Origin: Nitrospirota bacterium
Lineage (GTDB): Bacteria; Nitrospirota; Thermodesulfovibrionia; Thermodesulfovibrionales; UBA1546
Length of the DNA: 64,000 nt
Reading direction: 5' to 3'
Assembly (NCBI GenBank): GCA_009773185.1
Contig: WPIF01000008.1
Span: 1-64,000 of the forward strand
In this document: positions 1-64,000 of the stretch, piece by piece
Layout of the letters: each line of letters starts with the position of its first letter
How positions within the stretch are numbered: position 1 is the stretch's first letter
Notes under the pieces: model-generated
What the model was told of the DNA's origin: nothing
Seen by the model: only the letters and a program-made list of their open reading frames with translations
The model's database searches: none
Program-made: the position numbers and the translations under genes

Positions 1-110
1 TCCTTTTACGCGCATGTTTTTCCGGTAACATGCATTATGAGTCAACGATTCCTTTTTATCCTTTACTTCGGTAACATTTATTGTGAGGCAATTCGTAAGC
101 CTGCAAAAGA
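1..110. other. Upstream non-coding stretch with a small hairpin
   Basis: No gene is seen here. A perfect 7-bp inverted repeat (GCATGTT at 12-18, AACATGC at 27-33) forms a small hairpin without a T-run. The 9-mer CGGTAACAT occurs twice in direct orientation (23-31 and 69-77), which could be a tandem regulator site or chance. The gene that ends to the left of the window is not visible. Confidence 0.3.
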
Positions 111-139
111 TTGACAGTAATGGGTTTAAATGGTATATT
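111..139 (+). promoter_or_regulatory. Sigma70-type promoter of the lytic transglycosylase gene
   Basis: TTGACA at 111-116, a 17-bp spacer and TATATT at 134-139 form a near-consensus promoter. The -10 box ends 5 nt before the ATG at 145, so the predicted transcription start falls at or next to the start codon. No Shine-Dalgarno sequence lies upstream, so a leaderless transcript is predicted. Confidence 0.7.
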
Positions 140-144
140 TGACC

Positions 145-861
145 ATGAAGATGAGCTTAAGGGCATCAATTATATTATTGCTGCTTTGGGGTTTTGCTGA
201 AGCGGATATATACAAGTATGTAGGGGAAGACGGGGTTGTGCTTTATACAGATGCGCCTGCCGGTAAAAAAAATCAAAAGATAATAAAAGAACAAAGCAGT
301 AAAAAAACCGTAACATACGCTAAGGCAGAAACCCCTGTGTATGCCAAAAAAAATAAAGACAGCTACCATCCGATTATAAACAAGAAGGCAAAAGAACATG
401 ATGTAGACCCATCGCTTGTTACCGCAGTTATAAGGGCTGAATCAAATGGCAATCCATATGCTGTCTCAAAAAAAGGCGCAATGGGGCTTATGCAGTTAAT
501 GCCGGCAACTGCAAGCGACCTTCGGGTCAGGAATCCCTATGACCCTGAAGAGAACATAGACGGCGGCACAAGATATCTGAGATACCTTATCGAGAGATTC
601 GACGGCAACCTTACTCTTGCGCTTGCAGCGTATAATGCAGGGCCGACAACGGTCGAGAAATATGGCTCTGTCCCCCCGATATCAGAGACAAGGCAGTATG
701 TAAAAAAAGTGCTTGCGCTTTACAACGGCAAGGCTGACTATTCCGGTTCAGGTTCAAACAAGATTAAAAAGGCAGAACCTATTTACAGGATAATAATGGA
801 GGATGGCACAATCCTCTTCACAAACTTTCCTCTCTACAAGACAAATACCCTCAGGTTCTAG
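145..861 (+). CDS. Lytic transglycosylase (SLT domain) with DUF4124-like ends
   Basis: Predicted periplasmic murein lytic transglycosylase that cleaves the MurNAc-GlcNAc bond with formation of 1,6-anhydroMurNAc. A short signal peptide (about 20 hydrophobic residues) is followed by a DUF4124-like module ([17 protein letters not shown]). The SLT fold follows, with the likely catalytic Glu in [11 protein letters not shown], then the GLMQLMP motif and AAYNAGP. A second DUF4124-like strand ([17 protein letters not shown]) closes the protein, an unusual symmetric arrangement. An in-frame ATG at 130 lies inside the promoter -10 region, so I place the start at 145 (151 also possible). nadA begins on the next base after the stop, so the two are probably cotranscribed. 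Family assignment is firm; the exact substrate or cell-division role is unknown. Confidence 0.9.
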
Positions 862-1848
862 ATGTCCTCAGAAAATCTCAGCCTTCGGGAAGAAATTCTG
901 AAGTTAAAGGAAGAAAAGCGCGCAATAATCCTGTCTCACAACTATCAGAGGGACGAAGTTCAGGATATTGCTGATTTTGTTGGAGATTCACTGGAGCTAT
1001 CAAGGACGGCATCAACGATTAAATGCGATATCATTGTATTTGCCGGAGTTCATTTTATGGCGGAAAGCGCCTCGATCCTTTCGCCTGACAAAAAAGTGCT
1101 TCTTACAGAGATTGGCGCGGGCTGCCCCATGGCAGATATGATAAAGGTTGATTCACCCAGGCCTGTAAGAAAAAGTTTCCCTGGTTTTGACAATCCGCCT
1201 TCTTATGTTTATCCCCCTGAATTCACACTCCGTGATATCCGGGCGCAGAATCCGGGCGTGCCTGTGGTTGCCTATGTCAATACAACCGCGGATATAAAGG
1301 CAGAGAGCGATATATGCTGCACATCTGCAAATGTCGTGAAGGTCATAGAATCATTGCCGGATGAAAAGGTCATATGCATCCCTGATAAAAATCTCGCTAT
1401 GTGGGCAGCAAGAAATACAAAAAAACAGGTGATTGCATGGGATGGCTTCTGTCATGTGCATGAGAGGGTAACGCCTGAAGACATTAAAAAGGCGAGGGCA
1501 GAACACCCCGGGGCAGTTGTGATAGCGCATCCTGAATGCAGGCTGGATGTCCTTGAGATGGTTGACCACGTTACGAGCACGTCAGGAATGCTCAGGTATG
1601 CTAAGGCATCTGCGGAAAAAGAATTTGTCATAGGCACAGAAATAGGGCTGCTGTACAGGCTGAGGAAAGAAAATCCCGATAAGGTTTTTTATCCTCTGAG
1701 AAAAGACATGATATGCCCGAATATGAAAAAGACAAGCCTTAAAAGTGTTCTCAGGGCCTTAAGGGAAGATAATTATGTTATTAAAGTGCCTGAGCATATC
1801 AGAATCCCTGCTAAAAGAGCGCTTGACCGGATGCTGGAGATAAAATAA
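862..1848 (+). CDS. nadA: Quinolinate synthase A
   Basis: Condenses iminoaspartate with dihydroxyacetone phosphate to quinolinate in de novo NAD synthesis, using an oxygen-sensitive [4Fe-4S] cluster. The 328-residue length is normal. Family motifs are seen: LSHNYQRDEVQDIADFVGDS near the N-terminus, GAGCPMADM, a Cys-rich segment at DICCTSANVV, HPECRLDV, GTEIGLLYRL and ICPNMKKTSL near the C-terminus. Three of these Cys are expected to hold the cluster. The ATG follows the TAG of the transglycosylase gene with no gap, so translation is probably coupled. nadB and nadC are not in this window. Confidence 0.97.
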   Translation: MSSENLSLREEILKLKEEKRAIILSHNYQRDEVQDIADFVGDSLELSRTASTIKCDIIVFAGVHFMAESASILSPDKKVLLTEIGAGCPMADMIKVDSPRPVRKSFPGFDNPPSYVYPPEFTLRDIRAQNPGVPVVAYVNTTADIKAESDICCTSANVVKVIESLPDEKVICIPDKNLAMWAARNTKKQVIAWDGFCHVHERVTPEDIKKARAEHPGAVVIAHPECRLDVLEMVDHVTSTSGMLRYAKASAEKEFVIGTEIGLLYRLRKENPDKVFYPLRKDMICPNMKKTSLKSVLRALREDNYVIKVPEHIRIPAKRALDRMLEIK

Positions 1849-1858
1849 GGATATCAAC

Positions 1859-4723
1859 CTAAATCTCTAAAACCATCGGCCTATGCGTAAATAACAAATA
1901 GCTCTTTGTCTTCAGTGAAAGTATATTGCCGACGGCTTCTTTATAAATCTCCATCTGAAATTTATATTTTTCAGTAAGTTCAGGCAGTTCGCTGTCTTTT
2001 ACAGGATAGGTCTTGTAGTCGTAAATAACAGCAGTGTCCGCCTCGACAATTATCCTGTCAACTCTTCCCCTGAAAACAGTGCTGCCTTTTTGCAGGATGA
2101 ACGGCAGCTCCGTGAATGAATTTTCACGCGGGAGTATTATTCTGTTCAGATAACCGCTTGTCTCAAGAGCCTGAAAATCTTTTAAAATAATACTGCCGAG
2201 CCTTTGGATATCTTCTTCGGAAAAGGCTTCATTTCTTAAAAGGAATAAGGCCCGTTCCTGTAACCTGTCTTTTGTCATTATTCCTTTTGAAAGCTCTTCA
2301 AACAATTTATGAAAAATTATTCCAAGCAACACCCAGTCTTCGCCGTGTTTTATCCTGATATCTATGTCCTCTGTTACATCCCTCCACTTAATAGCGGGTT
2401 CAGATGATATAGCCTCTGTATGTATAAATACCGATGGTTGCGGTTTTAGAGGCTTAAGGCTTAAGGCTGAAGGCCGGGCTGCGGAATAAAGCCTTTCTAT
2501 ATCCGGCTCTGTGAGTATCTCGAAAAGGCCGGTCTTTTTATCTATCTTTCCTTTTGTCAGGATTTCAAAACTGTCTGTAAGGTATTGAAGTCTTCCATTG
2601 GGTTGTTTTTCCTTATCCAATGCACCGAGCATGCATAAAAAGTCCCGTGCCCTTGTAACTGCAACATAGAAAAGCCGCTTTTCTTCTTCAGATTCTTTTT
2701 CTTTTCTTCTTGCAAAAACAGGTATCTTTTTTCTTTTCAGCGAATCTTCTTCGTATGCAATGGAAATTTTGCTTTCTTCTTCATCAATAACAATTGAGCT
2801 GCTTCTGGGAGAATGGGCCTCGTCAAGCGATGGAAGAAAGACCATCGGAAACTGAAGGCCTTTTGCAGCATGGACAGTCATTATCTTTACGGCATTCATC
2901 CCTTCTGTGCTGATATTTGCCTTTGGCTCATCACCGGCCCTTGCCTTAATGAGTTTTTCTCTTATCTCAAGGCCTGAAAATCCTGATGCTTCATAAGATT
3001 CAATGAGTTTTATGAATTTTTTAATATTTGCATGCCTTTGTTTTTCCCAGTAATGTTTCCAGCCTCCTGTTTCAGAAAGTACATCTTCAAGCAGTATTGC
3101 AAGCGGCACTTGCCTTGAACGCTCTATCCAGCCTGTCAGCGCCTTGAAGATATAGGATAGGGTGAGGTCATCCCGAAGTTTTTTTATGAGCGGCTGCTCA
3201 TCCCTGTTAATCAGTCCCAGCAAGGTTCCATAATCAATTCCGAATATAGGGCTTCTGAGAACGCAGAACAGGCTGTAGTCATCCGACGGGTCAATGATAA
3301 AAGAAAGGAGTTCTCTTAAGACAGCGACCTCAGGCTCATCATAAAAGCCGATGCCTTTTACCACAATAAAGGGTATTTGTTCTTTTCTCAGTGCATTTTC
3401 AAATAAGCAGAGGTGGGTTCTTTTTCTCAGGAGTATTGCCATATCTCCATAAGCACATGGCCTTTTCCCCTCCCCATCGGATATTTCGTAAGCGCCGGCG
3501 AGGGAGGATATTCTTTTTGCCAGGGCAGAGGCCTCTTTTGCGCGGCTCTTTTTAGTGTTTGTTTCTGCTTCAACTGCTATAAGTTCTACCCGGCCCGTGC
3601 CGTGCCGTGTGGCTTCGAAAGGCGCATACCTTGTTTTCCAGCCTGCATGCAGGGAAGGGGGCATCAGCTTTTCAAAGAGGTCGTTTGTGAAATTTATGAT
3701 TGCAGGAAGGCTCCTGAAGTTTTCCTTTGCCTCTTCAAAGCAGAATTCATTTCCCATCCATTCGGAAAGCCTTTCTTTTGCCTCCTGAAATACGCCTGCA
3801 TTGGCCCCCCTGAAGAGATAGATGGACTGTTTATCGTCCCCGACAAGAAATATGGTCGGCACCTTCCCTGAATCCCTTTTTGCACCAAGGCCGGAACGCC
3901 ATTCCTCCGTGAGCTTGTCTATAATCTTCCACTGCATGGAACTTGTGTCCTGAAACTCATCCACAAGTATATGGTCGGTGTGCTCGTCGAATGCATAAAG
4001 GATGTTCTGCCATTCAGAATTTTTAATAAGGGCGTCATAAGTAAGAATTTCGAGGTCATTGAAATCCAGCAGATGCCTTTCGGCCTTCTTATCCGAATAT
4101 AGGGAAAGGCATTTTGAATATAACTCAAGGATTCTTTTTTCTTCCGAAAATCCCTCCATCCCCCCTTTGTCAAAGGGGGGTGAGGGGGGATTATTCTCAT
4201 TTTCTGTAGACTTCAGCAACAGGTCGGAAATCGGTCTTTTATAATAAAGGTTATTGAGAATCGAATAGAGCTTATCCCATCCTTTAATTCCCTTGTCTTT
4301 CATCATGTTAAAAAACAGGGCAGGTTTATCTTTTTCCTCCATCAGGCATTCATAAACAGACTCTGACCAGAGGAGCGATGCCTCAAATTCATCCATAATA
4401 TCAGAAGACGGGTCTAAGCCCAGTTCTATTGAGAAGCGTTTAAGCAATTTAAGGCAGAAGGCATGGACCGTTGATATGCGCATCAAAGGCATTTTTTCCT
4501 TAATCTTCAGGAATAAGCCGGAGTTTTCTTTTTCCAGGATATTAAGTATTCTTTCTTTCATTTCTGCCGCTGCCTTTTCCGTGAAGGTGATGCAGAGGAT
4601 TTTTTCTATCTCTGACCCGCTCAGGAGAAGGCTTATATATCTTCTTGCAAGTTTTTCTGTTTTCCCGGAACCGGCAGGAGAGGATATGATTACGCTCTTT
4701 GTTACATCAAGATACTTTTCCAT
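1859..4723 (-). CDS. AddA-like UvrD-family helicase with C-terminal RecB-type nuclease
   Basis: Double-strand-break resection helicase-nuclease of the AddA/RecB type. Superfamily 1 motifs are visible: Walker A SSPAGSGKTEKLARRY at residues about 14-29, motif Ia ITFTEKAAAEM, Walker B DEFQDTSSMQW, GDDKQSIYLFRGA (motif III), TVHAAKGLQF and VAVTRARDFL (motif VI). The C-terminus carries a PD-(D/E)XK nuclease core (GRVDRIIV ... YDYKTYP). At 954 residues it is shorter than Bacillus AddA (about 1,230). An in-frame segment reading NPPSPPFDKGGMEGF near residue 185 is a palindromic repeat that entered the gene. The likely partner is the AddB-like gene at 13996-16698, about 9 kb away rather than adjacent. 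The gene converges on nadA with a 10-bp gap. Confidence 0.88.
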   Translation of the reverse strand: MEKYLDVTKSVIISSPAGSGKTEKLARRYISLLLSGSEIEKILCITFTEKAAAEMKERILNILEKENSGLFLKIKEKMPLMRISTVHAFCLKLLKRFSIELGLDPSSDIMDEFEASLLWSESVYECLMEEKDKPALFFNMMKDKGIKGWDKLYSILNNLYYKRPISDLLLKSTENENNPPSPPFDKGGMEGFSEEKRILELYSKCLSLYSDKKAERHLLDFNDLEILTYDALIKNSEWQNILYAFDEHTDHILVDEFQDTSSMQWKIIDKLTEEWRSGLGAKRDSGKVPTIFLVGDDKQSIYLFRGANAGVFQEAKERLSEWMGNEFCFEEAKENFRSLPAIINFTNDLFEKLMPPSLHAGWKTRYAPFEATRHGTGRVELIAVEAETNTKKSRAKEASALAKRISSLAGAYEISDGEGKRPCAYGDMAILLRKRTHLCLFENALRKEQIPFIVVKGIGFYDEPEVAVLRELLSFIIDPSDDYSLFCVLRSPIFGIDYGTLLGLINRDEQPLIKKLRDDLTLSYIFKALTGWIERSRQVPLAILLEDVLSETGGWKHYWEKQRHANIKKFIKLIESYEASGFSGLEIREKLIKARAGDEPKANISTEGMNAVKIMTVHAAKGLQFPMVFLPSLDEAHSPRSSSIVIDEEESKISIAYEEDSLKRKKIPVFARRKEKESEEEKRLFYVAVTRARDFLCMLGALDKEKQPNGRLQYLTDSFEILTKGKIDKKTGLFEILTEPDIERLYSAARPSALSLKPLKPQPSVFIHTEAISSEPAIKWRDVTEDIDIRIKHGEDWVLLGIIFHKLFEELSKGIMTKDRLQERALFLLRNEAFSEEDIQRLGSIILKDFQALETSGYLNRIILPRENSFTELPFILQKGSTVFRGRVDRIIVEADTAVIYDYKTYPVKDSELPELTEKYKFQMEIYKEAVGNILSLKTKSYLLFTHRPMVLEI
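4151..4190. repeat. Palindromic repeat inside the AddA-like gene
   Basis: The core at 4160-4180 is a 21-bp perfect palindrome (CCCCCCTTTG, T, CAAAGGGGGG), flanked by GGGAT/ATCCC-type sequence. On the minus strand it is read in frame as Pro-Pro-Ser-Pro-Pro-Phe-Asp-Lys-Gly-Gly. This is a known style of bacterial intergenic palindrome (PPFxKGG-coding) that is occasionally tolerated inside proteins. Confidence 0.8.
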
Positions 4724-4830
4724 ATTTTCTCAGAATAACACAGGCTTATTTTTACTTGCAATATGCCTTCATTTCTTGTTTGTTTTTTGCTATTCTTTAA
4801 TAAGGTTATTTCTCAGGGGAAGTGGTCAAA

Positions 4831-4952
4831 CCACCCCCTGCCCCTCCTTTTCTCCTCGGCGAATCCGCTGGGGCGGAAACCAAGGAGGGGAGTTAAGGTA
4901 AGTGTTGTAGTTTTTAGCTCCCCGCCTATTTTAGGAGGGGATGAAGGGGTGG
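4831..4952. repeat. Composite inverted repeat (REP/MITE-like) in the gap before fprA
   Basis: The 330-bp gap 4724-5053 contains one recognisable structure. Its outer arms CCACCCC at 4831-4837 and GGGGTGG at 4946-4952 extend imperfectly inward as CCCCTCCT (4841-4848) and AGGAGGGG (4933-4940). An inner copy AAGGAGGGG sits at 4882-4890. It resembles two head-to-head copies of a CCCCTCCT palindrome, about 122 bp long, with no ORF. The rest of the gap shows no gene; a clear promoter for fprA was not found. Confidence 0.6.
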
Positions 4953-5053
4953 TAAGGTGTCAGTTAGAAAGCTAACTACTTGAAATGAGAAAGAACCTTT
5001 AATTGTGAAACAGGAAAGTCTTTTAAGAATAAATTATTTTATCGGGAGGAAAC

Positions 5054-6271
5054 ATGAAGGCTGTTGAACTTAAAAACGGGATATTCTGGGTAGGCGCAAT
5101 AGACTGGGCTGTGAGGGATTTCCACGGTTATGTAACGCAGCGCGGTACAACCTACAATAACTATCTGATAATGGATGACGAAATTACGCTTCTGGATACG
5201 GTTAAATATGATTTTGCAGATATTACCATAAAGAACATAAGGTCGGTTGCTGAGCCTTCAAAGATAAAACATATTGTCATAAACCATATCGAAAATGACC
5301 ATGCTACGGGCCTCGATAAAATCATGGCCCTGACTCCGGATGCAACCATTTATATTTCAGAAAAAGGCAAAAAGGGGCTGGAAAGGTTTTTTGATATATC
5401 GAAATGGAATATGAAGGTTGTAAAAACAGGTGACACGTTAAATATAGGCAAAAGGACACTGCTCTTTTTGGAAACACCGATGCTCCACTGGCCTGATTCT
5501 ATGATGACTTATATAAAGGAGGACAATGTCCTTATCAGCCAGGATGCATTCGGCCAGCATATAGCCTCAGCAGTAAGGTTTGACGATGAGTTTGTGACCT
5601 GCCAGTCTATGGCTGAGCTTGACGATGCAGTTGTGGATTACTATGCCAATATCCTTATGCCTTTCGGTCAGTTGATAAAGACAAAGATTGCAGAAATTCA
5701 AAAAATGGGGCTTAAAATTGATATGATTGCCCCTGACCACGGGATAATCTGGAGGTCAAATCCAAACAAGGTATTGCAGATGTACCTTGATATGGCTAAC
5801 GGCAGGACAAATTTAAGCATTTCGATTATTTACGATACAATGTGGCACAGCACAGAGCATATGACACTCCCTCTAATGGAGGGGATAAAGGATGAGGGTG
5901 TTGTATGCAAGGTTATTAAACTGCGCTCTACGCCGATGAGTGATGCAATTAAAGAGTTCTGGCATTCAAGGGGGTGCCTTATAGGATCTCCTACGCTGAA
6001 TAACCTTATGTATCCAACGGTCGCTGAATTTCTTTATCACCTGAGAGGATTGAAACCCAAAAACAGGATTGCCGCTGCCTTTGGAAGCTATGGCTGGGGC
6101 GGCGGCGCAGTGAAAGAGGCATATGAGGAGTTTAAACGCATGGGGCTTGAGATATTTGAACCGGGGTTGCAGGTTCTTTACAGGGCATCATCAGAGGATG
6201 AAGAGAAGTGTTATGAGTTTGGAAGGGAGTTTGCAAAAAAGACAAAAGAATATCATAAAAAATTCGAATAA
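5054..6271 (+). CDS. fprA: A-type flavoprotein (flavodiiron protein, NO/O2 reductase)
   Basis: Cytoplasmic flavodiiron protein that reduces O2 to water or NO to N2O with electrons from rubredoxin-type donors. The N-terminal metallo-beta-lactamase domain has the diiron signature NHIENDHATG (H-x-E-x-D-H), a later His in LHWPDSM, and APDHGIIW. The C-terminal flavodoxin domain starts near IIYDTMWHSTEHM, with an FMN loop at GSPTLNN and FGSYGWGGGAV. The 405-residue length is typical. A strong Shine-Dalgarno (GGGAGG at 5044-5049) precedes the ATG. Rubrerythrin follows after a 10-nt gap and an octaheme cytochrome after that, so the three probably form one operon for O2/NO detoxification in an anaerobe. 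Confidence 0.93.
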   Translation: MKAVELKNGIFWVGAIDWAVRDFHGYVTQRGTTYNNYLIMDDEITLLDTVKYDFADITIKNIRSVAEPSKIKHIVINHIENDHATGLDKIMALTPDATIYISEKGKKGLERFFDISKWNMKVVKTGDTLNIGKRTLLFLETPMLHWPDSMMTYIKEDNVLISQDAFGQHIASAVRFDDEFVTCQSMAELDDAVVDYYANILMPFGQLIKTKIAEIQKMGLKIDMIAPDHGIIWRSNPNKVLQMYLDMANGRTNLSISIIYDTMWHSTEHMTLPLMEGIKDEGVVCKVIKLRSTPMSDAIKEFWHSRGCLIGSPTLNNLMYPTVAEFLYHLRGLKPKNRIAAAFGSYGWGGGAVKEAYEEFKRMGLEIFEPGLQVLYRASSEDEEKCYEFGREFAKKTKEYHKKFE

Positions 6272-6281
6272 GGAGGATGTT

Positions 6282-6776
6282 ATGTCAAAGACAACCAAAA
6301 ATCTTCAGGATGCTTTTGCAGGAGAATCACAGGCAAACAGGAAATATCTTGCCTTTGCCAAGCAGGCAGATGAGGAAGGGTTCAGACAGATTGCAAAGTT
6401 ATTCAGGGCAGCTGCAGAGGCTGAGACTGTCCATGCACATAACCATCTGAGAGAGATGGGAGGAATCAGGACGACAAAAGAAAATCTTCAGGAGGCAATT
6501 AACGGCGAATCGTATGAGTTTCAAAAAATGTATCCGCAGATGATTAAGGATGCTGAGGCCGAAGGCCAAAAAGGAGCCCTTAAGAGTTTTAATTTTGCTA
6601 ATGAAGTTGAAAAAATACATGCAGATTTATATAAGAAAGCCGCTGAGAATCTCGGCAAGAATCCGGCGGTGGATTATCATGTGTGTCAGGTCTGCGGGAA
6701 CACGGTGGAAGGTGAGCCTCCTGACAAATGCCCTATCTGCGGGGCAAATAAAAAAATGTTTAAAAAGGTTGATTAA
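6282..6776 (+). CDS. Rubrerythrin with C-terminal rubredoxin-like domain
   Basis: Diiron peroxidase that reduces H2O2. The ferritin-like part shows the ExxH-type ligands in GESQANRKYLAFAKQADEEG, ETVHAHNHLREM and FANEVEKIHADLY. The C-terminal rubredoxin-like site has two Cys pairs (VCQVCGNTV and CPICGANKKM). The start at 6282 (MSKTTKNL) is chosen because AGGAGG lies 6 nt upstream at 6271-6276. The open frame continues further upstream but there overlaps fprA. Length 164 residues. The position between fprA and the octaheme cytochrome supports a joint oxidative and nitrosative stress role. Confidence 0.93.
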   Translation: MSKTTKNLQDAFAGESQANRKYLAFAKQADEEGFRQIAKLFRAAAEAETVHAHNHLREMGGIRTTKENLQEAINGESYEFQKMYPQMIKDAEAEGQKGALKSFNFANEVEKIHADLYKKAAENLGKNPAVDYHVCQVCGNTVEGEPPDKCPICGANKKMFKKVD

Positions 6777-6790
6777 ATAAAGGAGGCTCC

Positions 6791-8335
6791 ATGCAATATG
6801 TAAGCAGATTTCTTATGCCGGTTATGGCTATCCTGATTTTACTATTTCCCGCCGTTATGTTTGCTTCTGAAAAGGAAGGCGCTGAGGTCGATAATTCTAA
6901 AATCAGTTCTCAGACGCAGGCCTGCATAGGCTGCCACAAGACCTATACGCCCGGCATTGTAGAAGACTGGTTTACAAGCAGGCATTCAAAGACACTGCCC
7001 TCGGATGCGCTTAAAAAACCTCCCCTGCAAAGAAGGGTTTCTGCTGATAATATTCATGAGGGATTGTCCGGGTATGTTGTTGGATGCTATGAATGCCACA
7101 GTCTGAACGCTGAAAAACACAAGGATAATTTTCAGCACATGGGTTATAAGATCAATGTCGTTGTTACCCCGAATGACTGCAATGCCTGTCACCCTGTTGA
7201 GGTGAAACAATATTCAGAAAGTAAAAAGGCTCATGCCATTAAGAACCTAATGGAAAACCCTGTCTATCACACGCTGGTTGAAATGGTTGACGGAGTTAAG
7301 AGGGTGGAAAACGGGAAGATAGTATCTTACAAACCAACTGATGATACTCTTCGTGAGACATGTCTTGGGTGTCATGGCACAAAAGTTGAGGTAAGGGGCA
7401 TGAAGAAGGTTTTTACTAAGATGGGCGAGATAACAGTGCCTGACCTGACAAACTGGCCGAATCAAGGCGTTGGAAGGGAGAATCCGGACGGAAGCCTTGG
7501 CGCATGCACAGCCTGTCATGCAAGGCATGCTTTTTCGATAGAAGTTGCGAGGAAGCCCTACACATGCGGCCAATGCCATCTCGACCCTGATGTGCCGGCA
7601 TATAATGTCTATAAGGCCAGCAAACACGGAAACATATTTTCCTCAGATTATCACACATGGAATTTTGATAATGTTCCCTGGGTTATAGGTAAAGATTTTA
7701 AGGCTCCTACATGTGCCACATGCCATGTCAGTTTATTGGTTTCACCTGATGGAAATATAGTTGCAGAAAGAAGTCATAATTTCAGTTCAAGGCTGTGGGT
7801 AAGGCTATTCGGACTTATTTACAGTGTACCTCAACCAAAAACAGGTGATACAACAGTTATAAGGAATAAGGACGGCCTTCCGCTTCCCTCTGCCTTTACC
7901 GGCGAACCCGCATATGAGTATCTTCTAAGCAGGGAAGAGCAGGATAACAGGTTTGATAAAATGAAAAAAGTTTGTATAAGCTGCCACAGCACTAACTGGA
8001 CAAGCGGGCATTTTGAAAAGCTTGACACTACAATAAAAGAAACCAATGAGATGACTCTCGCGGCGACAAAACTTATAGTTGAGGCCTGGGAAAAGGGGAT
8101 AGAGGACAAGACAAATCCATTTGATGAGGCCATTGAACAGATGTGGATAAAACAGTGGCTTTTCTATTCTAATTCCATACGGTATGCCTCTGCTATGACA
8201 GGGGCCCAGGATTACGCTGCTTTTAAACTCGGGTGGTGGGAGTTGACCAATAACCTTATGATGATGAGGGATGCTGTTGATGTAAAAAGTGCCGTGAAGA
8301 AAAAAGGCCCCGAGCACAGAGATAAAAAGAAGTGA
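6791..8335 (+). CDS. Octaheme c-type cytochrome of the hydroxylamine oxidoreductase (HAO) family
   Basis: Exported multiheme cytochrome: N-terminal signal peptide (hydrophobic run, cleavage near VMFAS) and exactly eight CxxCH motifs in order CIGCH, CYECH, CNACH, CLGCH, CTACH, CGQCH, CATCH, CISCH. The block CGQCHLDPDVPAYNVYKASK, the spacing of hemes 4-7 and the helical C-terminus match the HAO octaheme fold. Members oxidise hydroxylamine or hydrazine, or run in reverse as nitrite/hydroxylamine reductases. A DY pair lies in the C-terminal region (GAQDYAAF), but whether it is the P460 cross-linking Tyr needs an alignment. In an anaerobe, next to an NO-reducing flavoprotein, a reductive N-oxide role is my inference. 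The Shine-Dalgarno AAGGAGG precedes the ATG. Confidence 0.87.
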   Translation: MQYVSRFLMPVMAILILLFPAVMFASEKEGAEVDNSKISSQTQACIGCHKTYTPGIVEDWFTSRHSKTLPSDALKKPPLQRRVSADNIHEGLSGYVVGCYECHSLNAEKHKDNFQHMGYKINVVVTPNDCNACHPVEVKQYSESKKAHAIKNLMENPVYHTLVEMVDGVKRVENGKIVSYKPTDDTLRETCLGCHGTKVEVRGMKKVFTKMGEITVPDLTNWPNQGVGRENPDGSLGACTACHARHAFSIEVARKPYTCGQCHLDPDVPAYNVYKASKHGNIFSSDYHTWNFDNVPWVIGKDFKAPTCATCHVSLLVSPDGNIVAERSHNFSSRLWVRLFGLIYSVPQPKTGDTTVIRNKDGLPLPSAFTGEPAYEYLLSREEQDNRFDKMKKVCISCHSTNWTSGHFEKLDTTIKETNEMTLAATKLIVEAWEKGIEDKTNPFDEAIEQMWIKQWLFYSNSIRYASAMTGAQDYAAFKLGWWELTNNLMMMRDAVDVKSAVKKKGPEHRDKKK

Positions 8336-8353
8336 CTAAAACCAGGCAGATAA

Positions 8354-9001
8354 TTGAAAGAGAAAATAAAGAGACTTTTAACAGAGAAAAGATTTGATGA
8401 ACTAATAAGGCTTTCTTGCTCAGAAAGCAGGATCCTCAGCACCCTCATTTCTCTGACTTATGATAAAAAAAGCCTTATGTCATGGCGGGCTATAGAGGCT
8501 GTTGGCCTGGCATCCAAAGAAATTGCAAGGACAAGGCCTGAACTTGTCAGGAATACTGTCGGACGTCTTTTATGGATGATAAGAGACGAGTCAGGCGGTA
8601 TTGGCTGGAGCTCTCCTGAAATGCTGGGCGAGATAGTAAGGAACAATACTGAACGGTTCTCAGATATTGCTCCGATAATAGTATCTTTTCTCGATGAAGA
8701 CATGCTGGCGGCCGGGGTGCTCAGGGCTATCGGAAGGATAGGGCAGGTCAACCCCGGGCTGGTTAAACATGCAATGCCGGCTATTCTCCCGTATCTTGAT
8801 AACCCCGAGCCTGTGCTTCGCGGACTTGCCGCATGGGCCATTGGCGAGATTGGCTCTACCGGAGCCATAAGAGAGCTTGAAAAACTTCAGAATGATATCA
8901 GCAGCATTACTATTTATGAAGAAGGGGAATTAAGGGAAAAGACAGTCGGAGAGCTTGCCCGAAGTTCCATAAAAAAACTCAACAGCATCGTCAGCAGGTA
9001 A
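8354..9001 (+). CDS. HEAT-repeat protein of the DVU0298 family
   Basis: A 215-residue soluble helical-repeat protein. HEAT-like units are visible, for example MLAAGVLRAIGRIGQVNPGL and PVLRGLAAWAIGEIGSTGAI. The family is common in sulfate reducers and relatives and has no proven biochemical role; a scaffold or PBS-lyase-type repeat function is only inferred. The start is a TTG at 8354 with a weak upstream AGGCAG. It lies 18 nt behind the octaheme cytochrome, so it may be cotranscribed and serve as an accessory of that locus. Confidence 0.75.
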   Translation: MKEKIKRLLTEKRFDELIRLSCSESRILSTLISLTYDKKSLMSWRAIEAVGLASKEIARTRPELVRNTVGRLLWMIRDESGGIGWSSPEMLGEIVRNNTERFSDIAPIIVSFLDEDMLAAGVLRAIGRIGQVNPGLVKHAMPAILPYLDNPEPVLRGLAAWAIGEIGSTGAIRELEKLQNDISSITIYEEGELREKTVGELARSSIKKLNSIVSR

Positions 9002-9050
9002 AAATCATTCCCCCTTTTTAAGCCGTGCTGAGCCAGTTGCTTTAATTGCA

Positions 9051-9064
9051 TATATTCGAATATA
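9051..9064. promoter_or_regulatory. Palindrome upstream of the small ORF promoter (candidate operator)
   Basis: TATATTCGAATATA is a perfect 14-bp palindrome that ends 9 bp before the -35 box at 9074. Its ATTCGAAT core is of the kind bound by winged-helix regulators. The ArsR-type regulator at 13648 is a possible binder, by proximity only. Confidence 0.4.
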
Positions 9065-9073
9065 AAAAATCAA

Positions 9074-9102
9074 TTGACTTATCTTGCAATTTGTGATAAT
9101 TT
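9074..9102 (+). promoter_or_regulatory. Promoter of the small ORF and sulfur-relay operon
   Basis: TTGACT at 9074-9079, a 17-bp spacer and TAATTT at 9097-9102. An alternative extended -10 (TGTGATAAT) sits at 9092-9100. Either choice puts the transcription start at or immediately before the ATG at 9108, so a leaderless message is predicted. Confidence 0.55.
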
Positions 9103-9107
9103 TTTAT

Positions 9108-9242
9108 ATGGGACGTGAAGGCAATTATAGAGATAGAGAAACAAGGCCTGTTGCTATTAGTTTGCTGCCGGGTATTTATTGTGGTACAAGAAGTAACAGA
9201 AGGCGTTTCACATATAAACGACTTAATAAGAGAGAGAGGTGA
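9108..9242 (+). CDS. Possible 44-residue Arg-rich small protein
   Basis: A small ORF (MGREGNYRDRE ... RLNKRER) starts exactly where the promoter at 9074-9102 predicts transcription to begin, and ends 5 nt before the ATG of the DsrE-like gene. It is very basic at both ends, has one Cys and resembles no family I know. The Shine-Dalgarno of the next gene lies within its last codons, so its translation could control the downstream gene as a leader peptide. It could also be untranslated leader. Evidence is positional only. Confidence 0.35.
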   Translation: MGREGNYRDRETRPVAISLLPGIYCGTRSNRRRFTYKRLNKRER

Positions 9243-9247
9243 TTAGA

Positions 9248-9727
9248 ATGGAAAAGAAGAAAAAGCGGATGGCGATTATTGCCTCAAAAGGAACCCTTGA
9301 CATGGCATATCCTCCGTTGATACTGGCCTCTACCGCTGCGGCCATGGACGCAGAGGTCGCGATATTTTTTACACTCTACGGGGTGGATATCGTCAACAAA
9401 AAGAAGAATCATTCCCTGAAAGTTGCGCCTATTGCCAATCCTGCCATGCCGTCACCGGTGCCGTTTCCAAATATACTGGGTGTTCTTCCTGGCATGACTT
9501 CTCTGGCTACGATGATGATGAACGGGATGGTAAAGAAGATTAACTGGCCTTCAATTCCTGAACTCCTCAATTTATGTACAGAGGCAGGTGTCAGGATGAT
9601 AGCCTGCACCCCGACACTCGAGATGACAGGCGTCAGTAAGGATGACCTTGTCGAGGGTGTAGAGGTGGCAGGGGCTGCAGAGTTTCTCGATTTTGCATTT
9701 GATGCAGACATATCGCTGTTTGTATAA
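9248..9727 (+). CDS. DsrE/DsrF-like (DsrE2-type) sulfur relay protein
   Basis: A DsrE-superfamily protein of about 159 residues, related to persulfide carriers. The Rossmann-like start (MAIIASKGTLDMAYPPLILA), the central Pro/Met-rich loop and the segment LCTEAGVRMIACTPTLEMTG are characteristic; the Cys in MIACTPT is the likely persulfide site. ATG 9248 is chosen over the GTG at 9239 because GAGAGGTG sits at normal distance from it; the GTG overlaps the small ORF stop (GTGA). tusA follows 14 nt later, and this DsrE2-TusA pairing is common in sulfur-metabolising prokaryotes. The actual donor and acceptor are not encoded here. Confidence 0.82.
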   Translation: MEKKKKRMAIIASKGTLDMAYPPLILASTAAAMDAEVAIFFTLYGVDIVNKKKNHSLKVAPIANPAMPSPVPFPNILGVLPGMTSLATMMMNGMVKKINWPSIPELLNLCTEAGVRMIACTPTLEMTGVSKDDLVEGVEVAGAAEFLDFAFDADISLFV

Positions 9728-9741
9728 GGGAGGTGTTTAAA

Positions 9742-9978
9742 ATGGCTGATATAAAACCTGATGCAGTACTTGACTGCAAGGGAATGAATTGCCCGTTACC
9801 GATTCTCAAAACTAAGAAGGCGATACAGGGGCTAACAACAGGACAGGTTCTTCTCCTTGAGGTGACCGATGCAGGTTCAAAATCAGATATCCCTGCGCTC
9901 TTAAGAAGGACCGGGGATGAGCTTGTCGAAATGAAAGAGTCTAACGGTGTTTTTAGCTTTACCATAAAGAAAGGATAA
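9742..9978 (+). CDS. tusA: TusA-family sulfurtransferase
   Basis: Small (78 residues) cytoplasmic sulfur carrier. The CPxP motif is seen in DCKGMNCPLPILKTKKAI, whose Cys accepts persulfide. The rest fits the two-layer TusA/SirA fold (LLLEVTDAGSKSDIP ... FSFTIKKG). The start at ATG 9742 is preceded by GGGAGGTG. The partner is the DsrE-like protein immediately upstream. With no tRNA thiolation genes nearby, a role in dissimilatory sulfur trafficking is as likely as in tRNA modification. Confidence 0.9.
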   Translation: MADIKPDAVLDCKGMNCPLPILKTKKAIQGLTTGQVLLLEVTDAGSKSDIPALLRRTGDELVEMKESNGVFSFTIKKG

Positions 9979-9998
9979 CAAAAAGAGGAGGGAGTAAA

Positions 9999-11339
9999 AT
10001 GAAGAAACTTTTCTTGTTCTTGTCTTTGACGGTGTTTTTGATTTTATGCGCGGGCAATATTGCGCATGCGACAAACGGCTACTTCTCACATGGTTATGGG
10101 CTTAAGGCAAAGGGAATGGCCGGCGCCACAACTGCAGTGCCTCAGGATTCAATGGTGGCTGCAAGCAACCCTGCAGGCATGGCATTTGTGGGAGACAGAT
10201 TTGATATCGGGCTGGACTGGTTCAGTCCAAAACGAGATGCGGAACGCACCGGCGCCGGAGCAGCATCAAACATAAACGGCTCGGCTGAGAGTGACAGCAA
10301 TAACTTTTTTATTCCGGAGTTTGGTTACAACAGGATGCTTAACCCTGATACATCCATCGGAATAACTGTATACGCTAATGGCGGCATGAATACAAATTAT
10401 CCGAACGGCCAGATTACTTCTGCTTCAGGAGTCGGCACCTGCAATAACTTCCTTACCATGGGCGGTCAAAACACGGCAACAAGCCATAACCTGTTATGCG
10501 GCACGAGCAGATTAGGTGTTGACCTTATGCAGCTTGTTATTGCCCCTACCGTGGCCTATAAGATCACTCCTAACCACTCATTCGGCATTTCCCCGTTAAT
10601 CGGCTATCAGCGGTTCAAGGCAGAAGGGCTTCAGGGATTTGCAGCATATTCTGAAGACCGCAATAATCTGACAAACAACGGCTATGATACTGCCAGCGGT
10701 ATGGGATTGCGCGTAGGCTGGATGGGCAAGATTACCGATATGGTAACATTGGGAGCTGCTTACTCTACAAAGATTTATATGACAAGATTCGAAAAATACA
10801 AAGGCTTGTTTTCCGAAGGCGGCGACTTTGATATGCCGGAAAATTACAATGCCGGTATCGCAGTCAGGCCTGTGAAGCCCCTTATAGTAGCGGTTGATTA
10901 CCAGCGCATTAACTATTCCGGCGTTCAGTCTGTTGGAAATTCGAGCAAAAACGGCGGCTCTACGATAGCAAATACTCTCGGCGGCGATAACGACCGCGGT
11001 TTCGGCTGGGAGAACATTGATGTCTGGAAACTCGGCCTGAGTTATCAGGTAACTGATATGTTGACTCTACGCGGAGGCTATAGCCACAGCGACAATCCTA
11101 TACAGTCGCAAGACGTAACATTCAACATTCTTGCCCCCGGTGTAATCAAGGATCACTATACAGCGGGTGTGAGCTTTAAGGTGAGCAAAAGCTCTGAACT
11201 TACGCTTTCGTATATGCATGCCAAGAATAACTCGGTAACAGGCAGCAGTTTATTCAATGACTTTGGCGTTGCTGCCGGCAATGAAAAAATCAAGATGCAC
11301 CAGAACTCTCTGGGCCTTGCCTTTGGTATGGCCTTTTAA
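9999..11339 (+). CDS. FadL/OmpP1/TodX-type outer membrane transporter
   Basis: A 446-residue beta-barrel for uptake of hydrophobic compounds. It has a signal peptide (MKKLFLFLSLTVFLILCAG, cleavage near AHA-TNG) followed by the family start GYFSHGYGLKAKGMAGATTA with SNPAGMAF, which forms the N-terminal hatch. The rest alternates amphipathic strands, with many Gly/Asn loops and a C-terminal aromatic (LAFGMAF) as the barrel-insertion signal. The Shine-Dalgarno GAGGAGGGAG precedes the ATG. It lies 20 nt behind tusA and ends at a strong terminator, so it closes the DsrE-TusA operon. The substrate is unknown; the co-location hints at hydrophobic or sulfur-containing compounds, but that is inference. 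Confidence 0.9.
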   Translation: MKKLFLFLSLTVFLILCAGNIAHATNGYFSHGYGLKAKGMAGATTAVPQDSMVAASNPAGMAFVGDRFDIGLDWFSPKRDAERTGAGAASNINGSAESDSNNFFIPEFGYNRMLNPDTSIGITVYANGGMNTNYPNGQITSASGVGTCNNFLTMGGQNTATSHNLLCGTSRLGVDLMQLVIAPTVAYKITPNHSFGISPLIGYQRFKAEGLQGFAAYSEDRNNLTNNGYDTASGMGLRVGWMGKITDMVTLGAAYSTKIYMTRFEKYKGLFSEGGDFDMPENYNAGIAVRPVKPLIVAVDYQRINYSGVQSVGNSSKNGGSTIANTLGGDNDRGFGWENIDVWKLGLSYQVTDMLTLRGGYSHSDNPIQSQDVTFNILAPGVIKDHYTAGVSFKVSKSSELTLSYMHAKNNSVTGSSLFNDFGVAAGNEKIKMHQNSLGLAFGMAF

Positions 11340-11386
11340 TAAACAGGCACCTTATGGCTGTAAGTTTGAACATGCTTTAACCTTCA

Positions 11387-11410
11387 ATGGGAGGGGTTCA
11401 CCCCTCCCAT
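11387..11410 (+). terminator. Hairpin terminator after the FadL-type gene
   Basis: A perfect 10-bp stem (ATGGGAGGGG / CCCCTCCCAT) with a TTCA loop, followed by the T-rich CTCTATCTT. The T-run is interrupted but the stem is very stable. It lies 47 nt after the stop codon and just before the pilT promoter. Confidence 0.8.
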
Positions 11411-11417
11411 CTCTATC

Positions 11418-11446
11418 TTGACAAGTGTTGCCTCTCAATGTATTCT
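11418..11446 (+). promoter_or_regulatory. Promoter of pilT
   Basis: TTGACA at 11418-11423, a 17-bp spacer and TATTCT at 11441-11446. It begins 7 nt after the terminator stem, leaving a 5' leader of about 50 nt before the ATG at 11503. Confidence 0.65.
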
Positions 11447-11502
11447 TAATAATCCTTACGGGAATTATACTAACTGCTTTATTTGTAGCACAGGGGGAAT
11501 AA

Positions 11503-12645
11503 ATGAAAGAGCACATGGACAATATTTTAAAACTAGCTTATAGCCGTAATGCCTCTGACATACATATTACTGCCGGCAAGCCTCCGATGATAAGGGAGAA
11601 GGGCGAAATGGTTGCGCTCGAGAATTACCCTGCTCTTACAGCTGAACATACCAAAAAGCTTATTTACAGCATAATAAGTGAAAACCAGCAAAAAGACTTT
11701 GAAAAAAAATTAGAGCTTGATTGCTCATATTACATTCGTGACCTGTGCCGTTTCAGGGTTAATGTAATGATGCAGAAAGAATGCACAGAAGCAGTGCTCC
11801 GTATTATTCCGTCAAAGATACCGCAGGCTAAAGATATCGGGCTTTCTGATGCAATACTTGGTTTCTCAAAATTACCGAGAGGACTTGTGCTTGTTACCGG
11901 GCCTACCGGCAGCGGTAAATCTACCACCCTGGCTGCATTAATAGAGGTTATAAATCAAACCCGTAAAGACCATATAATTACGGTTGAAGATCCTATAGAG
12001 TTTGTTTATGAGCCCAAGAGCTGTGTTATCAGGCAAAGAGAGGTCGGTAGTGATACGCTTACTTTTCTGAATGCCCTGAAGCATGTCCTGAGGCAGGACC
12101 CTGATATAATCCTGGTTGGCGAAATGCGCGACCTTGAAACTATTTCGCTTGCTATTACAGCGGCTGAGACAGGACATCTTGTTTTTGCAACCCTGCATAC
12201 ACAGGACGCGGCGCAGACAATTGACAGGGTTATTGACGTATTTCCTTCTCACCAGCAGCAACAGGTCAGGGTACAGCTTGCAAGTACTCTCGAGGGTGTT
12301 GTCAGCCAGCAATTATTGCCAAAGGCAGACGGCAAGGGAAGGGTGGCAGCACGGGAGGTCATGGTAGTAACACCTGCTATCTCAAACCTTATCAGGGAAG
12401 GCAAGACACACCAGATATACAGCGCTATAGATACAGGCGCGAAATTCGGCATGGTCAGTATGGACAGCACCCTGCTTGAGCTCGTGAAGCAGAGGTTAAT
12501 TACGGTAGAAGTTGCCCTGTCAAAGAGCTCAAATCCTGAATCCCTGCGCGGGAGAATCAATGCACTGGGAATGGTTGGAGCAGGCCCATCCGCGGGACCA
12601 AGGCCTGTGCCTCCGGGACCGGCCCAGATGGGCAGGAAGATATGA
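11503..12645 (+). CDS. pilT: Type IV pilus retraction ATPase PilT
   Basis: Hexameric secretion-type ATPase that depolymerises type IV pili for twitching and surface movement. Seen in order: the N-terminal PAS-like domain (ASDIHITAGKPPMIREKGEM), Walker A GPTGSGKSTTLAALIE, the Asp box (ITVEDPIEFVYE), Walker B DPDIILVGEMRDLETI, a His box (GHLVFATLHTQDAAQTIDR) and a C-terminal Gly/Pro-rich tail. PilT-type retraction ATPases carry the AIRNLIRE-type motif; here it reads AISNLIREGKTHQI. The 380-residue length is normal. The stop overlaps the next gene by 4 nt (ATGA). No other pil genes are present in the window. Confidence 0.93.
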   Translation: MKEHMDNILKLAYSRNASDIHITAGKPPMIREKGEMVALENYPALTAEHTKKLIYSIISENQQKDFEKKLELDCSYYIRDLCRFRVNVMMQKECTEAVLRIIPSKIPQAKDIGLSDAILGFSKLPRGLVLVTGPTGSGKSTTLAALIEVINQTRKDHIITVEDPIEFVYEPKSCVIRQREVGSDTLTFLNALKHVLRQDPDIILVGEMRDLETISLAITAAETGHLVFATLHTQDAAQTIDRVIDVFPSHQQQQVRVQLASTLEGVVSQQLLPKADGKGRVAAREVMVVTPAISNLIREGKTHQIYSAIDTGAKFGMVSMDSTLLELVKQRLITVEVALSKSSNPESLRGRINALGMVGAGPSAGPRPVPPGPAQMGRKI

Positions 12646-13598
12646 GCTTTGAAGAATTAAAAAATATATCCCTTTTTAAAAATATGTCGGATGATATTTT
12701 CCAGATAGTTGCGCCTTTGGTCGGTGAGGAAAATTTCAAGGCAGGACAGGTTATCTTTAAGGAAGGCTCTTCTGCAGACAGGTTGTTTATCATAAAAAAC
12801 GGTGAAGCGGAGATCCGGAAAGTAATAGCAAAAGAAGAGGGAAGATACAAATTGATAGCAGTTTTGGTTAAGGGGGGATTTTTTGGCGAGATGGCTATTT
12901 TTCTGGACCAGCCCCGCTCAGCAGAGGCTGTGGCCAAAACCGATGCAACTCTATTAACAATAAGCAAAAAAGACTTTTCTGATTTATTTAACAGCAGCCC
13001 TGCTGCTGCGTTTAAGATCATGGAGTTTTTTACTTCAGTTATTATGGACAGGCTCCGCAATACAACAAATGAGCTTGTGACTATTTATGAGACAGGCAGG
13101 CTCGTAAGCGCTGCGCGCAGCGTGTCAGAGCTTTCGGATATTGTTATGGAAAAAGCTTTTGGCGCCATAGAGCCTGAGGCAGGGCTTTTTATAATATGGA
13201 ACACGTTTAACAGGGAGTTTGAGGTCTACGGTCAAAAAGGCTTTGACCTCGGGATAGGGGCGGATTTGCCTGAAAGCGATCCTCTTGTTAAATGGCTTGT
13301 TGAGAACGGCGAACCATTCCTTTCATTTGATCTCAAGAATGACAACAGGATTTCAATATCCGAAGAAAGCATTTACAGCGGCTCTTCCATGCTGGCATCG
13401 CCGTTTTTTTCACATGACAGCCTGTCGGGATTCATAATTCTTTTAAACAGGACCAGGCAAAATGCTTTTTCCTATGAACATATGATACTTCTTTCTGCCA
13501 TAAGCGGCTATGTTTCAGTTGCCTTCGATAACCTGCAATACATGCAGGAGGCAATAGACCGTTCCAGGCTCAGCCGTGCTAAGGCAACGATACAATGA
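12642..13598 (+). CDS. Cyclic nucleotide-binding plus GAF domain protein
   Basis: A 318-residue signalling protein. Residues about 10-130 form a cNMP-binding (Crp-type) domain, with the phosphate-binding cassette seen in GGFFGEMAIFLDQPRSAEAV. Residues about 145-300 resemble a GAF domain (AARSVSELSDIVMEKAFGAI ... FIILLNRTRQNAFSYEHMIL). No DNA-binding HTH or catalytic output domain is visible, so it probably acts through protein-protein contact. Translation is coupled to pilT by an ATGA overlap, which suggests it tunes pilus retraction in response to a nucleotide second messenger. The functional link is inference; the domain call is solid. Confidence 0.82.
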   Translation: MSFEELKNISLFKNMSDDIFQIVAPLVGEENFKAGQVIFKEGSSADRLFIIKNGEAEIRKVIAKEEGRYKLIAVLVKGGFFGEMAIFLDQPRSAEAVAKTDATLLTISKKDFSDLFNSSPAAAFKIMEFFTSVIMDRLRNTTNELVTIYETGRLVSAARSVSELSDIVMEKAFGAIEPEAGLFIIWNTFNREFEVYGQKGFDLGIGADLPESDPLVKWLVENGEPFLSFDLKNDNRISISEESIYSGSSMLASPFFSHDSLSGFIILLNRTRQNAFSYEHMILLSAISGYVSVAFDNLQYMQEAIDRSRLSRAKATIQ

Positions 13599-13609
13599 CA
13601 TCATCAAGG

Positions 13610-13639
13610 TTGACCTTTTGTTCTGTTAAATAATAGAAT
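13610..13639 (+). promoter_or_regulatory. Promoter of the ArsR-family gene
   Basis: TTGACC at 13610-13615, an 18-bp spacer and TAGAAT at 13634-13639. The -10 box ends 8 nt before the ATG at 13648 and no Shine-Dalgarno is present, so the message is predicted to be leaderless or nearly so. Confidence 0.55.
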
Positions 13640-13647
13640 ATAAAACA

Positions 13648-13980
13648 ATGAAACAAGACAAGACATTATTTGAGCTGCAGTCTGAAGTTTGCAAGACCCT
13701 TGCGAGCCCCAAGAGGCTTGAGATTCTCAATGCGCTTAAAAACGGTGAAAAAACCGTTACCGAGCTTGTAAATATACTGGGCGCTCCCAAGGCAAATGTA
13801 TCACAGCACCTTGCTGTCATGAGGCATGCAGGGATACTGAAATCCAGAAGAGATGGGGTCAGTATATATTACAGCGTTGCAAATCCAAAAGTGATTAAGG
13901 CCTGTATTCTGATGCGGGAGGTTCTTACCGAACAGATGCAGGAGAAAAGCAGGCTTATCAAGATAGTAGCAAAGGGCTGA
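13648..13980 (+). CDS. ArsR/SmtB-family winged-helix regulator
   Basis: A 110-residue dimeric DNA-binding repressor. The HTH core TVTELVNILGAPKANVSQHL is followed by the wing region MRHAGILKSRRDGVSIYYSV. Two Cys, one in helix 1 (SEVCKTLASPKR) and one in the last helix (VIKACILMREVL), could form a metal site or a redox/persulfide-sensing pair. No canonical CxC metal motif is seen in the recognition helix. It is a single gene with its own promoter and faces away from both neighbours, so its target is not obvious. The sulfur-relay operon 4 kb upstream with its palindrome at 9051-9064 is one candidate. Confidence 0.9.
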   Translation: MKQDKTLFELQSEVCKTLASPKRLEILNALKNGEKTVTELVNILGAPKANVSQHLAVMRHAGILKSRRDGVSIYYSVANPKVIKACILMREVLTEQMQEKSRLIKIVAKG

Positions 13981-13995
13981 AAACCTGTTGTTAAA

Positions 13996-16698
13996 TCAGG
14001 ACGAAGTCTGTATGTACGGACAATAGGGTTTTTCATGGCAGTTTCTGCATGTCTGCTCGCTTAACGGAGATGCGGTAAAATTTCCATCTCTCATTTCTGA
14101 AAGTGTTGCATCAAGATATTTCATTCCTGCTGTTATGTAATCTTCTATGGTTTTGCCCTCACGCTTATCGTTTCTTCCCGGGATCCATGTTATCCTGATA
14201 TCTTTAAGTGAATATATGCCGACACGCTCCACTTTGAAACCAAGCGATTTCATCAGCGCTGCATAAAGGAACAGCTGAAGGCTTGCGCCTTTATTCAGGA
14301 CCTCGAGCCTGTTGAGCTGCGCCGAGCCTGTTTTATAATCAATGAGTTCAACTACGTCGTCTTTTTTGTCTACCCTGTCTATCTTGCCTTTGAGTTTTAT
14401 CCCTTTTATGATTTCTCCTTCAACAGACACCTCAGCCTCCATAAAAGAATATCCTTCATCTGTGAGTTTGCTTTCAATTTCATAGATATCGGGGAGGATG
14501 GAAAGGAAAGAATCCCTGATGAAATTTTTCCAATAATTTTCTATGGGCTGTTCATTAAGGATTTTTTTAAAGATAGTTTCAGCATGCAGCCTCATTTCAT
14601 CAAGGGTTGTAAACTGTTTCGACATTAACTTTTCCATGATTTCATGAATTATAGTGCCGAGGAGCATTGTCTCGACCTTGTATTTCTTTGTTTCCGGAGG
14701 TTCAAGTTTAAGGATTTTTTCTATAAAGAATTTTCTGGGGCATGTTCTGTAATAGTCAATGTTTGTGACGGGTATGTGCGAATTTATCCCGAAATATTTC
14801 CTGGCCAGATATGTTTTTATATTGTTGATCTCTTTTATGTACGATGACAGGAGGTTCTTTCCCTGCCTGAGCAGTTCCTCTTCCCTGCATAGTATCCCAG
14901 GAGTATGCTGGACAGTTTCAGCCTTCCATGGCAGAAAAGGCGACGCCAGAAATACTTTGTCTGCCTCCATTGCCGGATAGGAAAGGTGGAGATTTTTTGA
15001 GGAGTCTGTCATTCTCTGGAATATAAATTTTTGCAGGTAAAGGTATCTTTTCATGTTAACAAGGCCAATCTTTGTTCTTACGTTGTCCGGAAATATATGG
15101 TCTATCTCAGGCATTGATGGCAGGTCTCCATCCTTCAAACCGCCGATATACAGATATTCCGGCTCAGCGCCTCTCAATTCGAAAAACCCCGAAACCTGTA
15201 CTCCTGTGCCTTCTGTTTCAGTTTTTGCCGTGTTCTGGACATGTTTGAGGCTATCAATAAACTGGCGCAGTGCGGTATCCGAAGCAGTCAGTGCGAGATT
15301 ATCAATAAGAGACAATTCTTTCAGCATATCAGCAGCCTGCTCTTTGAGGCCTGTATCTTCATCGGAGAAATCGAGTTCTGCCAGTATCACAGCTAAACCT
15401 TCGCAGAATTGTTTGTATGTGCCTTTTTCTTTTATAGATGCAAGAGGGGTAAGTTTTTTGAATATCCACTTGATTTTTTGTTCTACCTCAGGCGGTAACC
15501 CTGTGAGAGTTTTAGTCAGATTGAGCCAGGAGTTTTTCCCTTTGATTATTCCTGAATTGAGAGAGATTTGAGGAATATATTCCCTGAATATCTCAGGCAT
15601 TTTTTTGAAATATGGAGATATGAGGAATTGCGAAAACAACAGCCTTGGATAATCGTCTACGATTGATTCAAGCATTGCTGTCAGGTCCAGGAAAGGTTTT
15701 GTTTTTCCAAGAGGCTTTGATAAAGAAAAAGTGCAGGGTATGCCGTACCTCCTGAATACCCTCTCGGTAATGTCTGAATATATGTGCAGTTTCGGGAACG
15801 TCAGGATGATGTTGTCTAAGGATCTGCATTTTCCTGATACGAACATATTTTTTATATGCCTTGCAATGCCCTCAACCTCCTCATCTATTCCCGGATACGA
15901 GATGTATGATGGGCTCGCTGGCCTTTTTTCTGAAGGTAATACAGCCGCTGTAATGTTAAAGTTGTTCTTTATAAAAATATCAAAACTATTTGTTATAGAA
16001 GAAAAATTTTCATCGTAAGGTATTGAAATAAGGGTTGTGTTTGAGTGCTCAATAAGCTTTTTCAGCATCAGCTCTTCTGCCGGCGTAATCTCATAGAAAC
16101 TATCGAGTATCAGTGTGTCAGGGTTGTAAAACCTTTCTATTAAATCAGGGCCTTCTCCAAGGACATCGTTTTCATCCAGGGTATTATGCCTGTTCATGAT
16201 TTCCTGATAACCACTGAATATTTCAAGGGCGTCCATGGCCCTTTTTGAACCCTCTTCAGGAACATTGAGGTCTTTAAAAATACCACTTAGCTCAACCCGT
16301 ACGGATTCAATATCTTTATGCGGGCGGTATTGCTTTATCTCGTCAATGAAATTACTGATAATGGATGAAAAACCAATGCCTTTGCCTGAGAGCCTTGAAA
16401 TAATGATAGGTATGAGCGATTCAGGCAAAAGGCTTTTATTCCCGTAAAGGTAATAAAGCTTTTTTGCGAACTGTTTTATTGTCGTCATCTCAGGCGGAAT
16501 ATAAGTGCTTTTAGCTAATCCGTGGAAGATGCGCCGGCTGTCTTTTATTTTTCCCGGGGTAGGGGCGAGATAGAGTATCCCGGAATAGTCCTTGCCATTT
16601 ATTTCAGAGATTGCTGTTTTTAACATGTTCCCGGTAAAGCCTCTATGGCTGAACGGGACATAGAAGACCCTGACCTGTCTTTGCTGATGAGTTGTCAT
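13996..16698 (-). CDS. AddB-like protein with PD-(D/E)XK nuclease and Fe-S cysteines
   Basis: Predicted second subunit of an AddAB-type helicase-nuclease for double-strand-break repair. The C-terminal quarter has the RecB-like nuclease: VTNIDYYRTCPRKFFIEKI, GTIIHEIMEKL, GKIDRVDKKDDVVELIDYKT. The end CRNCHEKPYCPY (C-x2-C-x5-C), together with the Cys in TCPRKFF, matches the four ligands of the AddB [4Fe-4S] staple. The N-terminal region looks like a degenerate helicase: no Walker A GxGKT is visible, only FSHRGFTGNM in its place, which points to a structural or Chi-scanning role as in RecC. 900 residues against about 1,160 in Bacillus AddB. The AddA-like partner lies at 1859-4723. Confidence 0.82.
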   Translation of the reverse strand: MTTHQQRQVRVFYVPFSHRGFTGNMLKTAISEINGKDYSGILYLAPTPGKIKDSRRIFHGLAKSTYIPPEMTTIKQFAKKLYYLYGNKSLLPESLIPIIISRLSGKGIGFSSIISNFIDEIKQYRPHKDIESVRVELSGIFKDLNVPEEGSKRAMDALEIFSGYQEIMNRHNTLDENDVLGEGPDLIERFYNPDTLILDSFYEITPAEELMLKKLIEHSNTTLISIPYDENFSSITNSFDIFIKNNFNITAAVLPSEKRPASPSYISYPGIDEEVEGIARHIKNMFVSGKCRSLDNIILTFPKLHIYSDITERVFRRYGIPCTFSLSKPLGKTKPFLDLTAMLESIVDDYPRLLFSQFLISPYFKKMPEIFREYIPQISLNSGIIKGKNSWLNLTKTLTGLPPEVEQKIKWIFKKLTPLASIKEKGTYKQFCEGLAVILAELDFSDEDTGLKEQAADMLKELSLIDNLALTASDTALRQFIDSLKHVQNTAKTETEGTGVQVSGFFELRGAEPEYLYIGGLKDGDLPSMPEIDHIFPDNVRTKIGLVNMKRYLYLQKFIFQRMTDSSKNLHLSYPAMEADKVFLASPFLPWKAETVQHTPGILCREEELLRQGKNLLSSYIKEINNIKTYLARKYFGINSHIPVTNIDYYRTCPRKFFIEKILKLEPPETKKYKVETMLLGTIIHEIMEKLMSKQFTTLDEMRLHAETIFKKILNEQPIENYWKNFIRDSFLSILPDIYEIESKLTDEGYSFMEAEVSVEGEIIKGIKLKGKIDRVDKKDDVVELIDYKTGSAQLNRLEVLNKGASLQLFLYAALMKSLGFKVERVGIYSLKDIRITWIPGRNDKREGKTIEDYITAGMKYLDATLSEMRDGNFTASPLSEQTCRNCHEKPYCPYIQTSS

Positions 16699-16737
16699 GG
16701 AATAGGATAACGGATTTCGGGGAAAGGATGCAAAAGA

Positions 16738-16777
16738 GAAAACCTTGTTGGGGATTTTTGGCCCCTAACAGGGTTTT
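16738..16777 (-). terminator. Terminator of the lemA-TPM operon
   Basis: On the minus strand AAAACCCTGTTAGGGG (16777-16762) pairs with the region 16753-16738 through G-U-tolerant pairing, loop rich in A, followed by TCTCTTTT. The stem starts inside the stop codon of the TPM gene. Confidence 0.65.
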
Positions 16778-17414
16778 ATCCGGTCATAACATGATCTGAA
16801 AGTTCGTTTGTGTCATCAGGTGTTATCGGGAAATGCTCGGCGAGCAGTTCTCCTGATTCTTTTATGGCTGCGCACAGGGCATCGCATGCACGTCCTTCTC
16901 TGATGCCTTTGGAGACCATGCCTGCGAATTTATTCAATGAGTCCTGCTTAATCTTTTCATAGATACCTTTGTCAGCAAGCACCCAGACTTTTCTTTCAAG
17001 GAGAGAGATGAAGAATAAAACCCCTGTGTTATTTTTTGTTTTATAAAGGCCTTTCTCATAAAATGCCCTGACAGTCCTGAACCTTACGGCTTCAGCCATT
17101 CTTTTCTTGCCGATAAATGCGGCCTTTAATAGAGGTATTTTACTGAACATGAACAATGCAGGGAAAAAGAATATGAAGCTGAATGATATATATGACCATA
17201 CCGATGAATGGAAATATAACAGAGTAATGATTAATGATAAAAGGCTCCCGAGCAGTACGCCTCCGATAATCTCAGCCTCAATATATTGGTCGCTGCTGTC
17301 AACAACCATGACTGCCACTTCCCCGATTGTCGTCGATTCAGCAATACGGGTTGTCTCTTTGATCCTGCCATTTTCGTCTTTACTGAAGAATTTATTTGCC
17401 CGTGTCATTATCAT
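16776..17414 (-). CDS. TPM-domain membrane protein
   Basis: A 212-residue protein with a split TPM domain. The N-terminal part (IKETTRIAESTTIGEVAVMVVDSS) is followed by two hydrophobic segments (about residues 48-95). The second TPM half is seen in RAFYEKGLYKTKNNTGVLFF, LLERKVWVLADKGIYEKI and the C-terminal helical part. TPM domains were first described in a thylakoid phosphatase, but bacterial members often lack proven activity. The ATG overlaps the TAA region of the upstream YgcG-like gene (TAAATG), so the three-gene order lemA, TPM with Gly-rich tail, TPM is an operon. That order is conserved in many bacteria. Confidence 0.8.
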   Translation of the reverse strand: MIMTRANKFFSKDENGRIKETTRIAESTTIGEVAVMVVDSSDQYIEAEIIGGVLLGSLLSLIITLLYFHSSVWSYISFSFIFFFPALFMFSKIPLLKAAFIGKKRMAEAVRFRTVRAFYEKGLYKTKNNTGVLFFISLLERKVWVLADKGIYEKIKQDSLNKFAGMVSKGIREGRACDALCAAIKESGELLAEHFPITPDDTNELSDHVMTG

Positions 17415-18344
17415 TTACCAGTCTCCTGAGGCTCCGCCCCCTCCAAATCCACCGCCACCGCCGCTGAAGCCGCCAAAATCACTCCCGCCGCTGCTAAATC
17501 CGCTTCCGCCTCCGTAATATCCTCCTCCGGGCCAGAAGCCGCCTCCGCGGTGCTGTCCTCCTGAAGAAAAAAGAATTGGAAGAAAAATCCCTGCGCCCAG
17601 GCCCACGGCGGCAAATATAATAAATGTAGTAAGGCTGAGCGGCAGAAGTGTTAAATGAATAATTGCAGGCAGCCCTACTGCCCCTGATACTCCTCCAAAG
17701 ACGCGTGATATGCTTCCCAGAAAAAGCATAACAAATGCACCAAACATGAGAAAGGTAAAAAAGCGTGAAGATTTTTCATGTTTTTGAGGCCGGTGATTTC
17801 CGTCGGCCTTGAATTCACCGCGTGCAGCATCAATTAATGATGATACCCCGGCTAAAAAACCTCCGTCAAAGTCCCCTCTTTTAAACCTCGGCTTTATGAC
17901 AATATCTATAATCCTCCCTGCGGCCAGATCTGTTAACGGCCCTTCAAGGCCGCGTCCTACCTCTATCCTGATCTTTTTGTCCTGTTTGGAGACGAGAAAG
18001 ATTACCCCGTTATCTTTTCCTTTTTGCCCTATCTTCCACGATTCAGCAACTTTAATACCAAAGTCTTCAATAACTTCTCCTTCGAGTGAGGGAACAGTCA
18101 GGATAACTATCTGCGTTGAATCTGTCTGTTCAAATGCCTTTAACTCATTTTCGAGCGCAGCCTTTGCTGTCGGGGATATCATATCAGCATAATCATTCAC
18201 ATACCCCTGAACTTTCGGGACATCAAGGGCATGGGCCGGGAGATTGAGCCAGAAAATAAAAAACAAGATAAAGGCAGGCAAGAGCCTCGGAGCGCAGCGA
18301 AACTGAGCGTAAATACTATATCCTGCCCTGTTGAACAGCTTCAA
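17415..18344 (-). CDS. YgcG-like TPM-domain protein with Gly-rich C-terminus
   Basis: Exported or membrane-anchored TPM protein of 309 residues: a hydrophobic signal (LLPAFILFFIFWLNLPAHA), then the TPM domain (VQGYVNDYADMISPTAKAAL ... QIVILTVPSLEGEVIEDFGI ... WKIGQKGKDNGVIFLVS ... IRIEVGRGLEGPLTDLAAG). Transmembrane segments follow near residues 200-255, and a low-complexity Gly/Ser/Phe tail ends in GGASGDW, typical of this family. The start is a TTG two nt after the lemA stop. Codons about 6-22, upstream of the hydrophobic core, overlap a dispersed repeat (18279-18327), so the N-terminus may be repeat-derived and an internal TTG start cannot be excluded. Confidence 0.85.
   Translation of the reverse strand: MKLFNRAGYSIYAQFRCAPRLLPAFILFFIFWLNLPAHALDVPKVQGYVNDYADMISPTAKAALENELKAFEQTDSTQIVILTVPSLEGEVIEDFGIKVAESWKIGQKGKDNGVIFLVSKQDKKIRIEVGRGLEGPLTDLAAGRIIDIVIKPRFKRGDFDGGFLAGVSSLIDAARGEFKADGNHRPQKHEKSSRFFTFLMFGAFVMLFLGSISRVFGGVSGAVGLPAIIHLTLLPLSLTTFIIFAAVGLGAGIFLPILFSSGGQHRGGGFWPGGGYYGGGSGFSSGGSDFGGFSGGGGGFGGGGASGDW
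18279..18327 (-). repeat. Dispersed repeat copy B, within the YgcG-like N-terminus
   Basis: Plus-strand CAAGAG, CCTCGGAG, GCGA, TGAGCG and AAATACTATATC occur in the same order as in the right half of the element at 18953-19080, with short deletions. Identity is partial, so membership in the same repeat family is likely but not certain. Confidence 0.45.
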
Positions 18345-18346
18345 AA

Positions 18347-18928
18347 TTAGAATTTCACCTGAGGCGCTTTTTCTGCCCCTGCCTCTGCCTTGAAAGGCTC
18401 TTTAAGCTTCAGATGCAGCAACATTGAATTTGTAAGATTGTTCGGGAATATCCTGATAGATGTATTGTATGTCTCTATGGCCTTGTTATAACGCACACGC
18501 GCAACATTTATCCTGTTTTCAGTGCCCTCAAGCTGGTGCTGGAGGTCCTGAAAATTCTGATTCGCCTTAAGGTCAGGATATTTCTCTACGACTAACATAA
18601 GCCTCGAAAGAGCGCTGCTCATGGCGCCCTGAGCCTGCTGGAACTGGGCGAATGCTGCCGGGTTATCAAGCATGTCTTTTGACATCTGTATGGACCCTAC
18701 CTTTGCCCTTGCCTCTGTTACAGCGGTCAGTGTCTCTTTTTCATGTTTTGCATATGCCTTGACTGTTTCAACAAGGTTTGGAATTAAATCATTCCTTCTC
18801 TGGTATGATGCCTCTACATCACCCCATGCAGCCTTCACAGACTCTTCATTTGCCTGCATTGTGTTATAGCCGCAGCCGGAGACAGTCAATAGCATGAGGC
18901 CTAAAATTACAAGTGCAATTCTTTTCAT
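18347..18928 (-). CDS. lemA: LemA-family lipoprotein
   Basis: A 193-residue LemA protein: a lipoprotein signal with the lipobox LTVSGC near residue 19, then the long helical hairpin domain. Family features are EESVKAAWGDVEASYQRRND, LIPNLVETVKAYAKHEKETL, the segment LSRLMLVVEKYPDLKANQNF and RINVARVRYNKAIETYN. It is probably membrane-anchored with coiled-coil character; the function is unknown, possibly an envelope-stress or assembly factor. GAGGAGG precedes the ATG. It is first in an operon with two TPM genes, a widespread association. Confidence 0.92.
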   Translation of the reverse strand: MKRIALVILGLMLLTVSGCGYNTMQANEESVKAAWGDVEASYQRRNDLIPNLVETVKAYAKHEKETLTAVTEARAKVGSIQMSKDMLDNPAAFAQFQQAQGAMSSALSRLMLVVEKYPDLKANQNFQDLQHQLEGTENRINVARVRYNKAIETYNTSIRIFPNNLTNSMLLHLKLKEPFKAEAGAEKAPQVKF

Positions 18929-18952
18929 ACGTTCCTCCTCAAATTAGATATG

Positions 18953-19080
18953 CAAGGGAGATATAGTATTTGAGCGGTTTATTTTGCCGATACTCAATCA
19001 GTGTTTCCAATAATCAAGAGGCAAAATCCTCGGAGGACGCCCTGCGACCGAGAATGAGCGAAAATGCTATATCTCCCTTG
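18953..19080. repeat. Dispersed 128-bp inverted-repeat element, copy A
   Basis: The ends CAAGGGAGATATAG (18953-18966) and CTATATCTCCCTTG (19067-19080) are perfect 14-bp terminal inverted repeats, with further partial pairing (ATTT/AAAAT). The interior has TTTTGCC and GGCAAAA in opposite orientation. It sits upstream of lemA. The left half recurs, inverted, at 61823-61860. It has no ORF of its own and resembles a MITE or REP-type element. Confidence 0.65.
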
Positions 19081-19239
19081 GACTTCATCTTCACTTCCGT
19101 TATCTTGACATATAACCAGGGCATCCTGCAAATCCCATGCACCCTGCCTTTCGCAGGCGACACGATGCATTCGAGCATATGTTTGCTGTTTTTGTTCCGG
19201 TAATTCCCGGGACAACCTTATTTTTAATGCGGCCCTTAT
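19081..19239. other. Remainder of the lemA upstream gap
   Basis: The gap 18929-19239 holds the repeat above plus about 160 bp of unassigned sequence. A minus-strand open stretch (MSRELPEQKQQTYARMHRVA ...) runs from 19215 and continues into the repeat. Its first 45 or so codons could be a gene remnant cut by the repeat, but I recognise no family. Confidence 0.3.
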
Positions 19240-19599
19240 CTATTTTCTTTTTGGTTTTGATTTACGGGCGCCTTTCTTTGAGGATTTTTTAGAAGAAGCG
19301 CTTTCGAGTTTTGCTATCTGCGCTTCAAGTTTTTTTACTCCCTTGATTGTTGATATTACCTTCATGTCAAGCAACGGATTCTTGGAGCCTTTTGATACGA
19401 GGTCATACACCTTTCCGCCAAGGTCTGTGAAGTTTGACTGTACCTTCATCTTAAGTTCGAAAACCTTATATCTTCTTTTGCCTTCATCCGCAAGTTCCTC
19501 TGCCTTTTCAACAGCAACAGTTGCTCCTTTTCTCATAGCAGTGATACTTTCGTCAATACTTTTCTGGATGTCTTTTTTAACCCTGTCCCATAGTCCCAT
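19240..19599 (-). CDS. Hypothetical 119-residue protein with Lys-rich tail
   Basis: Not recognised as a named family. It is predicted fully helical: an N-terminal amphipathic segment (MGLWDRVKKDIQKSIDESIT), an Ala/Glu/Lys-rich middle and a strongly basic C-terminus (SSKKSSKKGARKSKPKRK) like histone H1-type tails. Such tails usually contact nucleic acid or anionic surfaces. GGAGG lies 8 nt before the ATG, which supports real translation. It is monocistronic, between the lemA gap and a repeat upstream of dcd. Confidence 0.7.
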   Translation of the reverse strand: MGLWDRVKKDIQKSIDESITAMRKGATVAVEKAEELADEGKRRYKVFELKMKVQSNFTDLGGKVYDLVSKGSKNPLLDMKVISTIKGVKKLEAQIAKLESASSKKSSKKGARKSKPKRK

Positions 19600-19713
19600 A
19601 ATTTTCCTCCTTGAGATTTTATTAAAACAACATCTCTAACATATCACAAAACAGCTCTATTGAAAAGAGGAAAAGGATATGTTAATCTCATTGAGCTATG
19701 GGATTCTTTTTGC

Positions 19714-19808
19714 TGTCATTCCCGCGAAAGCGGGAATCCAGGTGTTTGTCCTTATTGAAACAGGGACTAAAAAATCTGGATGCCCGATTAAGAATTTCGG
19801 GCATGACA
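19714..19808. repeat. Palindromic dispersed repeat (TGTCATTCCCG type)
   Basis: The left end TGTCATTCCCGCGAAAGCGG carries a CCCGC/GCGGG hairpin; the right end CGGGCATGACA is inverted to it. TGTCAT (19714-19719) and ATGACA (19803-19808) are terminal repeats, and ATCCAG/CTGGAT an inner pair. On the minus strand it reads WIPAFAGMT, the well-known translation of this widespread bacterial repeat class. It ends 19 bp before dcd. Confidence 0.85.
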
Positions 19809-19827
19809 GGCGTGGTATAGGGCGAAA

Positions 19828-20376
19828 ATGGTTAAAAATGACAGGTGGATAAGGGAGATGGCGCAGAAGGGGATGATATCTCCTTTTGATGCCAATCAGG
19901 TGAGGAAGGATGTCATATCCTATGGCGTGAGCTCCTACGGATATGACATGAGGATTTATGATGAGTTCAAGATTTTTGAAGGTAAAGATAATGTCATCAT
20001 TGACCCCAAGAATTTCAGCGAGACTCATTTTATTGATTTTAAGGGCGATGTCTGCATAATCCCCCCGAATTCCTATGTCCTTGCACGCTCTCTTGAATAT
20101 TTTAAAATTCCAAGGGATGTTCTTGTTATATGCCTCGGCAAATCAACTTATGCCCGCTCAGGAATTATTGTGAATGTTACTCCGCTCGAGCCTGAATGGG
20201 AAGGATATATAACCATTTCCATATCAAATACAGCGCCGGTGCCTTCAAAGCTATATTCAAATGAAGGCCTTGCTCAGCTTATATTCCTCGGAGCGTCAGA
20301 ACTATGCGAGACTTCTTATGCTGACAAAAAAGGGAAATATCAGGCGCAGAAGAATATAACGCTTTCAAAAACATAA
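19828..20376 (+). CDS. dcd: dCTP deaminase
   Basis: Converts dCTP to dUTP (or, in bifunctional forms, to dUMP) for thymidylate synthesis. It forms a trimeric dUTPase-like fold. Family signatures are [53 protein letters not shown] (the catalytic Ser/Arg/Glu block) and the C-terminal [11 protein letters not shown]. 182 residues is typical. Only a weak AGGG precedes the ATG. The upstream palindromic repeat ends 19 bp away, so the promoter may lie within or upstream of that repeat. It is followed by pyrF after 10 nt, a small pyrimidine operon. Confidence 0.95.
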
Positions 20377-20386
20377 GGAACAGATT

Positions 20387-21106
20387 ATGCCCTGGAAAGA
20401 AAAATTAATAATAGCGCTTGATGTCCCGGAACTTGATTATGCACTTGAGCTTGTGGACAAGTTTGAAGACCAGATAGAGATATATAAAGTCGGCCTTGAG
20501 CTTTTTACTTCAGCAGGGCCTAAAATAATTGAAGAGCTTCACAAGAGGAATAAAAGGGTTTTCCTGGACCTCAAATTCCACGACATCCCAAATACTGTTA
20601 CAAAGGCTGCGATAGCTGCAACAAGGCTTGGAGTATTTATGTTCAATGTCCATGCATCAGGCGGATTGGAGATGATGAAAAAATGCAAGGACTCAGTGGT
20701 GGAACTATGTCTTAAGGAAAATCTGAAGAAACCGAGAATGCTTGGAGTTACTGTTCTTACGAGCATGTCTCAGCAGGTTTTAAAGGATGAGATTGGCATC
20801 CAGCACAGCCTGAATACGCATGTGAGGCATCTATCGGGGCTTGCGTTAAAAGCAGGTTTAGACGGAGTTGTCGCGTCAGGGCATGAGGCTGCGAAGATTA
20901 AGAGCCACTGCGGAAATGGATTCCTGATTGTAACACCCGGCATAAGGCCTTCCTGGCAGCCTCCTGATGACCAGCACAGGACCATGACGCCAAAGCAGGC
21001 GTTGAGGGAAGGCGCGGATTATATTGTGATGGGAAGGGCGATAATCAATTCGGATAATCCACTAAAGACCCTTGAATTGATTTCTTTAGAGATGCTCACG
21101 GCGTAA
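20387..21106 (+). CDS. pyrF: Orotidine 5'-phosphate decarboxylase
   Basis: Final step of UMP synthesis. Seen: IIALDVPELDYALELVDKF at the N-terminus with the first Asp, the catalytic DLKFHDIPNTV (K-x-x-D network), VNVHASGG-like MFNVHASGGLEMM, VTPGIRPSWQPPDDQHRTMT (phosphate gripper) and GADYIVMGRAI. 239 residues is normal. The short gap behind dcd with AAGGA before the ATG indicates cotranscription. Confidence 0.96.
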   Translation: MPWKEKLIIALDVPELDYALELVDKFEDQIEIYKVGLELFTSAGPKIIEELHKRNKRVFLDLKFHDIPNTVTKAAIAATRLGVFMFNVHASGGLEMMKKCKDSVVELCLKENLKKPRMLGVTVLTSMSQQVLKDEIGIQHSLNTHVRHLSGLALKAGLDGVVASGHEAAKIKSHCGNGFLIVTPGIRPSWQPPDDQHRTMTPKQALREGADYIVMGRAIINSDNPLKTLELISLEMLTA

Positions 21107-21155
21107 GACTAACGGGTTTTAGTTCCTGGGTTTTAGGTATCAGTAAACAGAAATT

Positions 21156-22667
21156 ATGACTACTCCTTTTAAAAAAAACTTTTCTAAATTTATAAAAAAC
21201 GGAGAAATAACTCCTGTTTATAAGGAAATCCCGTATTCTTCTCCCCATCTTGTCTACGAATCTCTGATATCTCCGAATAGCTTTCTCCTTGAGAGCGTAA
21301 AAGGCCCGGAGAAGATTGCGAGGTATTCATTCATCGGCTTTGACCCTTATTTAATTTTTAAGGTTAAAAATAGTTCTGTTGAAATTACCACGAAAGGCAA
21401 GAGGTCAATATCTTCTGCGGCTCCGTTGCCGAGGTTAAAATCACTTGTTACTGCATACAAACAGAAACCAATAAAATCTCTCCCTCCATTCCAGGGAGGA
21501 GCTGTAGGTTTGTTGAGCTATGACTTTGTCCAATACCTTGAGAAGCTGCCTAAAACAACAAAAGATGACCTTAAAATCCCTGACGCTCATTTTTTTATGA
21601 TAGATAAGTTGATTGCCTTTGACCACAAAAAGAAAAAGGCGTGGATAATTGTGTGCCCCGGAGCAAGGGAAACTGATTTGGGGTATGGGTATACGGATGC
21701 GGATTGGGAAGAGAAGTATGGGGAATCGACAAGTGAAATTCAAAAAATAAGTGTCAAAGTATCAAAGTGTCAAAGCGTAAAGAAAAAGACTTCTGCACCT
21801 CCGCGCTTCTCGCCTCAGGCGAGTCGCCGAGGAGACCGCACTTCCGCGCTTAAGCATGGTTTATCCAAAAAACAGTATATGGACATAGTAAAACGTGCTA
21901 AGGAGTACATCGCAGCCGGAGATATATTTCAGGCAAATCTTTCTCTGAGGGTGTCTGCTGAAATCGGCAATACAAATCCCTGGGAGCTTTATAAGATTCT
22001 TCGTTCGATAAATCCCTCTCCATTTGCAGGATACATTGATTTTAGTGATTATCAGATTGTGAGTTCTTCGCCTGAAAGGCTGGTAAGCATAAGAAACGGA
22101 ATTGTTGAGACAAGGCCGATAGCAGGAACAAGGCCGAGAGGAAAAGACGGGGAAGAAGACGAGCGCATGCGAAAGGAGCTTTTGCTGAACGAAAAGGAGA
22201 GGGCAGAGCATATAATGCTCATTGACCTTGAAAGAAATGACATAGGAAGGGTCTGTGATTATGGGAGCGTGTATGTTGATGAACTGATGATTACAGAAGA
22301 TTATTCTCATGTAATCCATATCGTCTCTAACATCAAAGGGAAATTAGCTCAAGGCAAGACATGCTTTGAAGCGATAAAGGCTGCATTCCCCGGAGGAACA
22401 ATAACAGGTGTCCCAAAGGTAAGGTGCATGGAAATTATAGATGAACTGGAGCCTGTCTCAAGAGGGCCCTACACAGGCTCGATAGGTTATGTCGGGTTTT
22501 CAGGGAATATGGATTTGAATATTATAATAAGGACCTTCCTGATAAAAAAAGGTTTTGCGTATGTCCAGGCAGGAGCAGGCATTGTTGCGGACTCTGGCCC
22601 TGAGAGGGAATATTATGAAAGCCTTAAAAAAGCAGAGGCGCTGATAAAAACACTTGAGAGGGTTTGA
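21156..22667 (+). CDS. trpE: Anthranilate synthase component I
   Basis: Converts chorismate and ammonia or glutamine to anthranilate. The N-terminal regulatory domain includes the feedback-site pattern PNSFLLESVKG. The chorismate-binding domain has FQANLSLRVSA, SSPERLVSIRNGIVETRPIA, LLNEKERAEHIMLIDLERND, PGGTITGVPKVRCMEII, RGPYTGSIGYVGF and ADSGPEREYYES. Between the two domains (residues about 199-232) lies a low-complexity insert with a tandem octamer and a small palindrome (see repeat). No Shine-Dalgarno is visible before the ATG. trpG is not adjacent. PabB is the alternative, but the LLESVKG-type motif favours TrpE. Confidence 0.92.
   Translation: MTTPFKKNFSKFIKNGEITPVYKEIPYSSPHLVYESLISPNSFLLESVKGPEKIARYSFIGFDPYLIFKVKNSSVEITTKGKRSISSAAPLPRLKSLVTAYKQKPIKSLPPFQGGAVGLLSYDFVQYLEKLPKTTKDDLKIPDAHFFMIDKLIAFDHKKKKAWIIVCPGARETDLGYGYTDADWEEKYGESTSEIQKISVKVSKCQSVKKKTSAPPRFSPQASRRGDRTSALKHGLSKKQYMDIVKRAKEYIAAGDIFQANLSLRVSAEIGNTNPWELYKILRSINPSPFAGYIDFSDYQIVSSSPERLVSIRNGIVETRPIAGTRPRGKDGEEDERMRKELLLNEKERAEHIMLIDLERNDIGRVCDYGSVYVDELMITEDYSHVIHIVSNIKGKLAQGKTCFEAIKAAFPGGTITGVPKVRCMEIIDELEPVSRGPYTGSIGYVGFSGNMDLNIIIRTFLIKKGFAYVQAGAGIVADSGPEREYYESLKKAEALIKTLERV
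21751..21823. repeat. Octamer tandem repeat and palindrome inside trpE
   Basis: GTGTCAAA, GTATCAAA, GTGTCAAA and GCGTAAA run head to tail at 21751-21781, followed at 21809-21823 by the palindrome CTCGCCT-C-AGGCGAG. All is in frame and codes for the linker between the N-terminal and chorismate-binding domains. Confidence 0.75.
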
Positions 22668-23981
22668 TTATTTCATCCCGAACCAGCCGCCTTTTTTCCC
22701 TTTACTCTTTATTCTTTCTACTGTTTCAGCTATCTTCATCTCTCTGATTATGCTTAACATTTCTTTCTGTTCTTCTTTTGTTTTTTTCAGCTCATCAGAT
22801 AATTCTCTGATTGCAGCTTTGAGGCTGACAAGTAATTGGTTTGTTTCTTTAATATTTTCAGCCATTTTATCAAGTTTTGCAGCAGGGAATGCCGGGATTT
22901 CTCTGATGCTTGCTCTTATTTTGTCGAGTTCTTCAACCGGGAATACCGGGACTTCTCTGGTTTGGGGTTCTCTCCACTCTTCTTTTGTTTCTTTTTTAAC
23001 CTCCGGCATTTCTATTGTTGTGAATACTTGAGCAGCCTCCGGAGCAAAAGAGAATTCCTGCTCAGGTTCAGGCTCTTTTGGAAGGGCAAAGGGTTTTTCA
23101 GCTTCAATCGTGTCTTCTTCAATTATCTGCTCCTGCACGGGCGGAGGCGGGGGGACAGGTTGAGGAAGCTCCTCAGTAAAAAAGAAATCTTCTTCAGATA
23201 CAGACCCCTGGGGGATTTCAGAAGGTTTTGCTTCAGGGATTTTTTCTTCTTTGTCCGTTTCTTCTTCGAATGATATGATTTGTTCTCCGGCTGCTTCTGC
23301 TGTAAATATTTTTTCTTCAACCGGCGCTGGGGGTATAACTTCTTCAATAATCTGTGCAGGTTTCTCAGGCTGAGCAGCCGGTTGGATCTCAAGCTTATGC
23401 TTGCGGGCCATGTCTTTGATAAGAAGTTTTGTAGCGACCTGAAACGCCTCCTGAACACCCTTGCCATTAACTGCCTCAGCCTCAAGATATACGTGCTCGC
23501 CGTCATTCAGGTCTTTATTTAATTCATCAATTGAAAGCACGTCAGGAAGGTCTCTTTTGTTGTATTGCAGGACAAGCGATATATCTTCAATGTTTATATT
23601 ATTTGAAAGGAGATTATCTTTCATATTGGCAAAGCTTTCCAGATTTGCTTCCCTCATTGCTCTCTGAGAATCAGCGACAAATACTATGGCATCAGCGCCT
23701 TTAAGCACAACTTTTCTTGTTGCATTGTATTTGACCTGACCGGGCACAGTATAAAGCTGAAATCTGATGGAAAAGTCTTTTACCTTGCCGAGTTCTATGG
23801 GAAGAAAGTCAAAGAACAGCGTTCTGTCGGTTTCTGTGGCCAGCGAAAGCAGCTTCCCTGTTTTCTGGGGGTCCAGGGCTGAATGTAATTGCTGGAGATT
23901 GGTTGTTTTTCCGCTCAGGCCGGGGCCATAGTAAACAATCTTAAGGGTAATCTCTTTTGAGGCATAATTAAAAAGTGCCAT
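22668..23981 (-). CDS. MglA-like small Ras-type GTPase with long C-terminal extension
   Basis: Residues 1-195 form a bacterial polarity GTPase of the MglA class: P-loop YYGPGLSGKTTNLQQLHSAL, ATETDRTLFFDFLP (switch region), YTVPGQVKYNATRKVVLKGA (G3) and LQYNKRDLP (NKxD). MglA proteins switch cell polarity for gliding or type IV pili. Unlike the usual 195 residues, this one continues for about 240 residues: a Pro/Glu-rich, probably disordered stretch (200-345), then a coiled coil (350-420) and a basic end (RIKSKGKKGGWFGMK). No MglB is adjacent. PilT and a diguanylate cyclase in the same window make a pilus or polarity role plausible. Confidence 0.87.
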   Translation of the reverse strand: MALFNYASKEITLKIVYYGPGLSGKTTNLQQLHSALDPQKTGKLLSLATETDRTLFFDFLPIELGKVKDFSIRFQLYTVPGQVKYNATRKVVLKGADAIVFVADSQRAMREANLESFANMKDNLLSNNINIEDISLVLQYNKRDLPDVLSIDELNKDLNDGEHVYLEAEAVNGKGVQEAFQVATKLLIKDMARKHKLEIQPAAQPEKPAQIIEEVIPPAPVEEKIFTAEAAGEQIISFEEETDKEEKIPEAKPSEIPQGSVSEEDFFFTEELPQPVPPPPPVQEQIIEEDTIEAEKPFALPKEPEPEQEFSFAPEAAQVFTTIEMPEVKKETKEEWREPQTREVPVFPVEELDKIRASIREIPAFPAAKLDKMAENIKETNQLLVSLKAAIRELSDELKKTKEEQKEMLSIIREMKIAETVERIKSKGKKGGWFGMK

Positions 23982-24050
23982 AGTTTTAAGTTCAGGACAC
24001 AGGGTTCCAGCTTTTGATTTTTGCTGTTGTAATTTGGTTATTGGTTATTA

Positions 24051-25445
24051 TCACGCTATAACATATACTCCATTTCTGGTGGTATTTTTAACTCTGTACA
24101 TGGCTTCATCGGCCAGGCGAAGAAGCTCCTCTTTGGTCTTTGCGTTCTCAGGATAGCATGCAACTCCAAAGCTTGCAGTTACCTTAAGTCCATAGCCCTC
24201 TTTTTTGAGAAATACATTCTGCTCGACTGCTGCCCTTATTCTCTCTGCTATCAGAGCGGCTGCCTTGGGCGTTGTCTGCGGCAGTACAACCACAAATTCA
24301 TCGCCTCCGTATCTGGCAACAATGTCTATAGTACGCAGGCTCTTGATAATCAACTGGCCCATCTCGACAAGCGTCTTGCTGCCTACCAGATGTCCGTGGT
24401 GGTCATTTATATTTTTAAAATGGTCAATGTCAATAAAGATGAGGGATATTGATGTGCGGTATCTGTTTGAGCGCTGGATCTCCATCTCGATGGTCCTGTT
24501 CAGGTACCTTGTATTGAACAGTTTTGTAAGGTCATCCGTGACAGCGAGTTCCGCCATCTTCTGGTAGAGAGAGGTCCGTTCGATTGCAAGCGCTGCCTGG
24601 TCTATAAGCCTCATGAGCAGCGTGAGGTCTTCGTTTGTGAACTGTCCTCCTGTGACCTTATTTACGACCTCAAGAACTCCGATGACGCGGCCTTTGCTTT
24701 TTATCGGCACGCACATCAACGACTTTGTCCTGAAATGTGTCTGTCTGTCCACCTTGGAACTGAATCTTTCATCCCGTGATACATCAGGCACGATTACGGG
24801 AACTCCCTCCTGTGCAACCCAGCCTGCAATGCCTTCCCCGAGTTTCAGCCTGTATTTCTCTATCCTGGGTTTTTTCTTGCCATCGGTCTTCTCAAAGACC
24901 AATTCGCCTGTCTCCTCGTCAACAAGGAGTACAGACCATGCCTCGGCATTTGTCATCTCTTTTGTTTTTTTCATTATTGCAACAAGTATTTGGTTGAGCT
25001 CCATTGAGGATGTCAATATTTTCGCAACCTCTTCAAAGAACTCTATCTCTTTTTTTGCAATATCAAGTTCCTGCTGAAGTATTTTGTTCTCAATCCGCAT
25101 GCTTTTTTCTTTCAAAATCCGGTTGATAAAATACAGCAGTTCTTTTTGGGAAGGATTGTAAACAGGGTAGGTAAGAGGATTTTTCAGCCATACAGTAAGC
25201 CCTGTGAAGGAATAGTCCGGGGATACTACAAGTTTTGGTATATTTACAGATGTTTTTATGAAGTCTTTGAATGAGCTGTTTTTGCTTTGCTCTTTTTCAA
25301 CTATGATAATATTTACCTTTTCATTAAGCCTGGGAAGCGCATTATCAATGGCCCTGAACCTTGAGACCTCGAACCCTTCCTGGGAAAGGGCATCTTCATA
25401 ATCCTTCCTGAAAATACTTGAACCGATTAAAAGTATATTAGGCAT
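24051..25445 (-). CDS. GAF-GGDEF diguanylate cyclase
   Basis: A 464-residue c-di-GMP synthase. The N-terminal 115 residues resemble a degenerate receiver domain ([20 protein letters not shown], no clear phosphoacceptor Asp cluster). A coiled linker, a GAF domain (about 145-295; [20 protein letters not shown] ... [20 protein letters not shown]) and the GGDEF domain follow, with [28 protein letters not shown] and an intact active site [14 protein letters not shown]. An RxxD inhibitory site (RTID) sits just upstream, so product feedback is expected. Its start overlaps the secA 3' end by 8 nt, suggesting coupling to secA. Confidence 0.92.
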
Positions 25446-28053
25446 TCACACCGCAGCATTTCTTGTATTTTTTACCGCTTCTGCATGGACACGGGTCATT
25501 CCTTCCAACCTTTTTCCCTTTATGGACCGTTTGCTGGCCTTCAGGGCTGCCGGTCATATTATAGTTCAATTTCTGTTTTTTGGGAATCTCTTTTAGGCCT
25601 TCCTCTTTTTTTACCTGAATTTTAAAGAGTCTGCTCAATACCTCGATAGAAATCCTGTCTGTCATTTCAGCAAAGACATCAAATGCCTCTTTCTTATATT
25701 CAGTGAGGGGATCTCTCTGGCCGTAACCCCTGAGGCCGATGCCTTCTTTAAGATGGTCCATGCCAAGCAGATGGTCTTTCCATTGTGTGTCAACCACCTG
25801 AAGCATTATCATCTTTTCTATATATCTTGTCATGTCGCTGCCGATATCAGCTTCTTTTTTATCATATGCCTCTTTTATTGCAGACATAAGGGATTCTTCT
25901 GCTTCTTCTATGGATTTAGGGGTTGAGGAATAAGTTATGGAAAATATGCCGTAGGCGGCATCGCGCAGGCCTTTCATGTCCCATTCTTCAGGATGTTTTC
26001 CGTCAGGGCAATATATGGAAAGAAGCTCGTCAACAGCATCTTCTATCATGGAGAATATCCTGTCTTTTAACTCTTCGCCCTGCAGGATTTCCCGCCTGAA
26101 TGAATATATCTCCACCCTCTGTTTATTCATAACGTCGTCATATTCAAGCAAATGTTTTCTTATGTCAAAGTTGTGGGCCTCGACCCTTTTCTGTGCATTC
26201 TCTATGGCCCTTGATACGAGTTTGTTCTCTATCGGCATATCTTCATCCATGCCCAGCCTGTTCATAATCCCTGCGATCCTGTCGGAACCAAAGACCCTCA
26301 TAAGGTCGTCTTCCAGTGATAAGTAAAACCTTGAAGAGCCCGGATCTCCCTGCCTGCCTGAGCGTCCCCTCAGCTGATTGTCAATTCTTCTTGCTTCATG
26401 CCTTTCTGTACCGAGGATATGCAGGCCTCCGGCGTTTACAACCTTCTCCTTGTCTTCAAGGCATATTTTCTCTGCCTTTAAAAAAGCCTGCCTGTAATCT
26501 TCTTCCGAATAGTCTTTTCTGTCTATTAAAAGTTCTCTTGCGAGCCCTTCGATATTGCCTCCGAGGACTATGTCTGTGCCTCTTCCTGCCATGTTCGTTG
26601 CTATTGTCACAGCTTTGTTTCTGCCTGCCTGTGCTATTATCTCCGCCTCTTTGTCGTGGTATTTTGCATTAAGGACAGAGTGGGGTATGCCTTTTTTCTT
26701 CAGCAGATGGCTCAGCACCTCTGACTTTTCTATTGATATAGTTCCTACAAGGACCGGCTGCCCTTTTTTATGAAGCTCTTCTATCTCCCTGGTTACTGCG
26801 TTAAATTTGCCTTTTTCTGTTTTATATATCATGTCAGGATTGTCTGCTCTTATCATTGGTTTGTTTGTAGGCATTACAAGCACATCGAGATTGTATATTT
26901 TTCCGAATTCCTCGGCCTCTGTGTCAGCGGTTCCTGTCATGCCTGCGAGTTTGTTATACATCCTGAAGTAGTTTTGGAATGTGATAGTGGCAAGAGTCTG
27001 GTTTTCACTTTCTATCTTTACGCCCTCCTTGGCCTCTACTGCCTGATGCAGGCCGTCAGACCAGCGTCTGCCCGGCATCAGCCTTCCTGTAAACTCATCA
27101 ACAATGATTACCTCGCCGTCCTTGAGAATATAATCAACATCCCTTTTGAAAAGGGTATGCGCCTTAAGCCCCTGAAGCACATGATGCACAAGCTCTATGT
27201 TGGCCGGGTCATACAGATTGCCTGCGCCGAGCAGTTTTTCAGCCTTTATATTGCCTTCATCTGTCAGGATTACGGTCTTTGCCTTTTCATCAATTGTGTA
27301 GTCAGTATCTTTTTGAAGCTTCGGCACTATCTTGTCTATCTTATAGTACTTGTCCGTGGACTCTTCCGAGGGCCCTGAGATTATAAGCGGAGTTCTTGCC
27401 TCGTCAATGAGGATGCTGTCTACCTCGTCAACTATTGCATAATTAAGCTCTCTCTGGACATACTGGGTTATATCATATTTCATGTTGTCTCTGAGATAAT
27501 CAAAACCGAATTCATTGTTTGTGCCGTATGTTATATCAGAGTTGTAAGAAGCCTGCCTCTGTTCATCTGTGAGCCCGTGAAGGATAACGCCGACGCTGAG
27601 GCTGAGAAAATTATAGATGGGGCTCATCCAGTGGGCGTCCCTTCTTGCAAGGTAATCGTTTACAGTGACTATATGAACGCCCCTGCCTTCAAGCGCATTA
27701 AGATATACAGGCAGGGTAGCAACGAGTGTCTTGCCTTCACCTGTTTTCATCTCTGCAATTTTACCTTCATGAAGCGCTATGCCGCCGAGAAGCTGGACAT
27801 CAAAATGGCGCATCTTCAAGGTCCTTTTTGAGACCTCACGGACAACTGCAAAGGCCTCAGGAAGGACATCATCGAGTGTTTCGCCGAGTTCAAGCCTTTT
27901 TTTGAACTCCGCAGTCTTGTCTTTCAGCTGACTGTCGGCCAGGGCAGCTATCTGCGGTTCGAGTGAGTTTATCCGCCCGACAAGAGGCCACAGGCGCTTT
28001 ATCTCCCTTTCATTGTTTGTGCCGAATAATTTTTTAAGAATACCGCTGACCAT
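25438..28053 (-). CDS. secA: Preprotein translocase ATPase SecA
   Basis: Motor of Sec export. Seen: [20 protein letters not shown] (Walker A), [20 protein letters not shown] (DEVD-type Walker B), the preprotein-binding domain, [53 protein letters not shown] and the C-terminal zinc SEC-C motif [18 protein letters not shown]. 871 residues is a standard length. The promoter TTGAAA-N17-TAGTAT ends 5 nt from the ATG with no Shine-Dalgarno, so the message looks leaderless. That would be unusual for a highly expressed essential gene. Confidence 0.98.
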
Positions 28054-28058
28054 TGTTT

Positions 28059-28087
28059 ATACTAAATTAAACGGCCTAATATTTCAA
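28059..28087 (-). promoter_or_regulatory. secA promoter (leaderless geometry)
   Basis: On the minus strand TTGAAA (28087-28082), a 17-bp spacer and TAGTAT (28064-28059), then AAACA and the ATG at 28053. Same spacing to the start codon as for the transglycosylase gene. Confidence 0.6.
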
Positions 28088-28105
28088 GAAACCTCCATCG
28101 GCCTC

Positions 28106-28148
28106 TTGAATAAATGAAGCCGCTTTCTTTATTATTAAAGAAAGCGGC
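28106..28148 (+). promoter_or_regulatory. nfu promoter overlapped by a 13-bp palindrome (candidate operator)
   Basis: TTGAAT at 28106-28111, an 18-bp spacer and TATTAT at 28130-28135 form a likely promoter. The -10 box sits at the centre of a perfect inverted repeat (GCCGCTTTCTTTA at 28119-28131, TAAAGAAAGCGGC at 28136-28148, loop TTAT). A repressor binding this site would cover the -10. No T-run follows, and it lies in a divergent promoter region, so it is not a terminator. Confidence 0.55.
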
Positions 28149-28159
28149 GAGGAGGCTGT

Positions 28160-28384
28160 ATGGTATCTAAAGAGAAGATTGAAGAAGTTCTCGAAAAAGT
28201 AAGGGCAGGCCTTAAGTCAGAGGGCGGAGATATAGAGCTGGTGGAAATAAAAGAAAGTGTCGTGTATGTCAAATTAAAGGGCGCATGCGGGACATGCCCG
28301 ATGTCAACGCTTACGTTAAGGAACTGGGTTGAGGCCAGCATAAAGCGTGAGATACCTGAAGTTACCGCTGTTCAGGCTGTTTAA
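28160..28384 (+). CDS. NifU-like C-terminal domain (Nfu-type Fe-S scaffold)
   Basis: A 74-residue stand-alone Nfu domain that carries and transfers Fe-S clusters. The CxxC motif is in KGACGTCPMSTLTL; the N-terminal helix KIEEVLEKVRAGLKSEGGDI is typical. GAGGAGG at 28149-28155 precedes the ATG. It is divergent from secA and 8 nt before amiC, with a palindrome over its -10 box. That suggests repression by an unknown, perhaps Fe-S or metal-responsive, factor. Confidence 0.93.
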   Translation: MVSKEKIEEVLEKVRAGLKSEGGDIELVEIKESVVYVKLKGACGTCPMSTLTLRNWVEASIKREIPEVTAVQAV

Positions 28385-28392
28385 TTTCTGAA

Positions 28393-29574
28393 ATGGCAGA
28401 CCGTAATATTCATAGCTTACGGCTTTCAATAATATTTGTAACCGCAGTATTGTTAAGTTTTCTGTCCCCGTTTTATTTACCCGCCTCTGAACCTGTCTCC
28501 GAACCTGTGGAAGTTAAAGAAATAAGGCAATTGTCATCCAAGGGATATACAAGAGTTGTTATTGAACTCTCAACGCCTGTTGAGTTTTCAAGCAAGCGTA
28601 TCTCAAATCCTGACAGGCTTTATTTTGATCTTAAAAACAGCAGAATCTCAAAAGAGATAAACACGACACTCCCTGTAGGGGACGGTATATTAAAGACAGT
28701 GAGGGCAGGGCAGTTCAGCAAAGATACTGTCAGAGTGGTCCTGGACCTGGAGGAGATAAAAGATTTTAAGGCGTTTATCTTTGGCGACCCTGCAAAACTC
28801 ATCATAGATGTTTATGGCAGGAAGCCCGTAAAAACTCAGGATGCAGCTTCAAATATGACAACAATAGTTCTTGACCCGGGGCACGGAGGGCACGACCCGG
28901 GTGCAGTCGGCCTCAAAGGTCTTTGTGAAAAAGATGTTGTTCTGGATATTGCCTTAAAATTAAAAAAGATTATATCAAAAAGGAAAGATGTCAGGGTTTT
29001 CCTCACAAGAGAAACAGATGTGTTTATCAGGCTTGAAGACAGGACAGCCTTTGCGAACAGCAAACATGCGGACCTCTTTGTATCAATCCACGCAAATGCA
29101 AGCCCGAATAGAAAAGCAAGAGGCATAGAAACCTATCTTCTCAACTGGACAGACGACGACGAGGCAATGAGGGTTGCAGCGAGGGAAAACGCAATATCGC
29201 TAAGAAAAATGAGGGAGCAGATGAACAAGTATAAGAGCGATGTTGATGTAATGCTCAGCGACCTCAAAAGGGACCTAAAGCGGGACGAGTCAATAAAACT
29301 TGCCAATTATGTCCAGAAATCAATTGTGTCCACACTGGATGAAAAATACAGCAATATCAGTGACCACGGCGTCAAGAATGCATTATTTTATGTTCTTGTC
29401 GGAGCACAGATGCCTTCTGTCCTTGTGGAGACGTCCTTCATAAGCAATCCAATAGAGGAAAAGCTGTTCAAGAAAGAGGCTTACAGGGAGTATATTGCAA
29501 AAGCAATCGCTAAAGGCGTTGACACTTATGTGGCTTCGATACCTTTGGATCAAAAAATGGCAGGGATAAGGTAA
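28393..29574 (+). CDS. amiC: N-acetylmuramoyl-L-alanine amidase with AMIN domain
   Basis: Periplasmic Zn amidase that removes peptide stems from murein during cell separation. A signal peptide (about residues 10-35) is followed by an AMIN domain (VEVKEIRQLSSKGYTRVVIE ... AKLIIDVYGRK). The Amidase_3 catalytic domain has Zn ligands in VLDPGHGGHDPGAVG, the Glu in GLCEKDVVLDIALKLKK, the His in LFVSIHANASPNRKARGIET and the catalytic Glu in PSVLVETSFISNPIEE. 393 residues. It starts 8 nt after the Nfu gene, so probably the same transcript. Confidence 0.93.
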   Translation: MADRNIHSLRLSIIFVTAVLLSFLSPFYLPASEPVSEPVEVKEIRQLSSKGYTRVVIELSTPVEFSSKRISNPDRLYFDLKNSRISKEINTTLPVGDGILKTVRAGQFSKDTVRVVLDLEEIKDFKAFIFGDPAKLIIDVYGRKPVKTQDAASNMTTIVLDPGHGGHDPGAVGLKGLCEKDVVLDIALKLKKIISKRKDVRVFLTRETDVFIRLEDRTAFANSKHADLFVSIHANASPNRKARGIETYLLNWTDDDEAMRVAARENAISLRKMREQMNKYKSDVDVMLSDLKRDLKRDESIKLANYVQKSIVSTLDEKYSNISDHGVKNALFYVLVGAQMPSVLVETSFISNPIEEKLFKKEAYREYIAKAIAKGVDTYVASIPLDQKMAGIR

Positions 29575-29577
29575 TTT

Positions 29578-30195
29578 TTGGCTCCTGAACTGAAAATTAT
29601 TTTTTATATTCTTTTTATCATCTCGCTTTTTCTTGTTCAGAACCTGTCAGTTTATATCTTTGTACTTGTCTTAATTTTAATCCTGCTTCTGAGAATCCCG
29701 TTTGCATCCGTGAAAAGAGGCTGGGTCCCTATAAGTTTTTTTCTGGCCTTTACTTTTATCAGCAATATGTTTTTCAGCCATGGAAAGATTATTTACAGCA
29801 TAGGCTCTGTTGTGATTACCGAAGAAGGGCTTCGGATGGCGTCACTAAGGACCTTGAGGATATTTTTTATGGTTGCAGGCGCAAAGATACTTACGGCGAC
29901 AACACCCCTTGAGGCGCTTATCGGAGCACTTTGCAGGACCCTGATGCCTCTTGAAAAAGCAGGCGTGCCTGTTAATGAATTTTTTTCAATAATGGGGCTG
30001 ACGCTGAAGTGTTTTCCTAAACTCAAGGACTATCTGGCAGAGAATTACAGGAACCATAAAGACAGGGGGGAAAACGACGGATTTTTAAAAAGGGCAAAGA
30101 TTATATCCTCGTTTCTTCTGCCGATGTTTATTCAGAGCATGCAGTCGCCTGAGATATTTTTTGAGGAAGAGGCAAAGAATGCAAAGAGCGGTTAA
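29578..30195 (+). CDS. EcfT/CbiQ-like transmembrane protein
   Basis: A 205-residue membrane protein with about five hydrophobic segments. The pattern TPLEALIGALCRTLMPLEKA, followed by GVPVNEFFSIMGLTLKCFPK, resembles the EcfT/CbiQ transmembrane component of energy-coupling-factor importers, where an Ala-Arg-Gly-type motif contacts the ATPases. No EcfA ATPase or S-component gene is nearby, so it may share ATPases encoded elsewhere. The start is a TTG 3 nt after the amiC stop, with AAGG overlapping that stop. Family-level call only. Confidence 0.7.
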   Translation: MAPELKIIFYILFIISLFLVQNLSVYIFVLVLILILLLRIPFASVKRGWVPISFFLAFTFISNMFFSHGKIIYSIGSVVITEEGLRMASLRTLRIFFMVAGAKILTATTPLEALIGALCRTLMPLEKAGVPVNEFFSIMGLTLKCFPKLKDYLAENYRNHKDRGENDGFLKRAKIISSFLLPMFIQSMQSPEIFFEEEAKNAKSG

Positions 30196-30244
30196 CCGTT
30201 TTGCGCCAATAGCCGCTATTCCCTATTTTTTTCAAATGCATTTT

Positions 30245-31450
30245 TTAACGATTATTCAATCCCCACTGCAAATTTTTGCATCCCCATTCCGTCCCCATAT
30301 CACAAGCTTTCTGCCAATCAGCGATAGCTTTATTTTTATCTCTTATCTTCCAATAGGCAGTCGCACGAATTCCATAGGGGATGGCATTATTGGGCTCTAA
30401 TGCAATCATCTTACTGGCATCCTCAATCGCCTTGTCAAATTGTCCCTTTTTATTATAGGCGACCCCACGATTGCCATAGGCATTGGCATGATTCGGGTTT
30501 AATTGAATCGCCTTATTATAATCTTCAATCGCCCTGTCATACATGTCTTTATTCCGGTAAGCAAACCCGCGATTGTTGTAGACATTAGCATCAGGCTCTA
30601 ATGCAATCGCCTTATTAAAATCCTCAATCGCCCTGTCGTGTTGACCTTTATCAGCATAGGCAATCCCACGATTGCCGTAGGCCAAGGCATAATCCGGGTC
30701 TAATTGAATTGACTTATCATAATCTTCAATTGCCCTGTCATGTTGACCCTTCTTGTTATAGGCATTTCCACGATTTAAATAGGAAATGGCATGTACATTT
30801 CCCCTCAATCCGGGCTCTAATGGCGGGTTTTCTAATGCAATCACCTTGGTATATGCCTCAATTGCCTTGTCGTACTCTTTAGCCTCACTATATTGCATAG
30901 CTTTATCAAACCAATCCATTGCGCTCAATGTGTCTGCTGCCTTTGCATATTCTTTCTGTTTGCTTGTGTCAGACTTTACGGCCTCAAGCTCTTTTTTCAG
31001 CTTCTCTATCTCCTTAAATGCCTCATCCGTCTTCTTTTTCGCATCCTCAAGTTCTTTTGACTTTTGCGTATCTTTGCGAAGCTTGTCAACCGAAGCAGCG
31101 ACCTCATCTGGGTCTGCCTTTATCCTTGCCTTAAGATAATATCTCTCACCATCCCATTTTTCATTGAGTATTTCTGTCTGCACAACGCCTGCGGTAAGCA
31201 TTACGACCTTATCCTTGGTAAGACGGAAGTCCTTGACCTCGGTCTCTGCCATGAGATATGTGCCCAGTTCATCAAGCACAAGCCTTTTAACCTGCTCAAC
31301 TGCAATTGCGCGGGAAGTTACCTTGCTGTCTATTTCGCTTGCCTGATAGGTGTATTCCTTTTCAAAGGTCTTAATGCCGGCAAGGGAAATGTTGAAATCT
31401 AAAACAAAAAAGACTAATGCCACAATTACCACAAGCAATGTCTTCCGCAT
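30245..31450 (-). CDS. Exported TPR-repeat protein
   Basis: About 401 residues with a signal peptide (MRKTLLVVIVALVFFVLDF, cleavage after SLAG), an N-terminal domain of about 110 residues and a Lys/Glu-rich coiled coil (about 115-185). At least five TPR units follow with strikingly regular sequence (LNRGNAYNKKGQHDRAIEDY, YGNRGIAYADKGQHDRAIED and so on), ending with a Cys pair (ACDMGTEWGCKNL). I chose ATG 31450 because AGGAGG sits just upstream; the longer frame to 31492 starts at the promoter itself. A periplasmic protein-interaction scaffold is likely; the partner is unknown. It is monocistronic with a near-consensus promoter. Confidence 0.85.
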   Translation of the reverse strand: MRKTLLVVIVALVFFVLDFNISLAGIKTFEKEYTYQASEIDSKVTSRAIAVEQVKRLVLDELGTYLMAETEVKDFRLTKDKVVMLTAGVVQTEILNEKWDGERYYLKARIKADPDEVAASVDKLRKDTQKSKELEDAKKKTDEAFKEIEKLKKELEAVKSDTSKQKEYAKAADTLSAMDWFDKAMQYSEAKEYDKAIEAYTKVIALENPPLEPGLRGNVHAISYLNRGNAYNKKGQHDRAIEDYDKSIQLDPDYALAYGNRGIAYADKGQHDRAIEDFNKAIALEPDANVYNNRGFAYRNKDMYDRAIEDYNKAIQLNPNHANAYGNRGVAYNKKGQFDKAIEDASKMIALEPNNAIPYGIRATAYWKIRDKNKAIADWQKACDMGTEWGCKNLQWGLNNR

Positions 31451-31494
31451 AACATCATCCTCCTTATTTGAAAACAAAAAGGGCATTTGCACCT

Positions 31495-31523
31495 AATATA
31501 CAAACAGGTGGAATGTCTGTCAA
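31495..31523 (-). promoter_or_regulatory. Promoter of the TPR protein gene
   Basis: On the minus strand TTGACA (31523-31518), a 17-bp spacer and TATATT (31500-31495). This leaves a leader of about 40 nt containing AGGAGG before the ATG at 31450. Confidence 0.75.
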
Positions 31524-31540
31524 GGTAATTTTGCCATTAT

Positions 31541-31556
31541 GTTAAGAATGCTTAAC
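31541..31556. promoter_or_regulatory. Palindrome upstream of the D-aminoacylase gene
   Basis: GTTAAG-AATG-CTTAAC is a perfect 6+6 inverted repeat, placed between the divergent promoters of the TPR gene and the amidohydrolase gene. It is a candidate operator; no regulator is identifiable. Confidence 0.4.
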
Positions 31557-31596
31557 GTCGTGGATATGATAGAATATTGCGCGGAGGGTGATGACG

Positions 31597-33195
31597 GTGA
31601 AAGTAGATTTATTGGTAAAAAACGGAATTGTTTATGACGGGACAGGCGGTGAGCCGTTTCAGGCTGATATCGGGATTGCAGGAGATAAGATAGCTTTTAT
31701 AAACAAGGTATCAGATATCAGGTGTCAGGTGTCAGGTACCAAGGCGGAAAAAACGATAGATGCGAAGGGGATGGCTGTGACGCCCGGTTTTATTGATACA
31801 CATGCGCATTCGGATTTTACATTGCTTGCTGACCCCCGCGCAGAAGGTAAAATATCTCAAGGTGTGACAACTGAGATAAGCGGGAACTGCGGGCTTTCTG
31901 CCGCGCCTTTATACAAGGATGCATTTGAGCATAGGGAAAAAGACCTTAAAGAACTTGGGATTAAAGAACGCTGGTCAACGTTTGAAGAATATTTCAGGAT
32001 ACTTACAAGGAAAGGCATTGCCCTTAATTTTGTCACATTAACCGGACACGGGAATATCCGCGCGTCTGTAATCGGTTATAAAGATAAAAAACCTGATGCT
32101 AAAGAATTAAGAAAGATGCAGTCTCTTTTAAGTCAGGCGCTTGATGCAGGAGCAACAGGGCTTTCAACAGGGCTTATTTATCCGCCGGGAATTTATTCGG
32201 ATACAGAGGAACTTATTGAATTATGCAGATGCCTGAACTCGTCACTCATTTACACCTCCCACATGAGAAGCGAAGGCAAGAATCTTATAGAATCAATCAA
32301 GGAGATAATCCGGATAGGTAAAGAAGCAAAAATTAAAGTGCATATCTCGCATATCAAGACAGCCGGAAAAGAGAACTGGCATAAGATAGGCGAAGCAATA
32401 TCATTGATAGAAAATGCCAGGGGAAAGGGAGTTAAGGTTACTTGCGACAGGTATCCATATACTGCCTCAAGCACTGACCTCGACACAATCCTGCCTTCGT
32501 GGACTTATGACGGAGGCGCGGAACAAGAGTTAAGAAGGTTGAAAAGTTCAAATATCAGGGAGAAGATAAGAAAAGAGATATTGCAGAGAATTTATGATGA
32601 AGATTACTGGGAAAGTGTCAGGGTGTCATCTGTAATTTCTCAAAAAAATAAATGGATGGAAGGCAAGACTCTTTCATATATCTCAAAAAAGATGAAGAAA
32701 AGCCCTGTGGATACGCTTTTTAAGATTTTAATAGATGAAAAATTGAGGGCAGGTGCGATATTTTCATCCATGAATGAAGATAATCTTAAGAAATTTCTCT
32801 CCCTGCCATATACAATGATAGGCTCGGACAGCTCGGCAAGAAGCTTTTCAGGCCCGACCCGCACAGGGAAGCCTCATCCAAGAACATTCGGGAGTTTTCC
32901 GAGATTCCTGGGTAAATATGTGAGGGATAACGGAATGATGAGCATGAACGAGGCTATACACAAAATGACAATGCTTCCTGCAAAGACATTCGGGATAAGG
33001 GGCAGGGGAATAATAAGAAAGGGAGCGTTTGCAGATATTGTTATCTTTGATGCTAAGAAAATTATTGATAAGGCAACATTTAACAGGCCCTTTTTAAAAC
33101 CTGACGGGATTTATTATGTGGTTGTGAATGGCAGGCCTGCGGTATGGGAAGGTAAATTTACAGGGCAGACGGCAGGGAGGGTGTTAAGACAATAA
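31597..33195 (+). CDS. D-aminoacylase / N-acyl-D-amino-acid deacylase family amidohydrolase
   Basis: Metal-dependent amidohydrolase of about 532 residues. Signatures are LLVKNGIVYDGTGGEPFQAD, MAVTPGFIDTHAHSDFTLLA (metal-binding HxH), GVTTEISGNCGLSAAP with the metal Cys, STGLIYPPGIYSDTEEL, TSHMRSEGKNLIES, KVHISHIKTAGKENWHKIGE, MIGSDSSARSF and the C-terminal GRGIIRKGAFADIVIFDAKK. Members cleave N-acyl-D-amino acids or related amides. GTG 31597 is preferred since GGAGG (31583-31587) lies 9 nt upstream; ATG 31591 is too close. Four in-frame heptamers sit in the N-terminal strand region. Its 3' end overlaps the convergent hydrogenase protease gene by 82 bp. Confidence 0.88.
   Translation: MKVDLLVKNGIVYDGTGGEPFQADIGIAGDKIAFINKVSDIRCQVSGTKAEKTIDAKGMAVTPGFIDTHAHSDFTLLADPRAEGKISQGVTTEISGNCGLSAAPLYKDAFEHREKDLKELGIKERWSTFEEYFRILTRKGIALNFVTLTGHGNIRASVIGYKDKKPDAKELRKMQSLLSQALDAGATGLSTGLIYPPGIYSDTEELIELCRCLNSSLIYTSHMRSEGKNLIESIKEIIRIGKEAKIKVHISHIKTAGKENWHKIGEAISLIENARGKGVKVTCDRYPYTASSTDLDTILPSWTYDGGAEQELRRLKSSNIREKIRKEILQRIYDEDYWESVRVSSVISQKNKWMEGKTLSYISKKMKKSPVDTLFKILIDEKLRAGAIFSSMNEDNLKKFLSLPYTMIGSDSSARSFSGPTRTGKPHPRTFGSFPRFLGKYVRDNGMMSMNEAIHKMTMLPAKTFGIRGRGIIRKGAFADIVIFDAKKIIDKATFNRPFLKPDGIYYVVVNGRPAVWEGKFTGQTAGRVLRQ
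31709..31736. repeat. Heptamer tandem repeat inside the amidohydrolase gene
   Basis: TATCAGA, TATCAGG, TGTCAGG, TGTCAGG run head to tail, coding SDIRCQVSG between the strand AFINKV and KAEKTID. Related heptamers occur at 49377-49404. Confidence 0.8.
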
Positions 33196-33644
33196 ACCTC
33201 TCTTTTAACTATATCTACCACATGCTCAAATGCATTGCTTACATCAGGAGTTAGCTCCATCCCGTAATTGAAATAGTCTTTTGGCACAATACCAATAATA
33301 ACTGTTTCTATTTTGCCCCACAGGAGACTTGCCATCTCTATGGTTTCCATAACCCCTGTGTGATGAGTTGGCAGCCCGGAATTATTTCTGATCTTTATTT
33401 CCTCAGGGGCCAGTATGTGTATCGTCCCTGGTTTTTCGTCTGTGAGTATCGCGTCTATTACTATCAGTTTTTTTATGCCCTGAAGGTAGTGAAGCAGGTC
33501 AAGCCCTGCGGTTCCTCCGTCAAGGAGCATAATTTCAGAAGGAAGGCCTATTCCCTTTAGGTGATTTATCGCATGAATTCCAACGCCGTCATCCTTGCGG
33601 AGGATATTCCCTATCCCTAGAATAGCTGTTTTATGATAGCCCAA
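33114..33644 (-). CDS. [NiFe] hydrogenase maturation protease (HycI/HyaD family, M52)
   Basis: Endopeptidase that trims the C-terminus of the large subunit after Ni insertion. Seen: ILGIGNILRKDDGVGIHAIN (Ni-sensing Asp/Glu region), LLDGGTAGLDLLHYLQGI, KLIVIDAILTDEKPGTI and THHTGVMETIEMASLLWG with the His ligand. The expected substrate, the large subunit at 33885-35300, is in the same operon and keeps its cleavable tail. The last 27 residues (after VDIVKREV) are encoded antisense to the amidohydrolase 3' end and look like a read-on extension. It overlaps the preceding small gene by 14 nt. Confidence 0.93.
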   Translation of the reverse strand: MGYHKTAILGIGNILRKDDGVGIHAINHLKGIGLPSEIMLLDGGTAGLDLLHYLQGIKKLIVIDAILTDEKPGTIHILAPEEIKIRNNSGLPTHHTGVMETIEMASLLWGKIETVIIGIVPKDYFNYGMELTPDVSNAFEHVVDIVKREVYCLNTLPAVCPVNLPSHTAGLPFTTT

Positions 33645-33885
33645 GTTTTTCCCACTTCGAGAGTCTTTCCTTAGCGCCGAAATCTCCCCACATCTCTTTT
33701 ACCCTGGCATCAGTGCAGACAGCCTTTGCGAGGTCTATAAATTTTTCCTGCGTGATTCCGATAATTGGGGCATTTACATTATCCCTTGCGGAAAAAAGAA
33801 TTCTTGCTGCCATACCTGCTCCGAAAGATTCTTCAAGATTTTTTTTGATTTCATCCAGGGCTTTTCTGATATTGTCTTCTCTCAT
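33631..33885 (-). CDS. Small hydrogenase-operon protein of unknown function
   Basis: An 84-residue, mostly helical protein (MREDNIRKALDEIKKNLEES ... LSKWEKLGLS). I place the start at 33885, where its ATG overlaps the large subunit stop (TAATG), rather than at 33984 inside that gene; GGAGGGA lies just upstream. One Cys (AVCTDARVKEM). I do not recognise a named family. The position between large subunit and protease suggests a maturation or electron-transfer accessory, an inference from context only. Confidence 0.75.
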   Translation of the reverse strand: MREDNIRKALDEIKKNLEESFGAGMAARILFSARDNVNAPIIGITQEKFIDLAKAVCTDARVKEMWGDFGAKERLSKWEKLGLS

Positions 33886-35300
33886 TAATCCCTCCGGATA
33901 GCGTCTATCTGTACTCCGTTGCCTGAAAGCAACGTCACCTCTAATGGCATTTTGCCGATAGCATGGGTAGCGCATGAAAGACACGGGTCATAGCATCTCA
34001 CTGCCATCTCTATTCTATTCAGGATACCTTCAGACATTTTTCCGTCTTTGATAAAATATTTGGCTGCCTGAGCAACCGAGACGTCTATAGCCCTGTTATT
34101 ATGTGCAGTAGCCACAATAAGATTGGCTTTTTTAATCCTGCCGTTATCATCAGCCGTATAATGGTGGATGAGTGTTCCCCTCGGCGCCTCTATAACGCCG
34201 ATACCTTCACCTGCTTTTCTTTCGACCCTGACCCTGAATTCGTCGCCCACGATTGCATCATCCTTGAGAAGTTCTTTCGCCTTTTCAGCGGCATGAAGAA
34301 GCTCAATTGTTCTGGCCCAGTGGTAGTAAATGTTATTTCCCAGTGGCTTGCCATTACTCTTTGCCTTGAATTCCTTGAATCTTTTCTCTGCCATGGGTGT
34401 GTTTATTGCTTCCGAAACATTCAGCCTTGCCAGCGGTCCTACTCTGTAGGAGCCATCAGGCCAGCCGTCTTTTTTGTAGAAAGGGAACTTGAGCCATGAA
34501 GAATCCTCGACATGCTCTCCTATATAGTCAAGATATTTCAGGGGGTCAAATTCTATATCTCCTGATTTTCCTCTCAGCCTGATAGTTCCATCATATAATT
34601 CAAGTTCGTTTTTATTCGTTAAGCCCATGAAGCTTCCGTCAGGCTTGCCAAGGCCTTCTATCATATCAGGATATTTCTCTATAAGTTCCAGCGCTAATTC
34701 TACGGCCATTTCCGAGAGGGGGATTGCATCATTGATTTCTTTTGAGAGAAAAAATCTGTCTTCGTGCGAAAGGGTCTTGCTCATACCCCCGGGTATTGCT
34801 GTGACAGGGTGTATTGCCCTTGCGCCGACCCTGTCTATAATCTCCTGCCCTATCTTTCTTAATTTTATTGCCTTTTGGGCTGTTTCCGGAGATCTTTCCA
34901 GTATGCCGATTACGCTTCTGTCTTTTGGAGCGCTGCCTGGCCCGACAACCATGTCAGGCGCTGCCAGAAAGAAGAAATGCAGTGCATGGGAATGAATAAA
35001 CTGGCCCATATGCATCAATTCTCTCAATTTCTTTGCAGTTTCCGGGATTGTAATGCCCAGAAGGTTATCACATGCCTTGGCTGAAGCAAGGTGATGGCTC
35101 ACAGGGCATATGCCGCATACCCTTGTGGTTATTACCGGCATGTCCCATAGCATCCTTCCCTCGCAGAACTTTTCAAACCCCCTGAACTCTGTCACATGAA
35201 AATGTGCATCTGATACCTCTCCTTTATCGTTCAGGTTGATTGTTACTTTTCCGTGTCCTTCAAGTTTTGTAAGCGGCTCAATGGTTATCTTTTTGCTCAT
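33885..35300 (-). CDS. Group-3-type [NiFe] hydrogenase large subunit
   Basis: Catalytic subunit of a cytoplasmic hydrogenase (F420-non-reducing / Mvh-like or HoxH-like). The Ni-Fe ligands are in RVCGICPVSHHLASAKACD (L1) and DPCLSCATHAIGKMPLEV (L2). The segment after the L2 His (about 25 residues) is the tail removed by the M52 protease. Group-3 features are GGMSKTLSHEDRFFL, YRVGPLARLN and APRGTLIHHYTADDNGRI. 471 residues. No signal peptide, and the small subunit has no Tat motif, so it is cytoplasmic. It overlaps the small subunit gene by 4 nt. The physiological direction (H2 oxidation or evolution) cannot be told. Confidence 0.93.
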   Translation of the reverse strand: MSKKITIEPLTKLEGHGKVTINLNDKGEVSDAHFHVTEFRGFEKFCEGRMLWDMPVITTRVCGICPVSHHLASAKACDNLLGITIPETAKKLRELMHMGQFIHSHALHFFFLAAPDMVVGPGSAPKDRSVIGILERSPETAQKAIKLRKIGQEIIDRVGARAIHPVTAIPGGMSKTLSHEDRFFLSKEINDAIPLSEMAVELALELIEKYPDMIEGLGKPDGSFMGLTNKNELELYDGTIRLRGKSGDIEFDPLKYLDYIGEHVEDSSWLKFPFYKKDGWPDGSYRVGPLARLNVSEAINTPMAEKRFKEFKAKSNGKPLGNNIYYHWARTIELLHAAEKAKELLKDDAIVGDEFRVRVERKAGEGIGVIEAPRGTLIHHYTADDNGRIKKANLIVATAHNNRAIDVSVAQAAKYFIKDGKMSEGILNRIEMAVRCYDPCLSCATHAIGKMPLEVTLLSGNGVQIDAIRRD

Positions 35301-36196
35301 AATGTTTTCTTCTCCTTCACATGTGGGTATATTGAGACCGGGAGGGCATATCTGTAACCTACTCCAACCACATCCTCCATAAACATAAGGCCTCCTGCAG
35401 GAAGTATATTGGCCAGGGCATTTATCATTTTTGCTCCCTGTTCAAGTGCATCCGGCGTAGGCCCCATGCATCCCCTGCATGGTGTATTGCCTTTTACACA
35501 CCGTGAATCACACCCTTCTCTTGTGGCAGGCCCCATGCATAAAATGCCCTGCTCAAGAAAGCATTTTTTAGGGTCAATATTTTCGAGTTCCATTAGTGTG
35601 GTAACATTTTCTGTGATAAATTCCCTTTTCGGAATATACATCTCATGGTGCTCCCTGACGCACTCATGGCACAGGTTTTTTGTCGGTATCTCGGGCTCCC
35701 TGTTGTTGAGGATATCGGTCAGTGCCTTCTTAATCATAGTGGGGGTAGGCGGACAGCCTGGCAGATAATAGTCTACCTTGATTGTCTGGTTCAGCGAATG
35801 TACATGGGGCAGCATTTCAGGAATATCTTTTGAGGCAGGTATCTTGCCGTCAAGTGTGCTTTCCGTGTCTGTATATGCTCTTTTAAGGACATCATTTAAA
35901 GGGTGCAGGTTTCTTAATCCGTGAATCCCTCCAAAACAGGCGCAGGTCCCAAAGGCAAGTATTTTATCTGCCTTTTCCCTGAATTTTTTTGCCGTTTCTC
36001 TATTTTCAGTATTGGTTACAGAGCCGTCGAGTATTCCGAGTTGAACTTCAGGGATTTCCTTGACATCGTTTATCGGAGACCTCAGGATTTCAATTGACTC
36101 AAGTAATCCGATAAGGTCTTCGTGAAGGTCCAGAATGGCTACATGACATCCAAAGCAGCCCTGAAGATGTCCTGTTGCTACGTTTACTTTTCCCAT
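35297..36196 (-). CDS. Group-3-type [NiFe] hydrogenase small subunit
   Basis: A 299-residue Fe-S subunit. The proximal cluster has LQGCFGCHVAILDLHEDLI, GTCACFGGIHGL and YLPGCPPTPTMIKKAL. Two further clusters come from CHECVREHHEMY, EQGILCMGPATREGCDSRCV and PCRGCMGPTPDA, as in MvhG/HoxY-FrhG relatives. There is no twin-arginine signal. It starts one base inside the HdrA/MvhD-like stop, so the operon is tightly coupled. Cys content and order match F420-non-reducing hydrogenases. Confidence 0.92.
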   Translation of the reverse strand: MGKVNVATGHLQGCFGCHVAILDLHEDLIGLLESIEILRSPINDVKEIPEVQLGILDGSVTNTENRETAKKFREKADKILAFGTCACFGGIHGLRNLHPLNDVLKRAYTDTESTLDGKIPASKDIPEMLPHVHSLNQTIKVDYYLPGCPPTPTMIKKALTDILNNREPEIPTKNLCHECVREHHEMYIPKREFITENVTTLMELENIDPKKCFLEQGILCMGPATREGCDSRCVKGNTPCRGCMGPTPDALEQGAKMINALANILPAGGLMFMEDVVGVGYRYALPVSIYPHVKEKKTL

Positions 36197-37764
36197 TATG
36201 CTTTACCCCCTATGTTTCTCAGATAGTCTAAGAATTCAACAGCACTGCCAACGCATGAGCCTCCTTCGCACTCTGAAACCCCGAAAATCCTTAATCTCTC
36301 AGGGGTAATTCCCCTGCTTTTTAAAACAGCCCTGAAGAGGTTAGCCCTCCTGTCAAGGTCTATATTGCCGACAATGTTAAGGCAGTGGTCATCCTTGCAT
36401 TTGCATATCACTACGCCCTGGAATCCCTCGCGGAAGGCTTCGAGTATCAGCTGGGTATCTATTCTTCCTGCGCAGCGTACACTTAAAGGCAGCACGCTTG
36501 TCGGATATTCGACTCCCATCTTTCCGGCATAATCAAGAGATGGATAGCCGCAGCCTTCACATGCAAGATACAGGATTTTGATGTTGTTTGAAGGCTGATA
36601 TTGAGCCAGTATTTTTATTGCAGAGATTAGATATTTTGTCGGCGCTGAAATCTGGTCCCTTGCGCCTGTGGGGCAGGCAGAGACGCAATTACCGCAACCA
36701 ACGCATCGCTTTATATTGGTGGAAGAGAGTTTTTTAATGGGGTCAAGCTCTGCTGCATGGAATATGCATGTCTTGATGCATGTTCCGCATCCTCCGCAAA
36801 CCTCTTCATCAACCTCGGAGACAAATAACTCATGTTCAATCTCTTTTTTGCTCAGGAGAGAATCCGCAAGCGTAGAGGCTGAGTCAGAGAGCGCAATTAT
36901 GTAAGAAAGCGGCGTGTCCTTGACATAAGGTATTACAAATATTCCCTGATTTGAAGTCTCTACTGTGGAGGTATCGGATATCAGCGGTTTAAAAAAACCG
37001 GAATCATCCCTTTCAATCCTAATGAGGGGATATAATGCTTCTGTATATGTCAGATCATTTTCTATTGCAACTATGAGGGCTCCTGCCCTCAATGAATAAT
37101 CTCCAAGGGATATCCTGAAATTGCCTGCATACCCGTATATTTCCGTGGGTGTTTCCGTATGAAAGGTTACCTCAGGGTGATTTTTTATATATGCAAGTGT
37201 TGGCATTGCCTGGGTCTTATAATCCCCCAGATCCCTTAAAGAGACATTGTCAATAAAATGAACTTTGTATCCTCTCTCCAGAAGCCTGTTGGCAGCAAAA
37301 AGTCCGCCTATGGTTGTGCCGATAATTGCCACAGACTTTTTTGGCGTTACGCCTATTGTGTCAACATCATGTGTAAATCTTAGTTTTTCAATGCCGACGT
37401 CTAGCAAGACCTTTGCTTTCTTTGTGGCTCCTGACGGATCAGACCTGTGAGGCATTGCAACCTGCTCCTTTAAATTAACAAAACTTACCATATTAGAGTT
37501 TATGCCGGCTTCGTGTATTGTCTTGAGGAGCAAGTCTCCATTCCTTATCTTTTTGTAATAAAGAGGTGATTCACCTGCCAGGACAAGGCCTTTTAGCTTC
37601 TTAGTCTTTATCTCTTCCTGAACTGCCCTGATGCTTGTGGAACTGCAGAGGTTATTGAAAATTTTCACTGAGGCAAGATTTTTATAATCGGATGCCAGCG
37701 ATTGAAGGTCAATGATATTGCTGATCGCTTTTTCTGATTCTGAGATAAACAGCCCTATGTTCAT
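36196..37764 (-). CDS. Degenerate HdrA-like domain fused to two [4Fe-4S] sites and an MvhD domain
   Basis: A 522-residue electron-transfer protein, first in the hydrogenase operon. Residues 1-130 align by eye with the HdrA N-terminus, but the CHCG-type and EQC cysteines are gone (MNIGLFISESE; KEQVAMPH). The FAD-binding GGGIAG is changed to GTTIGG in VAIIGTTIGGLFAANRLLERG. Two intact ferredoxin motifs follow (CGGCGTCIKTC and CVGCGNCVSACPTGA). The C-terminal 130 residues are an MvhD [2Fe-2S] domain (YLACEGCGYPSLDYAG, VRCAGRID, CKCKDDHCLNIVGN). The start at 37764 has AAGGAG upstream. It probably links hydrogenase to an electron carrier; whether it still binds FAD or bifurcates is doubtful. Confidence 0.82.
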   Translation of the reverse strand: MNIGLFISESEKAISNIIDLQSLASDYKNLASVKIFNNLCSSTSIRAVQEEIKTKKLKGLVLAGESPLYYKKIRNGDLLLKTIHEAGINSNMVSFVNLKEQVAMPHRSDPSGATKKAKVLLDVGIEKLRFTHDVDTIGVTPKKSVAIIGTTIGGLFAANRLLERGYKVHFIDNVSLRDLGDYKTQAMPTLAYIKNHPEVTFHTETPTEIYGYAGNFRISLGDYSLRAGALIVAIENDLTYTEALYPLIRIERDDSGFFKPLISDTSTVETSNQGIFVIPYVKDTPLSYIIALSDSASTLADSLLSKKEIEHELFVSEVDEEVCGGCGTCIKTCIFHAAELDPIKKLSSTNIKRCVGCGNCVSACPTGARDQISAPTKYLISAIKILAQYQPSNNIKILYLACEGCGYPSLDYAGKMGVEYPTSVLPLSVRCAGRIDTQLILEAFREGFQGVVICKCKDDHCLNIVGNIDLDRRANLFRAVLKSRGITPERLRIFGVSECEGGSCVGSAVEFLDYLRNIGGKA

Positions 37765-37801
37765 AGAATCTCCTTTCCTGGAGGTCATTTTTGGCTGTTT
37801 G

Positions 37802-37831
37802 ATAATATTTTTTTTCTGCATGTCTTGTCAA
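37802..37831 (-). promoter_or_regulatory. Hydrogenase operon promoter
   Basis: On the minus strand TTGACA (37831-37826), an 18-bp spacer and TATTAT (37807-37802). The leader is about 30 nt with a good Shine-Dalgarno before the ATG at 37764. Confidence 0.65.
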
Positions 37832-37880
37832 GTTATAATTTTAGATTTGTTACATGAAAATCTTGCGAAACAAGCCTAGT

Positions 37881-37939
37881 TTGTCAATCTAAAACCCGAA
37901 GGCTCTAAGATTGACAAAACTCAGGATTAGAAATATAAT
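37881..37939 (+). promoter_or_regulatory. trxA promoter with inverted repeat over the -35 box
   Basis: TTGACA at 37911-37916, a 17-bp spacer and TATAAT at 37934-37939: a full-consensus promoter. A perfect 10-bp inverted repeat, TTGTCAATCT (37881-37890) and AGATTGACAA (37908-37917), has its right arm over the -35 box. Its left arm carries an outward TTGACA toward the hydrogenase operon. It may be an operator shared by the divergent genes or a hairpin. Confidence 0.7.
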
Positions 37940-37973
37940 TAAAAATACTTAACAAATTCAGAGGAGGTTCATA

Positions 37974-38306
37974 ATGGCAGAGGGTATAGTCGAGGTCACG
38001 ACTTCTACGTGGGATAAAGAGGTTCTTCAGGACAAGGGGTTGGTTATGATTGATTTTTGGGCTGTGTGGTGCGGGCCGTGCAGGATGATTGCGCCCACAG
38101 TTGAAGAGCTTGCAAAGGAATATGCAGGGAAAATAAAAGTGGCAAAGCTGAACACCGATGAAAACCCTGATATTGCAAGTAAATATAAGATAATGGGCAT
38201 TCCTACAATCATGTTTTTCAAGGGTGGCCAGAGAGTAGACCAGGTTGTTGGTGCCGTACCCAAGAATCAGCTTAAATCCAAGATAGATTCTTTGCTCAGC
38301 GCCTGA
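37974..38306 (+). CDS. trxA: Thioredoxin
   Basis: Cytoplasmic disulfide reductase of 110 residues with the canonical active site FWAVWCGPCRMIAP, the cis-Pro loop MGIPTIMFFKGGQ and a C-terminal GAVPKNQL. The Shine-Dalgarno GAGGAGG precedes the ATG and the promoter is full consensus, so strong expression is expected. It is followed by a secreted TlpA-type thioredoxin, but no thioredoxin reductase gene lies here. Confidence 0.97.
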   Translation: MAEGIVEVTTSTWDKEVLQDKGLVMIDFWAVWCGPCRMIAPTVEELAKEYAGKIKVAKLNTDENPDIASKYKIMGIPTIMFFKGGQRVDQVVGAVPKNQLKSKIDSLLSA

Positions 38307-38354
38307 ACCCCCGCTAAAAAAGTGATGAGCCATCTGCGCAGGGGATAAAATAAA

Positions 38355-38870
38355 ATGAAAAAGACTTTTGCAATTATCGTAATCTCATCTCTTTTAATCT
38401 TTGCCTCTTCATGCCAAAAAAAAGAAGGGGAAGTAGAGATAAAGCCGCCCTCTATAGGAGACACAGCGCCTGATTTTACGTTAAAAGGAATAGACGGCAA
38501 TACAAGCAGCCTTGCCGATTACAAAGGCAAGGTAGTTATGGTCGAATTTTGGGCTACATGGTGCCCCCCGTGCAGGGAATTAGCGCCAATACTTGAGAAG
38601 ATTCATAAAAAATACAAGGATAAGGGATTCATAATACTTGCCCTTGTATCAAGAGACGAGGGGGAGGCAGCCATAAAGTCTTTTATAAAGGAACACGGAA
38701 TAACATATCCAGTGCTTCTGGCTGGACAGGAGACAATGAGGCATTACGGCGTAAGCAGCATTCCCGTGAATTTTATAATTAATAAAGAGGGCCGGGTAGT
38801 AAGTATACACATGGGCAACACGCAGGACATTATGCAGGAACTCACAACTGAGATAGAGAGCCTGCTTTAG
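38355..38870 (+). CDS. TlpA/ResA-type thiol-disulfide oxidoreductase lipoprotein
   Basis: A 171-residue lipoprotein: signal and lipobox (LLIFASSC near residue 20), then a thioredoxin fold of the AhpC-TSA/Redoxin type (GDTAPDFTLKGIDGNTSSLA) with active site EFWATWCPPCRELAPIL and cis-Pro VSSIPVNFIINKEGR. WCPPC is typical of ResA/TlpA reductants that keep apocytochrome c CxxCH cysteines reduced. That suits a genome with an octaheme cytochrome in this window, though the link is inference. It is downstream of trxA with a 48-nt gap, probably on the same transcript. Confidence 0.9.
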   Translation: MKKTFAIIVISSLLIFASSCQKKEGEVEIKPPSIGDTAPDFTLKGIDGNTSSLADYKGKVVMVEFWATWCPPCRELAPILEKIHKKYKDKGFIILALVSRDEGEAAIKSFIKEHGITYPVLLAGQETMRHYGVSSIPVNFIINKEGRVVSIHMGNTQDIMQELTTEIESLL

Positions 38871-38874
38871 TTTT

Positions 38875-40197
38875 ATGTTTGAATCGCTTACCGAAAAACT
38901 CGAATCAATATTTAAAAAACTTCGCGGCAGGGGACTGCTTAAAGAAGAAGATGTCGAGGCAGCCCTGAAAGAGGTCCGTCTTGCGCTTCTTGAGGCGGAT
39001 GTCAACTTCAAGGTTGTAAAGGATTTTATACAAAAGGTCAAAGATAAAGCTATTGGCAAGGAAGTCCTTGAAAGCCTTACTCCCGGGCAGCAGGTTATTA
39101 AGATAGTAAATGATGAACTCTGCGCGCTTCTCGGGGGTGCAAGCAGCAGGATACAACTTTCTCCAAACCCGCCCACTGTAATTATGATGGTGGGTCTTCA
39201 TGGGTCCGGAAAGACTACAACCTCTGCAAAGCTTGCCAGGTTTTTCAGAAAAGAGGGCAGAAGGCCCATGCTTGTCGCAGCCGACCTTCAACGGCCGGCA
39301 GCAATAGAGCAGCTTATTACCCTCGGCTCTCAGATAGACGTTCCGGTCTTCTATTCAAAAGACACAAAGAACCCTGTAGCCCTCTGCGGAGAATCCATAA
39401 AAAAAGCAAGGCTTGACGCAAGGGACATATTAATACTCGATACCGCAGGCAGGCTCCACATTGATGAAGGCCTTATGGCAGAACTTAAGAATGTGAAAGA
39501 CGCTGTTTCCCCGAAAGAGGTTATATTTGTTGCTGATGCAATGACCGGTCAGGATGCAGTAAATATAGCAAAGAATTTCAATGAGCAGATAGGGATTGAC
39601 GGAATAATACTTACAAAGATGGACGGTGATGCAAGAGGCGGAGCTGCCATCTCCATAAGGGCCATCACACAAAAGCCGATTAAGTTTATCGGGGTCGGCG
39701 AAAAAATAGATATGCTTGAGCCGTTCCATCCCGAAAGGGTCGCATCGAGGATTCTCGGGATGGGAGATATACTCAGCCTGATAGAACAGACTCAGAGTGT
39801 ATTCGAGCAAAAAGAGGCCGAAAAATTACAGGAAAAGATACAAGGAGAATCATTCACCTTTGACGATTTAAAGGAGCAACTGAAAAAAATACGGAACATG
39901 GGCCCGCTCGAAAATATTTTAAATATGATACCCGGCATGAGCAATAAGATGAAGGGGGTTTCAGTAGACGGCAAAGAGCTGGTAAGGACAGAGGCTGTAA
40001 TAAATTCCATGACGCTGGCTGAAAGACGGAATCATAATCTCCTGAATGGCAGCAGAAGGAAAAGGATTGCCATGGGAAGCGGCACAACAGCTGCGGATGT
40101 AAACAGAGTGGTTAAGCAATATGTTGAATTAAAAAAGATGCTGAAAATGTTTAAAGGCAAAAAAGGGATAAAACTTCCCAAAGGCCTGCCTTTCTGA
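38875..40197 (+). CDS. ffh: Signal recognition particle protein Ffh (SRP54)
   Basis: GTPase that targets membrane proteins cotranslationally. Seen: the N-domain ALLEADVNFKVVKDFIQKVK, the G-domain P-loop MMVGLHGSGKTTTSAKLARF, DLQRPAAIEQLITLG, DTAGRLHIDEGLM, TKMDGDARGGAAISI and GVGEKIDMLEPF. The Met-rich M domain includes IPGMSNKMKG and RKRIAMGSGTTAADVNRVVK. 440 residues is standard. The ATG comes 4 nt after the stop of the TlpA-type gene and lacks a Shine-Dalgarno, so re-initiation is likely. Confidence 0.98.
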   Translation: MFESLTEKLESIFKKLRGRGLLKEEDVEAALKEVRLALLEADVNFKVVKDFIQKVKDKAIGKEVLESLTPGQQVIKIVNDELCALLGGASSRIQLSPNPPTVIMMVGLHGSGKTTTSAKLARFFRKEGRRPMLVAADLQRPAAIEQLITLGSQIDVPVFYSKDTKNPVALCGESIKKARLDARDILILDTAGRLHIDEGLMAELKNVKDAVSPKEVIFVADAMTGQDAVNIAKNFNEQIGIDGIILTKMDGDARGGAAISIRAITQKPIKFIGVGEKIDMLEPFHPERVASRILGMGDILSLIEQTQSVFEQKEAEKLQEKIQGESFTFDDLKEQLKKIRNMGPLENILNMIPGMSNKMKGVSVDGKELVRTEAVINSMTLAERRNHNLLNGSRRKRIAMGSGTTAADVNRVVKQYVELKKMLKMFKGKKGIKLPKGLPF

Positions 40198-40288
40198 TTC
40201 CTGTTATGTAACACCAGGTAAAACATAAGCAGACACGAATATCTCTCTTAAACATGCATCTCTTCATTCTTGTGTAGTATCATACTAC

Positions 40289-42766
40289 ATGGACTTTTTG
40301 AATGAAATCGAGGGTGTTTTCGATAAGCTTGGCGGCAGAGAACTTTCAGCCTTTTACACGCGGAAAATAGATGTATTTCTCACCGATGTTTTTAATTCAA
40401 TAGAATCCCAAAAACTCCTTGCCCTTATTGCCATCGGCGGATATGGCAGGGCAGAGCTTGCCCCTTATTCTGATATAGATATCATGTTTTTTGCGAGGGA
40501 TAAGGCAGACTCAAAAAAGGTTGAAACAGTCCTCTATAAGCTCTGGGATACGGGACTCATAATAGGGCATTGCTTTAGAACGCCTGAAGACTGTATTGCA
40601 GAGGCAAAAAAAGATTTGAGGACGCATACATCCCTGCTCGAGGCAAGGTTTATAGCAGGAGATAAGGAGATCTATAATTATTTTCATGAAAAGGTCTATT
40701 CAGAGCTTGCGTTTAGGAAGCAGAAAAACTTCATAACAGGCAAGTTGAAAGAGATGGAGAAGAGACATGCAGGCTTCGGAGATTCTGTTTATCTCCTTGA
40801 GCCGAATGTAAAGGAGAGCCAGGGCGGGCTTAGAGATATTCATACAGTCCTCTGGCTTTCAAAAATTGCCCTGAAACTGGGCAATATCGGGCAGCTTTCA
40901 AATGTTGTATCAGGGCATGATTTCAAGAGGATTATAAGGGCCTATGATTTTCTGCTCAAGGTAAGGTTCTGCCTCCATATTATAAGTAAAAGAAGAAACG
41001 ATGTCCTTTCATTCGACACGCATGACCAAGTCTCTGCGAGGCTCGGGTTCCGCAATTCGAAGAAATTTTCAGGCTCTGAGAGGTTTATGAGATATTTTTA
41101 CCTCAAGGCAAATATCGTAAACAACGTAACATCACTTATTGCGGGCTTGTGCACAAGGCAATGGGCCATCGAGGGCATCAGGGACTGGAGCGCGGTAAAG
41201 AAGAAGGCGACTGAGAATTTTTTCATCTACAGGAATGTCGTTATCCCGTCAGAAAACAGCAGCGTAAGAAAAAATCCCGAAAGGATTATCGAGGCCTTCT
41301 ATGCATCCTCTAAAACCGGCAAAAAATTAAGCCATAATCTCAGGGAGGACATAACAAAAAATCTCCTGTATGTCGGGAGAAGGGTAAGGCGCTCTCATAA
41401 AACCATGGGTTTTTTTCGCGAGATATTGAACGGCCCGCGTGTATATGCAACATTGAGGGAGATGCATGAGACAGGAGTGCTCGGCAGGTTCATTCCTGAA
41501 CTAGGGGCCTTGAGGTCGCTGGTTGTGTACGAGCCTTACCACAGATACACTGTTGACGAACACACCCTGCATGCCGTACAAAACCTTGAGATGCTTACTG
41601 CAACGAAATATAAGAGCCTTGAGTGCCTTTCAGGGATAATGAAGGGATTAAAAGACAAGGATATCCTTTTCATGTCCATTCTTTTTCATGACATAGGAAA
41701 GGCAGCCGGAAAATATCATGAAGAAGAAGGATATAAAAGGCTTAAGAATATTGTTGAAAGGTTTAATATAGACGTTGAGAAAAGGCAGAGGATAGAGTTC
41801 CTCGTAAAAAACCATATCCTCATGTCGCGCATTGCACTGACAAGGGAGATTGAAGCCCCTGAAATTATTGCCCAGCTTGCAGAGGCCGTCGGAGATGAAG
41901 AAAGCCTCGGCGCATTATATCTCATGACGTATGCTGACATGTCTGCCGTGAATCCGTCATTCTGGACAGAATGGAAGGCATATCTGCTTCAAGAGCTTTA
42001 TGAAAAGACATTGAATTACCTGAGAGGGGTAAGAAGGGACAAGGAAGTTTATATAAAGAGCATCCTTGATTCTTATGAGGGCGCTGACAGGGAAGGGCTT
42101 GATATTTTTATTGCAGATATGCCTGAGAGATATCTTCTTTCGACCCCTCCGGAGAGGATATATCATGATTATAGGCTTGCCCGGACTGTAAGGGAAAATA
42201 ACTTTGCTTTAAGTATTAACGAAAAGCATGACGGCACAACAGAAATTATTGTCGGTACCTGGGACAGCCCGGGCCTTTTTTCCAGGATTGTAGGGTTCCT
42301 GTCGTCAAAATGGATGAATATATTGAGCGCAAGGTTATATACTGGCAAAAAGGGGCTTATTATTGATAAAATTCAAATTTCGAACTGGAAAGAGATCTGG
42401 TGGGATGGGATGGATATTTTTATCGAAAAGGGGCTGGAGGACGTTGTGTTAAGAGGCACGCGCATAAACTTGTCAGGCTCACAGAAAGAAATCGGCAGCA
42501 GAAGAGTTGATGTGTTTATAGAGCTTGATAATGAGACGTCCGGTGAAAGTACGATCCTTGAATTTTTTTCTCAGGACAGGCATGGGCTTTTATACGATGT
42601 CTCAAACCTCTTTTATGAAAATGGGTTTAATATAATATCAGCAAAGATTAATACGGAATCGGGCATTGCTCAGGATATTTTTTATATACAGCATGAAGGA
42701 AGGAAGGTTAACGGGCTTAAGACCACTGAATTGCTTGCATCCCTATGGAAAACACTAAAAAGTTAA
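40289..42766 (+). CDS. glnD: [Protein-PII] uridylyltransferase / uridylyl-removing enzyme
   Basis: Nitrogen-status sensor that modifies PII proteins in response to glutamine. In order: nucleotidyltransferase domain IAIGGYGRAELAPYSDIDIM (G-x-G and DxD), LLEPNVKESQGGLRDIHTVL, HD hydrolase LFHDIGKAAGKYHEEEG, and two C-terminal ACT domains (IIVGTWDSPGLFSRIVGFLS and EFFSQDRHGLLYDVSNLFYE). 825 residues, near the usual 880. No Shine-Dalgarno; a TATCAT is placed 5 nt before the ATG but lacks a good -35. It ends within the start of the TamB-like gene (22-nt overlap). Confidence 0.96.
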   Translation: MDFLNEIEGVFDKLGGRELSAFYTRKIDVFLTDVFNSIESQKLLALIAIGGYGRAELAPYSDIDIMFFARDKADSKKVETVLYKLWDTGLIIGHCFRTPEDCIAEAKKDLRTHTSLLEARFIAGDKEIYNYFHEKVYSELAFRKQKNFITGKLKEMEKRHAGFGDSVYLLEPNVKESQGGLRDIHTVLWLSKIALKLGNIGQLSNVVSGHDFKRIIRAYDFLLKVRFCLHIISKRRNDVLSFDTHDQVSARLGFRNSKKFSGSERFMRYFYLKANIVNNVTSLIAGLCTRQWAIEGIRDWSAVKKKATENFFIYRNVVIPSENSSVRKNPERIIEAFYASSKTGKKLSHNLREDITKNLLYVGRRVRRSHKTMGFFREILNGPRVYATLREMHETGVLGRFIPELGALRSLVVYEPYHRYTVDEHTLHAVQNLEMLTATKYKSLECLSGIMKGLKDKDILFMSILFHDIGKAAGKYHEEEGYKRLKNIVERFNIDVEKRQRIEFLVKNHILMSRIALTREIEAPEIIAQLAEAVGDEESLGALYLMTYADMSAVNPSFWTEWKAYLLQELYEKTLNYLRGVRRDKEVYIKSILDSYEGADREGLDIFIADMPERYLLSTPPERIYHDYRLARTVRENNFALSINEKHDGTTEIIVGTWDSPGLFSRIVGFLSSKWMNILSARLYTGKKGLIIDKIQISNWKEIWWDGMDIFIEKGLEDVVLRGTRINLSGSQKEIGSRRVDVFIELDNETSGESTILEFFSQDRHGLLYDVSNLFYENGFNIISAKINTESGIAQDIFYIQHEGRKVNGLKTTELLASLWKTLKS

Positions 42767-45700
42767 AACGCATAATATATCTTTCACTCCTTGTATTGTT
42801 TATCGGGATAATTATTTTTGTCTCCCGCGGACCGTACATATCAAATGCATTAAAGAGAATAATCCTGCCGGAGCTTGAGAATATGTCCGGCCGCAAGGTA
42901 ATAGCCCAGAAAATATACTTTAACCTGTTTCCCTTATTTGTTGAGGCAAGGGGATTGAAGTTTTTTGATGAGGAAGGCAACAGGGTGCTGACCGCAGAAA
43001 GGGTAAAAGGTTACGTGGGGTTATCGGGCATATTAAGGAAAGAGGTAATCCTGAAAAGGGTAGTCATAACCGGGCCTGAAATATCTACGGACAGGGGCCA
43101 GATAGATGACATAATCGGGAAGGTCAGGGATTATCTTGCCATAGAAAATCCCAAAAAGATAAAGGTAAGGGCAGGTGTAATAGAGGTCCGTAATGGAGAC
43201 TTCTCATTTTATGATGCCGATTATAACGCAGTTATCACAGGCGAAAAAGTAAGCGGGGAGGTACTGCTGGGCGATGTGCCGAAAATGAAGGTAGACATAA
43301 AGAACCTTATTTCAAATATTAAGAATTTTCCGGAATTCAGATGCGAAATGAGCGGCGTATTGCTTTTCAACAAGGGCGGCATCAGTATAAAGAATATTAC
43401 GCTCAAATCATACGCCTCGGAGATGCAGGCCGAAGGTTTTTATTCAACTGAAGGGGAAGGCGACCTTAAGACAGACCTGAATCTTATTATTGATTCTGTT
43501 AAAAAGGTTTTTGGCCTGAAACAAAAGGGTGAAGGAAAGATATCTGCAAAGGGCGATATAAAATTCGGAGAAGGCCCGCCCAGTATTGATATCAGGCTGA
43601 AAGGCAGTTTTTATCTGCAGACCCTTATGGAACTCCTTAAGGTGGAAGAAAGGGTTGAGGGGTTGGTAGATTTTGACGGCAGGATGAGCGGCGCAATTAC
43701 AAATCTTACAGGCAGCGCTGATGCAAGGCTCAGGAGAGGGAATCTCTTTGATGTTGATATTGATGACCTCAGGTGCAAGGTTTCCTACAGGGACGGCATT
43801 ATGAACTTCAAAAACGGGAAGGGCGCACTTTATAACGGCCGCGCAGAGGCAGAGGTATCAATAGACCTGCCGAGTGTCGAGCATTATTCTGTCCGAGTAA
43901 AATTTACGGATATTGACAGCCCCGCAGCCTTTAAGCTTATAGAATGGGAGCCGGGAATACCGTTGGGAAAGGTAAGGGGAGAACTTTATTCGTCAGACAC
44001 GGAATTTAATCCAGTGGGATGGTTTGAGTATGAGAATAAAAAAACAGGGGGTGATTTTCCAGGAAGGGTCAGAAAGGCGAAGGGCAGTTTTTCGGTGCAG
44101 GGAGATATACTATCTCTGATAAATGCAGAGGCCAGAACTGAGAATTCAACATTGGGGATAAATGGCACTGTCAATCTGTCAGCTTCTCTGCTTAACCTGA
44201 AAGCTAAGCTGGTTACTGTTGATATAGCGGATCTTACAGACCCTTATCTCAACCGTATGAAAGGCTCAGGAGATTTTACGGGAACAATAACAGGCAAGTT
44301 TGATGACCCCATGATAAGCGGAATGTTAAATATTACTTCTGCATCTTTCGATGATTATGAATTAGAAAATATTGCCGGAGAATTTTCTTACAGAAAGAAT
44401 TATCTCGAAATAAAAGAATTATCAGCCAGGGCAAAAGGTGAACAGCATAACATAAAAGGTAATATAAGATTTCAGGAGGCAAAAGAAATTTTTGACCTAA
44501 AGCACCCGGACTACAGGCTGACAGGATCGCTGAGAGGCGCGGATATCGGGAAGCTGGCGAAAATCCTTTATAAAAAAATACCCATAAAAGGCAGTCTCGA
44601 TTCGGATTTCAGTATAACAGGCAAAGACCCCAATCCTGAATATTCAGGTACTGCCACGATAACTGATGCAATGGCGTATGACGTTCCATTGGACCTTGTA
44701 TCGTCCAATTTTTCTTATAACTACAGGGATTTTATTATAAAAAGGGCAATGGTGAAAAAAGGGAGTTCTTCACTGACAGGAGAAGGCAGGATATCAGACA
44801 GGGAGAGGTTCTATTTTAATCTTTCTGCAGACAGGCTGTTTATCAGGGATATGGAGCTGAAGGGCATGCCGGATGATGCAATCCTCAGCGTAAGCGCAGA
44901 AGGCTCAGGCACATTCGACAACCCCGCCATTAAGATTAACGGAAAGTTGTCAGGAGGGACGTTTAAGGGGAAACCTCTCGGCGACGGCACAATAAGCGCT
45001 TCTGTCAGGAATAAGGAAATTATATTCAATGCCGTGCTTTTCAATGAGAAGATGAGATTAAAGGGGAAGGGATATCTCAGTGATACGCTTCCATGGACTG
45101 CAGAGATTGATATGGCCTCGGGCAGGTATGATTTTCTTCTTGCCGGAATACTGAAAGACGCGCCTGAAGATCTGGTCGTAAACATAAAGGGCCGTGCTGC
45201 CCTGTCAGGAGACAAAAAACATTTCTCTGCTTCAGCGGTTATAAGCCAGATGACGGTTGCGCTTTTCGGAAATAGTTTTTCTAATGATTCGGATATAAGG
45301 CTCAGGATTGATAACAGGAATATATTGTTTTCTGCACTGACTATGAGAAGCGGAAATGCCTCTTTCAGTTTGAGGGGGAATATAGAAACAGGCAAAGAAT
45401 ATAATCTGGTACTTGAAGGCAGTTCAGAACTTTCACCTCTTAAGGGGCTTTCAAAGAGGATCAGCATTTTGAGGGGAGATTCTGATTTTACTTTGACGGT
45501 TACAGGGAAATGGGATAATCCTCACATAAGCGGAAGCCTTAATATAACCAATGCATCTTTTGGTTTAAAGGATATGCATCAGCGGATCAGCGCTATAAAC
45601 GGCTATTTCTATTTTGAGGACGATAAGGTCATTATCCAGAAACTTTCAGGGAAGCTCGGCGGCGGCGATATAGATGTTTCAGGGCTTGTCTACCTTAAAG

Positions 45701-46674
45701 GACTAGGCATAAAAAGGTTTTATCTTGACGGAAAACTGAATAATATAACAACCTCTGTGTCCAAGGATTTTACTGTTAATTTTGACGGGAATATTTTTTA
45801 TAAAGGCACCCTTGAAGCACAGAATATTACCGGCGATATAAAGATAAACAGGGCGAGATACCGGGAAAGGGTTGAATGGAAAAGCTGGCTTCTTAAGGCA
45901 AGCCTGAAGGAGAAACCAAAGGCAGAGCCGACAAGGATAGAAAAGGCAGCATTGAACGTAAAGATATCCGGGGTGGAAAATATTATTGTGGATAACAATA
46001 TAGCAAACGCGCCCCTGAGGGTTGACCTGGTACTGAGGGGCACTATAGGGCATCCTCTTCTTTTCGGCAGGGTTGAATCCAGGGAAGGCAAGGTCTACTT
46101 CAGGAATAATGAGTTCCGGATATTAAATGCAAGCGCAGACTTCGCCGATCCCAACAGGATAAACCCCATGATGGAGATTGTAGCGCAGACAATAGTGAAG
46201 GGATATAATATCAAATTGAGCCTTGAAGGGCAGTTTGAACATTTTACGCTCTCGCTTATTTCCGATCCTCCGCTTGAGGAGACAGATATCCTCAGCCTGC
46301 TTACAGTAGGGCAGATAGGAAGGCAATTAAAGGGCCTTGAAGGAGGAATAGGCGCAGGAGAGGCTGCCTCATTTCTTACAGGAAAGGTTCAGGATGTCTT
46401 TGAAGACAGGGTGAGGAACATAACAGGGCTTGACAGGGTTCAGGTGGACCCTTATGTTTCAAAATCTACAGGCACAGTCGGCCCCCGTGTTACTGTGTCA
46501 AAAAGGCTTTTAGGAGACAGGCTGTTTGTAACTTATGTTTCCTCAATCGGTTCTACAGAGGAGCAGGTGCTCAGGCTCGAATACATCCTCGGCAAGAATG
46601 TTTCGCTGCTCGGTGTAAGGGACGAGAGGGGCAGCCTCGGTACAGATATTAAATTCAGGTTTGAGTACAGATGA
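42745..46674 (+). CDS. TamB/AsmA-like inner-membrane protein (DUF490 C-terminus)
   Basis: A 1,309-residue protein with one N-terminal transmembrane anchor (IIYLSLLVLFIGIIIFVS) and a very long repetitive beta-strand body, as in TamB/AsmA bridging proteins that carry phospholipid or help outer membrane protein assembly. The C-terminal DUF490 domain is recognisable from IIVDNNIANAPLRVDLVLRG, GRVESREGKVYFRNNEFRIL, SDPPLEETDILSLLTVGQIG and ERVQVDP-type SLGTDIKFRFEYR at the end. It overlaps glnD by 22 nt and the BamA gene by 4 nt. The TamB-Omp85 adjacency is a common functional pair. Confidence 0.9.
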   Translation: MENTKKLKRIIYLSLLVLFIGIIIFVSRGPYISNALKRIILPELENMSGRKVIAQKIYFNLFPLFVEARGLKFFDEEGNRVLTAERVKGYVGLSGILRKEVILKRVVITGPEISTDRGQIDDIIGKVRDYLAIENPKKIKVRAGVIEVRNGDFSFYDADYNAVITGEKVSGEVLLGDVPKMKVDIKNLISNIKNFPEFRCEMSGVLLFNKGGISIKNITLKSYASEMQAEGFYSTEGEGDLKTDLNLIIDSVKKVFGLKQKGEGKISAKGDIKFGEGPPSIDIRLKGSFYLQTLMELLKVEERVEGLVDFDGRMSGAITNLTGSADARLRRGNLFDVDIDDLRCKVSYRDGIMNFKNGKGALYNGRAEAEVSIDLPSVEHYSVRVKFTDIDSPAAFKLIEWEPGIPLGKVRGELYSSDTEFNPVGWFEYENKKTGGDFPGRVRKAKGSFSVQGDILSLINAEARTENSTLGINGTVNLSASLLNLKAKLVTVDIADLTDPYLNRMKGSGDFTGTITGKFDDPMISGMLNITSASFDDYELENIAGEFSYRKNYLEIKELSARAKGEQHNIKGNIRFQEAKEIFDLKHPDYRLTGSLRGADIGKLAKILYKKIPIKGSLDSDFSITGKDPNPEYSGTATITDAMAYDVPLDLVSSNFSYNYRDFIIKRAMVKKGSSSLTGEGRISDRERFYFNLSADRLFIRDMELKGMPDDAILSVSAEGSGTFDNPAIKINGKLSGGTFKGKPLGDGTISASVRNKEIIFNAVLFNEKMRLKGKGYLSDTLPWTAEIDMASGRYDFLLAGILKDAPEDLVVNIKGRAALSGDKKHFSASAVISQMTVALFGNSFSNDSDIRLRIDNRNILFSALTMRSGNASFSLRGNIETGKEYNLVLEGSSELSPLKGLSKRISILRGDSDFTLTVTGKWDNPHISGSLNITNASFGLKDMHQRISAINGYFYFEDDKVIIQKLSGKLGGGDIDVSGLVYLKGLGIKRFYLDGKLNNITTSVSKDFTVNFDGNIFYKGTLEAQNITGDIKINRARYRERVEWKSWLLKASLKEKPKAEPTRIEKAALNVKISGVENIIVDNNIANAPLRVDLVLRGTIGHPLLFGRVESREGKVYFRNNEFRILNASADFADPNRINPMMEIVAQTIVKGYNIKLSLEGQFEHFTLSLISDPPLEETDILSLLTVGQIGRQLKGLEGGIGAGEAASFLTGKVQDVFEDRVRNITGLDRVQVDPYVSKSTGTVGPRVTVSKRLLGDRLFVTYVSSIGSTEEQVLRLEYILGKNVSLLGVRDERGSLGTDIKFRFEYR

Positions 46675-49370
46675 CAAAAGATAGAACAAAAATTTTAGGC
46701 TTCCGCGCTATTGTTTTTCTCTGCATCTGCACTTTTGCGTTTCTGTTTTGCTGCTCTTCATTTGTAAGAGCATCTGAAACAACAATACAGAAAATAGACA
46801 TAGAGGGCCTGTATTCTATCCAGGAGGAGGAACTCTTAGGCCTTTTAAGCATAAAAGCTGGCGATGTCTTTAATCCTCTCAGCGTGGACAGCGGTATAAA
46901 AATGGCGTTTCTTAAGGGCATATTCGAAGACATATCCGTTGAACTGGATGATGACAGGACGCATGTAAAGATAATAGTTAAGGAAAGAGACATTATCAGA
47001 AATATTCATATCAAAGGTAATAAGCATGTGAAAAAAAAGGCATTGGCAGAACTTTTTCTGTTTAAGGAAGGCCAGGTTATGAGGTATGACCTCATAGAAC
47101 ATTCCACGAGGGAACTCAAGGGGACACTATCAGGGATGGGGTTCCCAAATGCCGGGGTAAAAGTGCAGGCAGAAAAAACGCGCAGGCCTTACAGAATAAA
47201 TCTTACCCTTACCATAGATGAAGGAATGCCTGAAATAATAAAGCACATCAGGATTTATGGGCCTGAAGACGAAGTAAGGCAGATAATGAAAATGTCGGAA
47301 GGCGATGTTTATGACCAATTCAAACTCAAAAAGGACATGGAAAATATAAGGGCCTATTACAAGAAAGGCAATTACCTGAATCCATCAGTTGGCCCTTATA
47401 CTTTCAGCAGCGGCGAGCTTGATATTGATGTCAACCCGGGCAAAAAACTTGACATCACATTTGAAGGCAATGATTCCGTGAGTTCAAAAACGCTTCTTAA
47501 GGAAACGCCATTTTTTGATGCCGAAGACTTCAGGGATGACCTTGTGGAAGAGGCGGTCTCAAGGATTACATCTTTATACCACACCAGGGGGTATGCCTTT
47601 GCACGGGTTGCGCCGGTGATAACCTCAGGCGAAGATGCCTTTGCCGTTACTTTTTTCATTTTTGAAGGAGATAAGGTTACTGTTAATTCTATAAAGTTTA
47701 TCGGGGCATCCATACCAGAGAAAAACCTGAAAGAGGTCATGTCTCTGAAAGAGGGCGCTTTATATAACCCTGACCTAGCAGATGCCGACAGGACAACGCT
47801 CATGGAGTTTTATAATGCAATGGGATACCTGAATATACACATGGATGATATCCAGGCGAGGATAAATGATGCAAAGGCAGACCTCACCATAACAATTAAA
47901 GAAGGCCCAAAAACCTACATAGAGGGCATTGAAATAAAAGGGGCAGAGCTTGTCTCGAAAGAAGAGGTCGAAAAGGCTATCAGGATAAAAGCAGGTTCCC
48001 CTTATAATGAGGTTGACATCTCAGATGCAAGATACAGGATTATTGAACTTTACGCGGGCTATGGTTTTAGTGATGCAAAGATTGACGTAAAACAGGAATT
48101 CAGCGAAAAGGGCATAAGGGTTACCTTCGAGGTCATTGAGGGGCCGCTGACTTTTTTCGGGAAAACTGTAATAAGCGGTAATGAAGAGACAAGATATAAG
48201 GCAATCAAGAGAGGGTTGCTGTATAAAGAGGGCGCTCCCTTTAATTATACCCTTATTACTAAAACACGCCAGAGACTGTACCGGCTTGGATTATTCACTG
48301 ATGTTGAGATAGATGCAATAGACAAGGAGACCAGCACCAGGAATATACATCTCCGGGTAAAGGAAGGAAATGCAGGGGTCGTTGAATTCGGCCTTGGATA
48401 CGGGGATTATGAACGGCTTCGGGGTTCGCTTGATATAAGCTACCGTAACCTGTTTGGAATGAACAGGCAGGCATCTTTCAGGACAGAACTCAGCACGCTG
48501 GAGCAGCGGTATATCATCAATTACCTTGAGCCATGGTTTCTGGATAGTTCTATCCCCTTCAGAATGTTATTCATAAAGGAAGCCAGGACAGAAAAAAATA
48601 TATCAACCCGCGAGACGCGGTATAAATTAAAAAGAAATTCTGCAAGTGCAGGCTTTGAAAAAAGGCTCAGCGAAAAGTTAAAGGGTGAGATTTTTTACGA
48701 ATTTGCATTGGTCAAGACTTATGACGTGCAGCCTGATATCATTCTTGCAAAGGAGGATACAGGGACACTTACAATAAGCGGCATAAAGCCCGGAATAATA
48801 TATGACACCAGAGATAATCCGTTTGATCCCAGGAAAGGCGTGCTTGCCGGCATATCGGTAAAGGCCGCATCAGGCGTACTTCTTTCAGAAACAGACTTTG
48901 TAAAGGTTATAGTTAATGGGAGCACATATAAGGAATTAAACAGATATTTTGTTTTTGCCTTAGCTTTAAAAGGGGGTTTTGCGCAGGGTTTTGACAATAC
49001 CAGGGATCTTCCGCTTGTTGAGAGGTTCTTCCTTGGCGGAAGGACCACGGCGCGCGGGTACGAGCAGGACACTTTAGGCCCTAAGGGCGTCAATGGCTCT
49101 CCAACCGGCGGCAACGCATTTTTCCTGACAAACCTTGAACTCAGGACATCCCTCGGCGAGACTTTTGGCCTTGTAACATTTGTGGACGGTGGAAATGTGT
49201 GGAGGAAAACAGGAGATATAGATCTCTCTGAGCTTAAATATACTGCAGGTATGGGCATAAGATACAACACGCCGGTCGGGCCTATCAGGGTAGATTACGG
49301 ATATAAGCTTGACAGGGAGGAAGGAGAGAGCAGGGGTGAAGTGCACTTCACTATCGGACATGCGTTCTGA
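46671..49370 (+). CDS. bamA: BamA/Omp85 outer membrane assembly factor with about seven POTRA domains
   Basis: An 899-residue Omp85 protein with a signal peptide (hydrophobic run to SFVRA). I count seven POTRA-like starts: TIQKIDIEGLYSIQE, IRNIHIKGNKHVKK, IIKHIRIYGPEDE, LDITFEGNDSVSSK, TVNSIKFIGASIPE, YIEGIEIKGAELVS and FFGKTVISGNEETR. The barrel begins near VEFGLGYGDYERLRGSLDIS, with the conserved VRGF-like loop read here as TTARGYEQDTLGPKG, and ends in FTIGHAF with a C-terminal aromatic. Most BamA proteins have five POTRAs. BamA is favoured over TamA by length and by the chaperone gene downstream, though TamB upstream leaves some doubt. Confidence 0.88.
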   Translation: MTKDRTKILGFRAIVFLCICTFAFLFCCSSFVRASETTIQKIDIEGLYSIQEEELLGLLSIKAGDVFNPLSVDSGIKMAFLKGIFEDISVELDDDRTHVKIIVKERDIIRNIHIKGNKHVKKKALAELFLFKEGQVMRYDLIEHSTRELKGTLSGMGFPNAGVKVQAEKTRRPYRINLTLTIDEGMPEIIKHIRIYGPEDEVRQIMKMSEGDVYDQFKLKKDMENIRAYYKKGNYLNPSVGPYTFSSGELDIDVNPGKKLDITFEGNDSVSSKTLLKETPFFDAEDFRDDLVEEAVSRITSLYHTRGYAFARVAPVITSGEDAFAVTFFIFEGDKVTVNSIKFIGASIPEKNLKEVMSLKEGALYNPDLADADRTTLMEFYNAMGYLNIHMDDIQARINDAKADLTITIKEGPKTYIEGIEIKGAELVSKEEVEKAIRIKAGSPYNEVDISDARYRIIELYAGYGFSDAKIDVKQEFSEKGIRVTFEVIEGPLTFFGKTVISGNEETRYKAIKRGLLYKEGAPFNYTLITKTRQRLYRLGLFTDVEIDAIDKETSTRNIHLRVKEGNAGVVEFGLGYGDYERLRGSLDISYRNLFGMNRQASFRTELSTLEQRYIINYLEPWFLDSSIPFRMLFIKEARTEKNISTRETRYKLKRNSASAGFEKRLSEKLKGEIFYEFALVKTYDVQPDIILAKEDTGTLTISGIKPGIIYDTRDNPFDPRKGVLAGISVKAASGVLLSETDFVKVIVNGSTYKELNRYFVFALALKGGFAQGFDNTRDLPLVERFFLGGRTTARGYEQDTLGPKGVNGSPTGGNAFFLTNLELRTSLGETFGLVTFVDGGNVWRKTGDIDLSELKYTAGMGIRYNTPVGPIRVDYGYKLDREEGESRGEVHFTIGHAF

Positions 49371-49911
49371 AAGCAGTTATCAGGTGTCAGTTATCAGGTG
49401 CCAGTATAAGGCAAGCAGAATACTGCTTTTTTTTATTTTGCTGTTCACTGTTCACTGTTCACTGTTCACTGTTCACTGTTCCGCTGAAGTTATCGACAGG
49501 GTTGTTGCTTTTGTTGATGACAGGGCCATAACTATGAGCGAACTTGAAAACAATTACAAAGACACGGTGAAGCTGATGCCTGGCATTAAAAAAGAAGAGG
49601 TATTAAACACAGCAATAAACAGAATACTCCTCTTGAGAGAGGCCAAAAAACTGCGTATCGAGGCCCCTGCAAAGGATGCAATCATTCAGGAATATATAGA
49701 GCTGAAACTCAAGACAATCATAAAAATAACAGAAGAAGACCTCAAGGAATTCTACGAAAAGAACAGGAAAGAATTTGGCAATGTCGAATTCGATGACGTA
49801 AGGGACAAGATAGAAAACTATCTTATAGAAAAAGAGGTCAACCAGCGATTGGAAAAACATATCGAAGAGCTAAGGTCAAAGGCATATATAAAGATTCAGC
49901 TTGAAAAATGA
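49360..49911 (+). CDS. SurA-N-like periplasmic chaperone without PPIase domain
   Basis: About 183 residues. After a signal sequence the mature part begins AEVIDRVVAFVDDRAITMSE, the hallmark of SurA N-terminal domains, and continues helically (EEVLNTAINRILLLREAKKL ... DKIENYLIEKEVNQRLEKHI). No parvulin domain follows, so it is a minimal SurA-like holdase. The signal peptide is encoded largely by tandem heptamers (49442-49476), and the residues before it by other heptamers (49377-49404). ATG 49360 overlaps the BamA stop by 11 nt; an upstream in-frame ATG at 49309 is less likely. The position after bamA supports a role in outer membrane protein delivery. Confidence 0.82.
   Translation: MRSESSYQVSVIRCQYKASRILLFFILLFTVHCSLFTVHCSAEVIDRVVAFVDDRAITMSELENNYKDTVKLMPGIKKEEVLNTAINRILLLREAKKLRIEAPAKDAIIQEYIELKLKTIIKITEEDLKEFYEKNRKEFGNVEFDDVRDKIENYLIEKEVNQRLEKHIEELRSKAYIKIQLEK
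49377..49404. repeat. Heptamer tandem repeat at the bamA / SurA-like junction
   Basis: TTATCAG, GTGTCAG, TTATCAG, GTGCCAG run head to tail. They are read in frame as the first residues of the SurA-like precursor (SYQVSVIRCQ). Confidence 0.75.
49442..49481. repeat. TGTTCAC heptamer array coding a signal peptide
   Basis: Five perfect copies of TGTTCAC (49442-49476) plus a partial sixth (TGTTC). Three units equal seven codons, so the array encodes LFTVHCS twice. Gain or loss of one or two units would shift the frame. Confidence 0.95.
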
Positions 49912-49960
49912 ACAAACGGTTCCCGGCTGTGAATCATAAGGGGAAAAAGCCTTGCCGTTA

Positions 49961-49989
49961 TTGACAGTTTATGCTCTTTCTGTTAAGCT
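49961..49989 (+). promoter_or_regulatory. rpsP promoter
   Basis: TTGACA at 49961-49966, a 17-bp spacer and TAAGCT at 49984-49989, preceded by TGT (extended -10). The predicted leader of about 35 nt carries a strong Shine-Dalgarno. Confidence 0.55.
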
Positions 49990-50031
49990 TAAAACTCAGA
50001 AAAGTTTTAGATGAAATGAGGAGGTGGAGTT

Positions 50032-50268
50032 TTGGTTAAGATTAGATTAAGGAGATTAGGAGCCCATAAGAGGCCTTTCTACAGGATGGTAGTAGTTGAT
50101 TCAAGGGCTAAAAGGGATGGGCCTTTTATAGAGGTTCTTGGAACATATGATCCGCTTAAGGAGCCTTCCGAGATAAAAGTGAATTTAGAGAAGGCCAGGC
50201 TTTGGTTACAAAAAGGGGCACAAACTACTGATGTTACTAAAAAGCTTTTGAAAAAGGCTGGGCTATAA
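50032..50268 (+). CDS. rpsP: 30S ribosomal protein S16
   Basis: A 78-residue ribosomal protein: the start [40 protein letters not shown] and the C-terminal [20 protein letters not shown] are diagnostic. The start codon is TTG, with an almost perfect Shine-Dalgarno (GAGGAGGTGG) upstream. khpA follows, as in the common rpsP-khpA(-rimM-trmD) arrangement, but rimM, trmD and rplS are absent here. Confidence 0.98.
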
Positions 50269-50313
50269 CTCCAGGAGTCGTAGACAGTCCAAATTCCTAT
50301 GGAGGTGGAGAAG

Positions 50314-50544
50314 ATGAAACAATTGATTGAGTCAATGGCTAAGGCTCTGGTTGACAAGCCGGAAGATGTAGTAGTTGCAGAGGTCGAGGGTGAAAAGACC
50401 ACTGTTTTTGAACTAAGGGTTGCGCAGACTGACCTTGGAAAAGTTATAGGCAAACAGGGTAAGACCGCACGTGCAATGAGGACAATCCTCAGCGCTTCAG
50501 GCACTAAAATAGGCAAACGCTGCGTTCTTGAAATACTCGAATAA
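50314..50544 (+). CDS. khpA: KH-domain RNA-binding protein KhpA
   Basis: A 76-residue single KH domain with the GxxG loop in [19 protein letters not shown]. It binds RNA, usually as a KhpA-KhpB heterodimer. The start at 50314 is chosen because GGAGGTGG lies 6-7 nt upstream; an ATG at 50299 overlaps that ribosome site. It is directly downstream of rpsP and closes with the terminator at 50585. Confidence 0.93.
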
Positions 50545-50584
50545 AACATTCAGAGCCTCAAAAAATATATAGACTGCAAGAAAT

Positions 50585-50623
50585 AAAAAGGGGAATACGG
50601 ATTAAGCCTGTTCCCCTTTTTTT
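50585..50623 (+). terminator. Rho-independent terminator after khpA
   Basis: An 11-bp stem AAAAAGGGGAA / TTCCCCTTTTT with a 15-nt loop, running into a T-stretch. It separates rpsP-khpA from rnr. Confidence 0.9.
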
Positions 50624-50646
50624 AAACTGCCTGCCCTGCAACTGTC

Positions 50647-52743
50647 ATGGTAAATAAACAAACCGTTTTTTCATTCTTTAAAGAAAAGATTAAAAAACCT
50701 GTCAGCTTCAAGGAAATAGTCCATATCACAGGGCTGAACCATTCCGAGGCGCGCTCATTAAAAAAGGTCCTCAGGGGCATGCTCAGGGACGGTGATATCA
50801 TACTGACCAAAAAAGGCCTTTATGTCCCTGCAGAGGATACAAATCTTGTAACAGGTTACTTTGAGGCGCATAAGGATGGCTACGGTTTTGTGATAACAGA
50901 GAAACCCGGAGAAAGGGACTTCTTTATTCCCGGGCGCGCAACCTCGGGAGCGATGGACAATGACAGGGTTGTCGTAAGAGTTGAGAACCTGCATAAACGC
51001 GAAGGCAGGATAATAAGGATAATCGAGAGGGCACATACAAGGATAGTCGGCAAGCTTGATGTTACAAAAACTGCCTCTTATGTCAGGCCCAAAAATAAAT
51101 CCATACCATTTGACCTTTACATACCTCCGGGGGATAAAGGATCGGCAAAAGACGGGGATACGGTTATAGCCGATATTATTAATTATCCGGCAGATAAAAG
51201 GCCGCCTGCGGGCAGGATTGTGAAGGTAATAAAAAAACCCGAGGATCCTGCATCAGAGGTCGAGGCAATAATAGATGAATTTAACATTCCGAGAAGATTT
51301 CCCAGGAATGTAGCCGAGGAGGCAAAGACGCTTTCTATGGCAGCAGATGGCGCCGGCGGCCCGGAAGAAAAGAGGAAAGATTTAAGAGAGCTTCCTACGG
51401 TTACGATTGATGGAGAGAGGGCCAAAGACTTTGATGATGCAGTCTCAATCAAGCTTACAGAGCACGGTTACAGGCTATGGGTCCATATAGCAGATGTAGG
51501 TTTTTATGTCCCATGGGATTCTGTTATTGACCTTGAAGCAAGGAAAAGAGGCACCAGCATATATTTCCCTGACAGGGTAACGCCGATGCTCCCAAAAGAA
51601 CTCTCCGAAGACCTGTGCAGCCTTAAGCCAAAGGTCCAAAGGCTTGCATTTACAGTCGAGATGGATTTTGACAGGCATGGCGCGCTGCTGAATTCAAAGT
51701 TTTATCCAAGCCTTATAAAGAGCGACGAGAGGATGACTTATACGTCTGTTAAAAAAATCCTGATTGATAATGACAGCCATGAACGGGAGAAATATAATTA
51801 TCTCTTGCCGCATTTTGAACTCATGGGTGAACTGTGCGGTGTCCTGAGAAAGAAAAGGCTTGACAGGGGAAGCCTTGATTTTGATCTTCCGGAGCCTGAG
51901 GTTTTGCTTGATATGCAGGGCAGCCCGGAGGCAATAATCAGGTCCGAGCGGAATTTTGCGCATATACTCATCGAGGAATTCATGATAGCAGCGAATGAGG
52001 CTGTGGCAGAACATCTCGCAAGGCTTGAAGTCCCGAGCCTTTACAGGATACATGAAGAACCCGACCCGATGAAACTTGAAGATATTATGAGAGTCATAAG
52101 GCCCATGAGCAGGATTAGGAAGCTTCAAGGCCCGAAGGATTTTTCATTGCTTCTGCAGAACATAAAAGGCAAGCCTGAAGAAGAGATTGTAAATTATATG
52201 GTATTAAGAAGCCTTAAACAGGCAAGGTATTTTTCTGTAAATGTCGGGCACTTTGGCCTTGCATCAGAATGTTATACCCATTTTACATCGCCTATAAGGC
52301 GGTATCCGGACCTTGTGGTTCACAGGATATTGAGAGAGGTCTTGCAGAAAACACGCCTTTCAGATAAAAGGAAGCAGGAACTGGAAAAACTTCTCCCTGA
52401 TATTGCATTCAACTCATCCAGGACCGAGCGCCTCTCCGAAGAGGCCGAGAAAGAGGTCATTAATGCCATGAGGGTGTGGTTTATGAAAGACAAGGTCGGC
52501 GAGGAATTCGAGGGCAGGGTCGTAAATATCACCCCGTACGGCTTAAAGATAAGGCTTAAGGATTTTTATGTTGATGGTTTTGTCCATGTTTCCTACCTGA
52601 CAGATGATTTCTATGAGTTTAACGAACGCGCCTTCTCCCTTTCCGGAAAAAATACAAAACGCTCATTTACCATAGGGAAGGAATTAATGGTGAGGATAGA
52701 TAAAGTTGATATGGAGGAGAGGACGGTAATATTCGGGATTTAG
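50647..52743 (+). CDS. rnr: Ribonuclease R
   Basis: Processive 3'-5' exoribonuclease of 698 residues. Order: N-terminal winged helix (FKEIVHITGLNHSEARSLKK), cold-shock OB domains (TGYFEAHKDGYGFVITEKPG), the RNB catalytic domain with TVTIDGERAKDFDDAVSIKL (metal Asp cluster), HIADVGFYV and HFTSPIRRYPDLVVHRIL, and a C-terminal S1 domain (GRVVNITPYGLKIRLKDFYV). There is no clear Shine-Dalgarno. The stop is followed with no gap by the ATG of a truncated ORF, and then by the integron-like region. Confidence 0.96.
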   Translation: MVNKQTVFSFFKEKIKKPVSFKEIVHITGLNHSEARSLKKVLRGMLRDGDIILTKKGLYVPAEDTNLVTGYFEAHKDGYGFVITEKPGERDFFIPGRATSGAMDNDRVVVRVENLHKREGRIIRIIERAHTRIVGKLDVTKTASYVRPKNKSIPFDLYIPPGDKGSAKDGDTVIADIINYPADKRPPAGRIVKVIKKPEDPASEVEAIIDEFNIPRRFPRNVAEEAKTLSMAADGAGGPEEKRKDLRELPTVTIDGERAKDFDDAVSIKLTEHGYRLWVHIADVGFYVPWDSVIDLEARKRGTSIYFPDRVTPMLPKELSEDLCSLKPKVQRLAFTVEMDFDRHGALLNSKFYPSLIKSDERMTYTSVKKILIDNDSHEREKYNYLLPHFELMGELCGVLRKKRLDRGSLDFDLPEPEVLLDMQGSPEAIIRSERNFAHILIEEFMIAANEAVAEHLARLEVPSLYRIHEEPDPMKLEDIMRVIRPMSRIRKLQGPKDFSLLLQNIKGKPEEEIVNYMVLRSLKQARYFSVNVGHFGLASECYTHFTSPIRRYPDLVVHRILREVLQKTRLSDKRKQELEKLLPDIAFNSSRTERLSEEAEKEVINAMRVWFMKDKVGEEFEGRVVNITPYGLKIRLKDFYVDGFVHVSYLTDDFYEFNERAFSLSGKNTKRSFTIGKELMVRIDKVDMEERTVIFGI

Positions 52744-52824
52744 ATGAGGAAGTTATTATTTGCGTCTGCAATTTTTTCCATAGCTGCTATTTTGTCAAGA
52801 AATAGGGGATGTGTCCCTAATTAA
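52744..52824 (+). pseudogene. Truncated gene start (26 codons) after rnr
   Basis: An ATG directly after the rnr stop opens MRKLLFASAIFSIAAIL, a typical signal-peptide start. It then runs into the palindromic scar TAGGG-GATGTGT-CCCTA (52803-52819) and stops. This looks like the 5' end of a secreted protein gene whose remainder was lost when the region to the right was inserted or rearranged. Confidence 0.5.
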
Positions 52825-52880
52825 ATTTCAATATATCGCATGTAATCTTTAGCTCTTCTTTAGGCTACGCAATTATAATT

Positions 52881-52970
52881 GATAACGACCTGCCTCACCC
52901 GCGCGGGCAATCAGCTTTGTCAAAAACAAAACAGCGTTATTCCGCGTCGGTGTGGAGGCTTGTGTTAGCC
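52881..52970 (-). repeat. attC-like site downstream of cassette ORF A
   Basis: On the minus strand the outer box GGCTAAC (52970-52964) is followed after a spacer by GCCTC; at the other end GAGGC, a spacer and GTTATC. So TAAC-N4-GCCTC faces GAGGC-N5-GTTA, the R''-L''/L'-R' layout of attC sites. Inner arms CCTCCACACCGACGCGG and CCCGCGCGGGTGAGG pair with extra single bases on one arm. Length 90 bp, starting 4 nt after the stop of ORF A. This is the best attC candidate in the window. Confidence 0.65.
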
Positions 52971-52974
52971 GTTC

Positions 52975-53418
52975 TTATTCAGCATTCTCAAATGTTAGTG
53001 TTATTTCTTTTGGTGTTAAAGTTTCGGCAATTTTATATGCTTCATGATTTAATATATCTTTTATAAAGGTGCCCATTTGATTCTCAGATTCACACCACAT
53101 ATTGCCGCTTTTAATTTCATTAAATTCATTGTTACTTGAGTAAGTTAATGTTAATGAAAGTTGCAGTATTTCACTTTGATCAGGAATTGGAATAAATTGC
53201 CTTGTAATATTTAAATCATATTTATTCTTGTCTTCAAAATTAGCATTGTATTGGAATAAAAGCATGTCGCTTGATTCTTTAGCACATTCAATTGATTTTA
53301 CTTCCTTATAAAAATTTGTCATTAATTCAACCGCTTCTTTTGCGACTAATTTATTTAAGTCTTTTAGTTTCAATTTTAAATATGCATCAAATTCGATCAA
53401 AGCGTCTTTAGCTTTCAT
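52975..53418 (-). CDS. Cassette-like ORF A, unknown function
   Basis: A 147-residue soluble protein (MKAKDALIEFDAYLKLKLKD ... KEITLTFENAE), unrecognised. Predicted alpha/beta with an N-terminal helix and later strands (QFIPIPDQSEILQLSLTLTY). The DNA is visibly more AT-rich than the neighbouring housekeeping genes. ATG 53418 is preferred over the TTG at 53427 because of an AAGGA upstream. It is followed within 4 nt by an attC-like site and preceded by another GTTAGCC box, so it fits an integron gene cassette. Confidence 0.7.
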   Translation of the reverse strand: MKAKDALIEFDAYLKLKLKDLNKLVAKEAVELMTNFYKEVKSIECAKESSDMLLFQYNANFEDKNKYDLNITRQFIPIPDQSEILQLSLTLTYSSNNEFNEIKSGNMWCESENQMGTFIKDILNHEAYKIAETLTPKEITLTFENAE

Positions 53419-53463
53419 ATTCAACAAGTCCTTTATAAGTAATTCTTGTTATCAATTTATCTT

Positions 53464-53529
53464 GGGCTAACGCCGTTGGTTTTATATTCTTTAATGACCC
53501 CAAATCCAACCACTGCGACGTGGTTTAGG
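53464..53529 (-). repeat. Weak attC-like site between cassette ORFs B and A
   Basis: On the minus strand GTTAGCCC (53471-53464) is a good right-hand box for a cassette junction, about 46 nt before the start of ORF A. A possible left box CCTAAACCAC lies at 53529-53520 inside the end of ORF B. Arm pairing is poor, so only the GTTAGCC box is reasonably supported. Confidence 0.35.
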
Positions 53530-53796
53530 AGGTAACTTTTGAGAAATTTTCTGTTTAATCTGTTTATTTATTTTTTGGCAATTATCTATTTTGAGTCTCA
53601 AATCTGTTATCTCCGTCTCCTGTCGTTTTATTATTCTTTTAAGATTTTGATTCTCCGTTTCGAAAGATTCTATCTTTTTCTCCGCAAGTGTAAGTTGCTC
53701 TTTGAGCAGTGCAATATGTTTTGTCTGTATCGCCGCAGAGCCATGCTCGGTAATAAGTTTTTCGAGAGGTTTAAGTAATGCTGTTAATTTCTTCAT
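53491..53796 (-). CDS. Cassette-like ORF B, coiled-coil protein
   Basis: A 101-residue protein: the start MKKLTALLKPLEKLITEHGS, AAIQTKHIALLKEQLTLAEK, then a continuous coiled coil to about residue 85 and a short Pro/Arg/Trp tail (PPKPRRSGWIWGH). Similar short coiled-coil ORFs are frequent among cassette and phage-associated unknowns, but no function is known to me. AT-rich. It starts about 17 nt after the attC-like GTTAGGG box at 53819-53813, as the first ORF of the array. Confidence 0.7.
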   Translation of the reverse strand: MKKLTALLKPLEKLITEHGSAAIQTKHIALLKEQLTLAEKKIESFETENQNLKRIIKRQETEITDLRLKIDNCQKINKQIKQKISQKLPPKPRRSGWIWGH

Positions 53797-53812
53797 TTTT
53801 TATATGCCTTTA

Positions 53813-53860
53813 CCCTAACGGTTATCGGGGCTATTTTATGCCCCGATTGCCGGTTTGCGC
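53813..53860 (-). repeat. attC-like palindrome upstream of ORF B
   Basis: On the minus strand CGCAAAC, CGG and ATCGGGGC pair with GCCCCGAT, CCG and GTTAGGG. The stem has one bulged base and a 2-base mismatch, an 8-nt loop, and AAC/GTT outer boxes. At 48 bp it is short for attC, but orientation and spacing to ORF B fit. Confidence 0.5.
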
Positions 53861-54110
53861 TAACATATAATCTACCTCAAGGGTAGTTTCAGGATATTTG
53901 CGTCATGATAGCATAATGAATTAAATACCTCAATACGAAAAATATTTATTAATATCAATGGTTCCATCGGATGTGAAACCTTACAATTTATGATAATATA
54001 GGGCAAAAGTGTGGGAGGTTTTTTATAGGTTTTCGTACACAAGAGCAAAAGTCTGAGCCTGTTTTGCCGGAGTTATGGCATAATATAAATAAAAAAGGAG
54101 AACGACAAAA
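53861..54110. other. Gap between cassette array and hicBA
   Basis: About 250 bp of AT-rich sequence with no ORF. This is where the attI site and the integrase promoter would be expected, but neither is recognisable. A Shine-Dalgarno (AAGGAG, 54095-54100) serves hicB; no convincing -35/-10 pair was found. Confidence 0.4.
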
Positions 54111-54335
54111 ATGAAAGAAAAATTAACGGCAATATTTCAAAAATCGCCTTTCGGATACATCGGCTTTGTGGAAGAACTGCCGGGTGCTAATACGCAGGGA
54201 GCAACACTTGAAGAGACAAGAATAAATTTAATTGAGGCAGTCCAGCTTGTTTTGGAAGCTAACAGGCAACTCTTTGAGGAAGAACTCAAAGGACTTGAGA
54301 TTATAAAGGAAGATTTGGGAGCAATAACGGCTTGA
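54111..54335 (+). CDS. hicB: HicB-family antitoxin
   Basis: A 74-residue antitoxin with the partial RNase H-like HicB fold: FQKSPFGYIGFVEELPGANT, QGATLEETRINLIEAVQLVL. The usual C-terminal DNA-binding domain is missing, as in short HicB forms. The toxin gene overlaps its stop (TTGA). It lies between the cassette ORFs and the integrase fragment but on the opposite strand to the cassettes. Confidence 0.9.
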   Translation: MKEKLTAIFQKSPFGYIGFVEELPGANTQGATLEETRINLIEAVQLVLEANRQLFEEELKGLEIIKEDLGAITA

Positions 54336-54517
54336 AACGAAAAGATGTAATCCGGCATCTTGAGTCAAACGGATGTGAGTTATTGCGCGAAGGCGCAAAT
54401 CATACGGTATTCGTAAATCGTATGAAAAAGAAAGTGAGCACTGTTCCTCGTCATAGAGAGGTCGATCAGAACCTTGTCACGAAAATATGCAAAGACCTTG
54501 AAATACCGAAGCCATAA
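54332..54517 (+). CDS. hicA: HicA-family mRNA interferase toxin
   Basis: A 61-residue dsRBD-like toxin: [20 protein letters not shown], catalytic His in [29 protein letters not shown]. It cleaves mRNA when free of HicB. The start is a TTG overlapping the hicB TGA, so the pair is translationally coupled. Family call firm; activity unproven. Confidence 0.92.
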
Positions 54518-54528
54518 CATTTCACTCC

Positions 54529-54566
54529 ATCGGACTTCGAGATGCCTGCGGCATCTCTTCGCCGAT
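54529..54566. repeat. Palindrome separating hicA and the integrase fragment
   Basis: ATCGG (54529-54533) pairs with CCGAT (54562-54566); inside, GAGATGCC-TGC-GGCATCTC is a perfect 8-bp stem. It ends exactly where recognisable integrase sequence begins, so it marks a rearrangement junction. Confidence 0.65.
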
Positions 54567-54567
54567 A

Positions 54568-54699
54568 AGTTCAGGCATCAAAGAGGTGCAGTGCCTTCTC
54601 GGGCATAAGCATGTCGAGACAACAATGGTCTATACCCATGTTCTGCGCGATATGAAAAACGCGCCTCAAAGTCCGCTGGATTCACTTTATGAAAGTTAA
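54568..54699 (+). pseudogene. 3' fragment of an integron integrase (IntI-type tyrosine recombinase)
   Basis: A 43-codon stretch ending in TAA reads [20 protein letters not shown], then [20 protein letters not shown]. LLGHKxVxTTMxYTHVL is the C-terminal box of tyrosine recombinases, with the second-His region and the nucleophile Tyr. The trailing SPLDSL is typical of IntI proteins (where RSPLD is common) and is not seen in XerC/D. There is no start codon or upstream catalytic Arg/Lys; the 5' nine-tenths are missing. The plus orientation, with the minus-strand cassettes to its left, is the normal integron topology. Confidence 0.75.
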
Positions 54700-54735
54700 T
54701 GGTGATTTATATGACGAACAAGAAGGAGGATTAAA

Positions 54736-55587
54736 TTGTTCAATAAACTTGTTCTTTATTTAAAGTTAATTAAATTTTCTCATTCCATCTTTGCACTTCC
54801 TTTTGCATTGGCAGGCGCGGTCATCGCGGCATCAGGCATTCCAGCGTTAAGGCAGATATTCTGGATTATAGTTGCCATGGTCGGCGCAAGGTCGGGAGCA
54901 ATGGGGCTGAACAGGATTATTGACAGGAAGATAGACGCTGAAAATCCGAGGACTTCTGGCAGGGAGATACCGGCAGGCAAGGTCAGGGTTATGGATGCGG
55001 TCATATTTACAACCATATCGTTTGCAGTGCTTGTCTATGCCGCTTATATGCTCAATCCCTTATGCCTTAAACTTTCTCCTGTTGCTATTGCAGTTGTATT
55101 TCTCTACCCCTACACAAAGAGATTTACATGGCTTTCGCATTTTGTGCTTGGACTGTCGCTCTCGGCAGCGCCTCTGGGCGCATGGATTGCTGTAAGGGGC
55201 ACATTGGATTGGCAGATATTGCCGCTTGCCCTTGCAGTGATATTCTGGCTTGCGGGATTTGACGTTCTTTACGCATTACAGGATATGGAGTTCGATAAAT
55301 CATTCGGCCTGTATTCGATTCCAAAGAGATTCGGCATCAAAAAGACCTTACTGTTTTCAGGCATATTTCATTTTTTTGCATGGGGACTTCTTGCATTTAC
55401 AGGAATAATTTTTAGCCTCGGGATATTTTACTGGATTGGAATGGCAATTGTGGCAGGGCTATTTATATACGAACATTCTCTTGTAAAACCCAATGACCTC
55501 AGCAGGCTTGACATGGCATTTTTCAGTATGAACGGCTATATAAGCATGACAGTATTTGTATTCACCGTGCTTGATTATATTTTATGA
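54736..55587 (+). CDS. UbiA-family prenyltransferase (MqnP-like)
   Basis: A 283-residue integral membrane prenyltransferase with 8-9 hydrophobic segments. Asp-rich motifs are NRIIDRKIDAENPRT (first) and YALQDMEFDKSFGLYSIPKR (second), and the N-terminal FSHSIFALPFALAG is typical of 4-hydroxybenzoate polyprenyltransferase-like proteins. In organisms using the futalosine menaquinone route, this subgroup (MqnP) does the prenylation; no other mqn gene is here to confirm that. The start is TTG with AGGAGG upstream. It overlaps the convergent ferredoxin-type gene by 6 bp. Confidence 0.88.
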   Translation: MFNKLVLYLKLIKFSHSIFALPFALAGAVIAASGIPALRQIFWIIVAMVGARSGAMGLNRIIDRKIDAENPRTSGREIPAGKVRVMDAVIFTTISFAVLVYAAYMLNPLCLKLSPVAIAVVFLYPYTKRFTWLSHFVLGLSLSAAPLGAWIAVRGTLDWQILPLALAVIFWLAGFDVLYALQDMEFDKSFGLYSIPKRFGIKKTLLFSGIFHFFAWGLLAFTGIIFSLGIFYWIGMAIVAGLFIYEHSLVKPNDLSRLDMAFFSMNGYISMTVFVFTVLDYIL

Positions 55588-56328
55588 TGTCTTTTGGAGT
55601 TTCGGAATAAGAGGGCTCTTTCCTTCGCTCAGGATCTCACCCTTAATTCCGATAACAACCTCATTTAAAGGGATGTCCTTCCCTGATGCTTTAAGGGCTT
55701 CCTTTGCAAGGTATATCAAACCGCCGCAGCACGGCACTTCCATTCTTGCTACGGTTATGCTTTTGATGGCGTTTCCCTTGAACATCTCGGCAAGTTTTTC
55801 ATAGTAAAGCTGCGTATCGTCCAGTTTCGGGCAAGCTATCAAAAGTTTTTTACCTTTAATGAACCTGCTGTGGAAGTTGATTGCAGAAAAAGCTGTGCAG
55901 TCTGCTGCCAGAAGCAAGTCGGCATCTTTTAAAAAAGGCGCGTTCGGCGCAACCAGCTTTAACTGGACAGGCCAGTTTGAAAGTTCCGGCCTAAGCTCTG
56001 CTGTATTGGAACGGGCTTCTGTTTCTTCTGAAAAATCAACAGCCCTTGAACCGGGACATCCGCAGGGTTCTTCTTTTCCCTTTTTTGTTTCATATATATG
56101 TTTTTCAGTGGCCTTTTCATCAAATGCCTCGGCCTCTCTCTGCACTACTTTAAGGGCCCCGGTCGGGCAGCCTCCCATACATGCACCTAACCCGTCGCAG
56201 TATATCTCTTTAACGAGCTTTGCTTTCCCATTGATAATCTGCAAGGCTGCTTCTGCGCAATCAACTACGCACTGGCCGCATCCGTTACACTTATCTTCGT
56301 CAATCTCTATTATGTTTCTTATTGCCAT
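55582..56328 (-). CDS. 4Fe-4S ferredoxin-type protein with C-terminal Cys domain
   Basis: A 248-residue protein. The N-terminal 60 residues hold a 2[4Fe-4S] ferredoxin fold, CNGCGQCVVDCAEAALQ and CDGLGACMGGCPTGAL. A linker with CGCPG follows, then an alpha/beta region (LLLAADCTAFSAINFHSRFI, LLIACPKLDD) and a CC pair (MEVPCCGGLIYLAKEAL). This domain set is common in strict anaerobes as an uncharacterised electron-transfer or regulatory Fe-S protein. AGGAGG precedes the ATG. It stands alone and faces UbiA. Confidence 0.85.
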   Translation of the reverse strand: MAIRNIIEIDEDKCNGCGQCVVDCAEAALQIINGKAKLVKEIYCDGLGACMGGCPTGALKVVQREAEAFDEKATEKHIYETKKGKEEPCGCPGSRAVDFSEETEARSNTAELRPELSNWPVQLKLVAPNAPFLKDADLLLAADCTAFSAINFHSRFIKGKKLLIACPKLDDTQLYYEKLAEMFKGNAIKSITVARMEVPCCGGLIYLAKEALKASGKDIPLNEVVIGIKGEILSEGKSPLIPKLQKTS

Positions 56329-56470
56329 ATCTGTCCTCCTGCAATTTTTGTGTTTTCTTGTATTGAGTATAAATTATCCCAGGATGCATTGCTATGATTT
56401 AAATCATCTTTTTGAACGATAGATGTGGAATTAACCTGAGATTTAAAACAAGAGTGTTAATATGCAGGCA

Positions 56471-59107
56471 TCAGTTCTCTTTCAATATCTGGCGTATCAT
56501 TTCTTTCAGGGCCATGCTTCTGTAAGGCTTCTGGATGAAACCATCGGGAGGGTGAGCGCCCATCCCCTCAATAGCTGTTTTTTCATCATAGCCCGTAGAA
56601 ATAATTACCTTAATAGATGGTTTTATAGCCCTCATCTCTGCAAAAAGTTTTCTGCCGTCAATTCCCGGCATCTGGATATCAAGTATGGCAAGCTTTACCT
56701 TGTCTTTCTCCTTTCTGAATATCTCCAGTGCCTCAGTACCGGTAAGCGCCTTCAGGACTTTATAATCCATCATGGCAAGTATATTATTCAATAAAGATAG
56801 AATCTGGGGTTCATCATCTGCAATCAAAACCGTATCACCCGCAGGTTTTGAATCTGAATGTATAACCTCTGGCTTTGCTTCCCCTGTAATCTCTTTTGAG
56901 CACGGCAGGAATATATCAAATACTGCTCCCTTGCCCAGTTCGCTGTCAACGCTGATACATCCATTGTGCCTCTCTATTATTCCCGCTGCTGCTGCAAGGC
57001 CGAGACCCCGCCCCATGAATTTTGTCGTGTAGAAGGGCTCAAAAATCCTTTTAAGCATGCCCTTTGAAATGCCAGGTCCTGTATCAGAAATCCTTATGTG
57101 AACGTAATCACCTGCAGGGTGTTCGTGCCTGAATAACTGGCATTCCCATGCAGCTTTGTTCAGAACATTAGAAGTCTGGACAAAGAGTTTGCCATTGCTT
57201 TTTTCCATTGCCTCAAAGGCGTTATTGAACAGGCTGATTAGAACCTGGTTTATCTGTCCAGGGTCGGCAAAGACCGGGCTAAGGTCATCAGAAAGGTCAA
57301 ATATTACTTCTATGTTCATCGCTTGCCCCTTGTAGGCAAGATTAAGGGCTTCTTTGATATGGCTGTTTATGAATACTGCCCTGGGCTGGTATATTCCTGT
57401 TTTGGCATAAGCAAGGAGTTGTTTTGTCAGCTCAGCCATACGCTCAGAGGAGGCAATGATATTTTTTGTAAAGTCCTTATATCTGCTGTCAAGCGGGAGT
57501 TCCATCTGCAGCAATTCGGCATTTCCCATGACCCCCATAAGTATATTATTAAAGTCATGAGCAATCCCTCCGGCAAGGGTTATTATGGATTGCTCTTTCT
57601 GCTCGAGCATTATACGCTCGTCAAGTTTTTTCTTTGCGTCTTCGAGAATTAACCTGTTTGTGATGTCTCGCGAAGTCTCTATAATCTGTATCACCTCGCC
57701 TTTTTCGTCGAAGATGGGAGATGCCATTATCTCGAACTTCGATGCAGAGCCATCCTTATCAGTATGGGTATGTATGACTGTAACAGGCATTTTTGTCTTT
57801 AGCACCGAGCTGAGAGGGCATTCCTCGCCAGCGAGGCCGCAGGGTTTATTGGATTTGTGGTTGACCTGGTAACAGTAAAGCGGGCCCTCAAAGGGAGGGT
57901 CACCAAGGGAGAACCTTCTTGCTGTACTATTCAGCAATTTTACCTGATAGCCTGCCCCGATAACCACGATAGAATCGTTTACGCCGTCTATGACAGACTG
58001 GAGGAACTTTTGGCCTGATTCAATTTCATGGTGTGCCGTTTTTAGTTCTGCAATATGCCTTTCTATTGTTTCGACCATTAAATTAAAAGCATGCACGGAT
58101 GTCTCTATTTCATTGCTGCCCTTTTTTTGTTCCGGCTCAGTACCGGAAAATTTTTTTATGATTTCCCATGATTTATCGCGCAAAGAACGCAGCGGCCTGA
58201 TAAGATAAAGAGTCAGTACAATACCGGACATTATTACGGCGAATAAAATAATGATATAGCCTTTTAACAGATTTTTTTTGCTCTGTGCCAGCAGCTGGTA
58301 GACAGGAGACATGTCTGTCTCGACTATCAGGCCGAAGGATTCATCAACCATTGTAACCGGAGAATACATTATGCTTTTTTTATTGTCCTGGTCTTCTGTG
58401 AAGAATGTTTTTCCCTCAAGAAGGCTTCTTTTTATGAATTCAATATCATGAAAGTTCCTCTGTTCAAGCGGAAGAGAGCTTGAGACTATTCCGTTTAATG
58501 TGCCGAATGAAACATGTGTTTGGGTTTCGTCATAAATTTTCTTCGCGAAATTATCGTTAATTCTTTTGCCGAGTATTATAACGCCGTATTTTTTTGTTCC
58601 GGAAATTAAAGGAGTGAGCGCCCTGACTGCCCATCCGCGGGGGCCTTTTGATGCTGATATAATATCTTCTCCGCTGATTGCCTCGTCAAATCCCCATATC
58701 CCGGCATGAGAATCCCCGTGTTTTTTAGGGTCATTTGCCCTGTAAACTACTATTCCTCTTTTGTCCGTGACCAGAAATATATCTGTATTAAGGTTTTGAT
58801 ATATATCATCCATGAGCTTCTTTAATGGAGCGATATTACCGGAAATAAAGTAATTTATGGCCGCGCTGTGTAACTCATTGTGGTTTTTTATTAAGCGTAA
58901 AGATGTTTTTAAGTCAGCTATTTCGCTCCTGATGTTGTAATCAATGATGTTGTGTATGTATTCTGCCTTATTAATCTCTATTGACTTCAGGGCAGCCTTA
59001 AGGTCGTTGATATTAATCATGTAGCCGACAAGCAATGTGCCTGTTGATATTATGATAAGTATCAGTATTATTGGCACAGCAATGCTTTTCCTCAGCAGCA
59101 TAATCAT
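56471..59107 (-). CDS. Hybrid sensor histidine kinase with C-terminal receiver
   Basis: 878 residues: an N-terminal transmembrane helix (IAVPIILILIIISTGTLLVG), an extracytoplasmic Cache-like sensor (about 35-290) and a second helix (GYIIILFAVIMSGIVLTLYL). A HAMP domain, a PAS domain (LQSVIDGVNDSIVVIGAGYQ) and HisKA with the phospho-His in GGIAHDFNNILMGVMGNAEL follow. HATPase has LISLFNNAFEAMEKSNGKLF, ISDTGPGISKGMLKRIFEPF and GRGLGLAAAAGI. The REC domain has VLIADDEPQI and the acceptor Asp in LAILDIQMPGIDGR. No output regulator is adjacent. Its start overlaps the binding-protein gene by 4 nt, so ligand sensing is probably delivered by that protein. Confidence 0.93.
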   Translation of the reverse strand: MIMLLRKSIAVPIILILIIISTGTLLVGYMININDLKAALKSIEINKAEYIHNIIDYNIRSEIADLKTSLRLIKNHNELHSAAINYFISGNIAPLKKLMDDIYQNLNTDIFLVTDKRGIVVYRANDPKKHGDSHAGIWGFDEAISGEDIISASKGPRGWAVRALTPLISGTKKYGVIILGKRINDNFAKKIYDETQTHVSFGTLNGIVSSSLPLEQRNFHDIEFIKRSLLEGKTFFTEDQDNKKSIMYSPVTMVDESFGLIVETDMSPVYQLLAQSKKNLLKGYIIILFAVIMSGIVLTLYLIRPLRSLRDKSWEIIKKFSGTEPEQKKGSNEIETSVHAFNLMVETIERHIAELKTAHHEIESGQKFLQSVIDGVNDSIVVIGAGYQVKLLNSTARRFSLGDPPFEGPLYCYQVNHKSNKPCGLAGEECPLSSVLKTKMPVTVIHTHTDKDGSASKFEIMASPIFDEKGEVIQIIETSRDITNRLILEDAKKKLDERIMLEQKEQSIITLAGGIAHDFNNILMGVMGNAELLQMELPLDSRYKDFTKNIIASSERMAELTKQLLAYAKTGIYQPRAVFINSHIKEALNLAYKGQAMNIEVIFDLSDDLSPVFADPGQINQVLISLFNNAFEAMEKSNGKLFVQTSNVLNKAAWECQLFRHEHPAGDYVHIRISDTGPGISKGMLKRIFEPFYTTKFMGRGLGLAAAAGIIERHNGCISVDSELGKGAVFDIFLPCSKEITGEAKPEVIHSDSKPAGDTVLIADDEPQILSLLNNILAMMDYKVLKALTGTEALEIFRKEKDKVKLAILDIQMPGIDGRKLFAEMRAIKPSIKVIISTGYDEKTAIEGMGAHPPDGFIQKPYRSMALKEMIRQILKEN

Positions 59108-59940
59108 CTTTTCTTTATAGGAACAAGCCCTGATTTTTCGAGTATCCCTCTCCCTGAATCCGAGAATATGAAATCAATGAATTTCCTTGCCAGAGGGCTG
59201 AGCTGTTTTTCTTTATAAACCAATGCATACCTGCCGATTATCCTGTATTTGCCTGTCAGGATATTTTCACGGCTTGGGAATACCTTATCAATGGCAATAG
59301 GCCTCATTGAGTTCTTACTGGTATTTACAGTCGAAAGAGTTACCCATCCGACAGACATCTTGTATTTATTCAGCATTTCGACCATCTCATGGTCATGATA
59401 GAGTATCTTTGCAGTGTCATCGAAGACTATTTTCGCGAAATCCGGTATGTTAACTATGATTACATCAAGGCTTGAATCACCCGGCTCCCTGACTAACACC
59501 CTTATGGGGGCATCCTTTCCGCCCACCTCTTTCCAGTTTTTTATCCTGCCGCTGAAGATATCCACCAGCCGGGATTGAGTAAGATTATTTACGCCAACCC
59601 CTTTCCCTACGGCAAATATCACAGGGTCAATGGCAAATGCCAGATAACTGAGGTCATATTTCATCTCTTCTGTTTTTATCGGCCTTGCAACCCTGCCTAC
59701 ATTATTCTCTCCTGTACCAACAAGCCTTATCCCTCCTCCTGAGCCGATGCTTGGAGGGATAACTATTCTGTCTTTGGGATTCTGCTGGTTGAAGGCTGAG
59801 GCAAGTTCATTAAGTATTGCCTCGCACGCGCCTGTGCCTGGAATTTCAAGTGTCTCTGCTATGGCAGATGATGGACATGCAAGCGTTACCACACAAATTA
59901 AAACGAGAGACAGCTTGTCTTTCATACCTAATTGCATCAC
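59104..59940 (-). CDS. PstS-like periplasmic substrate-binding protein
   Basis: A 278-residue exported protein with a signal peptide (to SSAIAE) and the PBP-like II fold of phosphate-binding proteins: LEIPGTGACEAILNELASAF, SIGSGGGIRLVGTG, IFSGRIKNWKEVGGKDAPIR, REPGDSSLDV and IDFIFSDSGRGILEKSGLVP. No Pst permease or ATPase genes follow; instead it overlaps a Cache-HAMP hybrid kinase by 4 nt. It therefore looks like a receptor for signalling rather than transport. The start is GTG 59940 or ATG 59937 behind GGAGG. The ligand (phosphate or another oxyanion) is unproven. Confidence 0.87.
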   Translation of the reverse strand: MMQLGMKDKLSLVLICVVTLACPSSAIAETLEIPGTGACEAILNELASAFNQQNPKDRIVIPPSIGSGGGIRLVGTGENNVGRVARPIKTEEMKYDLSYLAFAIDPVIFAVGKGVGVNNLTQSRLVDIFSGRIKNWKEVGGKDAPIRVLVREPGDSSLDVIIVNIPDFAKIVFDDTAKILYHDHEMVEMLNKYKMSVGWVTLSTVNTSKNSMRPIAIDKVFPSRENILTGKYRIIGRYALVYKEKQLSPLARKFIDFIFSDSGRGILEKSGLVPIKKR

Positions 59941-60057
59941 GAAACGTCCTCCGTGTCAAATGGAACCTGGCCCCATTTTTTTTCGGGTTGTTCAACCGGC
60001 AAATAGAAGGCTTTTTTATGGTAGAATTTAACTTAGTGATTAATAAGGAGAAATAGA

Positions 60058-61149
60058 ATGTCTTTTTACAGGAGAATAGGTTTCTGGGTTTTTATTGTTA
60101 TTGCCTTGCTGATAACCGTTTTTGTTATCAAAAGAGCTTTCAATGCCGTTGAGGTCAAGACCGTGGCTGTAAAGAAGCAGGAACTTATGATAACTGTAAC
60201 TGCTACGTCAACAGGCACTATAAAATCAGACAGGGAAATAAAAGTCACTGCCCAACGTGCGGGAAGGGTAGCAAAACTCTTTGTCGAAGAAGGCGACATT
60301 GTAAAGCAGGGCTCAGGGATAGCAGAGATTGACCCTGATGAGGCTTCGCTTAATTTACGGATTGCCCAGGCATCTCTGGAAAGGGCAATTGCTGTCGCTA
60401 AAGAGGCTGAGGCGAGATTGAACAGGCTTAACGGACTGAAAGACAAAGGATATGTATCACAGACAGATATTGACTCTGTGTTCAGGGAGCGCGATGTTGC
60501 CAATGCCGTTGTAAAAGAGGCAAAGAACTCTCTTGCGCTTGCGAAATTAAACTACGACTACTCATTTGTAAAATCCCCGATATACGGAGTCATAACATCA
60601 AGGCCTGTAAAGATAGGCGAGACAGTTGCAAAAGGGGCGCTTATAGCAAATATTGTTTCGACAGAGGACCTCTATATCGAGGCATTTATAGACGAGGCAG
60701 ATGTTGCAAAGGTGCAATCGGGGCAGGATGTCAATATAACAATGGATGCATATCAGGGCAGGATTTTTAAGGGTTCGGTATACATGATATCTCCTGTTGT
60801 CCTTGGAGGCAAGCAGGAGACAAGGACCTTTGAGGTAAGGACCAGGTTCAGGGAAAAAGGAATAGTCAGGAAACAGGGGATGTCTGCGGATATAGAAATT
60901 ATTATTGACAGCGTGAAGGATGCGCTTGTGGTCCCTTCACAGGCGGTTATTGAGAGGGATGGAAAGAAGAAGGTTTTTCTTAAGGACGGTCCAAAGGCCA
61001 AGCTGGTTTCTGTTGAAACAGGAAAATTTAACTGGAGTTATACGGAGATAATATCCGGCCTTAAAGAGGGAAATATTATAATCTCAAATCCCGATGTAGC
61101 AGGCCTTGCCGATAATAAAAGGGTGAAAGAGACAAAAAAGCCGGAGTGA
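60058..61149 (+). CDS. MacA/HlyD-type periplasmic adaptor of an ABC efflux system
   Basis: A 363-residue membrane fusion protein. N-terminal anchor (IGFWVFIVIALLITVFVIKR), lipoyl half-motif AQRAGRVAKLFVEEGDIVKQ, a helical hairpin (about 95-160; ASLERAIAVAKEAEARLNRL), second lipoyl half DYSFVKSPIYGVITSRPVKI, beta-barrel and membrane-proximal domains (VVPSQAVIERDGKKKVFL). AAGGAG precedes the ATG. The ABC ATPase gene overlaps its stop by 4 nt (GTGA) and a permease follows, so the three form a MacAB-like tripartite exporter. No outer membrane TolC gene is included. Confidence 0.9.
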   Translation: MSFYRRIGFWVFIVIALLITVFVIKRAFNAVEVKTVAVKKQELMITVTATSTGTIKSDREIKVTAQRAGRVAKLFVEEGDIVKQGSGIAEIDPDEASLNLRIAQASLERAIAVAKEAEARLNRLNGLKDKGYVSQTDIDSVFRERDVANAVVKEAKNSLALAKLNYDYSFVKSPIYGVITSRPVKIGETVAKGALIANIVSTEDLYIEAFIDEADVAKVQSGQDVNITMDAYQGRIFKGSVYMISPVVLGGKQETRTFEVRTRFREKGIVRKQGMSADIEIIIDSVKDALVVPSQAVIERDGKKKVFLKDGPKAKLVSVETGKFNWSYTEIISGLKEGNIIISNPDVAGLADNKRVKETKKPE

Positions 61150-61817
61150 TATCCCTCAAGGACATAAAGAAGTCCTATATTTTACCTAAAGTGACGGTAG
61201 AGGTTTTGAAGGGCATAGACCTGGAGGTTGCCGAAAAGGAGCTTGTTGCCATAATGGGGCCTTCAGGCTCAGGCAAGTCAACGCTGCTTCATATTATAGG
61301 ATGCCTTGACAGGCCGACTTCAGGCACATACATTCTGCATGAGTTGGATGTAAGCCTGAAAACAGACAATGAACTTGCAGAGATAAGGAACAGAGAAATA
61401 GGGTTTGTGTTTCAGAGCTTTAATCTTCTTCCGAGATTCCCGGCGTGGAAGAATGTTGAGCTGCCTCTGCTTTACAGCGGTGTACTGGCAAAGGAGAGAA
61501 AACAAAGGGCAATGGAAATGCTTCTGAAGGTAGGCCTTTCCCACAGGGCAGAACATTATCCAAACGAACTTTCCGGAGGTGAGCAGCAGAGGGCGGCAAT
61601 CGCTAGGGCTTTGATAAATGAGCCTGCGATAATCCTTGCGGATGAACCAACAGGAAACCTTGACAGCCGTTCAGGCAGGGAGATTATAGATATATTCAAG
61701 GGTTTGAACAAGGAAGGCGTTACAATCGTTCTTGTCACGCATGAGAGGGATATAGCTGAGCAGGCGGCAAGGATAATCACTATAAGAGACGGTGTCTGTC
61801 AAAGTGGATGTTATTGA
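61146..61817 (+). CDS. ABC transporter ATP-binding protein (MacB/LolD type)
   Basis: A 223-residue ATPase: Walker [18 protein letters not shown]-loop [12 protein letters not shown], signature [17 protein letters not shown], Walker [17 protein letters not shown] and H-loop [13 protein letters not shown]. The start is GTG inside the adaptor stop. The last residues (VCQSGCY) differ from the usual end, and 5 nt after the stop a copy of the dispersed repeat begins. So the C-terminal codons may be affected by that insertion, but the catalytic core is complete. Confidence 0.93.
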
Positions 61818-61822
61818 TGTTG

Positions 61823-61860
61823 GACTATCGGCAAAATAAAACCGCTCAACTACTATAGCC
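61823..61860 (-). repeat. Dispersed repeat copy C between ABC ATPase and permease
   Basis: On the minus strand this reads CTATAGTAGTTGAGCGG, then TTTTATTTTGCCGATAGTC, closely matching the left half of the element at 18961-18998. Only one half is present here. It fills the 67-bp gap between two genes that are usually adjacent or fused. Confidence 0.6.
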
Positions 61861-61884
61861 TGCTGTTCTATATGGACAATATTT

Positions 61885-63093
61885 ATGGATATAATTGAAA
61901 TCATAAAAGTCTCAAAAGACTCGCTGATGAGCAATAGGGTGAGGTCTTTTCTGACAATGCTCGGGGTAATTATAGGCGTTGCAGCAGTAATACTCCTTGT
62001 CTCTATCGGCGAAGGCGCACGCACCTACATACACAGGGAGCTCGGAAACCTCGGCACCAATATCCTCATCGTGGTTCCAGGAAAGACCTCTGCAAAGGGA
62101 GGGTTTCATCCGCCTGAGGCGAGTACTATAAGAAAGCTTATCTATGATGACGCCCTGCTTATCAAGAGGCGGTCAAAGCATGTGGACGATGCAGTTCCGG
62201 TGATGTTAGGCTCTGCAATGGTCAAATACCTTAATCAGAGCAGGGACAACTCCATTGTGGGGTCTACCGAGACTTATTTCAGTATCAGGAACCTGAAGGT
62301 GGATTCAGGGAGGTTCATCACTGGATCCGAGGTTGATGCGAAAAGGAAGGTCTGTGTGCTGGGAAGAACAGTTAAAAAGGACCTCTTCGGCGACAAAAAC
62401 GCCCTCGGCGCTCTCGTCAGCATCGGTGACAGCAAATACCGGGTCGTCGGCGTTATGGAGAAAAAAGGAGTGACACTGGGGATTGATTTCGACGATATAG
62501 TTTTTATCCCGACCACTGCAGCCCAGGAACTTTTTGATACAGACCGTCTTTTCAATATAACAATCAAGGTCAAGAGCGCCAATGAGCTGCATGAAGCAAC
62601 AGAAGAGATCAAGCAGATACTGATAAAAAGACATGCGGGGAAGGAAGATTTTACGGTGATGAGCCAGGACGAAATGCTCGGCGTCATGAATAAGATACTG
62701 AATATCATGACAGCTGTGCTTGCAGGCATTGCTGCGATATCTCTGGTTGTCGGCGGCATAGGGATAATGAATATAATGCTTGTCTCTGTAAGGGAAAGGA
62801 CAAGAGAGATTGGAATCAGAAAGGCCCTGGGCGCCAAGAACAGTGATATCCTGCTTCAGTTTCTGGTAGAGTCAATGACATTGAGCCTTATCGGGGGGAC
62901 AGGAGGAATTTTATTTGCCGGGGCTGTCTCGTTTGTAATCCCATATTTTATAGAGTTTCTTCCAACGCAGCTTGAGCTGTGGTCTATAGTTCTTGCATTT
63001 TTGTTTTCAGCGGCAGTCGGGATTTTCTTTGGAGTTTATCCTGCAAGGAAGGCCTCTCTTTACGACCCGATTACGGCCTTGAGGTATGAGTGA
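61885..63093 (+). CDS. MacB-like ABC transporter permease (FtsX domain)
   Basis: A 402-residue permease with four transmembrane helices: one near the N-terminus (SFLTMLGVIIGVAAVILLVS), then a large periplasmic MacB_PCD domain (about 45-265), then three helices in the FtsX-type C-terminus (AISLVVGGIGIMNIMLVSVR, ... VSFVIPYFIEFLP, WSIVLAFLFSAAVGIFFGVY). Family motifs ERTREIGIRKALGAKNSDIL and YPARKASLYDPITALRYE are present. Together with the adaptor and ATPase upstream it makes a MacAB-like exporter; the substrate is unknown. Confidence 0.93.
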   Translation: MDIIEIIKVSKDSLMSNRVRSFLTMLGVIIGVAAVILLVSIGEGARTYIHRELGNLGTNILIVVPGKTSAKGGFHPPEASTIRKLIYDDALLIKRRSKHVDDAVPVMLGSAMVKYLNQSRDNSIVGSTETYFSIRNLKVDSGRFITGSEVDAKRKVCVLGRTVKKDLFGDKNALGALVSIGDSKYRVVGVMEKKGVTLGIDFDDIVFIPTTAAQELFDTDRLFNITIKVKSANELHEATEEIKQILIKRHAGKEDFTVMSQDEMLGVMNKILNIMTAVLAGIAAISLVVGGIGIMNIMLVSVRERTREIGIRKALGAKNSDILLQFLVESMTLSLIGGTGGILFAGAVSFVIPYFIEFLPTQLELWSIVLAFLFSAAVGIFFGVYPARKASLYDPITALRYE

Positions 63094-63122
63094 GTTTTAA
63101 TATTTTTTTAGATGAGATGAAC

Positions 63123-63189
63123 GGATAACGTTCTTGGCGGAAAAGAAGCCCGAAGGGTTTGGACGTTAGTCCTTTGAAGCGTGTTAAAT
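63123..63189 (-). repeat. Weak attC-like site downstream of the second hicBA
   Basis: On the minus strand it begins ATTTAAC (63189-63183, a perfect RYYYAAC box) and ends GTTATCC (63129-63123). An inner GGACTAACGT/ACGTTATCC pairing and AACCC-TTC-GGG hairpin are present. Length 67 bp. Arms pair imperfectly; support comes mainly from the boxes and the position 21 nt after the toxin stop. Confidence 0.4.
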
Positions 63190-63209
63190 GGAGTTGTGGG
63201 CAAAAGTTT

Positions 63210-63437
63210 CTATAAAATCTCTGTGAATTCTTCAACGCTGAGTTTTGCCTGTTTAAGAATGCCACGCAAAGTGCCTATTGCCAATTCTTTATGCAGAGGT
63301 ACGACACAGCCGATTTCTTCATCCGATGTCTGTTTTTTCATCACAACATGACTGCCACGTTGCCGCACTTGCTGAAATCCCAGTTTCTCTAATCCCTTAA
63401 TTGCTTTCTCGCCAGAGATCCTTTTTAGCTTAGGCAT
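63210..63437 (-). CDS. hicA: HicA/YcfA-family toxin (second module)
   Basis: A 75-residue HicA-type protein: KLKRISGEKAIKGLEKLGFQ, catalytic His in RQRGSHVVMKKQ, CVVPLHKELAIGTLRGILKQ. It is of the longer YcfA subtype and not closely similar to the HicA at 54332. Overlaps the antitoxin gene by 8 nt. An attC-like sequence follows. Confidence 0.92.
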   Translation of the reverse strand: MPKLKRISGEKAIKGLEKLGFQQVRQRGSHVVMKKQTSDEEIGCVVPLHKELAIGTLRGILKQAKLSVEEFTEIL

Positions 63438-63642
63438 TAACAGTTGCCTCGAATGTCGTCATCAGAGACTTTGGGATTTCTTCGATTGGGAATTCCTCAA
63501 GATATAATTCAGTTGCTTCTTTCAGGTTTGAAATTGCTTCCTCAATCGTATATCCCTGACTTACTGTTCCAACTTCAGGACATTCTGAGACATAAAGGTC
63601 ATCCTCTTTGTGAAGAACTGCTGTTAATGTTCGTATAGACAT
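63430..63642 (-). CDS. hicB: HicB-family antitoxin (second module)
   Basis: A 70-residue antitoxin, MSIRTLTAVLHKEDDLYVSE, CPEVGTVSQGYTIEEAISNL, KEATELYLEEFP, the classic short HicB/UPF0150 pattern. The start at 63642 follows GGAGGTG; the longer frame to 63663 is rejected. Here the antitoxin gene comes first and the toxin second, with overlap. Confidence 0.92.
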   Translation of the reverse strand: MSIRTLTAVLHKEDDLYVSECPEVGTVSQGYTIEEAISNLKEATELYLEEFPIEEIPKSLMTTFEATVNA

Positions 63643-63661
63643 TTTGCACCTCCTCAATACC

Positions 63662-63691
63662 ATTATAAATCATTATAAAACAATCTGTTAA
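63662..63691 (-). promoter_or_regulatory. Promoter of the second hicBA
   Basis: On the minus strand TTAACA (63691-63686), an 18-bp spacer and TATAAT (63667-63662). The motif CATTATAAA occurs twice in direct repeat across the -10 region, which could be the autoregulatory operator. Confidence 0.55.
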
Positions 63692-63708
63692 AAAGGGGGC
63701 ATAATTTT

Positions 63709-63843
63709 GGTTAACGGCGTGTGGGTTTGCACCATCCGCCTTACCTTAGTATGGGGTGGGGAGGGTGAACTTCAGAAGAGGCACATGGAGCGACCCCAAC
63801 GTCAAATATGGATATTGGAGCGGTGTAAAGCCGGTTGTTAAAT
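63709..63843 (-). repeat. Long attC-like inverted repeat upstream of the second hicBA
   Basis: On the minus strand it begins ATTTAAC (63843-63837), then AACCGGC and TTTACACC. At the other end GGTGCAAA, a spacer, GCC and GTTAACC (63715-63709). So TTAAC..GGC..TTTACACC faces GGTGCAAA..GCC..GTTAA over about 135 bp, with a partly self-pairing middle (TATGGGGT / ACCCCAACG). This fits a long attC of a cassette whose gene lies to the right. Confidence 0.5.
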
Positions 63844-63905
63844 GAAGTTTTGGGCATTCTTCTCATGCAGCCGTCCCCTTATTCCTTTATCTTCCGTTTA
63901 TAAAT

Positions 63906-64000
63906 TCACTCTTTGCTCATTATCTCATGCCAACAATAAGAGCAAGGGCTATACTCACCAGCTTTTAATGGCCTAAAAGATAATATTGGAAGCCCACATC
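63906..64000 (-). CDS. Partial ORF at the window edge, unknown
   Basis: The last 30 codons of a minus-strand frame that is open to the window end: CGLPILSFRPLKAGEYSPCS, then YCWHEIMSKE and TGA. The CSYCWHE string is Cys/His-rich. Too short to assign. It would be the gene of the cassette whose attC-like site is at 63709-63843, with about 60 nt in between. Confidence 0.4.
   Translation of the reverse strand, partial: CGLPILSFRPLKAGEYSPCSYCWHEIMSKE

Follow-up and report, generated by a model that had tools for sequence, protein, structure and literature searches.

A heptanucleotide array occupies part of the 5' coding region of a SurA-like gene in a Nitrospirota bacterium, which raises the question whether the array is a phase-variation switch of a chaperone or an ordinary, translated part of its signal peptide. 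The gene lies on contig WPIF01000008.1, within the window (positions 1 to 64,000, the whole 64,000-nt stretch of DNA that was analysed). The draft genome (here G000) consists of 44 contigs, of which stretches amounting to about 15% were sampled; all gene calls are longest-ORF calls. The locus is organized as follows:

46665-49370, + strand: bamA homologue, the 3' end of which overlaps the start of the SurA-like gene (bamA stop codon at 49368-49370).
49360-49911, + strand: SurA-N-like chaperone gene, PPIase-less; ORF from ATG 49360, 183 amino acids, predicted mature start at E43 (49486).
49360-49485, + strand: leader from the ATG to the predicted mature start, 126 nt.
49374-49405, + strand: second, shorter period-7 array, CAGTTATCAGGTGT plus CAGTTATCAGGTGC, encoding the n-region SYQVSVIRCQ.
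49426-49433, + strand: T8 tract within the leader, read from the sequence.
49441-49481, + strand: perfect heptamer array (CTGTTCA)5.86, encoding LFTVHCSLFTVHC(S), the second half of the hydrophobic stretch and the c-region of the predicted signal peptide.

The maximal perfect period-7 run spans 41 nt (5.86 CTGTTCA units, TRF score 82), and in the frame of the ORF it translates as LFTVHCSLFTVHCS. The five perfect TGTTCAC units described in the sequence-only reading are exactly present at 49442-49476 and are followed by TGTTC up to 49481. It is the sole perfect period-7 run of at least three units within the window. So long a perfect run is expected by chance about 8e-16 times per 64 kb, and this expectation together with sequence shuffles rules out a chance origin. 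Translation of the unit gives LFTVHCS in each plus-strand frame, and TGA occurs in each of the three minus-strand frames. The shorter upstream array holds TCAGTTA, the reverse complement of the TAACTGA repeat of Beggiatoaceae (PMC4679880). The T8 tract carries a C at one position in the relative G007, so that the mononucleotide run is not conserved. Two further repeats were seen elsewhere in the window: a period-7 array (TCAGGTG) at 31709-31737 in an amidohydrolase gene, where it forms codons 45-55 (VSDIRCQVSGT), and a 102-nt tandem repeat of 3.5 copies at 30419-30775, the consensus of which resembles TPR-type coding sequence on the minus strand.

The designation of the product as SurA-like is borne out by structure prediction. 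An AlphaFold model built from 16 orthologues is confident over residues 44-183 (not over the leader), and its best solved Foldseek match is SurA in the BAM-SurA complex (9hg9_F, E=1.5e-4, TM 0.59). The modelled protein thus has the SurA N-terminal fold, and its role as a periplasmic chaperone is putative. Pfam SurA_N domains score just below their cut-offs (SurA_N_3 24.7 bits vs a gathering cut-off of 27.2), and a PDB sequence search with the 183-residue protein returned nothing useful. Since no PPIase (parvulin/rotamase) domain scored above cut-off in the 183 residues, the gene is filed as SurA-N-like and not as full SurA. Its N-terminus is a predicted Sec signal peptide with a net charge of +3, the hydrophobic core ILLFFILLFTV and cleavage between CSA and E. 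The array would therefore be translated as the end of the signal peptide, as had been suggested, supplying the end of the core and the cleavage region. The hydropathy of the leader is similar to that of array-free orthologues, and the mature N-terminus is conserved (mostly E-V/I/L-I/V-D/E-R-V). Signal-peptide function, cleavage and the start at ATG 49360 are predictions.

The predicted ATG overlaps the end of bamA, and the reading frame passes through the array. A Shine-Dalgarno motif is absent at this ATG, and initiation there would rely on the overlap with bamA. GTG 49384 and TTG 49438 were rejected as alternative starts, being either not conserved or without an n-region. A real start downstream of the array, a possibility raised earlier, does not fit the sequence: there is no start codon before the conserved domain, and the next ATG lies inside it. 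For the same reason, translation of the gene has to include the array. In a modelled series of unit numbers (whole units plus 6 nt) only 2, 5 and 8 units are in frame, so that gain or loss of a single unit would indeed cause a frameshift, and a change of three units would add or remove seven residues of the signal. With 3, 4, 6 or 7 modelled units the product is truncated to 37-61 codons.

Comparison with related genomes shows that the leader is exchanged while the frame is kept. All 16 genomes of the family yielded a match, 15 of them full orthologues and one (G010) a weak N-terminal match; a further orthologue, which brings the total to 16, is from a different family in the same class (G249). 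All frames were open, and frame-broken (off) alleles were found in 0 of the 16 orthologues. The closest relative with the same array, G007, has the identical 41 nt and differs by one substitution, with no gap, over the 126-nt leader. G006 is almost identical to G000 on both sides of the leader (99.0% over the last 300 nt of bamA, 96.2% over the mature coding sequence), yet its leader is replaced by one built on a different heptamer, (CAGCTGT)n. Other leaders are built on CTGTCTA (G005), a CTGCTTA-like unit (G002) or CATTTTK (G001), and CTGTTCA is found in G000 and G007; the signal peptides of G003 and genus g6 are ordinary. The distance from ATG to mature start is nevertheless 126 nt in G000, G007, G005 and G002, and 117 nt in G006. 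A single ancestral array that drifted in concert was ruled out for G006 and G002, in which phase or unit differ; in G005, where the CTG phase matches that of G000, such drift is possible.

The orthologues also bear on the alternative that the array acts at the level of DNA or RNA, by regulating translation or by spacing bamA from the gene that follows, in the way proposed for the TAACTGA repeats of Beggiatoaceae, and that its translation is incidental. A bamA-type end lies directly upstream in 7 of the 16 orthologues, and a heptamer leader is present in 6 of these 7 vs 1 of the 9 others (P=0.009). However, adjacency to bamA follows the family tree, so this test overstates independence and is weak. 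The leader of G249, also behind bamA, contains a TGTTCAC array of 38 nt. The upstream array of TAACTGA type would fit a regulatory role as well, given that such repeats were reported just upstream of starts (PMC4679880). On the other hand, the main array has to be translated for want of a start codon between it and the conserved domain, its unit varies between species, unlike a binding site, and the same kind of arrays lies deep in the coding regions of CobD, HemH and MurD. We therefore consider a DNA- or RNA-level role unlikely.

Arrays of this kind are widespread in the genome. Among imperfect arrays in 418 kb, period 7 was found 34 times and the other periods between 5 and 16 were found 0-5 times, the harmonic 14 excepted; exact period-7 arrays numbered 10 vs 0 in shuffles. 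Many lie inside genes, with domains matching on both sides, namely in MurC, MurD, MurE (ORF L055:2088-3626, assigned by gene order and motif), Ddl, ferrochelatase (HemH), YegS and an amidohydrolase. Comparison of the murein/division gene cluster among four congeners gave 15 internal indel blocks, and at 10 of them there is a heptamer array. The loop inserts of MurD are absent from solved MurD and differ among relatives, where other repeat-derived peptides are found. In the MurD gene of G000 (L054:16956-18434, minus strand, contig C18) and its orthologues (L077-L089) the loop peptides differ per relative; they include NPPIPPLVKGGEGGF- and PPTYPSPSRGEGKGE-type peptides, which resemble other dispersed DNA repeats translated in frame. 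The signal peptide of a DacA-like protein (ORF L054:18400-19710, by motif only) behaves like that of the SurA-like protein: among four congeners it is built on TGTTCAC in G006 and G005, on GCTTGCA in G007 and on an ACAAGTG-type unit in G000.

Within the phylum, TGTTCAC arrays were detected in 24 of 296 genomes. Recurrent TGTTCAC leaders belong to proteins resembling FlgI, LolA, DacA, M16 peptidases, a secretin, LptE and CbiM, names that rest on recognizable translation motifs and not on a family search. In five genomes (L102, L104, L111, L112, L249) the array directly precedes the prepilin motif G-FTLIE, FTLVE or FTLLE, and these prepilin arrays give long hydrophobic leaders. A CobD/CbiB-like loop contains the same TGTTCAC array of 28-29 nt in five genomes of three families (L097, L098, L100, L105, L239), which may reflect unusual stability of a coding array or transfer of the gene. 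Altogether, 45 of 50 TGTTCAC arrays that were checked run into a downstream ORF of at least 75 codons, two of these 45 preceding a murG start and not lying in the gene. The TGTTCAC arrays are thus not mainly intergenic, as is otherwise characteristic of heptameric simple-sequence repeats. The other traits of such populations are present: a genome-wide excess of period 7 and units common to several phyla. Exact copies of the 41-nt array are present in eight phyla or more, with matches in Bacteroidota, Cyanobacteria, Gammaproteobacteria, Acidobacteria, Planctomycetes, Chloroflexi, Elusimicrobia and Desulfoluna. Spread by phages was considered and rejected, as a 29-nt stretch of the array was found in only 3 stretches of IMG/VR contigs.

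The sequence-only reading had proposed a contingency locus that, by controlling the chaperone, would alter the whole surface. In such a locus, slipped-strand mispairing would shift the unit number by one and turn the SurA-like gene off or on, as in NeuO of Escherichia coli K1. The part of this proposal that concerns anatomy holds, as the array is perfect, lies in the 5' coding region and has a unit length that is not a multiple of three. NeuO is a proven heptanucleotide precedent (PMC3046976), and heptanucleotides are listed as possible mediators of phase variation in Haemophilus influenzae (PMC2651432). The part that concerns switching is not supported. The array has 5.9 units, vs the variable 2-93 of NeuO and 13-38 of hmw, its length is the same in G007, off alleles were not observed in the 16 orthologues, and other relatives carry other units. 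The constant copy number at this locus rests on one comparison, G007 being the only relative that retains the CTGTTCA unit. Arrays in coding positions that retain their unit between species have constant lengths (41/41 nt for this array, 27/27/27 for MurD, 25/25 for MurC), and the CobD array stays at 28-29 nt in the five genomes, which belong to three families. Leaders account for 31 of the 50 distinct TGTTCAC arrays, and 29 of these 31 have an in-frame upstream start, whereas free switching would leave about one third in frame (P ~3e-12). This excess rules out neutral, frequent switching across the array population; rare switching, or selection for the on state at the SurA-like locus, may be compatible with it. 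Such arrays are, moreover, found across cytoplasmic enzymes with housekeeping roles (MurC, MurD and HemH, for example) and not in surface functions, which argues against a switch that alters the surface. We consider a contingency locus unlikely, slightly more so than a DNA- or RNA-level role.

For two of the 31 leader arrays no ordinary start codon is in frame, and these two may represent frame-broken alleles. One precedes a prepilin (L102), for which no ATG, GTG or TTG start was found in frame. The other (L242, in G014) belongs to a lipoprotein-like gene, possibly a pseudogene, with a TGA between the ATG and the heptamer-built signal peptide; this stop codon lies just before the array, and a change in unit number would not obviously remove it. 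An artefact of assembly or sequencing can practically be dismissed: tandem repeats can collapse in a draft of 44 contigs, but a usual read is longer than 41 nt, the same array is present in the independent assembly of another species (G007) and the ORF is open.

We consider it probable that heptameric repeats recurrently supply leader and loop sequence, and are exchanged as such, under the constraint of the reading frame. This reading builds on direct observations: the anatomy of the array, the specificity for period 7, arrays that lie in frame, orthologous sites at which the unit differs, and flanks that are nearly identical. The array would be translated as part of a normal Sec signal peptide, giving the end of the ILLFFILLFTV core and the C-S-A region up to the E at the cleavage site. 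Heptameric simple-sequence repeats would arise, or be inserted, as short arrays of 3-6 units and would survive only where the reading frame is preserved by their overall length and the protein tolerates the heptapeptide, namely in signal peptides, in the leaders of prepilins and in surface loops of enzymes. Between closely related species, arrays at such sites would then be swapped for arrays of another unit, so that the leader sequence is renewed but retains its length and its function. We infer that change occurs mainly through replacement and not through switching of single units; a different unit may expand in place, two arrays may recombine, or an entire leader may be imported. It is tempting to go further and regard this as a lineage in which heptamer arrays serve as exchangeable raw material, with fixed sites (the SurA-like and DacA-like signal peptides, the MurD and HemH loops) repeatedly overwritten by a mechanism that prefers period 7 and with length and frame kept; we hold this to be nearly an even call.

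Heptameric repeats as such are already known from cyanobacteria, Xanthomonas and Beggiatoaceae, where they were described chiefly from intergenic regions, and so is the heptanucleotide switch of NeuO. A literature search that scarcely covered subscription papers yielded no account of heptamer arrays that form signal peptides or enzyme loops and whose units are replaced at fixed sites. The excess of heptamers in bacteria has been noted for years without explanation, and here the arrays are parts of proteins, including enzymes of essential pathways. A signal peptide swapped for another repeat, in genes with 96-99% identity elsewhere, makes it possible to test why the period is seven and by what route new leader peptides and loops originate. 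Caution is also called for, as a repeat unit that is out of frame is not always a phase-variation switch.

Among known systems, the poly-psi heptanucleotide VNTR of NeuO in E. coli K1 (2-93 units, on/off switching by slippage; PMC3046976) shares the position in the 5' coding region; in both cases three units encode one heptapeptide and only multiples of three keep the frame. In NeuO, however, the heptads form an extension of the enzyme, whereas here 5.9 units of constant number form a predicted signal peptide and the unit differs between species. The 7-bp repeats of H. influenzae hmw are likewise heptanucleotide arrays, but they are located in promoters and tune expression through 13-38 variable copies (PMC2651432). 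Borg tandem repeats (PMC9879509) are similar in lying in ORFs under frame selection, in evolving fast and in being enriched in proteins with signal peptides; their ORF units are divisible by three, whereas here the unit is seven and only the total length keeps the frame. The TAACTGA repeats of marine Beggiatoaceae, a single unit that is mostly intergenic and was read as a translation regulator, are heptamers of 2-6 units near gene starts and occur across phyla, as do the present arrays, and the same unit is contained in the array at 49374-49405; in reverse orientation they lie inside some Beggiatoaceae ORFs, at the ends of proteins (PMC4679880). In contrast to them, many units are used here and leaders and loops are built from them. 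The heptameric repeats of cyanobacteria and Xanthomonas (GGGAATC, GGGGATT) are described as G-rich and in intergenic excess, and phase variation was judged unlikely for them (PMC4692102). Like these, the present arrays are numerous per genome, exceed neighbouring unit sizes and are not tied to surface genes; unlike them, they comprise many different units, and many of them lie in frame inside proteins.
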